DNA from: an uncultured Bacilli bacterium | GTDB lineage: Bacteria; Bacillota_I; Bacilli_A; RF39; UBA660 | Length of the DNA stretch: 41,359 nt | Assembly (NCBI GenBank): GCA_947626095.1 | Contig: CANQQV010000014.1 | Location: 1 to 41,359 of the forward strand | Direction of reading: 5' to 3' | Part shown: positions 1-41,359 of the stretch, piece after piece | Numbering within the stretch: the stretch's first letter is position 1 | How the letters are laid out: every line of letters begins with the position of its first letter | Position numbers and translations under genes: made by a program | Notes under the pieces: generated by a model | Databases searched by the model: none | What the model was told of the DNA's origin: nothing | What the model saw: the letters and a program-made list of their open reading frames with translations, nothing else

Positions 1-87
1 TTATTGTTATTATTGTTATTATTGTTATTATTGTTATTATTGTTATTATTGTTATTATTGTTATTATTGTTATTATTGTTATTATTA
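1..87. repeat. 9-bp tandem repeat (ttattattg) encoding poly-Asn
   Basis: Eight perfect head-to-tail copies of TTATTATTG occupy 7-78, with a partial copy at 1-6 and a one-base variant at 79-87. On the coding (minus) strand the unit is CAATAATAA, read as Asn codons. The unit is a multiple of three, so copy-number change would alter linker length without shifting frame. The array may continue beyond the window. Confidence 0.9.
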
Positions 88-443
88 GAGCTATTGTTGT
101 TGTTAGATTCCTTATCACTAGAATTATTTTCGGAATTATTTTCATTATTAGACGAATCATCTTCTGGGGTCTCACTTGGAGATTCAGTTTCTTCATCTCT
201 AGTTAAAAAACCACCAGTATTCATTTCTTTTACATCATTATCTATTTGTTCAGTAAAAACCATAGCACTTTTATATTTGTTAGATGACATGGCAACACAA
301 ATACCCATTAAAGATAAGATAAGGGCAACAAAAAGAAAACTAAAGAAGATTAGTTCTAATAGCTTGGAATCTTTAAGACTTTTAAAGTAAAAGCTTTTTA
401 TTTTGTTAATAGCAGTATTAAATACTTCTTTAGCTTTTGTCAT
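1..443 (-). CDS. Partial membrane protein with poly-Asn extracellular tail (C-terminus beyond window)
   Basis: Read on the minus strand from the ATG at 443-441, preceded by AGGTG; the frame stays open to the window edge, so 147 codons are visible and the end is missing. The protein starts MTKAKEVFNTAINK, has one strongly hydrophobic segment at about residues 29-51, then an acidic Ser/Glu/Asp/Asn-rich stretch (about 75-118) and an uninterrupted run of at least 28 Asn. No catalytic motif is visible, and I do not recognise a family. The topology suggests a short cytoplasmic N-terminus, one membrane pass and a disordered outer linker leading to a domain outside the window. It has its own promoter (467-495) and lies downstream of topA, separated by the topA terminator. 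Confidence 0.75.
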   Translation of the reverse strand, partial: MTKAKEVFNTAINKIKSFYFKSLKDSKLLELIFFSFLFVALILSLMGICVAMSSNKYKSAMVFTEQIDNDVKEMNTGGFLTRDEETESPSETPEDDSSNNENNSENNSSDKESNNNNSSNNNNNNNNNNNNNNNNNNNNNNNNNNNN

Positions 444-466
444 ATTATTCACCTATTATTAATTTA

Positions 467-495
467 AGTATAAAATATCAAGATATTTTTTGCAA
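467..495 (-). promoter_or_regulatory. Promoter of the poly-Asn membrane protein gene
   Basis: On the minus strand TTGCAA (495-490) is separated by 17 bp from TATACT (472-467), a good sigma-A-type match, about 25 bp upstream of the ATG at 443. Confidence 0.5.
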
Positions 496-527
496 TAAAT
501 AAGGTTTGTGCATAACACTTATTAGAC

Positions 528-557
528 AAAAAAAGAAGATAATTTATTTATCTTCTT
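528..557 (-). terminator. Rho-independent terminator of topA
   Basis: A perfect 10-bp stem, AAGAAGATAA (533-542) with TTATCTTCTT (548-557), has a 5-nt loop and is followed on the minus strand by seven T (534-528). The stem overlaps the last codons and stop of topA. Confidence 0.8.
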
Positions 558-2565
558 CATAATCACAATTGCTACAAATAATTTTTTTACCTTTATCTAG
601 TAACATGTTGTTACATTCTGGACACATTCTGTTTATTGGAATATACCAATAAGCTGTTTTACATTTAGGATAGTTACTACAACCATAGAATACTTTACCA
701 CGATGGCTTTTCTTTTCGATTATTTTACTACCACAGTTTGGACATGTTCCAACTTCTTTAACAGCAGTTTCTTCTTTTTTAATATATTTACATTCAGGAT
801 AGTTAGAACAAGCAATAAATTCACCATAACGGCCATTTCTTTTAACAAGTGGACTACCACATTCAGGGCAGTTTTCACCAGTTTGTTCAGCTTCCTTTTT
901 TTCCATGTTTTTAAAAGCATCTTCGACTAAAGGTTCAAATTTATCATAGAAATCCTTTAAAACAGTTATATTATTTATTTTGGCATCAGCAATTTCATCT
1001 AGTTCAGTTTCCATATTAGCGGTATATTCAACATTGATGATATCACTGAATCCTTCTTGTAATTTGTCAGTTGTTTCAATACCAATTTGCGTAGGGACAA
1101 ATTTTTTATCTTCCACTGTCACATATTCACGAGCTTTAATTGTTTCCATAATAGTGGCATAGGTTGAAGGTCTACCGATACCTAGTTTTTCTAATTCTTT
1201 AATTAAAGAACTTTCGGTATATCTTGGAGCTGGCTTAGTAAAGTGTTGTTCTTTAAAAACATCATCAGCTCTTAAAGTCTTAATACCAGTTAAATCTGGT
1301 AAAATAACATCTTCTGACGATTCATAATAGCCATATACTTTTAAATAGCCATCAAAGACTAAAATACTACCATTAGCTTTAAACTCATAGTCGTTATTCA
1401 TTAAAGTAACAGAAGTAGCTTTAACTTTAGCATCTGACATCAAGCAAGCGATACTACGAGCATAGATTAGACTATATAGTTTATATTCGTCAGTTGAAAG
1501 ATATTTTTTTAAACTCTCTGGTGTACGATAAGCACTGGTTACTCTTATACCTTCATGAGCATCTTGCATGTTTTCATTTTTCTTGGGCGCTTTAACGTGG
1601 CCAACGTATTTATCACCATATGTATCTTTAATATATTTAAATGTTTCATTAATAAAGACAGGACTTAATCTTTCACTATCAGTACGCATATAAGTAATTA
1701 AACCGACAGTCTCACTACCAATATCAATACCTTCATATAGTTTTTGAGCTATACGCATAGTTTTACTACTGGCAAAATTAAGTTTATTAACAGCAGTTTG
1801 TTGTAAAGTACTAGTTTTAAAAGGCATAACACCTCTTTTGGCTTTTTCTTTACTTTCAATATCAGTAATGGTAAATAATTCATCTAAAGAATCTATAACA
1901 TGATTAGCTTCTTCTTCATTTTTAAGTTCTAATTTATGACCTTTATATTTCTCAGCGGTAGCTTCCATTTGATCAAATAAAGCGGTAATTGTCCAATATT
2001 CTTCAGGAATAAAAGCATTTATTTCTCTTTCACGATCAACGATTAATTTTAAAGCCACACTTTGAACACGGCCAGCACTTTTACCACCGGTTTTAGATTG
2101 CATTAATTTGGATAACCTAAAACCAATGATACGGTCTAATATTCTTCTTGTTTCTTGACTTTTAACTAAGTCAATGTCAATATCACGAGGATTTTTAAAA
2201 GCATCAATAACAACATCTTTAGTGATTTCATTAAAGGTAACTCTTTCATAGTCCTTTTTTAAACCTAAAGCTTCTTTTAAATGCCAGCTTATTGCCTCCC
2301 CTTCACGGTCGGGGTCGGTAGCTAGATAAACTTGTTCAGCTTCTTTACTTAGTTTTTTTAATTCACTTATTACTTTGTTTTTACCCTTCATAGGAATATA
2401 TGAAGGTTTAAAGTCGTTATCGACGTCAACACCTAAGCCAAATTTACCAGTCGTAGCTAAATCTCTAATATGTCCCATACTAGCAACTACTTTATAATCA
2501 GTTCCTAAATATTTTTCAATTGTTTTACTTTTACTTGGAGATTCCACTATAACTAATTTTTTCAT
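544..2565 (-). CDS. topA: DNA topoisomerase I (type IA)
   Basis: Relaxes negatively supercoiled DNA by single-strand passage through a 5'-phosphotyrosine intermediate. The 673-aa length is close to the usual ~690 of Bacillota. The N-terminal TOPRIM domain has VIVESPSK (residues 5-12) and the acidic DPDREGE motif (84-90); SAGRVQSVALKL (163-174) follows. The active-site tyrosine is Y292 in GLITYMRTDSER. Three C-terminal Cys4 zinc ribbons are visible (CPECG...CSNYPEC, CPNCG...CSNYPKC, CPECN...CSNC). The ATG at 2565 has an AAAGGAA ribosome site. It is the last gene of the rbgA-rnhB run, 38 bp after the LtaS-like gene, and ends in a clear terminator. Confidence 0.98.
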   Translation of the reverse strand: MKKLVIVESPSKSKTIEKYLGTDYKVVASMGHIRDLATTGKFGLGVDVDNDFKPSYIPMKGKNKVISELKKLSKEAEQVYLATDPDREGEAISWHLKEALGLKKDYERVTFNEITKDVVIDAFKNPRDIDIDLVKSQETRRILDRIIGFRLSKLMQSKTGGKSAGRVQSVALKLIVDREREINAFIPEEYWTITALFDQMEATAEKYKGHKLELKNEEEANHVIDSLDELFTITDIESKEKAKRGVMPFKTSTLQQTAVNKLNFASSKTMRIAQKLYEGIDIGSETVGLITYMRTDSERLSPVFINETFKYIKDTYGDKYVGHVKAPKKNENMQDAHEGIRVTSAYRTPESLKKYLSTDEYKLYSLIYARSIACLMSDAKVKATSVTLMNNDYEFKANGSILVFDGYLKVYGYYESSEDVILPDLTGIKTLRADDVFKEQHFTKPAPRYTESSLIKELEKLGIGRPSTYATIMETIKAREYVTVEDKKFVPTQIGIETTDKLQEGFSDIINVEYTANMETELDEIADAKINNITVLKDFYDKFEPLVEDAFKNMEKKEAEQTGENCPECGSPLVKRNGRYGEFIACSNYPECKYIKKEETAVKEVGTCPNCGSKIIEKKSHRGKVFYGCSNYPKCKTAYWYIPINRMCPECNNMLLDKGKKIICSNCDYEEDK

Positions 2566-2603
2566 ATCATGTTTCCTTTCTTTGGGACGTTAGTTAAATT
2601 AAC

Positions 2604-4700
2604 TCAACTTTCTTCAGTTTCGACAGCTTCGGCTTTATATTTTTCTTTAGCGGCTTCTAAATAATTGAAATAATCAACTTTAATAGCTAAATTAGACATT
2701 GATATTTTATCGCTAATTGTTTTATTAATTTCTTTAATTTCTTCGTCAGTATAAGTGTCATCTTTTCTAACATAAGTTATTTTACCAGTTGAAGCATTAT
2801 AGAAAGCTTTTTTATCTTTCCATGAACCATTAGCGAAGATAACACGATCTGGATATGTTTTTGAAAGTAAGTCATAACCAGCGTATAAACGTGGATCATA
2901 GTCTAAATCGAATAAGTTAGCAACTGTTGGAGTTAAATTAATGTAACTTGTATATTCATCAAATTGTTGAGATTGAATCTCTGAATTATAAATAATAAAT
3001 GGGATTCTATCAACCTCGTATTGGTATTCAACATTATAATCAAAATAGGTATTTAAAACAGAATTTTTAAGGCCATATGGATAATGATCACCATATAAAA
3101 CGATAACTGTATCATCTAGCTTACCTTGATCTTCTAGGCCATCTAATAAGGCACCTATGGCATTATCGAATTCTTTTAGTTTTGACATATACCTCTTAAG
3201 CGTTATATCATAACCAGTATCTTTGAATAAGTCAAGATATTTATTACCGTATTCGCTACTAGTAGTGTATGGTTGATGAGCGGTAACAGATGTCATCCAA
3301 ACCATAAATTTATCTTGATCTTCAATTTTTTCTAACATTTTTTCTACTAATTCGACATCACTTGGCCATTCTTTGTAAGCATTAGAAAATGGTATTTCAA
3401 GTTCTTCTACACCATAGAAATGGCTACTACCCATATTTTTATGAATTGTTGAACGATAATAATATTGTTCCGTGTAATTATGATAACTAGTTGTTGTATA
3501 ACCAGAATTATTAAATAAATTAAAGATAGCTTCTGGATATACATTTTTACGATAGTTATTAGCTGTACAACTATTATTAATCGTATATAGTGAGACCATA
3601 CCACTCATTTCGTTATTACCAGTTGAGCAAGAATTACGAGGACTATAGTTATTGGTCCATGCCCATCCTTCAGTATATAACTTATGCATATTTGGGAAGA
3701 ATCTTTCATCTAAAACAATGGTATTTGTTGATTCCATCATAATAACAATTAAGTTTTTATCTTTAAAGATACCTGTATAGTCATTACGATCAGTTATCTC
3801 TTGACTTAAGAAATAATTATTTAATCGTTTATAATTAGATTTCTTTTCGTTTTTAGCAACTTGCTCCCATAAGGTATCATCTATTCTTCTGGTGTAATCA
3901 CTGATTACTTGTTCTTGTTTGACATAACCTTCATCGTATGAACTTTCTTCTAGTTTTTCACTAGGTAATAAAAGAGATTTTACATCAACAAATAAATACA
4001 TACTAGGGCCGAATTGGCTCATAGCAATATCAGGTATATCAGGATGATTAAATAGTTGTCTAGTTGGTTCGATTTGTAATGGATTTTGCATAAAACCAGC
4101 TGATAAAGTAAAGTAATATAAAACACCAAAAACAATAGCTATAACAACAGCATTTATTTTGCTATTTATTACTCTTTTTCTTCTAGTTTTAGCAAGAATT
4201 TTATCATTAAGTTCTTTTCGTTCTTTGGAATCGAATTTTTCAGAAAAGTCAATTGCATCGTTTCTTTCAAGAACTTTAATACGATGATCAAATAAAATAT
4301 AAAATAAGATTAAAACAGCTGAAGGAATTAATATTAACCAATAATTCCAATGAAAGCTATTAATATAATCACCAATATATTCTTTAACAGCTCCTATTTG
4401 AGATGATGTACCAAATGAGATGAAAACACCAACAAAGTTTTTAAAACCGGCTTGAGCTACAGAATATATAGATAAAGCTAAAGCTGTAATAACATTTAAG
4501 ATATTACTAATTAAACGGCCAAAGAAAGAAAATATAGCCGCACATAGCAAAGAAATAACATTTATACCAATAAATGTTCTAAGTAATGTCCAATCTAAGA
4601 CGGTTAAATTAGTAACTACTCTAAAGATAATTTCTTCAGCTAATAGTGTAATTGTTAATAAAAAGTAATTTTTAAATATATTATTATAGAAAATTCTCAC
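2604..4700 (-). CDS. LtaS-like membrane sulfatase (alkaline phosphatase superfamily; lipoteichoic-acid-synthase type)
   Basis: Predicted polytopic N-terminal region (about five membrane segments within residues 1-215) followed by an extracellular sulfatase/LTA-synthase domain. Visible motifs are MMEST with metal-ligand E323, SCSTGNNEMSG with the likely catalytic T360, and YGDHYPYG with D538/H539; these correspond to the Glu, Thr and Asp-His of LtaS. LtaS-family enzymes transfer glycerol-phosphate from phosphatidylglycerol to build lipoteichoic acid, but related enzymes modify other polymers, so the exact substrate is not certain. The start is GTG at 4700, overlapping the rnhB stop (GTGA) with AAGGAG ten bases upstream, so translation is coupled to rnhB. 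At 698 aa it is somewhat longer than S. aureus LtaS. Its position between rnhB and topA is unusual. Confidence 0.85.
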   Translation of the reverse strand: MRIFYNNIFKNYFLLTITLLAEEIIFRVVTNLTVLDWTLLRTFIGINVISLLCAAIFSFFGRLISNILNVITALALSIYSVAQAGFKNFVGVFISFGTSSQIGAVKEYIGDYINSFHWNYWLILIPSAVLILFYILFDHRIKVLERNDAIDFSEKFDSKERKELNDKILAKTRRKRVINSKINAVVIAIVFGVLYYFTLSAGFMQNPLQIEPTRQLFNHPDIPDIAMSQFGPSMYLFVDVKSLLLPSEKLEESSYDEGYVKQEQVISDYTRRIDDTLWEQVAKNEKKSNYKRLNNYFLSQEITDRNDYTGIFKDKNLIVIMMESTNTIVLDERFFPNMHKLYTEGWAWTNNYSPRNSCSTGNNEMSGMVSLYTINNSCTANNYRKNVYPEAIFNLFNNSGYTTTSYHNYTEQYYYRSTIHKNMGSSHFYGVEELEIPFSNAYKEWPSDVELVEKMLEKIEDQDKFMVWMTSVTAHQPYTTSSEYGNKYLDLFKDTGYDITLKRYMSKLKEFDNAIGALLDGLEDQGKLDDTVIVLYGDHYPYGLKNSVLNTYFDYNVEYQYEVDRIPFIIYNSEIQSQQFDEYTSYINLTPTVANLFDLDYDPRLYAGYDLLSKTYPDRVIFANGSWKDKKAFYNASTGKITYVRKDDTYTDEEIKEINKTISDKISMSNLAIKVDYFNYLEAAKEKYKAEAVETEES

Positions 4701-5350
4701 TTTCTTACAACTCCTTTTGCCTCTTTAATTAAATCACTAACTGGCTTGTATGTAAACCTATAATTTTCGAGTAATCCATATTTTTTTATATTTTCTAAAT
4801 GTAATTTAGTTGGGTAGCCTTTATGTTTAGCAAAACCATATTCGGGGTATTGTTTGTCTAATTCCTCCATCATACGATCTCTGGTAACTTTAGCAATTAC
4901 GCTACCAGCAGCAATCGATAAGGATAAGGCATCACCATGGATTATATCTTGATATGGAATATCAATATTAGTTAATTTCATGGCATCGCTTAAGACAAAT
5001 TCTGGTTGGACTTTTAGGTCTTCAATTGCCAGTTTCATAGCTAAACGACTAGCTTCTAAGATGTTTATTTTATCAATTGTTTTAGCATCTACTACTCCAA
5101 CGCCAACTGCAATAGCATCCTGCATAATAATATCATAAAACTTATCTCTTTTTCTAGGTGTTAATTGCTTACTATCATTTAAACCTTCTAATTCATAATT
5201 AGGAGGAAGGATAACAGCACCAGCGACAACAGGTCCAACTAATGGCCCACGACCGGCTTCATCTACGCCAGCAATTAATTTAAAACCTTGAGCATATAGT
5301 TCTTTTTCGTATTTTAATAAATCAATTGGTTCTTTTATGACTTTTTTCAT
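4697..5350 (-). CDS. rnhB: Ribonuclease HII
   Basis: Cleaves RNA in RNA-DNA hybrids and at single ribonucleotides in DNA. The signature AGVDEAGRGPLVGPV contains catalytic D30 and E31; further acidic residues lie in LSDAMKL and in AGSVIAKVTRDRMM. The 217-aa length fits the shorter bacterial forms. The gene overlaps its upstream neighbour (the 213-aa ORF) by 29 bp and its downstream neighbour by 4 bp. An AAGGAG lies 13 bases before the ATG, which is long, so reinitiation from the upstream gene may help. The rbgA-rnhB neighbourhood is conserved in Bacillota. Confidence 0.97.
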   Translation of the reverse strand: MKKVIKEPIDLLKYEKELYAQGFKLIAGVDEAGRGPLVGPVVAGAVILPPNYELEGLNDSKQLTPRKRDKFYDIIMQDAIAVGVGVVDAKTIDKINILEASRLAMKLAIEDLKVQPEFVLSDAMKLTNIDIPYQDIIHGDALSLSIAAGSVIAKVTRDRMMEELDKQYPEYGFAKHKGYPTKLHLENIKKYGLLENYRFTYKPVSDLIKEAKGVVRK

Positions 5351-5963
5351 ATTGACTAACTAACTCCTTATTAACATCCCAAGCTTTAATTTCTTCTAGA
5401 TTAATTTCAGAAGAATCAACACTACCTAACCAAGCCATTACTTCACTTGGATGATTAAATAATTGATAAGGCTTTTTATAGGTACCTTTGATGAAGATAC
5501 GGCAAAACTCATTATCAGAAGCATGAACTAAGACATTCCAACTTAAACGATCATAACCGGCAGTACAAACTAGTTTATATCTAGCGTATATTTTGTTAAA
5601 ACCGACCATATAATCTTTAGTTTTATTAATTAGTTTATCTTTACGTAAGTTATTTCGACTTGGATCTTCTAGGATACCTAATAATAGGTATTTTTTATAT
5701 AAATCATCAACGGTATTTAAGATTGTTGGTAAGTTAGTAATTATTCTAACTATTTCTTCTTCTGTACAATCAATACACTTTAAAAATAATATTAAACTAT
5801 CTAATTGTTTTAAAACAAAGCTTAAAGTACGACCATTAATTTCTTCTTTACGACCATGATCTAAGTAACTAGATATAGATTCTAAAAATTGTTTTTGCAA
5901 AGAAATATCTAGTTTTTGTAATTGTAACTTAGTATAAAATAAATCTTTAAATGCTTCGTTCAT
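5322..5963 (-). CDS. Conserved-looking hypothetical protein between rbgA and rnhB
   Basis: 213 aa; I do not recognise the family. The N-terminal half is predicted helical and soluble with no membrane segment, and the C-terminal half has mixed strand character (YKLVCTAGYDRLSWNVLVH; KPYQLFNHPSEVMAWLGS). Four Cys are scattered without a zinc-ribbon pattern. The ATG shares its A with the rbgA stop codon (TAATG), and the 3' end overlaps rnhB by 29 bp, so it is tightly coupled to ribosome-assembly and nucleic-acid genes. The coupling supports a real protein; a role in RNA or ribosome biology would be only inference from context. Confidence 0.75.
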   Translation of the reverse strand: MNEAFKDLFYTKLQLQKLDISLQKQFLESISSYLDHGRKEEINGRTLSFVLKQLDSLILFLKCIDCTEEEIVRIITNLPTILNTVDDLYKKYLLLGILEDPSRNNLRKDKLINKTKDYMVGFNKIYARYKLVCTAGYDRLSWNVLVHASDNEFCRIFIKGTYKKPYQLFNHPSEVMAWLGSVDSSEINLEEIKAWDVNKELVSQYEKSHKRTN

Positions 5964-6850
5964 TAATCATCAATCCTATCAAAAGTTATTCCTTTTACTC
6001 TTTCATTTTTTATATCGTCTAAAATGGCTTTACTGACGCGATCATAATCGACTTCACCACCAGAGATAATAGCACCTATTTTACGGCCAATGTGTTCATA
6101 AACACTAACTAAATCGTCATTATCGATTTGATCTAAGTTATATCTTTCTTTTAAGATATTGTGATAATATTTATCAAGTTTATTTAAGATGTGAATAGCT
6201 ACTTTATCAACAGGTAAAACATCTTGAGGAATAGCTGCAAAGGATGATAAGTTTAAAGCTACTTCATCGTTATCTAGTTTAGGCCATAAGATACCTGGAC
6301 TATCAAGTAAAAGAATATTACTTTTAGTTTTTAACCAAGAAAGGTTTTTAGTAACGCCTGGAGTATTACCAGTTAGAGCAACTTTTTTACCGACTAAGCG
6401 ATTAATTAAGGTTGACTTACCAACATTAGGAATCCCAATTACTAAAGCATGTATTTCTTTTTTGGCTAAACCTTTATTTTCTCTTTTAGTTTGAAGATCA
6501 GTAGTAATTTGATGAGTTAAATCGATGATATTTTGAGTACTGTTATTTTCATTTAAATTAGTTAGAAAAACCGAATAGCCTTTATTTTCATAATATTTAA
6601 CCCATTTATTAGTAATACTTAAATCACATAAATCTTTTTTACTCATTATGAGGATACGAGGTTTATCTTTAAGTAATTCATCAATGTCTTTGATTTTAGA
6701 AGATAATGGACATCTAGCATCAACTACTTCATAAACAATATCTATTAAGTCATATTTTTCTTTAATTAGTCTTTTAGTTTTAGCCATATGGCCTGGATAA
6801 AAATTAATGTTTAGTTTATTTAAATTATCGCTCTTGTTTGAATTACTCAT
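5963..6850 (-). CDS. rbgA: Ribosome biogenesis GTPase RbgA (YlqF), circularly permuted
   Basis: A GTPase needed for late assembly of the 50S subunit. The G motifs occur in permuted order: the NKxD-like MSKKDL comes first, then Walker [10 protein letters not shown] and then DSPGI. The N-terminal [12 protein letters not shown] is typical of the family. I place the start at the ATG at 6850: it has AAAGAGGTG at good spacing. A GTG at 6859 lies inside that ribosome site and is rejected. This gives 295 aa, near the 282 aa of B. subtilis. It is the first gene of a five-gene run ending with topA, driven by the promoter at 6882-6910. Confidence 0.96.
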
Positions 6851-6881
6851 TGCTATCACCTCTTTCTTATTACTGTTTATA

Positions 6882-6910
6882 ATTATACCATATTAAAATT
6901 AAATTATTAA
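6882..6910 (-). promoter_or_regulatory. Promoter of the rbgA-orf-rnhB-ltaS-like-topA run
   Basis: On the minus strand TTAATA (6910-6905), 17 bp, TATAAT (6887-6882); the -10 is perfect and the -35 weak. It lies 32 bp upstream of the rbgA ATG and diverges from the sortase-like promoter. Confidence 0.55.
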
Positions 6911-7019
6911 GAAGAGAAACGTATTTTCTTATCTTTTTGGTTGAGGAAAATTAATTTTGTTACTTTTGAAGTGGGGAAAAAAGAATTATTAATTTTTTTA
7001 AATTTAGATAAAGAAAAAA

Positions 7020-7048
7020 TTGACAAATAGGAACATTTGTTTTATTAT
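7020..7048 (+). promoter_or_regulatory. Promoter of the sortase-like gene
   Basis: A consensus -35 TTGACA (7020-7025), 17-bp spacer and TATTAT (7043-7048), about 78 bp before the ATG at 7126. It is one of the strongest sigma-A-type promoters in the window, and the gene stands alone. Confidence 0.65.
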
Positions 7049-7125
7049 AACAATCAACCGTTAATTTAGGATTAGTAAAAGCATATACTAAATTGACAAT
7101 ATTAAACAATTTAGGGGGAATAAAG

Positions 7126-8115
7126 ATGAGTAAAGAGTCAACTAACTCATATATTAAGGGCATTGTGCTAATATTTTTTAGTTTTGTTATATTAGTTACT
7201 ATTGGTTTTAATTTATATGATAAGCCAATTATTAATAATGAAGCAATTAGAGAGTTTAAAAAAGCTAATATTGTTTATGCAACTTTACCTAATGTTTTTA
7301 CAGAAACTTTAGAAAGTACTAATTTTTATAAATTACCTATTAGTCTTAAAGATCTAGTTATCAAAGAAAATGAACAATATCAAATAAATGATTTTATTAA
7401 TAATATGAATATTTTACCACAAGATATTTCTTATTATTATACTTTACCAGAAATGAATTATTATAAGTTACCAGGTACTTATAAGATTCAAATAACTTTT
7501 AAAGATAAAAGAAATAATGTTATTAACAAAGAAACTAACTTAGTTATCGAAAAAGAAGAAGTTATTGAAAAGAAAGATAATACTAAAGAAGAGAAAAAAG
7601 AAGTTGTAGTAAAGAAAGAACAAGTCGTTGAAAAAAAAGAAGTTAAAACAGTAAAGAAAGAGCCAACATTAACAATTGAAGAGCGTATTTTAAATGATAG
7701 TAAAAAAATTGAAGGATATGGTCGCATCTATTTTAACAATTTATATTCAATAGCACTTTATGAACCAAGAACAACTGAAGAAGCACAATACTATGTTGAT
7801 AATAAAGACAGTGGTTCAATTATTAAATATTCTAATATTTCTTTTGTAGCTGATCATGCTAACCAAGGTTTTGATATTATAAAAAAACAAAACATTGGTA
7901 GTTATGTTTATATTAAAAAAGTGGATTATATGGGAAATATAGTTATTGATAAATATGTAGTTAGAGAAAAAATGAATGGTTATAATACGAGACGTCAATT
8001 ATTAACTAATGAAGGAATTGATGTACGTAATACAAATTATCCTTTAGCATTGTATACTTGCAATACGGCTGATGGTTATCACGTAACTATTCTGCTACTT
8101 GATAAAGCAAATTAA
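7126..8115 (+). CDS. Membrane-anchored sortase-like protein
   Basis: 329 aa from the ATG at 7126 (GGGGGAA ribosome site; a TTG at 7093 is rejected). There is an N-terminal membrane segment (about residues 10-29), a ~110-residue extracytoplasmic region, a Lys/Glu/Val-rich linker (about 137-185) and a C-terminal sortase-like domain. In that domain FVADHANQG carries the candidate catalytic H244 and LALYTCNTADGYHV the candidate nucleophile C312, with intervening strand patterns (GSYVYIKK, YVV) as in sortases. The arginine expected several residues after the Cys is replaced by H319. Sortases join sorted surface proteins to the wall; nearby genes encode two proteins with NPETSD sorting signals. It sits alone between divergent rbgA and convergent lepB, with its own promoter and terminator. 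Family assignment is from the pattern of motifs only. Confidence 0.7.
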   Translation: MSKESTNSYIKGIVLIFFSFVILVTIGFNLYDKPIINNEAIREFKKANIVYATLPNVFTETLESTNFYKLPISLKDLVIKENEQYQINDFINNMNILPQDISYYYTLPEMNYYKLPGTYKIQITFKDKRNNVINKETNLVIEKEEVIEKKDNTKEEKKEVVVKKEQVVEKKEVKTVKKEPTLTIEERILNDSKKIEGYGRIYFNNLYSIALYEPRTTEEAQYYVDNKDSGSIIKYSNISFVADHANQGFDIIKKQNIGSYVYIKKVDYMGNIVIDKYVVREKMNGYNTRRQLLTNEGIDVRNTNYPLALYTCNTADGYHVTILLLDKAN

Positions 8116-8139
8116 AAGGAATCAAATATTCCTTTTTTT
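8115..8139 (+). terminator. Terminator of the sortase-like gene
   Basis: Stem AAAGGAAT (8115-8122) with ATTCCTTT (8128-8135), 5-nt loop, T run 8133-8139. It begins at the stop codon and reaches the 3' end of the convergent lepB. Confidence 0.8.
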
Positions 8140-8719
8140 AATTAACATTACCAAATCTTTTGAAAGGATATAAAATTAGATGCGTTGTACCTTTGATTTG
8201 TTCTCTTTTAACTGGACCAATCATACGGCTGTCAGATGAGTTACTACGATTATCTCCCATAACAAAGTATTCATCATCCCCTAGCTCATATTCGAATTCA
8301 GCATTTTCAGAGGCACAGGTATTACCTTTACTATACTCTTCTTCTTGAAGGTGATAGTTAACGTATATTTTATTGTCTTCACATTTGATTTTTTCTCCAG
8401 GTAAAGCAATTACTCTTTTGATTATTGGTTCGGTTTTAGTCTCAACGACAACAATATTAAAACGTTTAATTTCAGCTCTTTTATTTAGAATCATAATATC
8501 GCCATCTTGTAAAGTATCATTCATACTTGGACCACTAACCATAATAGGTGTTATTAAATATGTTCTAATAAGAATTACAACAATTAAAATAATAATATAA
8601 GGAATTAAGTCTTTAATAACTTTAAGAAGTTTAGAAGTTTCTTTTGGAGTAGATGTTGTTTCTCCTTCAACTTTTTTTTCGACAGCTTTTTCTTCGATTT
8701 GTTTATTATCTTTTTTCAT
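8138..8719 (-). CDS. lepB: Signal peptidase I
   Basis: Cleaves signal peptides of exported proteins at the outer face of the membrane. One membrane segment (about residues 36-56) precedes the catalytic domain. The Ser/Lys dyad is S65 in VSGPSMNDTL and K101 in IIKRVIALPGEK; the family box GDNRSNSSDSR follows. The start is the ATG at 8719, preceded by GGTGAT and a TATAAT -10 at 8741-8736, giving 193 aa; an upstream in-frame extension to 8782 has no ribosome site and runs through the promoter. Position between rplS and rbgA is conserved in Bacillota. Likely clients here are the many signal-peptide-bearing surface proteins of the window. Confidence 0.96.
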   Translation of the reverse strand: MKKDNKQIEEKAVEKKVEGETTSTPKETSKLLKVIKDLIPYIIILIVVILIRTYLITPIMVSGPSMNDTLQDGDIMILNKRAEIKRFNIVVVETKTEPIIKRVIALPGEKIKCEDNKIYVNYHLQEEEYSKGNTCASENAEFEYELGDDEYFVMGDNRSNSSDSRMIGPVKREQIKGTTHLILYPFKRFGNVN

Positions 8720-8784
8720 GAAATCACCATAGTTAATTATACCATTTTTAAAGATGATATAAAAGTATATATTGATAGACAAAG

Positions 8785-8810
8785 AAAAAAGAAAGATTAA
8801 TTTCTTTCTT
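8785..8810 (-). terminator. Possible terminator of rplS
   Basis: AAGAAAG (8789-8795) can pair with CTTTCTT (8804-8810), followed on the minus strand by a T run (8790-8785). It overlaps the end of rplS. The stem is AT-rich and alternative registers exist, so strength is uncertain. Confidence 0.4.
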
Positions 8811-9138
8811 TTACTTTGTATTCTTTCTTCATTCCTTTTAAGAAGTTTAGTTTTGCTCTTCTTACAACACCCTTCTTAACTACTACTATTTTATCAATAG
8901 TTGGTGAGTTAACTGGGAAAACTCTTGTTACACCAATACCATAAGATTTTTTACGTACTGAGAAAGTTTCAGAAACGCTTCCACCTTTTTTAGCAACTAC
9001 TAGGCCTTCAAAAGCTTGGATTCTTTCTTTCTTACCTTCTTTTACCCATACGTCTACTCTAACAGTATCGCCAACACGGAATTCAGGAATGTCTTTTCTT
9101 ACATGCTTCTCATTAATTTTATCGACTAAATTAGCCAT
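8797..9138 (-). CDS. rplS: 50S ribosomal protein L19
   Basis: 113 aa, the normal length. The family core is clear: FRVGDTVRVDVWVKEGKKERIQAFEG, then GGSVSETFSVRKKSYGIGVTRVFPVNSP and a basic C-terminus RRAKLNFLKG. L19 lies at the 30S-50S interface. The ATG at 9138 has AAAGGATG upstream. It has its own promoter (9227-9255) and a leader of roughly 80 nt, which contains a GAAAATC/GATTTTC pair; L19 autoregulatory leaders are known in Bacillota, but I cannot match a consensus here. Confidence 0.97.
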   Translation of the reverse strand: MANLVDKINEKHVRKDIPEFRVGDTVRVDVWVKEGKKERIQAFEGLVVAKKGGSVSETFSVRKKSYGIGVTRVFPVNSPTIDKIVVVKKGVVRRAKLNFLKGMKKEYKVKERN

Positions 9139-9226
9139 CTTTAAACATCCTTTCCATAACTATATTTACTTACCGGAAAATCATAAATTAAGGATTCAGC
9201 GGATTTTCTTCCTTGAAGCAATTAAG

Positions 9227-9255
9227 ATTATAGCAAAAAAAAGATAAATATGCAA
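9227..9255 (-). promoter_or_regulatory. rplS promoter, embedded in the upstream gene's terminator
   Basis: On the minus strand TTGCAT (9255-9250), 17 bp, TATAAT (9232-9227). The -35 lies at the edge of the terminator hairpin of the upstream 149-aa gene (9235-9274). Confidence 0.6.
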
Positions 9256-9274
9256 GAATATCTTATATTTATCT
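9235..9274 (-). terminator. Terminator of the rimM-trmD-orf149 run
   Basis: AGATAAATA (9242-9250) pairs with TATTTATCT (9266-9274); the 15-nt loop contains a further AAGA/TCTT pair. Eight T follow on the minus strand (9242-9235). It overlaps the stop of the 149-aa gene. Confidence 0.65.
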
Positions 9275-9718
9275 ACTGCGTCCAACCTTTTTTTCTTCCA
9301 TTTCGGCTAAGTAAATAGCTTTTTGTTTTATTTTTATTTGTTTAACACGCATTTCATTTTCTATTAGTCTTAATTTTTTTAAGAATAATTGTTCTTTTTC
9401 ATAGTTTAAGAATTTTTGGTATCTATTAAGTAAGATTTCTCTTACTAATTCAACTTCGTCTAAGACAATTACAGCATCATCATCCGTCGCATCATCATCA
9501 TTAATAACAGTTAAGGCCATGGCAACTACTTGTTTAAATAGTTTATCAAATTTCATAGATAAAATTTTATCAATCATTGTTGGATCGACAATTTTTACTT
9601 CTTTGACTTTAATATAACTATCACTCTTGGTTTTAGGTTTAAAGACATAACCATCCATATCATGCATTGAAATAATACTTTCATCATGATGTTTTTTATT
9701 AATCAAGTAACTTGCCAT
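9269..9718 (-). CDS. Hypothetical protein between trmD and rplS
   Basis: 149 aa from the ATG at 9718, preceded by AAGGTGA; a GTG at 9727 lies within that ribosome site and is rejected. The N-terminal half is a possible small mixed domain (MASYLINKKHHDESI... YVFKPKTKSDSYIKVKEVKIVDP), followed by an acidic DDDATDDDA loop (about residues 74-82) and a basic, heptad-like helical C-terminus (about 95-149). No membrane segment. Not recognised; B. subtilis has YlqD near rimM but I see no clear similarity. It lies 18 bp after trmD and ends in a terminator, so it belongs to the trmD run. Confidence 0.75.
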   Translation of the reverse strand: MASYLINKKHHDESIISMHDMDGYVFKPKTKSDSYIKVKEVKIVDPTMIDKILSMKFDKLFKQVVAMALTVINDDDATDDDAVIVLDEVELVREILLNRYQKFLNYEKEQLFLKKLRLIENEMRVKQIKIKQKAIYLAEMEEKKVGRSR

Positions 9719-9736
9719 CTTTTTCACCTTCTTTAA

Positions 9737-10402
9737 CTATATTAAATCTGGACGACGTTTTTTAGTTTTTTCTTTACGTTGTTCTTCACGCCAAGCATTT
9801 ATTTTAGCGTGATCACCACTAAGTAAGATATCAGGGACTTTCATGCCCATAAATTCTTGTGGTTTAGTATATGTTGGGTAATCAAGTAGTTGGTCATTAA
9901 ATGATTCGTTAACTAAACTAGTTTCAGTAATAACACCATCTAGTAAGCGAATAATGCTATCACTAATAACCATAGCTGGTAATTCACCACCAGTTAAAAC
10001 ATAATCACCAATACTTATCTCCATATCACAAAGGCTTCTTATTCGTTCATCAAAGCCTTCATAGTGACCACAGATAAGGACTAGATGTTTTTCGTTTTTT
10101 AAGTTAACAGCTATTTCTTGTTTGTATGGTATTCCATCTGGTGTCATTAAAATAACTTTAGCATTAGGATCTTCTTTTTTGATATCCATTAAGGCATCAT
10201 AGATTGGTTCAATACGGAGAACCATTCCACCGCCACCACCATATGGAGTATCATCAACTTGATTATTGGAAAGCTTAGAATACTTTCGAAAATCAATTAA
10301 CTTTATTATAACACTTTCTTTAGTAATTGCTCGCTTAATAATTGATTCATTTAAGAATCCTTCGAACATATTAGGAAATAAAGTTAAGATATCTATTCTC
10401 AT
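9737..10402 (-). CDS. trmD: tRNA (guanine-N1-)-methyltransferase
   Basis: Makes m1G37 in tRNAs with a G at position 36, using S-adenosylmethionine, and so prevents +1 frameshifting. The family motifs are present: MRIDILTLFPNMFEG at the start, PYGGGGGMVLRIEP, LICGHYEGFDERI and ISIGDYVLTGGELPAMV of the SAM-binding trefoil knot. 221 aa is slightly short because the C-terminal tail is brief. The ATG at 10402 has AAAGGA and overlaps the rimM stop by 4 bp (ATGA), as in many bacteria. Confidence 0.97.
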   Translation of the reverse strand: MRIDILTLFPNMFEGFLNESIIKRAITKESVIIKLIDFRKYSKLSNNQVDDTPYGGGGGMVLRIEPIYDALMDIKKEDPNAKVILMTPDGIPYKQEIAVNLKNEKHLVLICGHYEGFDERIRSLCDMEISIGDYVLTGGELPAMVISDSIIRLLDGVITETSLVNESFNDQLLDYPTYTKPQEFMGMKVPDILLSGDHAKINAWREEQRKEKTKKRRPDLI

Positions 10403-10890
10403 AATATCAGTCCTTTAGCATTTTCTACTTCGATAATTTGCTCAGTTTTACGAACTTTTTTAATGAAATTTGGGTTGTTAGGAATATAAAAGTTCTTAGT
10501 ACTTGTAATTGATAAAAGTACGTTACTACCATTATACACAATATCTGCTACTTTACCAAGTTTTTCGCCATTTTCAATAATCGTATAACCTATTAATTCT
10601 TCTAAGATATATTCATCATCACTTAGTTTAAGATCATCTTTATTTATATAAACATTCATTTTTAAATATTTAAGAACTTGGTTAATATTATCATAGCCAA
10701 CGAATGTTACCATATCAAAATCTTTATGAATACGATAACTGTTTATAACTTCAGGAACATGGCCTTCACCAATATATAAAGTAAAGCCTTTTTTAAAGAT
10801 TTTATCTTTCATAAGAAAATTACTTTTGATACGAAGTTCACCTTTAATACCATGAGTATTAACTATTTTACCAATTAATATATATTCCAT
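10399..10890 (-). CDS. rimM: 16S rRNA processing protein RimM
   Basis: Assists maturation of the 30S head by binding S19. 163 aa with the N-terminal GKIVNTHGIKGELRIKS signature and a C-terminal PRC-barrel-like part (LIGYTIIENGEKLGKVADIVYNGSNVLL, YIPNNPNFIKKV). The ATG at 10890 has AGAGGTATG upstream. It overlaps trmD by 4 bp. Confidence 0.96.
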   Translation of the reverse strand: MEYILIGKIVNTHGIKGELRIKSNFLMKDKIFKKGFTLYIGEGHVPEVINSYRIHKDFDMVTFVGYDNINQVLKYLKMNVYINKDDLKLSDDEYILEELIGYTIIENGEKLGKVADIVYNGSNVLLSITSTKNFYIPNNPNFIKKVRKTEQIIEVENAKGLIL

Positions 10891-10899
10891 ATCATACCT

Positions 10900-11628
10900 C
10901 TATTTATTTAAACTATATAAGATAATACTTGTAGCAACACCAACATTTAAACTTTCACATTCACTATTCATTGGGATATATAAGTATTCATCACATAAGT
11001 TTAAGATTTCATCTTTAACTCCTGCCCCTTCATTGCCCATTACTAAGGCATATTTAGAAGAAGGCTTTATTGTACTAATATCTTTACCACCATCAACTTT
11101 AGTACCATATATTGAATAGTTATTAGCTTTTAAATGGTTAATAACATTAACGATATCATCTCTTAGAATATTTATTTTAAAAAGCATACCTTCACTAGCA
11201 CGAATAACTTTATCATTATATAAATCAACAGTATTGTTAGAAAGAATTATCGTATCAATATTAAAGGCAACACTACTACGAATTATGGTACCTAAATTAC
11301 CTGGATCTTGAATATCATCTAAGATTAAAACTTTATCGCCAATTTCTTTGGTCTTTAGTTTATAACAAATACCCATTATTTTTTGGGGATTTAAAGTATT
11401 ACTTAGTTTTTTGATTACATCATAAGTTACATAAGTAGTTGGAACGTTAAGATTAAGGTTATAATCTTCACACATGATAACTTCTTTTAAAACGTTAGAA
11501 GCATAAGCTTCTTTAACTAAATGTTCACCTTCAACGATAAATAAATTATCAAGATCGCGATATTTCTTTTGTAATAATTTACTATAGTTTTTTATTTTTT
11601 TATTATCTAAGGAACTGATTATTTCCAT
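10900..11628 (-). CDS. TrmH/SpoU-family rRNA/tRNA 2'-O-methyltransferase (YsgA-like)
   Basis: The N-terminal substrate-binding part has FIVEGEHLVKEAY; the SPOUT knot domain carries all three motifs: LDDIQDPGNLGTIIRSS, ALVMGNEGAGV and IPMNSECESLNVGVATSIILY. Members 2'-O-methylate rRNA or tRNA with SAM; the target here cannot be told from sequence. I prefer the ATG at 11628 (242 aa) to a TTG at 11637, because the TTG falls inside the last codons of the upstream gene, while GAGAG lies at reasonable distance from the ATG. It follows the YgjP-like gene directly and precedes rimM by 9 bp. Confidence 0.93.
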   Translation of the reverse strand: MEIISSLDNKKIKNYSKLLQKKYRDLDNLFIVEGEHLVKEAYASNVLKEVIMCEDYNLNLNVPTTYVTYDVIKKLSNTLNPQKIMGICYKLKTKEIGDKVLILDDIQDPGNLGTIIRSSVAFNIDTIILSNNTVDLYNDKVIRASEGMLFKINILRDDIVNVINHLKANNYSIYGTKVDGGKDISTIKPSSKYALVMGNEGAGVKDEILNLCDEYLYIPMNSECESLNVGVATSIILYSLNK

Positions 11629-11629
11629 A

Positions 11630-12265
11630 TTATTCAACTCTCAATCTTTTTCTTGCTAGTTTGTAGTAAGGATAGCGTTTTTCAACTTCGCGCCAAAAAC
11701 GTTGGCTATGATTGGCTTCATAGAAATGACATAATTCATGGATGATAACATAATCAATTAAAGTGATATCTTTTTTGATTAATTCACTATTTAAGGTTAT
11801 GATTCTTTTAGTAACGTTATTAACGCCCCATCTAGTTTTCATTTTTCTAATTCTGAGACTAAATGGTGGAATGTCAGTAAAATTATTTAAAATGAGATTA
11901 ATACGTTCTTTAAAGATTCTTTCACATTCATTTTTTAGCCATTTATTTAATTCTTTTTCATTTTTAACATAGATCATATTATCTTCGATTGTAAGATGCT
12001 TAATATTTTCATCATAAACAATGACATATGATTCACCAAGATAGTTAAAACCTTTATTATTATCAGCGTGTTGTAAAAATTTTTCATACATTTTAAGAAG
12101 TGATTTTTCATTTTGTTTAATTAATCTTAAGACTTCCTTTTTACTTACTAAGTGGTGACAAGTAACATACAAAGTATTATCGTCTTTAAAGCGAAAATAA
12201 ATATTTTTATTATTCTTTTTTTCAATTTCTAAATTGACAAGATAATTTCCAAGCTCTACTTCCAT
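11630..12265 (-). CDS. YgjP-like zinc metallopeptidase domain protein
   Basis: The C-terminal region has TRWGVNNVTKRIITLNSELIKKDITLIDYVIIHELCHFYEANHSQRFW broken here into its key parts: RWG motif, HELCH zinc-binding helix (HExxH) and a downstream H in NHSQRFW as third ligand. Confidence 0.
   Translation of the reverse strand: MEVELGNYLVNLEIEKKNNKNIYFRFKDDNTLYVTCHHLVSKKEVLRLIKQNEKSLLKMYEKFLQHADNNKGFNYLGESYVIVYDENIKHLTIEDNMIYVKNEKELNKWLKNECERIFKERINLILNNFTDIPPFSLRIRKMKTRWGVNNVTKRIITLNSELIKKDITLIDYVIIHELCHFYEANHSQRFWREVEKRYPYYKLARKRLRVE
11630..12265 (-). CDS. YgjP-like (DUF45) zinc-dependent metal hydrolase
   Basis: 211 aa from the ATG at 12265 (GGTGA five bases upstream; a TTG at 12277 is rejected). 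The C-terminal part has the KTRWG motif, the zinc-binding HELCH helix (HExxH) and a downstream His in NHSQRFW that can be the third ligand, as in the YgjP/WLM metallopeptidase group. No signal peptide, so it should act in the cytoplasm. Substrates of this family are not firmly known. It is directly followed by the SpoU-type methyltransferase, one base after its stop, so the two are probably co-transcribed. The ELCHFYEANHSQ pattern makes the family call firm and the function uncertain. Confidence 0.9.
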   Translation of the reverse strand: MEVELGNYLVNLEIEKKNNKNIYFRFKDDNTLYVTCHHLVSKKEVLRLIKQNEKSLLKMYEKFLQHADNNKGFNYLGESYVIVYDENIKHLTIEDNMIYVKNEKELNKWLKNECERIFKERINLILNNFTDIPPFSLRIRKMKTRWGVNNVTKRIITLNSELIKKDITLIDYVIIHELCHFYEANHSQRFWREVEKRYPYYKLARKRLRVE

Positions 12266-12292
12266 ATGAATCACCAATAATATTGTATCATA

Positions 12293-13339
12293 TTAATTAA
12301 CTAATTCTAATCTAATTAAATAGTTATCATAGTCAATTTGGTGTTCTCGGCTTAGAATGGCAAATACTTCATTAATTATACTAATCATTTCATTTGGATC
12401 AGTTGTTAAACGTCCTTTAGTATATAATGTTTCTAGCTCATCATTTATTTGATGATATATTTGATAGTAGTATGTATATAAATTTTCTAATAAGATAGCG
12501 TACATCATTTTACTATAAGGATGATTTATGAGAAGTAGATCAATCGTTTTTAAGAGCTTATTGTGAAAAGTTAGAAGATCAGAATTTATTTGGTCAAGAG
12601 AATAATAAACGTTTTTAGTGTAATATCTAGATGGTGTAATTTCATCAAGATGGAGATGTAAAATATTTATTAATTCTCTAATAATAGATGATTGTTCAGT
12701 AACTGGAGCTGTAATAGCTTTTAAATATAAACCAATAAAATCAAGATTAGGTAGTTTAATTAAGTATTTAGTTTGATAATACGATGGATTACTAAAGATT
12801 TCATATACTTTAGAAGTACCAAGATATGAACAACCATATAAGTAATTAAAAGCTAAACGAATTTTTTCTAATAAATTGTAATAGTAATATTCACTAGTAG
12901 ATAAATCATTTTTAAAATTATAATATAATTCTTTAATATCTTCTAAAATATTAGATGGTATTTTTCTTTTAGGATTAGATGGAGGATTTAGATTCTCCAG
13001 GTAATTTTTTAGAATGGCTACAGTATCTTCTTCATCTTTAATTACTAAGCCAGTATTAAGAATTGATTCAAGAAAAGTATTATTACTTTCTTTTTTAATT
13101 TTAGCAATATCATAAACATCATTAATAGAATAGATATGGCAATCGACTCTAATATCACCAAGTAAAAAACCTTTTTTATAATTATTGCTTTGTTTACTAA
13201 TAACAACGACATCAATATCACTATTGGGACGAGCATTACCATTTACTCTACTACCATGAAATATAATAGCTAAAACATTCTTATCTTCTTGATAATGGGT
13301 TATAGTTAAGAATTTAGCTATTAACTCTTGTAAGGACAT
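12293..13339 (-). CDS. Nucleotidyltransferase-domain protein (Pol beta superfamily)
   Basis: 348 aa. The N-terminal domain has FHGSRVNGNARPNSDIDVVV, the GS...DxD pattern that binds NTP and two metal ions, with a further acidic strand in GDIRVDCHIY. The remaining ~230 residues are helical and Tyr/Leu-rich (e.g. YYYNLLEKIRLAFNYLYG), as in substrate-binding regions of aminoglycoside-type or MNT-type transferases. The substrate cannot be told. The ATG at 13339 abuts the stop of the upstream gene, with GGAG nine bases before it, so the two are coupled. Confidence 0.82.
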   Translation of the reverse strand: MSLQELIAKFLTITHYQEDKNVLAIIFHGSRVNGNARPNSDIDVVVISKQSNNYKKGFLLGDIRVDCHIYSINDVYDIAKIKKESNNTFLESILNTGLVIKDEEDTVAILKNYLENLNPPSNPKRKIPSNILEDIKELYYNFKNDLSTSEYYYYNLLEKIRLAFNYLYGCSYLGTSKVYEIFSNPSYYQTKYLIKLPNLDFIGLYLKAITAPVTEQSSIIRELINILHLHLDEITPSRYYTKNVYYSLDQINSDLLTFHNKLLKTIDLLLINHPYSKMMYAILLENLYTYYYQIYHQINDELETLYTKGRLTTDPNEMISIINEVFAILSREHQIDYDNYLIRLELVN

Positions 13340-13891
13340 TTATTTTTTCTCCAAAGTTAAACTGTATGAATCTTCATAAGAATTCTTTAAAACAACAACT
13401 TCTTTATTATCAAGTTCATCGTAACGAATAGGATTAGCGATTTCTTCAACTGTCTCTAAAGTAAAACCTTCAGGGATTTGATATGTTACCCCACTTTCAC
13501 TAGGGACTCTGATTGGTTCATACATCTCATAAATATCTTCATGACCGTCATTCCAAACAACTTTGTTGTAATTAACAGCGTTCATATGAGGAAATGTTTC
13601 AACGTGAGCTTTATCATAAATAAAGGAATCATTAATTCTAACGTAGTCAATATCCATATCTTCTAATGCTCTTCTTAGAGTTTCACCATCAAAATCACTA
13701 ATTTGATAAGTGCCAGTTATTTTAGATAAATCAACATAGTTTTCCTCAGTTAAAAAATCTTCTAAATAACCTTTAACTCTTGTAACTTCATGATTACGAT
13801 GCATATGATAACCACCAATTCCTGTACCAATAATAGCAGCAATTAAAGCACCAGCTATTATTTTTTTATTAATTTTAAAATTCTTAACCAT
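13340..13891 (-). CDS. Small membrane-anchored or secreted hypothetical protein
   Basis: 183 aa; MVKNFKINKK then a hydrophobic segment (about residues 11-28) rich in Ala, Ile and Gly, followed by an acidic extracytoplasmic domain without Cys. I recognise no family. The ATG at 13891 has GGTGG upstream. It lies directly before the nucleotidyltransferase gene and faces the GH3 gene divergently; the spacer is 113 bp. Function unknown. Confidence 0.75.
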   Translation of the reverse strand: MVKNFKINKKIIAGALIAAIIGTGIGGYHMHRNHEVTRVKGYLEDFLTEENYVDLSKITGTYQISDFDGETLRRALEDMDIDYVRINDSFIYDKAHVETFPHMNAVNYNKVVWNDGHEDIYEMYEPIRVPSESGVTYQIPEGFTLETVEEIANPIRYDELDNKEVVVLKNSYEDSYSLTLEKK

Positions 13892-14004
13892 AAAACCACC
13901 ACTAAAGTGAACTTATTATACAAAAAAAATAGCATTCCTGCAATTTTAACGCTTATAAAAAAATAATATATGTTAAAATTATTAATAAAGAAGGTTTTTG
14001 ACTA

Positions 14005-15177
14005 ATGAAAAAATTTATTACTTTTTACCTGTTTACTTCTTTAATTATTATTCTATTAATACCTTTAGTAATGATTAATGATTATATTCAAAAAATAAAT
14101 ACTAATAAGATACCTGAGATTAAAGAAGAAATAAAAGAACCTGAAGTTATTGTGCCTAAAGAATTATTTAGTGATTATTATAAAGAAGCAGAAGAAATCA
14201 TGAGTAATTTAACGATTGAAGAAAAACTGGCGCAAATGTTTATTGTACCCTATTCTTCTTTTAAAGAAGAAGATAATTATATGACAGTTGGTGGTTTTAT
14301 CTTGTCTAGTAGTGATATAAAAAATATAAGTAAAGAGCAATTAATAGCAAAACTATCTGAACGACAAGATAAAGCAAAAATAAAATATATTATGACAGTT
14401 GATGAAGAAGGTGGAACAGTAACACGTTTGAGCTATAATTCTAATTTAATTAATGAGAAGATATTATCACCACGTACTTATTATAATGAAGGTGGAATTG
14501 ATAAAATATTAGAAGTTGAAGAAATGAAAGATAAGATATTATTAGAACTAGGCTTTAATTTAAATTTAGCTCCAGTTGCTGATATAGCAACAAATCCTAA
14601 TGATTTTATGTATGATAGATCAATAGGTTTAAATCCAGCAGACACTGGTAATTATGTTGTTGCCGTAACAAAGAAAGCTCAAGAATTAAACTTTTCTACT
14701 TGTTTAAAACATTTTCCTGGTTATGGAGCAAATGGTGATTCACATCGCAAGCAAACGGTAGATGAACGTAAATTAGAAGAATTAGAAAATAATGATTTAA
14801 TACCTTTTAAAATGGGAATTGAAGTAGGTACACCAGGAATTTTAGTATCACATAATTTAATAGTTAATATTGATAGTGAATATCCAGCTTCTCTATCTAA
14901 GAAAGTAATTGATATCCTAAAAAACGAATTAAACTATTCAGGATTAGTTATAAGTGATGATTTAACAATGGATGCTGTAAGTGATTATAATACTAATAAT
15001 GAGTTATCACCTTTAGCTATTAATGCTGGTAATGATTTATTAATAACTGCTAAATATAAAACACATTATAATAGTGCATTAGAAGCTGTAAGAAATGGCA
15101 AGATAGATGAAAAAAGAATTGATGAAGCAGTTAGAAAAATAATCGCATGGAAATTAGCTTATAATATAATAAAATAA
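14005..15177 (+). CDS. Membrane-anchored glycoside hydrolase family 3 (beta-N-acetylhexosaminidase, NagZ-like)
   Basis: 390 aa with an N-terminal membrane segment (about residues 7-26) and a GH3 TIM-barrel. LKHFPGYGANGDSH matches the NagZ family KHFPGxG...DSH motif, where D245 and H247 would be the acid/base dyad; VISDDLTMDAV supplies nucleophile D318. Family members release N-acetylglucosamine from peptidoglycan fragments; the anchor suggests action outside the membrane as in Bacillus NagZ. The second GH3 (C-terminal) domain is absent, as in NagZ. The ATG has GAAGG upstream. It is monocistronic and shares a bidirectional terminator with the convergent O-antigen-ligase-like gene. Confidence 0.92.
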   Translation: MKKFITFYLFTSLIIILLIPLVMINDYIQKINTNKIPEIKEEIKEPEVIVPKELFSDYYKEAEEIMSNLTIEEKLAQMFIVPYSSFKEEDNYMTVGGFILSSSDIKNISKEQLIAKLSERQDKAKIKYIMTVDEEGGTVTRLSYNSNLINEKILSPRTYYNEGGIDKILEVEEMKDKILLELGFNLNLAPVADIATNPNDFMYDRSIGLNPADTGNYVVAVTKKAQELNFSTCLKHFPGYGANGDSHRKQTVDERKLEELENNDLIPFKMGIEVGTPGILVSHNLIVNIDSEYPASLSKKVIDILKNELNYSGLVISDDLTMDAVSDYNTNNELSPLAINAGNDLLITAKYKTHYNSALEAVRNGKIDEKRIDEAVRKIIAWKLAYNIIK

Positions 15178-15204
15178 GAATTCATTATGAATTCTTATTT
15201 TTTT
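15172..15204. terminator. Bidirectional terminator between GH3 and O-antigen-ligase-like genes
   Basis: Perfect 10-bp stem ATAAGAATTC (15174-15183) with GAATTCTTAT (15189-15198), 5-nt loop ATTAT. T run on the plus side (15198-15204) and A run on the minus side. It holds both stop codons or their edges. Confidence 0.85.
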
Positions 15205-16495
15205 CTTTATCTTGGGAAACTAATAAGCCAGTAATCATGAAAAATAAAGGGGCGTTTAAAGTTATTCGAACGTTAAAGAAGGCTTGAACTAAATAACCAC
15301 AGAAGGCAAAAAAGAAAGAATTTCTTAAATGGTTTTCTTTGCGATCTTTGATAATACTCTTACTCGATTGAATAAAGACAGAAATAATTAAGACTAAATA
15401 AACAACGATTAAGAAAATACCACCGGTAGCAAAAATATTTAAATATTCATTATGGGCCTTATTAATAATATTATCTTCTAGAGGTGAATCGTAAATAAAG
15501 GTTCCTGATTCAAAACCTAGGTAAGTAAAATTATCAATACCAATACCAAACCAAAAATATTTAGGAATATATTTAATCGTTTGTTTCCAGATATATATTC
15601 GGCCAGTTCCAAAGGAATCTTCTACTTTGCCACTCATAACCCCTACTATTTCATTTTTTAATTGTTTAGTATCTTTATCCAAAGAACTATTAGTAATTTT
15701 AGTTAAAGCAAATGACTCAATAAAAATAGTAAGAATAATTAATAATAGTTTGAAAGCAAATACTTTAAATGAATGTTTTTTCTTTTTAATTAAATAATAT
15801 ATTATTGATAAAAATAACATCATAATAAGAGCTACCAAAGCACTCATTGTTCCACAACTTAATAAACCGATGATCAAGAAAGATAAAAGTAAATAATATT
15901 TGATAGAAAATTTATCTTTTTGACTAAAGAAATAAGTTGGTAACCATAAACCGATGATTAAGGTTGTATATGTACCAAAAAAATTAGAATTGTAGAAGAA
16001 ACCTGAAGAATATTTACCAGGATTGACGATAGGAAATTTAAAGATAAAATATAAACCAGATACCTGTAGTAAACCATAAAGGACTTGGATTAGACACTCA
16101 CAAGTTAATAATGATATTATTAAATGCTTGTTTTTAGCTTCTTGTAAGGTAGATGAAAGTAAAAATATAATATAGTAAACATAGATAACTAGTAAACCTT
16201 CTCGACCACTATAATATCCATATAAAGCAGCTTCTTGGTTGAAAGCGTGAAGATAGGATAAATAGCAAAAGAAGTAAATTAAAATAACTAATAAATCCCA
16301 AAATCTTATAGTTTTATTTTTAATTACATAATATAAATATAGAATTAAGCCTACTCCACCTAAAATGGTTATGGAAAAAGAAATATAATCACCATTAGTT
16401 AATTCATAAACATAAATAATACTATTTATAAATAAGGTCATTATAAAAGCTACTAGATAAATTGTTGTAATGTTTTCATAGGTTATTTTTTTCAT
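15185..16495 (-). CDS. O-antigen-ligase/Wzy-like polytopic membrane protein
   Basis: 436 aa with about eleven or twelve hydrophobic segments. The large outer loop between membrane segments carries SFGTGRIYIWKQTIKYI, FWFGIGIDNF and NKAHNEYLNIFATGGI; the HNEYL...G motif is the hallmark of the WaaL/Wzy_C family, which ligates or polymerises lipid-linked glycans. In a Gram-positive cell a role in polymerising or attaching a surface polysaccharide or teichoic-type polymer is the likely reading; the substrate is not visible and no glycosyltransferase cluster is present here. The ATG at 16495 has GGGGGAT upstream. Confidence 0.9.
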   Translation of the reverse strand: MKKITYENITTIYLVAFIMTLFINSIIYVYELTNGDYISFSITILGGVGLILYLYYVIKNKTIRFWDLLVILIYFFCYLSYLHAFNQEAALYGYYSGREGLLVIYVYYIIFLLSSTLQEAKNKHLIISLLTCECLIQVLYGLLQVSGLYFIFKFPIVNPGKYSSGFFYNSNFFGTYTTLIIGLWLPTYFFSQKDKFSIKYYLLLSFLIIGLLSCGTMSALVALIMMLFLSIIYYLIKKKKHSFKVFAFKLLLIILTIFIESFALTKITNSSLDKDTKQLKNEIVGVMSGKVEDSFGTGRIYIWKQTIKYIPKYFWFGIGIDNFTYLGFESGTFIYDSPLEDNIINKAHNEYLNIFATGGIFLIVVYLVLIISVFIQSSKSIIKDRKENHLRNSFFFAFCGYLVQAFFNVRITLNAPLFFMITGLLVSQDKEKNKNS

Positions 16496-16512
16496 GATTA
16501 TCCCCCATTTAG

Positions 16513-16539
16513 AAAAAAGCTCTTTTATAGAGCTTTTTT
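16513..16539 (-). terminator. Terminator of the 434-aa NPETSD protein
   Basis: 11-bp stem AAAAAAGCTCT (16513-16523) with AGAGCTTTTTT (16529-16539), loop TTTAT; T run on the minus strand within the left arm. Almost identical to the terminator at 17956-17980, so the gene duplication included it. Confidence 0.85.
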
Positions 16540-17829
16540 ACATTTTATATAAATATATAAGCTTATACCAAATAGAGCAACGAATCCGGCAATTATAATA
16601 TCACTAGTTTCAGGGTTAGTTATTATAGGTATTTCTGGGATGATTGGAGGATTCTCTGGTTCTGGTTCTTTATATGTATATTCTTCATATGATAATACAG
16701 CTTCACTAGCATCATAGTTTTCATAAGCGTATTTACCAAATGGTGATGCAACTACTTTTTTTAGTAAGATACCAGCAACAGCAATTTTATTATTTGACTC
16801 GTCAACTTTTAAATCTTCATATGATGATAAACCAGTTACTTGATCAATCATTTCGCCATCTTTACTGTATAAATTGATACGAGAATAATAGAAATTAGTA
16901 TTCAAATTACCTACTGTATCCTCTAAAACTACAATTTTGTCTTTGAAGAATTTAACATTAGTAAATGGTCCAACATCAGTTTTTATTTCTGTTTGATTAT
17001 TGTTTTTATCAGTATATACAATTGTATTATCGTCTTTTATTTCAACGATCTCACCATCACGATAATCGACCTTATTTTCATCTAATTGATCTTTTACTTG
17101 AACAATATATTTTGGAAAATAAGTATTAAGATTATTATAATTACAATCTATTTTATTAGCAGTTTTAAAGTCTTTATCAACACTATAAAGTTCACAAACT
17201 TCAGAAGAGGCTTCTTCTTCAGGAGTTAGGTCGTTTAATTCAACTTCATCTGTTGTTAATAAAACAATTAAATTATCATTAGCAATTGTTATATAATATT
17301 CATCATAATCGAAATCTGATAAAGCAATACTTCCTACTTTAGCCAAACTATCACTATCATATTTATATAAGCTAAAATTCTTACTATCAGCACGAACTTG
17401 ATTTATACCATGATCAGTTCCATTCATGTAATAGAAATTATCATTTAAAGATCGAATATCTACATGAGATAATGTATCATGTTCATCATCTGAACTTCCC
17501 AAATCATTTTCACTAGTTTGACTCTTAACTATTGTATCATTATTGTAAACATAGTAATCTTGATGACTTAAAACATCTAAACGTTCTTTATTATCATAAA
17601 TTTTATGAGAATATAATGTATCATAATTAACATTAACTAAAATGTTATTTTTAATGTATTCAACATCAGAGTTATATACTGTCCAGCCATACGCTCCCAA
17701 ATCTTTAATATTTACGCTATTTACTTGAGTTAAAAATTCATTTTTTGGTTTAGAAAAACTAACGATTAAACCAACTGGTAGCATAAGCAAAAATATAAAA
17801 GCAGCAAATTTAAAAACTTTCTTTTTCAT
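16525..17829 (-). CDS. Exported protein with NPETSD sorting signal (paralogue A)
   Basis: 434 aa. A Lys-rich N-terminus and hydrophobic core (about residues 5-25) form a signal peptide. The middle is built of short strand-rich units (e.g. YYMNG, LYKYDSDSL, NTIVYTDKNNN, INLYSKDGEMI), suggesting a beta-propeller-like fold, which is inference. A proline-rich spacer (EPEPENPPIIPEIP) leads to NPETSD at 405-410, a hydrophobic stretch and the tail KCKKAL. This is the layout of a sortase signal with NPxTS in place of LPXTG. It is a tandem paralogue of the next gene, most alike at the two ends. A strong promoter (17862-17891) and an AGGTGA ribosome site precede the ATG. Confidence 0.85.
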   Translation of the reverse strand: MKKKVFKFAAFIFLLMLPVGLIVSFSKPKNEFLTQVNSVNIKDLGAYGWTVYNSDVEYIKNNILVNVNYDTLYSHKIYDNKERLDVLSHQDYYVYNNDTIVKSQTSENDLGSSDDEHDTLSHVDIRSLNDNFYYMNGTDHGINQVRADSKNFSLYKYDSDSLAKVGSIALSDFDYDEYYITIANDNLIVLLTTDEVELNDLTPEEEASSEVCELYSVDKDFKTANKIDCNYNNLNTYFPKYIVQVKDQLDENKVDYRDGEIVEIKDDNTIVYTDKNNNQTEIKTDVGPFTNVKFFKDKIVVLEDTVGNLNTNFYYSRINLYSKDGEMIDQVTGLSSYEDLKVDESNNKIAVAGILLKKVVASPFGKYAYENYDASEAVLSYEEYTYKEPEPENPPIIPEIPIITNPETSDIIIAGFVALFGISLYIYIKCKKAL

Positions 17830-17861
17830 AACTTCACCTACATATCTTATTTTATAATTAT

Positions 17862-17891
17862 ATTATATATTTTTAACTTAATAATTGTCAA
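17862..17891 (-). promoter_or_regulatory. Promoter of paralogue A
   Basis: On the minus strand TTGACA (17891-17886), 18 bp, TATAAT (17867-17862). Just upstream, AACCG (17890-17894) and CGGTT form an imperfect inverted repeat overlapping the -35; it could be an operator, but this is weak. Confidence 0.6.
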
Positions 17892-17955
17892 CCGACTGAT
17901 AATATATTTACAATGGTTAGGCGGTTAAATACTAATTAGAATTTTATAACATAAT

Positions 17956-17980
17956 AAAAAGCTCTTTTATAGAGCTTTTT
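17956..17980 (-). terminator. Terminator of paralogue B
   Basis: 10-bp stem AAAAAGCTCT (17956-17965) with AGAGCTTTTT (17971-17980), loop TTTAT, same sequence as at 16513-16539. Confidence 0.85.
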
Positions 17981-19622
17981 TGCATTTAATATAAACATAT
18001 AAGCTTATAATAAATAGTGCAACGAATCCAGTAATTATAATATCACTGGTTTCTGGATTAGATATAATAGGTATTTCTGGGATGATTGGAGGATTTTCTG
18101 GTTCTGGCTCTGGTTCTTTATAAGTATATTCTTCATATGATAATACAGCTTCGCTAGCATCATAGTTTTCATAAGCGTATAGACCGAATGATGAAGAGAT
18201 TACTTTTTTTAATAAAATACCGGAAACAAGGAATTTATTATTTGCTTCATCAACTTTTAAGTCTTCATATGATGATAAACCAGTTACTTGATCAATCAAT
18301 TCTCCATCTTTACTATATAAATTGATACGTGAATAATAGAAATTAGTATGTAGATTACCAACAGTATCTTCTAAAGCTACTATTTTGTCTTTAAAAAACT
18401 TAACGTTAGTAAATGTGCCAATATCTGCTTTTATTTTTGTTTTATTATTATTTTTATCGGTATATACAATAATATTATCACTAGTTATTTCAACAAGTTC
18501 ACCATCACGATAATCTAATTCTCCTTCAGTTAATCTATCCCTTACTTGAATAACATATTCGGGAAAATAAGTGTTAAGTTGATCTAATTTACAATCAATT
18601 GGTGTTGCAGTTTTAAAGTCTTTGTCAATGCTATATAGATTACAAACAGTACTTGATGTACCATCTGCTTCAGCTTCTTCATATTCATCATCATATTCTT
18701 GGTGAAGATATTCTAAATATTTATTGTGTTCTTCTTCATATTCGCTAGGTGATAAGCTGTCAACTGCTTCATCTTCATCGACATCAAATTTTTCATAATA
18801 CAAATAATCTGAGTATGTTTCACAATATTCTTCACAATATTCTTCTATATTTTCGTATTGATTATCTGTATTAGCTGTTTTAAATTCTTCTCCATATTCA
18901 TCTTCTATGTATTCTATATAATCATCATGATATTTATCTTTGTTAGCTTCATAAAAAATTTTAAATAGTTCATCGTAATAATAAGAGCTAAAGTACTCGT
19001 TTTGATTATCTTCACACCATCTTTCAAAGTTAGAAAGAAGATCGGTATAATATACATCTTCATCGGTTAATAAGATAATAAGGTTATCACCAGATTTTTT
19101 TAGGTAAAACTCATCGTATTCATCATAATAATCATTAGATAATTCGATATGGGCGACTTCTGCTAAAGTATTATTGTCATATTTATAAAGAGTTGAATCA
19201 TCCATATAATAGAAATTATTGTTTAATGAACGAATATCAACTGTTGGATTTCTTCCATAACCATCATACATATCAAATTCGAAAGTTTTGTTATTAATTA
19301 GAGTACCATTATTGTAAATATAATAGTCTTGATGTCTTTTAATATCTGTTCTTTCAATTTCTTGATCATCAGGCCAAGTTGGAACCTTGTGAGTGTATAA
19401 AGTATCATATTTAGTGTTTACTAAAACGTTATCATTTAAATATTCAACGTCAGAATTATAAACAGTCCAACCATATGCTCCTAACTCTTTAATATTTACA
19501 TCAGATATTTGATTTAAATATTCATTCTTAGGTTTAGAAAAACTAACAATTATACCGACTGGTAACATAAGTAAGACTATAAAAGCAAGTAATTTAAAAA
19601 TATTTTTCTTCATTTTTAACAT
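17967..19622 (-). CDS. Exported protein with NPETSD sorting signal and acidic Tyr-rich insertion (paralogue B)
   Basis: 551 aa, a tandem paralogue of the 434-aa gene downstream: signal peptide (about 8-28), the shared GAYGWTVYNSDVEY box, the shared SSYEDLKV and YAYENYDASEAVLSYEEYTY boxes, Pro-rich spacer, NPETSD at 522-527, hydrophobic stretch and KCKKAL tail. It differs by an insertion at about residues 193-320 that is packed with Asp, Glu and Tyr and contains three Cys (203, 263, 267). The insertion sits at one loop, where paralogue A has only about a dozen residues. Two in-frame ATGs (19622 and 19613) compete; AGG lies close to the first and far from the second, so the start is uncertain by three residues. 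A TATAAT lies just upstream. Confidence 0.85.
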   Translation of the reverse strand: MLKMKKNIFKLLAFIVLLMLPVGIIVSFSKPKNEYLNQISDVNIKELGAYGWTVYNSDVEYLNDNVLVNTKYDTLYTHKVPTWPDDQEIERTDIKRHQDYYIYNNGTLINNKTFEFDMYDGYGRNPTVDIRSLNNNFYYMDDSTLYKYDNNTLAEVAHIELSNDYYDEYDEFYLKKSGDNLIILLTDEDVYYTDLLSNFERWCEDNQNEYFSSYYYDELFKIFYEANKDKYHDDYIEYIEDEYGEEFKTANTDNQYENIEEYCEEYCETYSDYLYYEKFDVDEDEAVDSLSPSEYEEEHNKYLEYLHQEYDDEYEEAEADGTSSTVCNLYSIDKDFKTATPIDCKLDQLNTYFPEYVIQVRDRLTEGELDYRDGELVEITSDNIIVYTDKNNNKTKIKADIGTFTNVKFFKDKIVALEDTVGNLHTNFYYSRINLYSKDGELIDQVTGLSSYEDLKVDEANNKFLVSGILLKKVISSSFGLYAYENYDASEAVLSYEEYTYKEPEPEPENPPIIPEIPIISNPETSDIIITGFVALFIISLYVYIKCKKAL

Positions 19623-19676
19623 CTACCTATCTTATTTTATTATAACACGAATTAGAGAATAAATATTAATTAATTA

Positions 19677-20492
19677 TTAATAATCATCAAGAGTTTTAAA
19701 ACGATAACCTTTAGATTTAAAATGGGTAATAAATTCTTCTAGAATACTTAAATTATCTTTGGAACTGGCATGTAATAATATTACTTGACCACTTCTAACA
19801 TTGTCAAAAATCATATGTTTGGCATATTCTTCCCCTTTTTGATTGTTTTCATCCCAATCATCATATGCTAAACCCCATATAACAGCTCTGTAACCGATTG
19901 ATTTTGTTACATCTAGAACTTTTTCACTAAATAAGCCTTCTGGTGGACGAAAGTATTTCATTTCGTAACTAAATTTGTCTTTGACTTTGTTATGTAATTC
20001 TAATAATTCATTTTTAATGTCTTCGTCACTTAGTTCAGTCATATCATAATGATGAACGGTATGATTACCAACGATGTGACCATCATCTATCATCTTTCCT
20101 ACTAACTGCGGGTTACTTTCATAAAAGGCATCAGTAATAAAAAATGCTACCTTTATTTTACATTCATTAACAATATTTAATATTTCTTCGGTATGACCTG
20201 ATTCATAACCGACATCAAAAGTTAAAAATAATTCACGACTATTACTATCTTTATAAGATAAGCCATTATATTTATCTAATATTTTTTTACTATAATTTTC
20301 TTTTGGTTCTTTATTGCCATCAGTCTTACGATATATTTCCCAAGGAAGAACATCTTCGTATGCGACTGTTGCTTGATTATTGTCATTATTTTCAATATTA
20401 ACGTTTTGCTGATTTTTTGTATTATTTATAAATAATAGTAAAAGTAATATTATGACAATAACAAAAAATATATAAGGTATAACTTTTTTCAT
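19677..20492 (-). CDS. PdaA-type polysaccharide (peptidoglycan) deacetylase
   Basis: 271 aa with an N-terminal membrane or signal segment (about residues 4-22) and a NodB-fold domain. LTFDVGYESGHT matches the PdaA variant of the first NodB motif, NHTVHH supplies the metal His residues, FRPPEG and the later WGLAYDDWD, NNQKG and ILLHASSKDN are also PdaA-like. PdaA removes the acetyl group from N-acetylmuramic acid on the way to muramic delta-lactam, after an amidase has cut off the peptide. The gene directly downstream of an amidase here (overlap or 5-bp gap) repeats that enzyme pair. I prefer the ATG at 20492 to the GTG at 20501, which lies too close to AGAAG. Confidence 0.9.
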   Translation of the reverse strand: MKKVIPYIFFVIVIILLLLLFINNTKNQQNVNIENNDNNQATVAYEDVLPWEIYRKTDGNKEPKENYSKKILDKYNGLSYKDSNSRELFLTFDVGYESGHTEEILNIVNECKIKVAFFITDAFYESNPQLVGKMIDDGHIVGNHTVHHYDMTELSDEDIKNELLELHNKVKDKFSYEMKYFRPPEGLFSEKVLDVTKSIGYRAVIWGLAYDDWDENNQKGEEYAKHMIFDNVRSGQVILLHASSKDNLSILEEFITHFKSKGYRFKTLDDY

Positions 20493-20497
20493 TATAA

Positions 20498-21196
20498 TCA
20501 CTCTTCTAAACGGTCTAAGAAATTAAGCCATTCTTGGTCGGAACCAGAATCTTTATTCCAGCCATAAATACCAGGACATAATTTACCATTTACATCGTAA
20601 TGTCTGATGACATTTGTAATAGGAACATCATATTTATCCATTAAATATTTAACTAATTCAACGGTAGAATCAACTGTTTCGGGAAGAAGATACCAATCTT
20701 TAGAATTAGCTTTTTTTAAGCCATCATTTTTAACACACATCTCAATGCTAACACTGTTTTCGTTAGTAGCTTTTTCATATAAAGATCCACCTTGAGTCTC
20801 TTCGAGATAACCACCGACAGCGAAAGCATATCTTTCTTCAGTTTCTAGATTGTATTGATATATATCGCCATTAAAATCAACAAAAAAATCAACGCTTTTA
20901 TTAGTATTACTTAAAGTGTTATAAGAAGCTACAAAGGTGTTAGCATTAGCTGTATTACCAGTATAATGAATAACAATATATTCTATTTTGGCTTTTCTAA
21001 TACTGGTATTATGATAGTTAAAGTTATTATTTAGATATACTTCTATTTCATGATTGTCACTCTTTAGTTTTTCTTTTTCATAAGTAATATGTTGATTATA
21101 GTGATTAAAATCAGCTTTGAAAGTAATATAACCTAAACTAATAACTAAACATATTATCGTTAATACAATTGCAATTATCCAATTTTTACGTTCCAT
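20498..21196 (-). CDS. N-acetylmuramoyl-L-alanine amidase (Amidase_2 fold), membrane-anchored
   Basis: 232 aa from the ATG at 21196, five bases after GGTGA (GTG at 21205 rejected). One membrane segment (about residues 7-25) precedes an amidase_2/PGRP-type domain: YIVIHYTGNT with the first zinc His, ENSVSIEMCVKN, and VIRHYDVNGKLCPG with the second His and the Cys ligand. Such enzymes cut the bond between muramic acid and L-Ala. It has its own -10 (TATAAT at 21218-21213) and is followed at once by the PdaA-like gene. Confidence 0.92.
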   Translation of the reverse strand: MERKNWIIAIVLTIICLVISLGYITFKADFNHYNQHITYEKEKLKSDNHEIEVYLNNNFNYHNTSIRKAKIEYIVIHYTGNTANANTFVASYNTLSNTNKSVDFFVDFNGDIYQYNLETEERYAFAVGGYLEETQGGSLYEKATNENSVSIEMCVKNDGLKKANSKDWYLLPETVDSTVELVKYLMDKYDVPITNVIRHYDVNGKLCPGIYGWNKDSGSDQEWLNFLDRLEE

Positions 21197-21222
21197 AAGT
21201 TTCACCAGTTTTATTATAACAC

Positions 21223-21252
21223 AAAAAGAAGTATTAGAAATCTAATACTTCT
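21223..21252 (-). terminator. Terminator of the ABC exporter gene
   Basis: Stem AGAAGTATTA (21227-21236) with TAATACTTCT (21243-21252), 6-nt loop, then five T on the minus strand (21227-21223). It covers the stop codon; the amidase -10 begins only a few bases downstream. Confidence 0.8.
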
Positions 21253-22970
21253 GGACTATAAAGTTTACGATATAGTTCTGATGATGACATTAGTTCATCA
21301 TGAGTACCATAATTTAAAACTTTTCCTTCGTCGATAACATAGATTAAATCGGCATCCATAATAGTAGAGAGGCGATGAGCAACTATTATTATGGTATGAG
21401 TTTTAACTAAGTTATCAATAGTCTTTTTAATATATTCTTGCGATTCATTATCTAAGGCAGATGTCGCTTCATCAAAAAGGATAACCTTGGTATCTTTTAA
21501 CAAAGTTCTAGCGATGGCTATTCTTTGTTTTTGACCACCTGATAAATTAACTCCACCTTCACCAATGACAGTTTCATAGCCGTTAGGTAAAGACATTATA
21601 TAATCATCGATATAAGCTTTCTTACAAACACTTCTTATCTCTTCTAAAGTTACATCTTCTTTAACTATTTTAAAGTTATCAAAGATAGTTGAATTAAAAA
21701 GATATGGGCTTTGTCTAATAACAGAAATATTAGTACGTAGAGATTCTTCACTTAGATTTTTAATGTCTTCACCATTAACTAATATTTGCCCTTTTGTAGC
21801 ATCAAAGTATCTCAATAGTAAATTAAATAGTGTTGATTTACCTTGACCAGATTTACCAACGATCGCAATTTTTTTGTTAGGAGCTAGTTTTAAATTTAAA
21901 CCATTTAAAATTAACTCTTCTTCATCTCGATATTTAAAACTAACATTTTTAAACTCAATATTTATCTTTTTATCATTATTAATCTTCTTTTGACCAAATT
22001 TTTCATCTTCATATAATATATTATTTAATATTTCATCAATTCTTTTTAAAGAAACAGTTACTTTATTATAAGAAACACCAAATTCAGATAATGACTCAAC
22101 TACTTCATCAATACGCCAGATATATTTTTCAATAACGACGAATGAAGCTAGAACGATAGTACCATTAAAAACTGAGATACCTAAAGTAAGTAAGATAATA
22201 AATTGAATAACAAAGTAACATAAATTATTTAAAGCATAATAGAAGGTTTCATCAACGCCTATTTTTCGTTGCTTTTTAAATAAATTTTCAACGTTAACAT
22301 ATATTCGACGATTAATATTATTTTTAATACCTAAGGCTTTGATTTCTCTGATACCGGTAATATTTTGCGTTGCTACTTTAATAAATTCATCAGAATCTTT
22401 TTTGATAGCTTCTTGAGTCTTTTTAATCTTTGGATAATAAATATTAGATAAGATAAACATAACAATACATAGTACTAATAGCTCTAAACCAACGTATATA
22501 GAAATACTAAAAGAAATGCCAACAATGATAATCGCAATTATCAAACGACAACTTAATTTTATCAATTTATTTAATAATTCTAATATACGATCAGGATCAG
22601 TATACATACGATTTATAAACTCGCCGACACCGATTTCTTCAAAGGCTATAGCAGGTAGATTAGTTACTTTAGTATATAAATCTTTACTAACATTTTCCAT
22701 AAATTTCTTTTCTAAATAATTATAAATTAAGTCAGTAGGTACTTGAATTATTACCCACATGAAGATGATTAAACCACTCCAACACATTAAATATTTAATA
22801 AAATCATAATTATTACCTGTAGCTAATGCTTGAAAAGCGTTTGCCCAGACGAAAGCATTAATAAGTGGTTCAAAGTATTTGGCAATAGTTAAAATAATAT
22901 AAAGAAATAATTTGAGTTTATCATTTTTAAAATATCGAAATAATATTTTAAAATTTTTTAAACCTTTCAT
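21234..22970 (-). CDS. ABC exporter half-transporter (permease fused to ATPase)
   Basis: 578 aa. The N-terminal exporter domain has about six membrane segments (within residues 1-300). The C-terminal ATPase has Walker A GKSGQGKST, signature LSGGQKQRIAIARTLL, Walker B VILFDEATSALD and the switch His in VAHRLSTI. There is no C39 peptidase domain. The family exports lipids, drugs or peptides; a homodimer is expected because no partner gene is adjacent. The start is the ATG at 22970 with GGAGG; an in-frame ATG at 22982 overlaps that ribosome site. It lies downstream of a 26-codon ORF and a hairpin with a U-tract, so expression may be controlled by attenuation, or the peptide may be its cargo. Confidence 0.93.
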   Translation of the reverse strand: MKGLKNFKILFRYFKNDKLKLFLYIILTIAKYFEPLINAFVWANAFQALATGNNYDFIKYLMCWSGLIIFMWVIIQVPTDLIYNYLEKKFMENVSKDLYTKVTNLPAIAFEEIGVGEFINRMYTDPDRILELLNKLIKLSCRLIIAIIIVGISFSISIYVGLELLVLCIVMFILSNIYYPKIKKTQEAIKKDSDEFIKVATQNITGIREIKALGIKNNINRRIYVNVENLFKKQRKIGVDETFYYALNNLCYFVIQFIILLTLGISVFNGTIVLASFVVIEKYIWRIDEVVESLSEFGVSYNKVTVSLKRIDEILNNILYEDEKFGQKKINNDKKINIEFKNVSFKYRDEEELILNGLNLKLAPNKKIAIVGKSGQGKSTLFNLLLRYFDATKGQILVNGEDIKNLSEESLRTNISVIRQSPYLFNSTIFDNFKIVKEDVTLEEIRSVCKKAYIDDYIMSLPNGYETVIGEGGVNLSGGQKQRIAIARTLLKDTKVILFDEATSALDNESQEYIKKTIDNLVKTHTIIIVAHRLSTIMDADLIYVIDEGKVLNYGTHDELMSSSELYRKLYSPEVLDF

Positions 22971-22983
22971 AATTTCCTCCATT

Positions 22984-23010
22984 AAAAAATAACTATTACA
23001 TAATAGTTAT
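22984..23010 (-). terminator. Hairpin with U-tract between the short ORF and the ABC gene (candidate attenuator)
   Basis: Perfect 9-bp stem ATAACTATT (22989-22997) with AATAGTTAT (23002-23010), 4-nt loop, followed on the minus strand by a run of T (22989-22984) and then the ABC ribosome site. Only one G-C pair, so it may be weak or conditional. Confidence 0.5.
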
Positions 23011-23023
23011 AAAAGTGTTTTCT

Positions 23024-23104
23024 CTAAATTGCGTGAGAAAATGCTCTTACAAATCTATTACTCATTCTAATTATTAAATTTTTATTTTGAATTTTATTGC
23101 TCAT
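23024..23104 (-). CDS. 26-aa basic peptide ORF in the leader of the ABC exporter
   Basis: ATG at 23104-23102, stop TAG at 23026-23024, with GGAG seven bases before the ATG and a consensus promoter upstream (23135-23163). The peptide starts MSNKIQNKNLIIR, repeats MSNR and ends RAFSHAI; it carries Lys and Arg only (five basic residues, no acidic ones) and could form an amphipathic helix. Its start region GTGAGAAAATG (23112-23102) is complementary over 11 bp to codons near its 3' end (23043-23033), which can also pair with GAGAAAA around the stop (23024-23018). It may be a regulatory leader peptide of the BmrB kind or an exported peptide. Both are inference; no family recognised. Confidence 0.6.
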   Translation of the reverse strand: MSNKIQNKNLIIRMSNRFVRAFSHAI

Positions 23105-23134
23105 TTTCTCACTCCTCTTCTAAAATTCCCCTAT

Positions 23135-23163
23135 AATATAACATTAAACAAAAAGGATGTCAA
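23135..23163 (-). promoter_or_regulatory. Promoter of the short ORF and ABC exporter
   Basis: On the minus strand TTGACA (23163-23158), 17 bp, TATATT (23140-23135). The -35 is inside the descending arm of the terminator of the upstream gene (23150-23185). Confidence 0.65.
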
Positions 23164-23185
23164 CTTTTTTTGGTTGACATCTTTT
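23150..23185 (-). terminator. Terminator of the zinc-ribbon membrane protein gene
   Basis: GATGTCAAC (23156-23164) pairs with GTTGACATC (23173-23181), extended by a G-U and A-T pairs to 13 bp; 8-nt loop. On the minus strand it continues CCTTTTTG, a U-tract. Confidence 0.75.
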
Positions 23186-23186
23186 A

Positions 23187-24455
23187 TTATTTAGAATATT
23201 GATTTACTTTATTACTATAATCAGATAAGAGATCACTATAATCTTTATTTTTCGTTAACTCTAAATTATTGTAGACATGATCATAATCAATAATAATCTG
23301 TTCAATTTGAGTATACATATCTAAAAGTTCACTATCATCTAAATTAGCAGGATCTTGTTCGATTTTAGCAATATCATTTTTTAATAAACCAATTACATTA
23401 CTATTTATACGATCAACATATATTCTAGTTTTATTATAAATAATACTATTGCTAGGTATTTGATTAAGCGCATAATAAGATTTGTTGTAATCACGGTTAT
23501 TATATAAATCAATAGCTTCGTAGAAAATTCGAGAATCATTGTAATTATCATCAATATCATTAATTAAGCTTTCGTAATTACTACTTTCTAAAGCTCTTAC
23601 ATAGTAATCATCTTCTCTAACAATGGCATATTCATATAAACCACGGAATAAATCTTTATATCTAGTAGTTGCTGTATTAAATTCAGCTTGAGAAACATAC
23701 TCTGTATCATAATATTCTTGTAACCATTCATTACTTTTAGCTTTAACTTTATTTTGAACTTCAGCTAAAACATCTTCATCATCTTTAACTTCTTCTAAGA
23801 TATTAGAAATATCTTCAGTTTTACCACTAGTATAATAAGTTTCTAAAGCTTTATTTAAATTTTCTTCAATCTCGGTAGTTGTTGGTTTATTAGCTTTTAA
23901 TAAAGTACTAACACAAAAGAAAAGCAAACCAACTACCACTAGAGCTATAAGGCCGGTTACAACTAATACTTTAGTTCTTTTATTAACACTTTCTTTAGTT
24001 TCTAAAGATGTTGGTGGTAATTCTTCTTTGGCTGGTTCTTCGGGATTTGGAGCTACTGGTTTCTCTTTTGTAACCTCTTCTTGAACTGGAATATGGGTTT
24101 CATCTTTTGGGGATTCAACTATTTGAGGTGTTTTAGCTTCGGCTTCTTCGTTGACGCTATTTATTTGTTTATTAATATCTTCTAATAAAGAGAATTCATT
24201 TTGATCTTCAATTGGTTTGATTGTTCTAGTTTTTTCTAAAGAGACATTTTCTTCAGCAAATTTTTCAGCTAAAGAATTTAACATATCGTTATCAGCTTCG
24301 TTAACATCTGGGGTTTTATTTGCTGTTTTTAAAACAGGAAGTTCAAAATCTTCAGTTTCAATATGTTTTTTTTCTGATTTTGGTACACTACTGCCACAAA
24401 ATGGACAAATAGAGCTATTTTCATTCACTTCCATACCACACTTTAGACATTTCAT
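23187..24455 (-). CDS. Zinc-ribbon, single-pass membrane protein of unknown function
   Basis: 422 aa. An N-terminal zinc ribbon (C3, C6, C17, C20 in MKCLKCG...CPFCGSS) is followed by an acidic, Glu/Pro-rich disordered stretch (about residues 30-158), one membrane segment (about 163-185) and an acidic Asn/Tyr-rich extracytoplasmic helical domain (about 190-422). The order resembles zinc-ribbon membrane proteins such as the TcaA/YvbJ type, which sense or act at the envelope, but I would not assign it firmly. The ATG at 24455 has AAGGGTG, and a TATAAT lies directly upstream. It diverges from pyrG. Confidence 0.8.
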   Translation of the reverse strand: MKCLKCGMEVNENSSICPFCGSSVPKSEKKHIETEDFELPVLKTANKTPDVNEADNDMLNSLAEKFAEENVSLEKTRTIKPIEDQNEFSLLEDINKQINSVNEEAEAKTPQIVESPKDETHIPVQEEVTKEKPVAPNPEEPAKEELPPTSLETKESVNKRTKVLVVTGLIALVVVGLLFFCVSTLLKANKPTTTEIEENLNKALETYYTSGKTEDISNILEEVKDDEDVLAEVQNKVKAKSNEWLQEYYDTEYVSQAEFNTATTRYKDLFRGLYEYAIVREDDYYVRALESSNYESLINDIDDNYNDSRIFYEAIDLYNNRDYNKSYYALNQIPSNSIIYNKTRIYVDRINSNVIGLLKNDIAKIEQDPANLDDSELLDMYTQIEQIIIDYDHVYNNLELTKNKDYSDLLSDYSNKVNQYSK

Positions 24456-24499
24456 CTAACCACACCCTTATTATATTTAATATCATATCATAAAATTAA

Positions 24500-24540
24500 A
24501 ATAAAGTTTAGATAAATTGTTATTTTTTTAAAACTTTATT
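24500..24540. repeat. 10-bp inverted repeat between divergent zinc-ribbon gene and pyrG
   Basis: AATAAAGTTT (24500-24509) and AAACTTTATT (24531-24540) are perfect inverted copies 21 bp apart, just upstream of the pyrG -10 (TATAAT, 24553-24558). It may be an operator or chance in AT-rich DNA. Confidence 0.4.
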
Positions 24541-24625
24541 AATTTTTAGTGGTATAATTTAAGAGAGCCTACAGACGTTCTCAAATGAATAGTCTTTTTT
24601 TTATTTGGTAAGGAGGTAGTAAAAA

Positions 24626-26236
24626 ATGGCTAAGTATGTATTCGTAACAGGTGGAGTTGTATCTGGCCTTGGTAAAGGTATTACAGCATCATCTATTGCT
24701 TTATTATTAAAAAGTCGTGGATATAAAGTATTCATGCAAAAGTTTGATCCATATATTAATGTTGACCCTGGAACAATGTCACCATATCAACATGGTGAAG
24801 TTTTCGTTACCGCTGATGGATCAGAAACTGATTTAGATTTAGGTCACTATGAACGCTATATCGATGAAGAGCTTAACTACACATCAAATATGACAATGGG
24901 TAAAGTTTTTGCATCGGTAATTGAAAAAGAGCGTCGTGGTGACTTTTTAGGTGGAACAGTACAAATAGTACCACATGTAACTAATGAGATTAAAGCGCGT
25001 ATTTATGAAGCAGCGCATACTTCTAATGCGGATATTATTATTACAGAAATTGGTGGTACGATTGGAGATATTGAATCACAATCATTTTTGGAAGCATTAA
25101 GACAAATGCGTTTAGAAGAAGGAATTGATAATACCCTATTTGTTCATACTACTTTAGTACCAGAAATATATGGTAGTGGTGAACTAAAAACTAAACCTAC
25201 TCAACATTCTGTAATTGAAATGCGTGGTTTAGGATTACAACCTGATATAATTGTTTGTCGTACACCAATTATGTTAGATGATGACTTAAAAAAGAAAATA
25301 TCAATGTTTTGTAGTATTCCACCAACTAGTGTTATATCTTCACCAGATGTAACTAATGTTTATCGTATTCCTCTAGTCTATCATGAACAAGGAATTGATG
25401 AAATTATCTTAAATCATTTTAAATTAGAAGTTGGCGATATCAATATTAAAGATTGGGAAAAACTAGTTAAAACAACTGATCATTTAAAAAATGAAATTGA
25501 AATCGCTTTAGTTGGTAAATATGTTGAATTACATGATGCTTATATTTCAGTAGTAGAATCATTAAAACATGCTGGTTACCCTATTGGAGTTAAAGTAAAT
25601 ATTAATTGGGTTGATAGTGAATCACTAGAAGATTCTAATTGTGATTTAACCAAAGTATTTAAAAATGCAAAAGGTATTATCGTTCCTGGTGGTTTTGGTT
25701 CACGTGGAATTGAAGGAATGATTAAAGCAGCGGAATATGCAAGAACTAATAATATTCCATATCTTGGATTATGTTTAGGTATGCAAGTAGCTACTATTGA
25801 GTTTGCCCGTAATGTATGTCATTTAGAAGATGCTAACTCAACCGAATTTGATCCACTATGTAAAAGTCCAATTATTGATTTAATGGCTGATCAAAAGCAA
25901 GTAATTAATATGGGTGGTACACTTCGTTTAGGTAATTATGAATGTGCAATTAAGAAAGATACATTAGCTTATAACGATTATAAAACAGATATGATTTTAG
26001 AAAGACATCGTCATCGTTATGAATTTAATAATAAGTATCGTGATTTATTAGAAGAACATGGTATGGTGTTCTCAGGAATTAATCCTAAAGCTAACTTAGT
26101 TGAAATAATTGAATTACCTTCACATGTTCACTATATAGCTTGTCAATTCCATCCAGAATTTAAATCACGTCCTAATCGTCCACATCCTTTGTTTAAAACG
26201 TTTATTGAAGTAGCAGCTAATAAAAAGAAGAAATAA
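24626..26236 (+). CDS. pyrG: CTP synthase
   Basis: Converts UTP to CTP with ATP and glutamine. 536 aa, normal length. The N-terminal amidoligase domain begins KYVFVTGGVVSGLGKGITA and has DPYINVDPGTMSPYQHGEV; the C-terminal class I glutaminase has LGLCLGMQ with nucleophile C383 and the His/Glu of FHPEF. AGGAGG precedes the ATG. A TATAAT at 24553-24558 is the likely -10. The leader contains GAGAGC...GTTCTC and a run of T (about 24594-24602), but not the initial GGG needed for the B. subtilis-type pyrG reiteration control, so I do not call an attenuator. Confidence 0.98.
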   Translation: MAKYVFVTGGVVSGLGKGITASSIALLLKSRGYKVFMQKFDPYINVDPGTMSPYQHGEVFVTADGSETDLDLGHYERYIDEELNYTSNMTMGKVFASVIEKERRGDFLGGTVQIVPHVTNEIKARIYEAAHTSNADIIITEIGGTIGDIESQSFLEALRQMRLEEGIDNTLFVHTTLVPEIYGSGELKTKPTQHSVIEMRGLGLQPDIIVCRTPIMLDDDLKKKISMFCSIPPTSVISSPDVTNVYRIPLVYHEQGIDEIILNHFKLEVGDINIKDWEKLVKTTDHLKNEIEIALVGKYVELHDAYISVVESLKHAGYPIGVKVNINWVDSESLEDSNCDLTKVFKNAKGIIVPGGFGSRGIEGMIKAAEYARTNNIPYLGLCLGMQVATIEFARNVCHLEDANSTEFDPLCKSPIIDLMADQKQVINMGGTLRLGNYECAIKKDTLAYNDYKTDMILERHRHRYEFNNKYRDLLEEHGMVFSGINPKANLVEIIELPSHVHYIACQFHPEFKSRPNRPHPLFKTFIEVAANKKKK

Positions 26237-26283
26237 TCATAAATAATTAGATTATGTAAATAATAGAAGTAATGAGGTAGCTT

Positions 26284-26862
26284 ATGAAAAAATACTTATT
26301 ACTTCTTTTTTATTTGTTATTAGCAGCATTAAATTTAAATCTTATCTTAAAACCGTTAAACTTAGTAACTGGTGGAACACAAGGTTTAGCGTTAATTATA
26401 AGTTATATTACTAATTTAAGAACTTCTTTAATTGTTTTAATTATTAATGTTATAGCAATAGTTATTAGTTATTTTTTCTTAACTAAAGATCAAACTAAAA
26501 GTGCTCTAATATCAACATTTGCTTATCCTTTATTTATTAAAGTAACAAGTTATATTCCAATATATGATTTTGGGAGTAAATATATTTTAATTATTTTAGC
26601 AGGAATAATCTTTGGCTTTACTTGTGGAATGATATATAAACTAGGATTTTCTTCAGGAGGACTTACAATTATTACTTTGTTAGTTAATAAATATTTACAT
26701 CTTAAAATATCAGTTATTAACTTTATAATTAATTTTATAATAATTATAATTGGATACTTATTATTTGGTGTTAATAAAGCTTTATCTTCCCTACTGATAA
26801 TTATAATTGGGAGTATTGTTATAAATTTAATTTTAGGTAAAAGAAAAAGACTAATTAAATAG
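26284..26862 (+). CDS. YitT/YczE-family integral membrane protein
   Basis: 192 aa, almost wholly hydrophobic with about five or six membrane segments. LNLVTGGTQGLALIISY near the N-terminus and the internal GFTCGMIYKLGFSSGGLTI are typical of the YitT_membrane family. The C-terminal DUF2179 domain of full-length YitT is missing, so it is the short form. Function of the family is not established. It lies 47 bp after pyrG with GAGGTAG before the ATG and may be co-transcribed with it; a hairpin at its stop ends the unit. Confidence 0.82.
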   Translation: MKKYLLLLFYLLLAALNLNLILKPLNLVTGGTQGLALIISYITNLRTSLIVLIINVIAIVISYFFLTKDQTKSALISTFAYPLFIKVTSYIPIYDFGSKYILIILAGIIFGFTCGMIYKLGFSSGGLTIITLLVNKYLHLKISVINFIINFIIIIIGYLLFGVNKALSSLLIIIIGSIVINLILGKRKRLIK

Positions 26863-26869
26863 TCTTTTA
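26844..26869. terminator. Bidirectional terminator between the YitT-like gene and giant surface protein 1
   Basis: AAAAGACTA (26845-26853) pairs with TAGTCTTTT (26860-26868), 6-nt loop. T-rich tracts follow on both strands, stronger on the minus strand. The stem sequence recurs at the end of the second giant gene (31935-31962). Confidence 0.75.
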
Positions 26870-29800
26870 TCTTATTTTAATAAGTAAGAATGCTACACCA
26901 CCTAATGTAACAAATGATATAGCGACAACAGCCATAATGATAACTTGGTTAGAAATTTTTTTCTTTGGTGTTTCAGTTGTTTCTTTTAGAACTTTTTGTT
27001 CTTCATTTGTTTCAACTTCATTATCTTGTTCTTGGTTTTCTTCAGTTGCTTGTTCATCGTTAGTAGTTTTGTTTTCTTCTACTTTATTATCTTCTACTTT
27101 AGGTGTTTCTTCTTTATTAGTTGGTTCTTTCTTTGAAGTACTCGGTTTGGTTGTTGTTTCTTTACTTGTTGTATTTTTATCAGTTGTTTCTTTACTCGTT
27201 GAGCTACTATTATTATCTTCTTTTTGATCAGATTCAGTTGGTTTTACTTGTGGTGTATTTTCACTTGGCTTAGTTTCTGAACCACTAGGATTACTTGGAG
27301 TTGGATTTGTTGGTGTAGGTTTTATTGTATTATCCTTTTCTCTAATAACAAGGATTTCAGTTTCATATCGTTCATGATTTTCGTCACCAAGGAAGATAAT
27401 TTTAATAACATTTTCCCCTTCCTTTAGATTTATATCAGCATCTTTCCATTGCCATTTATCTGTTAAAGGAATTTGATCTAATCTAGTAGTATCACTAGAT
27501 ACGGTCATTTCTGGATGAATCATGTTTGTTGGCTTTATAGCTTTATTAATTGTGTATGTAGCAGTTAATTTACCTTCGTACATACCAGTACCTGTAATAG
27601 TTACAGTATGATTACCAGCATTAGTTAGTTCACTAAAATCTAAAGTGTAATCAACGTTTTCAGTTAACTCATGGCTAGAAATATTGCTATTTAAAGGAGA
27701 TAGCGTCATAATTTCAGCAACAGAATCATTTTCTTCTTCTGGTAATTTTGGTACTGATGGAAGACTCTTTCTAACTTTAACAATTACATTATGTTCTTGA
27801 CCATTATAATAAAGATTATCACTTTCTATTACTACTTCATAATGTTCATTATTTAGTTTTACTTTTTCTTCACCAGCTGGTTTTATTGTTACTTGAATAT
27901 ATTCAGTTGTTGTATTGCCATCACTATCAGTAACAGTTATAGTAACATGATAAGTACCTGCTTCTTCCCAATTAATATCTGATGTAATTGTTGCATCTTC
28001 TATTGATAGATTTTCATCTTCTTGATCAGAAATAGTTATTAAAGATTTAAAATCTTCCAGTGCTTTTCGGCTTTCTTCAGGAACCGGTAATGTATATTCA
28101 AAACTTTTTTCAGTAATATTGATTTCTGGATGATGACCATTTTCTTTAACTATGGTTATTGTTACTTCGACATTTTCATAGTTTTCAGTATCATCATATA
28201 CAGCAATTGCTTCATTTGAACCAGTTTTTAAAGGCATACTTTGATCTTTCCAATGCCAATTATGCGGTAATTCAACTTCTTCTAAAGTTTCTTTATCGGC
28301 ATCAACACATATTCCTTCAGCAATAGATATTTCTGGTGTTTTAGCTTTAGCAATATCAAACTCTAATTCTTTTTCACCATCATAGGCACCTAAGCCAACA
28401 AGAGTAATTTTACCTTTACCGGCTTTAATATTATCTTTATATTCTAGATAATAGTTATCATTTAAAATTAATTCAGTATCTCCATCTTTGACTGTTACAA
28501 AAGGCTTTATTTCACTACCAGTATATGTATAACCATTAGTAACATAACTTACATGTAAATCATTAACATCCTTAAATGAAGTTAACTTATTTTCATAGAT
28601 TTTAAACATAGAAGCGACAACATAATCGTAAGATGAATCTAAAGATGTAATCTTAACGTATTTGGCTCTTGTTGGAGTAGATAATGTATACGATTTGACG
28701 TTATTATTTTTTGGCCATGATATTTCATTTGTAACTACATCCCAATTTTTACCATCAAGACTAACTTCTATTTTCGCTTTGGTTATAATACCCAGATCAC
28801 TAACTTTACCAGGAATATATTCTAATTTAGAAAGAAGAATTGATTTATTATTCAGCTTAATAGTAACTGTGGCATTCTTATCACCTTTTGTTGAAGTCCA
28901 GGTTGTATGGATATCGCCATCAACCAATTTATTTTCTTCATCTTCATTTAATGAACTTGATGTTGTAACGGTCTGGCGAGAAAATGGAACATATGAATAT
29001 TCTTGATTTTCAGGAATAGGTTCTAATTCAAATATTCTTGGAGCACTTGGTAAGTAAGTCTTTGTATAACCGTTTCTTACAACAATCCATTCGCCACCAG
29101 TTTTACTAAATTGTGGTTGTTTTTCGCTAAATTTATGCCAATCTAAATAATTATAAGCTACTGTTGGTTCATACATATGCATAAAGAATTCATAAATATC
29201 ATCATCAGTTTTTAATTCAACCCATTCAGCAACGTTTTCATCGATACCAGTAAATTTTTGCTCCTCAACATTTTGCTCAATATTGTCTGATTCAGAGCCT
29301 GATCCTTCAGTTAAGTCAATGAAAACAAAATTATCAATATTTTCTCTTGGTGTTGAAAGGAAATGAATAACTATATCATTTTCTTCATTTAGTTGATCAA
29401 TCTTGTCATTTAAATCAATTTTTGTTTGACCATCGGTTACTTGAAACCATTCAGTTTTTTCACTAATTTTTTTGTGTTCAGCATCATATTCATAATTTAA
29501 TGTATATTCAAATGCCCATGGTTTTTCTTTAGCGGCTGGACCAGTAAGCATTAAAAAGCCGGCATTTTCTCCGTCGAATGAGAAAGTAGCAACTGTGCTA
29601 TCGCCTTTAACACCCTTTAAATATTTAGCAATATCATTAATTGCGCCGTATTGTAAATAATCATTTTTAGTATACTTTGATTGTTCATCTAATGTTGTAT
29701 TTAAAGCTGTTTCATAAGCGACATAATTATTTTGAATATTAGATGAAAATAGTTTTAATAAATCATACATAGGAAGTGGAAATTCTTTAAGATCGTTCAT

Positions 29801-31759
29801 TATTGTTTGCGCCACTTTATAATAATTGTTATCAGTTGTTGATTCGTCTTGTAAAAGAGCTTGAATTAAACCATACCAAGAATCAACATTATAATTTTGA
29901 ACATGTAATGCTCGTTCATAGGCATTTATTTTAGCTTTAATATCAGTTCTAACATCAGCAATTAAATTATAAATAAAGGCTTCTTTATATTTATCAAATT
30001 CATCTAGAGCTCTTTGAGCGATTAAGATGTAAGCTGCATTATTTGTATCAACCCATTTATATGTTTTACTACCCCAGTCAAGGAGCATTCTTTCACCTTT
30101 GTAAGATCTTGCCCAACCAGCGGCAGCATTACCTATCCCCCATATTCTTGCACCTGTTGCTTCATCTATACTTGAAACGAAATATGCAGCATGACCTGGT
30201 TGAGATACTAAACTAGCAGGTACACCATACGCCATTTCAATATTTGAACCTGTACCAGCTAAGGAACCACAAACGCCATCTTCTTCCCAAATCGTCCATA
30301 AACGAAGCGGAGCTTTTTCACCAGTTTCAATACCAAAGTGATTTAAACCATACTTAGTATTACAAACAGCACCTCTTTCATAGCCTTTATCTGTTTGTGA
30401 TTTATGTAAGTTTCTTGAACTAGAAGAACAATAATCTGAATTTTCTTTATAATACTTAGGATCTTCGTAGTTCCATCTAAAACCACCATCATAATAAATA
30501 TAGTTATATGGATTTTTATATCCTTCACGACCATAAGGGGTTTTACCATTTAAAGTCATTTGAGTATACCAGTTTAACCAAGGAATCTCTTCATCACTAA
30601 TTCGATTGTTAACAACCCAACGCATTTCTTCAATCTCTAAATCAGTAAAAATTTCTTTTTCAAAATGAGTAGAAACACCATCATAAGTATAACCATCGGT
30701 AAGTAGTTTTTTTATAACTTCATATCTTTTTAATGGATAAGATGGAGTTCTGACTGGTTCAACTGGTTTATTAGCAGTTTGCCAGAAGTTAACATCACTA
30801 GCATAAGCAAGTGAGATAGCCATCATCATTTTTTTATAAGTTTTACCATATGTTGGATCTTTTAAATCGTCTTTATATTTAAAATATACTTCTTCAAAGA
30901 CAGTTAAAGCTTGAAGATAATTATTACCTTCAGGAGTGCCACCTAATAAGTATTCTTCTAAATTATTTTCGTCTTTAAATAGCCATTCAAAAAATTTAGT
31001 ATTACGATCATTTTTATTTACAAACGCTTGAAGAATAGGATAGCCAACACGTTTAACTAAAGTTCTTTGTAATAATTGAAGTTTTAGTTCTTTATTTTTA
31101 GCTATTTCTCCGTCACTTTGGCTTTGTAAAATAGTATCATATTCATCAACTGTTTTAATCCAATCAACTGTAGGTTGTTTAGTAGCATCGTATTTATGAG
31201 AATCATATAACATCGCATCAAAATATACAGCGTGGTCACTACTATTATCACCATTTTTATCAGCTACTAATTTTAACCATTTATAATCAGTAATTGATAC
31301 TACTATTTTCTCAGCTTCACTATCACCTTTTAAAGGATTACTAGTTCTTAGTAAATGCCAATCATTAGCTTCATAACTATTAGCTTTAGAACCATATATG
31401 TAGAATTTAACGTTACCTAAATTACCGCGACTAGCATCAACGCCAACATAACTTTGGAAAGTATCAAAATTAGTATAATTTCTTAAATCATAAATAATGG
31501 TTGAAGTAGCATGTGCATATAAAGCATTCATTGAATATGTTCTTTGGTTATCGATAATTAAAGAAATCATTTCGTTGCTTTCATTTTTATTCTTTTTAAA
31601 TGTTCCATAACCTACACTAGTAAAGGCGGCATCAATATCAGATAAATAGACGTGGGATGGTTCAGCAGCAGCTAAAAGAATAATTAGCGGTTCATAAGGG
31701 GCAAAAAATAAAGCAAAGGCAACTAGAATCATTGTAATTTTTTGTAAAAACTTTTTCAT
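26867..31759 (-). CDS. Giant surface protein 1: NPCBM + transglutaminase-like + F5/8C + Ig-like repeats
   Basis: 1630 aa. Signal peptide (about 1-32); NPCBM-type carbohydrate-binding domain (about 36-190: YAHATSTIIYDL, YVGVDASRG, SSDHAVYFDAML); a helical region; a transglutaminase/papain-like core with C497 (DGVCGSLAG), H523 (PGHAAYF) and N544 (WGIGN); an F5/8 type C (discoidin) domain (about 920-1055); then alternating Ig-like modules, one kind with GKGKITLVGLGAYDG and one with WHWKDQSMPLKTG. A Thr/Ser/Glu/Pro-rich stalk (about 1480-1600) ends in a membrane segment and the tail KIR. No LPXTG or NPxTS motif, so the anchor is probably the membrane helix. Likely binds glycans and may cleave or cross-link proteins; activity is inference. 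It is a tandem paralogue of the next gene. The ATG has AGAGGGA. Confidence 0.85.
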   Translation of the reverse strand: MKKFLQKITMILVAFALFFAPYEPLIILLAAAEPSHVYLSDIDAAFTSVGYGTFKKNKNESNEMISLIIDNQRTYSMNALYAHATSTIIYDLRNYTNFDTFQSYVGVDASRGNLGNVKFYIYGSKANSYEANDWHLLRTSNPLKGDSEAEKIVVSITDYKWLKLVADKNGDNSSDHAVYFDAMLYDSHKYDATKQPTVDWIKTVDEYDTILQSQSDGEIAKNKELKLQLLQRTLVKRVGYPILQAFVNKNDRNTKFFEWLFKDENNLEEYLLGGTPEGNNYLQALTVFEEVYFKYKDDLKDPTYGKTYKKMMMAISLAYASDVNFWQTANKPVEPVRTPSYPLKRYEVIKKLLTDGYTYDGVSTHFEKEIFTDLEIEEMRWVVNNRISDEEIPWLNWYTQMTLNGKTPYGREGYKNPYNYIYYDGGFRWNYEDPKYYKENSDYCSSSSRNLHKSQTDKGYERGAVCNTKYGLNHFGIETGEKAPLRLWTIWEEDGVCGSLAGTGSNIEMAYGVPASLVSQPGHAAYFVSSIDEATGARIWGIGNAAAGWARSYKGERMLLDWGSKTYKWVDTNNAAYILIAQRALDEFDKYKEAFIYNLIADVRTDIKAKINAYERALHVQNYNVDSWYGLIQALLQDESTTDNNYYKVAQTIMNDLKEFPLPMYDLLKLFSSNIQNNYVAYETALNTTLDEQSKYTKNDYLQYGAINDIAKYLKGVKGDSTVATFSFDGENAGFLMLTGPAAKEKPWAFEYTLNYEYDAEHKKISEKTEWFQVTDGQTKIDLNDKIDQLNEENDIVIHFLSTPRENIDNFVFIDLTEGSGSESDNIEQNVEEQKFTGIDENVAEWVELKTDDDIYEFFMHMYEPTVAYNYLDWHKFSEKQPQFSKTGGEWIVVRNGYTKTYLPSAPRIFELEPIPENQEYSYVPFSRQTVTTSSSLNEDEENKLVDGDIHTTWTSTKGDKNATVTIKLNNKSILLSKLEYIPGKVSDLGIITKAKIEVSLDGKNWDVVTNEISWPKNNNVKSYTLSTPTRAKYVKITSLDSSYDYVVASMFKIYENKLTSFKDVNDLHVSYVTNGYTYTGSEIKPFVTVKDGDTELILNDNYYLEYKDNIKAGKGKITLVGLGAYDGEKELEFDIAKAKTPEISIAEGICVDADKETLEEVELPHNWHWKDQSMPLKTGSNEAIAVYDDTENYENVEVTITIVKENGHHPEINITEKSFEYTLPVPEESRKALEDFKSLITISDQEDENLSIEDATITSDINWEEAGTYHVTITVTDSDGNTTTEYIQVTIKPAGEEKVKLNNEHYEVVIESDNLYYNGQEHNVIVKVRKSLPSVPKLPEEENDSVAEIMTLSPLNSNISSHELTENVDYTLDFSELTNAGNHTVTITGTGMYEGKLTATYTINKAIKPTNMIHPEMTVSSDTTRLDQIPLTDKWQWKDADINLKEGENVIKIIFLGDENHERYETEILVIREKDNTIKPTPTNPTPSNPSGSETKPSENTPQVKPTESDQKEDNNSSSTSKETTDKNTTSKETTTKPSTSKKEPTNKEETPKVEDNKVEENKTTNDEQATEENQEQDNEVETNEEQKVLKETTETPKKKISNQVIIMAVVAISFVTLGGVAFLLIKIR

Positions 31760-31774
31760 ATAAACTATCCCTCT

Positions 31775-31821
31775 AATATTTTATTAATTTATAAAATATT
31801 TGATTAAAAAATTAATCAAAT
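31775..31821 (-). repeat. Two adjoining perfect palindromes in the 5' leader of giant surface protein 1
   Basis: AATATTTTAT/ATAAAATATT (31775-31784, 31791-31800) and ATTTGATTAA/TTAATCAAAT (31798-31807, 31812-31821) are two perfect 10-bp inverted repeats placed side by side, directly upstream of the ribosome site. They could form stacked mRNA hairpins or be protein-binding sites. Confidence 0.6.
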
Positions 31822-31934
31822 AAACTCAATCTCTTTGTGAATTAATTCTATCATAGGCGTTATTATTTTTAAATATGGTTTTGTTAAATTTGATATTGAT
31901 TTTACTTGTTTTTTTTGACAAATATTTTTTAACG

Positions 31935-31962
31935 AAAAAAAAGACTATTTAAATAGTCTTTT
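31935..31962 (-). terminator. Terminator of giant surface protein 2
   Basis: Perfect palindrome AAAAGACTATTT (31939-31950) with AAATAGTCTTTT (31951-31962), with a run of T on the minus strand (31942-31935). The stem matches that of paralogue 1. Confidence 0.8.
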
Positions 31963-34900
31963 ATTTAATTTTTATAAGTAAGAATGCTACGCCACCTAAA
32001 GTAACAAGTGATACAACAACAGTAGCCATAACGATAACTTGATTAGAAATCTTTTTCTTTGGTGTATCTTGTTCTTTTTTTAGAACTTTTTGTTCTTCAT
32101 TTGTTTCTACCTCATTATCTTGTTCTTGTTTATCTTCAGTTGTTTGTTCATCGTTAGTAGTTTGAGTTTCTTCGACTTTATTATCTTCTGTTTGGTTGCT
32201 TTCTTCTTCATTAGTTGTTTCTTTGTTTGAGCTACTTGGTTTTGAGGTTGTATTATTAGTTGTATTTTGTTCTTCTTTATCATTTTCTGATTCAGTTGGT
32301 TTTACTTGTGGTGTAGTTTCACTAGGTTTAGTTTCAGATTCACTAGGAGTACTAGGTGTTGGATTTGTTGGTTTAGATTCAACAATTTCACGTTTTTTCG
32401 TACTATCCTTAATTACTTTAACTGTCATTTTATAAGGTTCATGGTTTTCATCACCAGCAAAGATAATAGTTAAAGTATTTTCTCCTTCTTTAAGTTTAAC
32501 GTTTTCATCTTCCCATGACCAACCTTGTGGTAAAGTAACATCACTTAAAGAAGTAACATCTGGTGAAACTTCAATTTCTTCATTAGGTAAAACACTAGGA
32601 ACTTTAGCTTTTTCAATGGTAAAGTCTTTAGTTTGTTCACCTTTATATAATAAACCGATTCCTTTTATAATCATTTTAGCTGGACCAGCAACCTTGTTAT
32701 TAATATATTCAATAACGTAATCTTTACCTAGAGTTAAAATGTGATTATTTTGATCTTTGACAATTACCTCTGGTTTAATTTCTGAGCCATTAAAGATTAA
32801 AGCATTATCAATAATTTCAACGACAAATTCTTTAGGATTAGAAATATCTATTTTTTCATCATTTGTAGAATCATATAATGTAAATTCTATTTGATAATCA
32901 ACGGAATTATTGTCACTATCTGTAATAGTAAATGCTATATGATAAGTTCCTACTTTATTCCATGTTGGCCAATCAGTTAATTCTTCATTGACAGTAATTG
33001 ATAAATCTTTATCTTCTTTATCATCTTCTTCATCAGTTACAATAAGAAGACTTTTAAAGTATTCTTTATCTTTTTTATCACTAGCCTTTGATATATCAAA
33101 TTTAAGTTCATCTTTAGTATTTAATTCTACTTTAGGACGACTACCATTTATTAAAGTAACAGTAACTTCTACTTGATTAGATTCAAAGTTGTTAGCCATT
33201 TCTTCAGTCCAACCCTCTTCATCGCCGTAATATTCAGCTGTTGCTTTTATAGGCTCTCCTGATTTTAATATTGTTCCCATTTCTTTAGGGGCCCATCCCC
33301 AACCATTAGGTAGTTTTACATAAAATAAATAAGGTATAACTTTTCCATAATCACTTTCACCATGAGTATCTAATTCACTCATTTCAACAATAATATTTCT
33401 AGGTGGAGCTGATGGAGGAAATGGAGCTTTCTTTATTTCAAATTCGAAGCTTCTTCGTCCAACATAAGCACCCATACCTTTAATAGAGATTTTACCCTTA
33501 CCAGCATTAACATTATCAGAATATTCAATAGTATAATCTTCATCTTTAATTAAAGTTGTATCACCATGTTTAACTATTACTTCTGGTGTTTTAGGCGTGC
33601 CATCATAGACAAAGCCATTAGAAATATAATTAACAGATAATTCTTCAACTGAGGTTCTTGTTGTTTTATTTTCGAAAATATTAATCATAGCAGCGGAAGC
33701 AAAATTACCAGCTGATTCTAAAGCAGTTAATCTAATGTATTTAGCTAAAGCTGGTCGTTGTAAAATATAAGTCTTAGTTGATTTATCAGAATTCCATTTA
33801 ATGTTATCATCTATAACATCCCATTTTTTACCATCTAGACTAACTTCTAATTTTACTTTAGTAAAGATACCATTAGTACCAGAATCTTGTCTTGGCATAT
33901 ATTCTATTTTAGATAAATCAATTGGATCTTCATCAGTAACTTCGATAGTAATCCATCTAGCAGTATCAGAACCACTCCATAAATTATGCCAATAAGTATT
34001 TTTATTACCATCAATAGCTCTGGCTGCAGCTTCTGATGAACTATTTTGCTGTGATGAAGCTTCAACTTTTAAACGAGAAATCGGAACGTATACTTTAGTT
34101 TGATCAGCATCTGGATCAGCATCAAAAGTTAATGAGACTGCTTCACTTGGTAAGTATGTATCATGAGCACCATCTCGAACTAAAACAGTTTTAATACCAC
34201 TTAAATTAGGTTCTTTTTCAGAAAATTTAGTCCATGTTGATGTTTTTTCGCCATCAATTTTCCATTCCATAGAATCAGTAATACCAAAGACTTTATTTTC
34301 TAAATCATTAGCGTATAAGTTTTTAGGTGTAGTACCCTCTTCAATATTAATTATTGTAATACTATCACTAGTAGGAGAATAATCAGAATCGCCAATAATA
34401 TGGACAACGATGTCTTTATCTGGTGTAATTTTTTCTAATACTTCAGTTAGATCAGCTGTTGTTCCATTTGTTACTTTGGTCCAATTAGCATGAACAAGTT
34501 TAGTTTGTGTATCATAACTATAATCTAGAGCGTATTCAAATGGTTGTTCTGTGGCTAAAACAATTTTATTAGCATTTTCACCACTGAATGAAAATTTAGC
34601 GGTTTCTTCTTTTTGACCATTTAAATATTGAGCTACTTGTCTTACAGCTTGTCCTTGTTTATATTCAGTACTATCGTTTTGAACATTAACTAATTCGTTA
34701 AGAATTTTTTTAAAGGCTGTATTAACCTTACTCTTATCAGAATTTTCCATTTTTTCTGTAATTAAATTTAACATGTCATTCATAGCTAATGGATATTCTT
34801 TTAAATTAGCCATAATTTCATAACTTAGATGTCTATAATCAGCACTATCCTTTGTAGGATTTTTTAAATAAGTTTGAATTAAGCCATACCAACCATCTAA

Positions 34901-36865
34901 GTTGAAGTTTTGAATAGCATTTCTATTTTTTTCAGTAGTAATATCAACTATATTAGCTGTACCAACTATTTTACGGTAAATTTTTTCTTGTTTTTCATAA
35001 TTTTCTTCATAGATATCAGCAATTAATTTGTATTCTAAAGATTTAACATAATTTTTAAAGTCATCAATGGCTGCTTGAGCTAAAATAACATAACTAGCAT
35101 TATAATCTGATGAATAAGATAAGGTTGTAGTACCCCAGTTAAGAGGAAGTCTTTCACCTTTTTCAGTACCACTCGATTTAGCCCAACCATGAACATCGTT
35201 ACCAATACCCCAAGTTGTAACAAATTTACCATCTTTTTTAGTCTTTGTTTGAATTAAATATGCGGCATGCGCAGGTTGTTTTGTAACAGCTGCTACTTGA
35301 CCATATGAGTTATTAAGGTTTTCACCTGTTTTAGATAAAGCACCACATACTCCATCCTCTTCCCAAACAACCCATAACCTTGGTTGAGTATTAGTATCAC
35401 TCTTAATACCCCATTCTTCAGTATGATAAATATCATTACATTTTGTATTACGTACATACCCATCAACTACAGGCGTCTTTATGTCAGGTGCACAATAATT
35501 AGAATCTTTTTCATAATATCCTGGATCAGTATAAGCCCATTTAAAGCTATCGTTATACCAAATATAAGTATAAGGGTCCATACTACTTTTTCTTTTACCA
35601 TCTTCACCAGAATATTTAGTTTCCTCTAAATGACTACTATACCAATTTAACCAAGGAAGTTCCTCATCACTTAAACGAGCATCAACTACCCAACGCATTT
35701 CTTCAACTGTTAGAGATTCAAACACTTCTACGTTAAATGTTTGCTCAAATTCATATTCAGTCGGATAATTTTGGTGTAAATATAAATCTTTAAAAGCTTT
35801 ATAACGTTTAACTGGATCAGAAATAACTTGAGTATTACCTTCACCGGTAGTCCAGAACGCTACTGTACCAGAATGAGTTAAAGAGATAGCCATCATCATT
35901 TTTAAGAAAGTTTCTCTCTTAGTTTCATCTTCATTCTTTAAATCATCTTTATAGGTATTATAAAGTTTAGTTAATACATTAAATGAATTAATATAATTAC
36001 CTAATGGTTCACCACCAGTAATATAAGTTTTTAATGCTTCTTTATCTGTAAATAACCACTTTAAAACAGCAGCTTTATCATCATCACTAGTTGCATAAGC
36101 TTGCATTATTTGGTATCCAACACGTTTTACTAAAGTTCTTTGTAAAAGTTTAAGTTCTAATTCTTCATTATTGATAATATCTTCTTCAGGGTGACGCTTT
36201 AATTCTTCATCATATTCACTTAATGGTCTAATCCAATCAACTGAAGAATTCATATTAGGTTGATAAGTATTACTATTATAAAGCATAGCGTTAGCATAAA
36301 CAGCATGGTCAGAACTATTATTACCATTAGCATAAGCATATAGTTTTAAGTAACGATATTCACTAATTGATAGTTTAACTTCTACAGCATTACTAGTTCC
36401 TTTTAGAGTACTAATAGATTTTAATTGAGTATAGTTTTTATTATCATTAGAACCATAAATAGTAAAGGCAACACCATCACCATTTGAACCAGCATAGGTA
36501 TCAACACCAACGAAGGCAGAAAACATATTAAAGCCTTTTTCTTTATATTCTTTTAAGTCAAAAATTAAAGTACTAGTGGCATGAGCAAAAATACCATTAA
36601 TAAAGTAAGTTTGTTCACCATCAAGATTAACAGAAATTAAATTACCAGGTTCATTTTGATTAACTTTAAGAGCACGGACATCTTTCCAACTACTCTCTTT
36701 AGTTAATAAGACATCTTTATCATCCCATAAATCTGATAAATAAACATAGTTATCACTAGCCGCAGCATTAGCAACGATGGATATATTAACAAATGGTTCT
36801 AAAAAAGAACTACATAAAGCAATTATTATTAAAATATTTATAAATTTCTCTGTAAATTTTTTCAT
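31961..36865 (-). CDS. Giant surface protein 2: NPCBM + transglutaminase-like + F5/8C + Ig-like repeats
   Basis: 1634 aa with the same order as its neighbour: signal peptide (about 1-35); NPCBM (about 38-195: FAHATSTLIFDL, AFVGVDTYAG, SSDHAVYANAML); core with C507 (DGVCGALSK), H533 (PAHAAYL) and N556 (WGIGN); F5/8 type C (about 920-1065); Ig-like modules with GKGKISIKGMGAYVG and WSWEDENVKLKEG; stalk and C-terminal membrane segment with tail KIK. The three candidate catalytic residues are kept at the same spacing (26 residues Cys to His) while much of the rest has diverged, which argues for an active site. The last ~150 residues are notably similar to those of protein 1. A promoter at 36899-36927 and a GGTGG-type ribosome site precede the ATG. 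Confidence 0.85.
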   Translation of the reverse strand: MKKFTEKFINILIIIALCSSFLEPFVNISIVANAAASDNYVYLSDLWDDKDVLLTKESSWKDVRALKVNQNEPGNLISVNLDGEQTYFINGIFAHATSTLIFDLKEYKEKGFNMFSAFVGVDTYAGSNGDGVAFTIYGSNDNKNYTQLKSISTLKGTSNAVEVKLSISEYRYLKLYAYANGNNSSDHAVYANAMLYNSNTYQPNMNSSVDWIRPLSEYDEELKRHPEEDIINNEELELKLLQRTLVKRVGYQIMQAYATSDDDKAAVLKWLFTDKEALKTYITGGEPLGNYINSFNVLTKLYNTYKDDLKNEDETKRETFLKMMMAISLTHSGTVAFWTTGEGNTQVISDPVKRYKAFKDLYLHQNYPTEYEFEQTFNVEVFESLTVEEMRWVVDARLSDEELPWLNWYSSHLEETKYSGEDGKRKSSMDPYTYIWYNDSFKWAYTDPGYYEKDSNYCAPDIKTPVVDGYVRNTKCNDIYHTEEWGIKSDTNTQPRLWVVWEEDGVCGALSKTGENLNNSYGQVAAVTKQPAHAAYLIQTKTKKDGKFVTTWGIGNDVHGWAKSSGTEKGERLPLNWGTTTLSYSSDYNASYVILAQAAIDDFKNYVKSLEYKLIADIYEENYEKQEKIYRKIVGTANIVDITTEKNRNAIQNFNLDGWYGLIQTYLKNPTKDSADYRHLSYEIMANLKEYPLAMNDMLNLITEKMENSDKSKVNTAFKKILNELVNVQNDSTEYKQGQAVRQVAQYLNGQKEETAKFSFSGENANKIVLATEQPFEYALDYSYDTQTKLVHANWTKVTNGTTADLTEVLEKITPDKDIVVHIIGDSDYSPTSDSITIINIEEGTTPKNLYANDLENKVFGITDSMEWKIDGEKTSTWTKFSEKEPNLSGIKTVLVRDGAHDTYLPSEAVSLTFDADPDADQTKVYVPISRLKVEASSQQNSSSEAAARAIDGNKNTYWHNLWSGSDTARWITIEVTDEDPIDLSKIEYMPRQDSGTNGIFTKVKLEVSLDGKKWDVIDDNIKWNSDKSTKTYILQRPALAKYIRLTALESAGNFASAAMINIFENKTTRTSVEELSVNYISNGFVYDGTPKTPEVIVKHGDTTLIKDEDYTIEYSDNVNAGKGKISIKGMGAYVGRRSFEFEIKKAPFPPSAPPRNIIVEMSELDTHGESDYGKVIPYLFYVKLPNGWGWAPKEMGTILKSGEPIKATAEYYGDEEGWTEEMANNFESNQVEVTVTLINGSRPKVELNTKDELKFDISKASDKKDKEYFKSLLIVTDEEDDKEDKDLSITVNEELTDWPTWNKVGTYHIAFTITDSDNNSVDYQIEFTLYDSTNDEKIDISNPKEFVVEIIDNALIFNGSEIKPEVIVKDQNNHILTLGKDYVIEYINNKVAGPAKMIIKGIGLLYKGEQTKDFTIEKAKVPSVLPNEEIEVSPDVTSLSDVTLPQGWSWEDENVKLKEGENTLTIIFAGDENHEPYKMTVKVIKDSTKKREIVESKPTNPTPSTPSESETKPSETTPQVKPTESENDKEEQNTTNNTTSKPSSSNKETTNEEESNQTEDNKVEETQTTNDEQTTEDKQEQDNEVETNEEQKVLKKEQDTPKKKISNQVIVMATVVVSLVTLGGVAFLLIKIK

Positions 36866-36893
36866 AATTAACCACCCTTTTTTATTTAAATTT

Positions 36894-36939
36894 AAACTAG
36901 TTTATCATGACCTTAAAAATGTGACAAATTTAACTAGTT
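36894..36939. promoter_or_regulatory. Promoter of giant surface protein 2 flanked by two AACTAGTT palindromes
   Basis: On the minus strand TTGTCA (36927-36922), 17 bp, TAAACT (36904-36899). AAACTAGTTT (36894-36903) covers the -10 and AACTAGTT (36932-36939) lies just upstream of the -35; their centres are 37 bp apart. The arrangement suggests an operator pair, unproven. Confidence 0.45.
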
Positions 36940-37037
36940 CTATCTAATTTTATTTTAGCATATTCGAATTTTTTGGCATTAATTTATTAATGGTTTGACA
37001 GTGCATTTTACTATATCAATATTTTATGAATTATTAC

Positions 37038-37066
37038 AAAATAAAAGACAAATATTTAACTATTTG
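37038..37066 (-). terminator. Probable terminator of the methyltransferase-MazG-like pair
   Basis: CAAATA (37049-37054) pairs with TATTTG (37061-37066); TCTTTTATTTT follows on the minus strand. Short AT-rich stem, moderate support. Confidence 0.5.
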
Positions 37067-37070
37067 CCTA

Positions 37071-37397
37071 CTAATCTTCAATTACTTTTTCTAAATAAAT
37101 TTTATCTTTAAAAGCTCCTCTTTTTTGGGCTTTTTCTTGAGCAACTTTTATTACTTCTTCTAAGCTACTATTTTCTAAGGCAGCTAGTGATGAAATTATT
37201 TCTAACATATCAGCTAATTCTTCAACACGATCTTTTCCAGTAGCACTCAATACTTCTTGATATTCTTCATTTAGTTTCTTTTCAAGTTCTTCTTTATATT
37301 CTTGATCATTAAGGATTCGCGTATATGGTTCTCCACCATTACCTTTGATAATATTAGGAATGTTATCTCTTACTAATTTATTATATATTTTTTCCAT
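37071..37397 (-). CDS. MazG/PRA-PH-like nucleotide pyrophosphohydrolase
   Basis: 108 aa. YNKLVRDNIPNIIKGNG at the start and the metal-binding pattern EEYQEVL...RVEELADMLEII (ExxE...ExxD type) place it in the all-alpha NTP pyrophosphohydrolase group; the YNKLVRDxIP subgroup is common in Bacillota and is thought to clean up non-canonical nucleotides. It is not HisE, since no his genes are near. The ATG at 37397 has AGGAG. It lies 12 bp after the methyltransferase gene, forming a two-gene unit. Confidence 0.88.
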   Translation of the reverse strand: MEKIYNKLVRDNIPNIIKGNGGEPYTRILNDQEYKEELEKKLNEEYQEVLSATGKDRVEELADMLEIISSLAALENSSLEEVIKVAQEKAQKRGAFKDKIYLEKVIED

Positions 37398-37409
37398 TAT
37401 TTACTCCTA

Positions 37410-38066
37410 TTATTTTTTTAAAGTATATACTAACCACTTATTATTTTCTTTGCCACCTTCAGTATGAAAATCTTGAACTTTAAAAGCCGTTTCACTTATT
37501 AAGTTATCTAACTCTTCTTTAGTAAAGTAATGGTAGAATCGTTCAACACCCATATGGTATTCACCTTCAAAATCAACCCATTCACTATCGACTTCTTTAG
37601 TAGCACGATTAATAGCATTAAATAAGAATACACCTTTATCTTCTAAGGCATCATAAACTTTTCTTAAAATTTTTAAAGCGTCTTCATCAGTAAAATGAAC
37701 AAAAACACGCCAACAGAAAATAGCTAGATATTTTTCTAATATTTCATCATTTAAAGCATCTAATTTAATAGCTTTAACACCTTGTTCTTTTATTGATTCA
37801 ACAAAGCCATCAACAGTATCACTACCCGTTACATTATAACCTAATTCTTTTAAGTATTTAGCATTTAAGCCTTCACCAGAACCAATTTCTAAGACTTTAC
37901 TTCCTTTAGGAACGTCAGCAAAACTTGTTTTAATTAATTCTTCTAACTCTTGTTTTTTTTCTAAAGCTCTTTTAGGATCTAACCTATCATGTTCTAAACT
38001 ATTAGCAATATATGTTTTAGCTGTTTTAGCATAGACAGCAATTGTTTTTTGATTTTCGATACTCAT
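37410..38066 (-). CDS. Class I SAM-dependent methyltransferase
   Basis: 218 aa from the ATG at 38066 (AAAGGTGAGG upstream; GTG at 38075 rejected). The SAM-binding motif I is VLEIGSGEGLNAKYL, with acidic motif II in GSDTVDGF and the post-strand IFCWRVFVHF region. No substrate can be inferred; it looks like a general Methyltransf_11/25-type enzyme for a small molecule. It is followed by the MazG-like gene. Confidence 0.88.
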   Translation of the reverse strand: MSIENQKTIAVYAKTAKTYIANSLEHDRLDPKRALEKKQELEELIKTSFADVPKGSKVLEIGSGEGLNAKYLKELGYNVTGSDTVDGFVESIKEQGVKAIKLDALNDEILEKYLAIFCWRVFVHFTDEDALKILRKVYDALEDKGVFLFNAINRATKEVDSEWVDFEGEYHMGVERFYHYFTKEELDNLISETAFKVQDFHTEGGKENNKWLVYTLKK

Positions 38067-38176
38067 AAACCTCACCTTTAGTTAATTATAACAAACTCTT
38101 TAATTATTATATAGTAAAATAATTATTAAAAATATTTTTATTTAATGTTATATTTATATTGAAAAGAGGTATATAT

Positions 38177-38644
38177 ATGTTAAGTTATGAAGGTCTTTTC
38201 TTTGATAAAGAAACAGTCGAACTACTTCATTCTTTAGAAGAGAAACAACTAGCCAAAATTAATGATGAAATACATTGTACTTTTAAATATCATCCTAAAG
38301 AAAAAGATGTTTTTAATGATATTGTTGGTAAAAGTTTTGAAATTACGATAATTGGTTATGGTAATGATGGCTTTAATAGTGGTTTTCAAATATCTTTACC
38401 TGATGAATTATTACCATACTACATAAACTACGAAGATGATAATCAATCGCTTTTAAAAACACCCCATATTACATCTTCTTTAGCTGAAAATGCTAAAGCA
38501 GTAAATACTAATAATTTACAATTTACGCCTTTAGAAAAACCAATTAAAATTAAAGGAACATTTGGATATTGGTTAAAAGATAATAATAGTGAATATTTAT
38601 CTTATAAACCATATTATGAAAAACAAAATAATAATGAATTCTAG
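38177..38644 (+). CDS. Possible 2H phosphoesterase-like protein
   Basis: 155 aa from the ATG at 38177 (AAGAGG upstream; a TTG at 38159 is rejected). Two HxT motifs are visible, H33-C-T35 in IHCTFKYHP and H97-I-T99 in TPHITSSL, the signature of 2H phosphoesterases (RNA ligase/cyclic phosphodiesterase fold). The fold-typical strand pattern (GLFFDKETVELL, FEITIIGYG) supports this, but the protein is short and the assignment rests on the motifs. No signal peptide. It stands alone on the plus strand, divergent from the methyltransferase. Confidence 0.55.
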   Translation: MLSYEGLFFDKETVELLHSLEEKQLAKINDEIHCTFKYHPKEKDVFNDIVGKSFEITIIGYGNDGFNSGFQISLPDELLPYYINYEDDNQSLLKTPHITSSLAENAKAVNTNNLQFTPLEKPIKIKGTFGYWLKDNNSEYLSYKPYYEKQNNNEF

Positions 38645-38654
38645 ACATTATTAA

Positions 38655-38682
38655 ACCGAGCACAAATGCTCGATTCTTTATT
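38655..38682. terminator. Bidirectional terminator between the 2H-like gene and tatD
   Basis: CGAGCA (38657-38662) pairs with TGCTCG (38667-38672), 4-nt loop CAAA, with AT-rich tracts on both sides (ATTCTTTATTT on plus). Confidence 0.6.
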
Positions 38683-39433
38683 TCATCTTTTTAAATAATC
38701 TTTTGGTATTGGCATTAGTTATTTGTTCTATTTCGGTAGTTGAACATTGTCTTACTTCAGCTAATCTTTGAATTATATATTTTATATTAGATGTTTCGTT
38801 AATTTCACCTCTTAAAGGTTCAGGTGATATATATGGACTATCAGTTTCGATTAAAAATAAATTACTTGGCACAATACTTGCTACTTCAAGTGATTTCTTG
38901 GCCGTTTTATAAGTTATTCTTCCAGCAAAAGAAATATAAAAGCCATTATCTACCAAATATTTTAAAGTTTCTAAATCTGGTTGAAAGCAATGAAAAACAC
39001 AACCATATTTAGGTTTTACATATTTTTCAAAGATATCAATTATTATTTTATTACAATTATTAGAATGAATAATTACGGGCAGATGAAGTTCATTAGCAAT
39101 CATTATTTGACTTATTAAATATTTCTTTTGCTCAGTTAAATTATTTTTAGTACTATCTAAGCCTATTTCACCTATTGCCACTACTTTGGGATGGGACGCT
39201 AAATTATATAAAGAATCTAGTTGTTGATCGGCAATATACAAGGGATGAATACCAATAGATGAGAAAAATTTAGGATTGGAGCTGGCAATACTTATAGATT
39301 CGTTTGAGGTGTTTATATCTAAACCGACATTAATAACACTTTCGATATTAGTATTATTATTTATAGCATTTATATATTTTTGAGGATTATCTAAAACTAT
39401 ACGATTAATATGCATGTGTGAATCAATAATCAT
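38678..39433 (-). CDS. TatD-family metal-dependent hydrolase (DNase)
   Basis: 251 aa from the ATG at 39433 (AGAAGG upstream); the frame extends further upstream, but that part has no ribosome site and is not TatD-like. Metal-ligand motifs are DSHMHI (start), GEIGLDS, VIIHSN, FHCF and ETDSPYISPEP. TatD enzymes are magnesium-dependent DNA exonucleases/endonucleases and the length is normal. Many TatD genes lie beside metG; here the gene is alone. Confidence 0.93.
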   Translation of the reverse strand: MIIDSHMHINRIVLDNPQKYINAINNNTNIESVINVGLDINTSNESISIASSNPKFFSSIGIHPLYIADQQLDSLYNLASHPKVVAIGEIGLDSTKNNLTEQKKYLISQIMIANELHLPVIIHSNNCNKIIIDIFEKYVKPKYGCVFHCFQPDLETLKYLVDNGFYISFAGRITYKTAKKSLEVASIVPSNLFLIETDSPYISPEPLRGEINETSNIKYIIQRLAEVRQCSTTEIEQITNANTKRLFKKMK

Positions 39434-39499
39434 AATTGAACCTTCTATCTGATTATATATTTTTTTATTAGTTATAAACAATTTTGTGGATATAAAGTG

Positions 39500-39528
39500 T
39501 TGTATAAAGAACAAACGTTTGGCATAAT
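39500..39528 (+). promoter_or_regulatory. Candidate promoter of the small hydrophobic peptide gene
   Basis: TTGTAT (39500-39505), 17 bp, CATAAT (39523-39528), about 64 bp before the ATG at 39592. Confidence 0.45.
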
Positions 39529-39591
39529 TGCGTTTGGAACATTTGATAGTTGGGTGCTACCTCTATCTTTATGGATGGGAGGTGATGCTTG

Positions 39592-39675
39592 ATGAACAAG
39601 AAAGATTATTTAATCTTTGCTTTAATCATTATCATCTTTTTACTTATAGCATTACTTTTTGTAATTCTAAATTAA
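39592..39675 (+). CDS. 27-aa hydrophobic peptide, type I toxin-like
   Basis: A strong ribosome site (GGGAGGTGATG) precedes the ATG. The peptide begins MNKKDYLIFALIIII and continues with Leu/Ile/Phe/Val to end VILN: short charged N-terminus and one membrane helix, the form of type I toxins and holin-like toxins. The leader ACCTC (39559-39563) can pair with GAGGT of the ribosome site (39579-39583), and GGTGC (39553-39557) can pair with GCACC (39680-39684) after the stop, giving the locked 5'-3' fold common in such mRNAs. A candidate antisense promoter lies downstream (39716-39744). The family is not identified by name. Confidence 0.65.
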   Translation: MNKKDYLIFALIIIIFLLIALLFVILN

Positions 39676-39679
39676 AATG

Positions 39680-39710
39680 GCACCTAACTCAAACAGTTTG
39701 AATTAGGTGC
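39680..39710. ncRNA. Stem-loop after the peptide gene; candidate antisense-RNA overlap
   Basis: GCACCTAA (39680-39687) pairs with TTAGGTGC (39703-39710), and after one mismatch TCAAA with TTTGA, loop CAG: a 13-bp hairpin. An RNA from the minus-strand promoter at 39716-39744 would start here and be complementary to the toxin mRNA 3' end. Confidence 0.45.
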
Positions 39711-39715
39711 TACAC

Positions 39716-39744
39716 AAATTATTTGGTAACACTCAACACTGCAA
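39716..39744 (-). promoter_or_regulatory. Candidate promoter of an antisense antitoxin RNA
   Basis: On the minus strand TTGCAG (39744-39739), 17 bp, TAATTT (39721-39716). Moderate match; position fits a convergent type I antitoxin. Confidence 0.35.
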
Positions 39745-39769
39745 TATTGAATGTTCCTTTTTTTTTATT
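39725..39769 (+). terminator. Terminator of the peptide mRNA
   Basis: AACACTCAA and TTGAATGTT pair with one mismatch, extended by GG/CC around a bulge; eight T follow (39758-39765), then ATTTT. Confidence 0.6.
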
Positions 39770-39965
39770 TTACGCAAGTTTCCTTGGCGTATTCATCATA
39801 TCATAAATGCATATTTTTTACAAGTTACTTAATATAAACCGATTTTATTTTTGTAGAAAAGAGTTTATAATTATTTATTTAAAATTTCTAATGATAAAAT
39901 TATACTATTAAAAAGTTCAATTTGATTTCTTGTTGTTATCTCAAATGGCAAGAATACAATAAATT

Positions 39966-40538
39966 TTAATTATTTTGTTTTTCTAAAATATACGTTAGCA
40001 AGACCCCTATTGATCTATCTTCATGAATTTGCTTTTCAATACACATTTTAATTATTTCGTTATAATTTTTCCAAACAAAGCCATCGATTATTTCGTTTTC
40101 TTCTAATTCTTGACCATTTTTTATTATTTTATAATCATTAATTATGAAATAATATAAATCCCATACAATACTTGATCCAGCATAAGATACATAATATAAT
40201 TTGGGATTTTTAATTTCAATTCCAACTTCTTCTTTTACTTCTTTAGCTACTGTATTGTATACTGCGTCTTGTAAAGTATTATCCCTAATTGATTTTTTAT
40301 AGTCTTCTAAATTGTCAAAAACTTTACCACCAGGCAATCTATAGTCAAAGTTTTCCAATTCATACCTATACTCTTTTGATAGTAATATTTCATGTTTGTC
40401 ATTTTCTATAATAGCTCTTATTCCTGGAGGCCTTCTAATAAAAGTTCTTGTGACATTTCGAGTCTTACCATTAATAGTATAATTTTTTTCTTCAGTTAAA
40501 AACTCAAAAATGCCGTTTTCATATAATACTTTTTCCAA
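39966..40538 (-). CDS. NUDIX hydrolase with an insertion in the Nudix box
   Basis: 190 aa. The order is that of ADP-ribose/nucleoside-diphosphate hydrolases: strand ILLSKEYRYELENFDYRLPGG and then AKEVKEEVGIEI. In the standard box (Gx5Ex7REUxEExGU) G and RE are about 14 residues apart; here G71 and the K99-E100 pair are about 28 apart, the extra part being VFDNLEDYKKSIRDNTLQ, and Arg is Lys. The EE metal ligands (about 103-104) remain. The start is TTG at 40538, nine bases after a perfect AGGAGG; no in-frame ATG is near. No clear neighbour relation. Confidence 0.82.
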   Translation of the reverse strand: MEKVLYENGIFEFLTEEKNYTINGKTRNVTRTFIRRPPGIRAIIENDKHEILLSKEYRYELENFDYRLPGGKVFDNLEDYKKSIRDNTLQDAVYNTVAKEVKEEVGIEIKNPKLYYVSYAGSSIVWDLYYFIINDYKIIKNGQELEENEIIDGFVWKNYNEIIKMCIEKQIHEDRSIGVLLTYILEKQNN

Positions 40539-40912
40539 TGATATTTACCTCCTAGCTTTTTTCAGCTATAAATATTTTATCATAGATTTTAATATTTTGT
40601 TGATTCGAGAGTTGTATTAATCTTGTGCAGAATGACTGAATTACAATTATCACCTTTACACAAAGCCTCATTTTATATTAAAGTTCTATAATTTTATGTT
40701 CACTCTAATAACTTCTAAAAATTTTTTAAAAGTGTGTTTGAAGGTGTTTAGAGTGGATTTAAAAATTAAAAAAGCCCTAAAATACGGGCTGAATCGATTA
40801 ACTGGTGCGAGAAGGAAGGATATTTCAAACTTTCTCTTAAAAATTAGAAATAATACTATTAAGTATCAATTTCTAATACAATTTTAGCAATTAAATGAAA
40901 GTTTAACAATAC
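40539..40912. other. Non-coding structured stretch between the NUDIX and DUF4143 genes
   Basis: No convincing gene in 374 bp. It holds the NUDIX leader (near 40540-40580), an inverted repeat CACTCTAA (40701-40708)/TTAGAGTG (40748-40755), a terminator-like hairpin (40768-40790), a tRNA-3'-end-like segment (40803-40821 and adjoining bases on the minus strand) and a hairpin ATTAGAAAT (40843-40851)/ATTTCTAAT (40869-40877). Confidence 0.6.
40768..40790 (-). terminator. Terminator-like hairpin on the minus strand
   Basis: AGCCC (40773-40777) pairs with GGGCT (40786-40790), 8-nt loop; six T follow on the minus strand (40773-40768). It may end the transcript of the DUF4143 gene. Confidence 0.6.
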
Positions 40913-41359
40913 TTATTTATCATTTGCTAACCATTTGGCAATATCTTTTATTATTATTCCTTCATAAGTATAATCATCATGTCTAGTTCTAGCAATCAAA
41001 ATTTTAGGATATGCATCTTTAATTTTTAATAATGGAGTTACTTCTCTTTTAAAGGTCTCATTTTCTAAATCATCACTAATATTACTAGATACTTGAATAT
41101 AAATTTTTTCATTCCTTTTTTGAGCTATGAAATCTATCTCTTTTTCATATAAAGTTCCAACATATACTTCATACCCTCGTCTTAGTAACTCAATTGCTAC
41201 TATATTTTCATAAACTCTTCCATAGTCTATATTAGTCGTACCCAATATAGCATATCTAAAAGAATGATCCGCTAAATAATATTTATCTAAAGAATTTAAA
41301 TATCTTTTTCCTTTTATATCATATCTTCCTATTTTATAAAAAGCAAAAGCATTACAAAA
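40913..41359 (-). CDS. C-terminal part of a DUF4143-type AAA ATPase (N-terminus beyond window)
   Basis: The frame is open from the window edge (41359) to the stop, 148 residues. It contains the family signature [21 protein letters not shown], then [33 protein letters not shown] broken by its conserved GRVYEN and [12 protein letters not shown], and EIDFIA of the nuclease-like end. Confidence 0.
40913..41359 (-). CDS. Partial ATP-binding protein, DUF4143 C-terminal domain
   Basis: The frame is open from the window edge (41359) to the stop, 148 residues, so only the C-terminal domain is seen. Family landmarks are [39 protein letters not shown] up to the conserved EIDFIA, and a basic-acidic tail. 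The E...D...Q/K pattern (EKEIDFIA... KIYIQVS) resembles the restriction-endonuclease-like fold of these proteins. The missing N-terminal half should be an AAA ATPase with Walker motifs. Such proteins are frequent in accessory regions of gut bacteria; their role is not firmly known. An internal TTG at 41245 is not the true start, since the family signature continues upstream of it. Confidence 0.85.

Follow-up and report, generated by a model that had tools for sequence, protein, structure and literature searches.

A leader reading frame ahead of an ABC exporter gene of uncultured Bacilli as a probable ribosome-sensing attenuator

The exporter gene and its leader

The window, i.e., the whole stretch of 41,359 nucleotides analysed here, harbors on its minus strand a gene (21234..22970) that, according to domain matches, encodes an ABC exporter of 578 amino acids with one membrane and one ATPase domain. 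The protein is a type IV (B-type) ABC exporter, carrying both domains in one chain and matching Sav1866 (2hyd) over residues 10-572. Its start codon was taken at position 22970; a longer frame from 22982 would place the exporter ribosome site (GGAGG, 22980-22976) inside the gene. The domain scan disclosed no C39 peptidase domain in the exporter, in agreement with a previous reading of this DNA from its letters only (hereafter, the sequence-only reading). No second exporter-like gene was detected (E 1e-15) in the flanks at 79 of 81 exporter loci, and a plasmid search with the exporter retrieved eight records, all distant relatives with less than 60% identity. The gene upstream of the leader (24455-23187, minus strand) has a weak zinc-ribbon match (23.1 bits in Pfam, where the cut-off is 25). 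Elsewhere in the window, two tandem paralogous proteins of 434 and 551 amino acids are encoded at 16525-19622, with a C-terminal membrane anchor recognized by eye; the longer one contains an inserted acidic stretch and matches no NCBIfam or Pfam model. A secreted-looking protein of 1630 amino acids, whose charged low-complexity C-terminal region is followed by a membrane anchor (by eye), is encoded at 26867-31759.

The leader precedes the exporter on the minus strand, and all the elements listed in the sequence-only reading (promoter, ribosome site, 26-codon ORF, hairpin with U-tract, and exporter ribosome site) are found where that reading had placed them. The promoter (TTGACA-17-TATATT, with TG before the -10 box; 23163-23135) has 11 of the 12 consensus letters, and similar hexamers are visible in relatives. 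It is followed by the leader ribosome site GAGGAG (23117-23112) and by an ORF of 26 codons plus stop (23104-23024), encoding MSNKIQNKNLIIRMSNRFVRAFSHAI. The -35 box TTGACA of the leader promoter falls within the 3' arm of the terminator-like hairpin that ends the upstream gene (23181-23156, GATGTCAAC...GTTGACATC); the same overlap of hairpin and -35 box was observed in two other loci (L024 and L012), ahead of a gene that we take to encode ribosomal protein S16.

Four segments of the leader can be paired with each other in different ways. Segment 1 (23102..23117) is made up of the leader ribosome site and the start codon, and its part GTGAGAAAATG (23112-23102) is complementary over 11 bp to segment 3, CATTTTCTCAC (23043-23033), located in the 3' part of the ORF; the helix formed by these two segments would be the anti-antiterminator of the OFF state. 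The alternative partner of segment 3 is GAGAAAA (23024-23018), a partial copy of segment 1, referred to as the decoy. Both pairings had been proposed previously and are borne out by sequence and folding. Segment 2 (23062-23044), the antiterminator strand, lies inside the ORF, and pairing tests and folding support its complementarity to 23014-23000. The latter is segment 4, i.e., the terminator 5' arm with its flank (23014-23000); together with the terminator hairpin (23010-22989) and a U run extending to 22984, it makes up the last part of the leader (22984..23014), supported by folding and covariation. The antiterminator joining 23062-23044 with 23014-23000 is an element absent from the sequence-only reading.

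The folding of the 146-nt window leader has a z of -3.0, a value that none of 200 shuffles equalled. The minimum free energy (MFE) structure given by RNAfold for these 146 nt is the antiterminator structure, with GAGAAAA (23024-23018) paired with CATTTTCTCAC inside it. The window terminator is A+T-rich and weak (-5.1 kcal/mol); it falls below a strict terminator pattern, whose scan reports there only the hairpin of the upstream gene. A possible small helix around the leader ribosome site, P1, joins a 5' arm (GAATTTTA, 23121..23128) with a 3' arm inside the ORF (TAAAATTC, 23089..23096); it is present in the window MFE structure, its z falls below -2 in only nine of the 63 leaders, and it is not claimed here as an established element.

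Distribution of the leader and fate of its reading frame

A DNA search recognized the leader at E < 1e-15 in nine of the 16 genomes of the same genus, the window's own included. The exporter was found at E < 1e-100 in ten of them, the tenth copy (G010) being cut at the contig end, with its upstream DNA missing. According to the sequence-only reading, relatives that kept the exporter and lost the ORF would have spoken against it; within the genus, all nine exporter genomes with upstream sequence, the window's among them, keep both the leader and the ORF. The six genomes devoid of an exporter match (E 1e-100) gave no leader match better than 3.5e-4, and G003 contains an exporter paralogue of 36% without leader.

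A wider set of 82 exporter loci was composed of the best 80 of 168 from named genomes (58-91% identity), the window, and L007. The named genomes are metagenome-assembled 'Bacilli', 'Tenericutes', 'Erysipelotrichaceae', and similar, several of them from rabbit, goat, sheep, or deer gut according to the record name. The leader was recognized in 64 of the 82 loci, 63 automatically and one (L116) later; the statistics reported below refer to the 63, L116 entering no helix or ORF statistic. The start of L120 was set by hand, and L098, lacking an ATG, was excluded. The latter locus (upstream of 3001) has a degenerate leader, with a terminator and an antiterminator-like strand and no ATG at the expected start; it may use another start codon or be a copy in decay. 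The remaining 18 loci, L098 among them, have no recognized leader, two of them offering only 36 (L085) and 98 (L124) upstream bases. When leader presence is mapped onto the exporter tree, 12 changes (gains and losses pooled) are required, versus a shuffled mean of 16.6. The terminators misplaced in some loci (e.g., L076, L081, and L111) by the first automatic hairpin finder were all redone, and those of L077 and L104, kept in the counts, are probably still misassigned. A strict pattern search of the order found the leader in 5 of 385 genomes, with an exporter homologue (37-100% identity) downstream of each of the five places; so narrow a pattern does not allow prevalence to be estimated from this figure.

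In all 63 leaders, the reading frame runs without a stop for at least 17 codons beyond the start codon, as compared with 8 and 2 leaders for the other two frames. Since the rule for picking leaders (the best ribosome site, with a minimum ORF length of 10 codons) biases this test, the same rule was imposed on the shuffles: the dinucleotide-shuffle expectation is 11.0 of 63, and 25.1 with the selection rule. Translation of the ORF in the cell is presumed. In each of the 63 leaders, the core of segment 2 lies within reach of the footprint of a ribosome on the ORF.

The encoded peptides behave differently from the frame. Among six close relatives, the 13 variable codons are all nonsynonymous and none is synonymous; three other relatives have 7 nonsynonymous and 3 synonymous changes over 10 variable codons; and in the first nine codons of eleven leaders of the MRLLVT clade, 4 of 4 variable codons are nonsynonymous, with no synonymous one. 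In this same clade the ORF ends anywhere from codon 18 to codon 39, and the RNA pairings mostly persist. Judging from these codons, the peptide sequence is under no visible protein-level selection, and the conserved property is the passage of a ribosome over segment 2 rather than the peptide product.

These data bear on the second option put forward in the sequence-only reading, a leaderless exported peptide with its own exporter. The product of the ORF would then be a secreted bacteriocin or signal that leaves the cell through the neighboring ABC exporter, and the pairings would be incidental or autoregulatory. The adjacency and co-conservation of ORF and exporter, the frames open throughout the 63 leaders, and the lack of any acidic residue in the window peptide would agree with such a product. 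However, besides the replacements just described in the six relatives and the variable ends of one clade, the peptides of distant clades share little outside the constraints of segments 1 and 3, the frame in which segment 3 is read changes from clade to clade (by eye), and the exporter has no peptidase domain; this option is regarded as highly improbable.

Compensatory change, alternative pairings, and ribosome position

The pairing of the start region with the rest of the leader has a median z of -3.8, and the value is below -2 in 56 of the 63 leaders. In order to follow it column by column, 37 of the 63 leaders, hand-chosen for diversity, were aligned (alignment A1), leaving aside near-copies, the MRLLVT clade, L104, and the terminator-less leaders L057, L058, L007, and L120. 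In A1, the start helix and the terminator have 84.4% paired cells, 117 two-sided changes, and a covariation score of 0.379; slid controls, a comparison that favors a structure derived from the sequences themselves, reached at best 55.8% paired cells, 33 two-sided changes (range 19-33), and a score of 0.149. None of 500 shuffles of A1 attained the paired percentage, the two-sided changes, or the score, and 21 of 500 attained the count of further pair types. Two-sided changes affect 10 of the 12 pairs of the terminator hairpin. On this comparative basis, the pairing of the ribosome site and start codon with the 3' part of the ORF is kept through compensatory change.

Strong long-range pairing, covariation, and alternative structures are also what would be expected of a small-molecule riboswitch or of a protein-binding attenuator in which the ORF is fortuitous. 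Nevertheless, Rfam gave no match for window positions 22800-23400, where the best hit (E 4.2) stayed well short of the gathering scores, and, on 15 relatives, reported only a tRNA and no leader match; the conserved helix is formed by the very ribosome site and start codon of an ORF that is open in all leaders, while the other frames are mostly closed; and the interior of the ORF is very variable among leaders, unlike an aptamer. Such an explanation appears quite improbable.

The antiterminator shifts its position within the ORF and cannot be aligned in columns, so the arms were swapped between leaders instead. The ORF interior pairs with the terminator arm at a median z of -2.05 (below -2 in 33 of 63 leaders). 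Segments 2 and 4 of the same leader pair at a mean of -9.9 kcal/mol, versus -6.6 kcal/mol with dissimilar foreign arms (63 leaders); for 31 non-redundant arms, the mean own-minus-foreign difference is -3.0 (P 3e-8). The own arm is better than at least 90% of the foreign ones in only 33 of the 63 leaders. Changed pairs can be seen by eye, e.g., TAATAG/CTATTA in the window, AGTGACTAT/ATAGTCACT in L075, and CAGTAGT/ACTACTG in L094. A mutually exclusive antiterminator is present, by computation, and the compensatory stem changes that the sequence-only reading had recommended to look for are found in the start helix and terminator (A1) and, by arm swaps, in the pairing of segments 2 and 4.

Within the antiterminator loop, whose folding has a mean z of -1.65 (below -2 in 25 of the 59 leaders admitted to this test out of 63), segment 3 finds a local partner of at least five paired bases in 47 of the 59, on its 5' side in 32 and on its 3' side in 15. 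The position of this partner follows the clades: GAGAAAA after the stop codon in the closest clade of the window, and before segment 3 in most others; the MRLLVT clade has a partner of at least five bases in only 4 of the 13 leaders tested. Many of the partners look like the leader ribosome site, as in GTGGGA, GTGAGGAT, GTGGAAAC, and GCGGGA facing TCTCGC, a likeness that is not independent evidence since both pair with the same strand. The second GAGAAAA of the window fits the role of a decoy capturing the 3' part of the ORF in the antiterminator state.

The effect of a ribosome was simulated by partition-function folding at equilibrium, with a footprint from -14 to +16 around the P site. In the window, the probabilities of terminator and antiterminator are 0.64 and 0.19 without ribosome, 0.00 and 0.96 with a ribosome at codons 1-5, 0.06 and 0.89 at codon 6, and about 0.8 and 0.0 at codons 7 to 17; the terminator is weaker (0.66/0.28) once the stop codon has reached the A site. 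Over the 63 leaders, the mean antiterminator probability, 0.12 when free, is highest (0.39) with the ribosome at codon 4. It drops to 0.02-0.03 for codons 12-18, and a second, smaller rise brings it to 0.24 at codon 27 (47 leaders). The gain produced by a ribosome placed at codon 2 is 0.215 (63 leaders), versus 0.009 with shuffled interiors; at equilibrium, only 18 of 63 leaders have a gain above 0.3, taken as a strong switch, versus 9 of 504 shuffled ORF interiors. The antiterminator prevails over the terminator in 24 of 63 leaders at codon 1 and in 33 at codon 4; it also does so in nine free leaders, including three (L054-L056) of the six-member clade of the window. With a few extra 3' bases, the MFE structure of the window is the antiterminator even when free and, taken together with these free-state antiterminators, this implies that the OFF decision must occur during transcription. 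In the model the gain is greatest at early ribosome positions, so that the exporter should be made mainly with a ribosome at the very start of the ORF.

The most coherent reading is that the leader is a ribosome-mediated attenuator sensing the occupancy of the ORF start, and we consider it very likely. It is based on the anatomy of the leader, its conservation, the compensatory changes, and the folding predicted for each ribosome position. The first option of the sequence-only reading, a ribosome-sensing attenuator, accordingly receives strong support from covariation, arm swaps, and the open ORF. Without a ribosome, segment 1 would pair with segment 3, segment 2 would remain unpaired with segment 4, and the hairpin, which we infer to terminate transcription in the cell, would form and keep the exporter off. 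A freely moving ribosome would cross segment 2 and prevent its pairing, so that the terminator would form as well. A ribosome held on codons 1-6 would block segment 1 and free segment 2, with the decoy GAGAAAA capturing segment 3; segment 2 would then pair with the terminator 5' arm, transcription would continue, and the exporter would be made. The presence of a ribosome at the ORF start would be decisive and the content of the peptide irrelevant. The probable signal would be a ribosome-targeting drug that halts ribosomes at or just after initiation, and the output would presumably be drug export; the exporter is of the multidrug type, and a sensor indifferent to the peptide is predicted.

Two other kinds of ribosome-dependent control have been considered. 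In an arrest-peptide attenuator, a specific nascent peptide would stall the ribosome together with a specific drug or metabolite. The architecture resembles that of Erm-type leaders, codons 2-6 contain many L, K, I, and R, and the first codons are alike within the MRLLVT clade. Still, no arrest motif common to the clades was seen by eye (only the composition was counted), codons 2-6 vary, and control in the window is predicted by ribosome position within codons 1-6 and not by sequence, which makes this alternative rather unlikely. The general logic would be identical in a trp-type attenuator sensing an amino acid or tRNA charging; yet no run of a single amino acid near the start is common to the leaders (by eye), and the leader precedes an exporter gene instead of a biosynthetic operon. 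It seems hardly conceivable that the leader belongs to this type.

Output variants and comparison with known systems

In L057 (2828-2987), L058 (2827-2969), L007, and L120, a terminator was not found and a hairpin at the exporter ribosome site apparently replaces it. In the first three, the hairpin arms CCTTT/AAAGG appear by eye to cover this site, and pairing of the 5' arm with the interior of the ORF yields -9.9 to -12.2 kcal/mol; footprint folding gave the expected shift in L057 and L058 and none in L007. Translation is apparently the step on which this logic acts in these three leaders. In the very compact leader of L120 (= L009), segment 3 overlaps an arm near the exporter ribosome site, and AAGATTAGA, located in the ORF, is opposed to TCTAATCTT, which comes immediately after it.

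A model built on 37 leaders (R1) was run with stricter filters on 149 genomes of the class and matched, at E up to 0.001, four places in three genomes: the window's own, a member of the family (G053), and a member of another family (G459). Absences in R1 searches mean little, since a search with default filters missed the window leader (81.5 bits) and others. The match in G053 precedes an exporter of 40% identity. In G459, a like-built leader (L142, 1501-1800; E 1.1e-4) precedes an Lsa-like ABC-F gene, cut at the locus end, which scores 684 bits with the NCBIfam model of Lsa-family ABC-F proteins (below the cut-off of 750) and 446 bits with the general ribosomal-protection ABC-F model (above the cut-off of 380). 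Loci with a leader of like design (L142 and L145) occur in two of the five genomes of that genus. G034 contains an L142-type locus at 78% identity, with terminator arms that are changed yet still pair and a start helix that looks weaker by eye. Among the other R1 matches, the place L143 was rejected, being located at the end of what is presumably a pyruvate kinase gene, and three extra weak matches in the window's own genome (31.2, 27.4, and 24.8 bits) have no leader architecture on reading.

The match obtained with a model derived from exporter leaders ahead of a member of an antibiotic-protection family speaks for a drug as the signal, as a single case that may be due to convergence. It is possible, and we advance it only tentatively, that a lineage-wide class of attenuators reads start-codon occupancy and not the peptide, with a strand complementary to the ribosome site that pairs either with the real site (OFF) or with a decoy copy (ON), the latter located before or after this strand according to the clade, and with termination or ribosome-site masking as outputs on a pump or an ABC-F protector. 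If this were true, the sensor of the class would answer any block at initiation or in the first few codons.

The compensatory changes expose the plan of a ribosome-sensing control of exporters across many uncultured, mostly gut-derived Bacilli. No description of this leader was found in the open-licence literature, and the systems closest to it are compared here within the available text of the respective papers. In patAB of Streptococcus pneumoniae, a terminator, an antiterminator, and an anti-antiterminator are predicted before an ABC exporter (PMC4319486); unlike the case of the window, the terms 'leader peptide' and 'open reading frame' are absent from the main text of that paper. In the leaders of cplR and other ARE-ABCF genes, a short uORF, a terminator, and anti-SD control are described, the uORFs being likely stalled by post-initiation drugs with little context dependence (PMC10201436). 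As far as that text indicates, they differ in having short conserved peptides (e.g., MR[I/M] and MAGN) and a soluble ABC-F target, the target in the window being an exporter.

In the available text on vmlR of B. subtilis, the uORF lies within the anti-antiterminator, and a stalled ribosome prevents this structure and permits the antiterminator; a further hairpin partly covers the ribosome site of the target, an ABC-F ribosome protection factor (PMC9226507). Compared by description, the stalled-ribosome logic is alike, while the ORF of the window itself carries the antiterminator strand. For bmrB-bmrCD of B. subtilis, the portion of PMC4191407 available describes an ABC multidrug exporter preceded by a small leader ORF, an intrinsic terminator, and an antiterminator and anti-antiterminator that are both predicted; the system responds to ribosome-targeting drugs by induction, and reporter expression drops when translation of the leader is blocked. 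In that system, the terminator is embedded in the coding region, two genes encode the exporter, and the role of the anti-antiterminator is called unclear. The window leader can be likened to it by architecture, sharing an ORF, a terminator, an antiterminator, and an anti-antiterminator before an ABC exporter; it differs in having the terminator downstream of the stop codon, a one-gene exporter, and an anti-antiterminator formed with the ribosome site of the ORF. As far as those pages go, the helix built on the ORF start is a candidate role for the kind of anti-antiterminator that the bmrB paper left open. The best reading, by analogy with the systems as described there, is that the leader would share the attenuation mode of bmrB-bmrCD and vmlR, and that it would be distinguished from them, on the same partial descriptions, by an anti-antiterminator built on the ribosome site, a decoy copy, indifference to the peptide, and an apparent change of output in close relatives.
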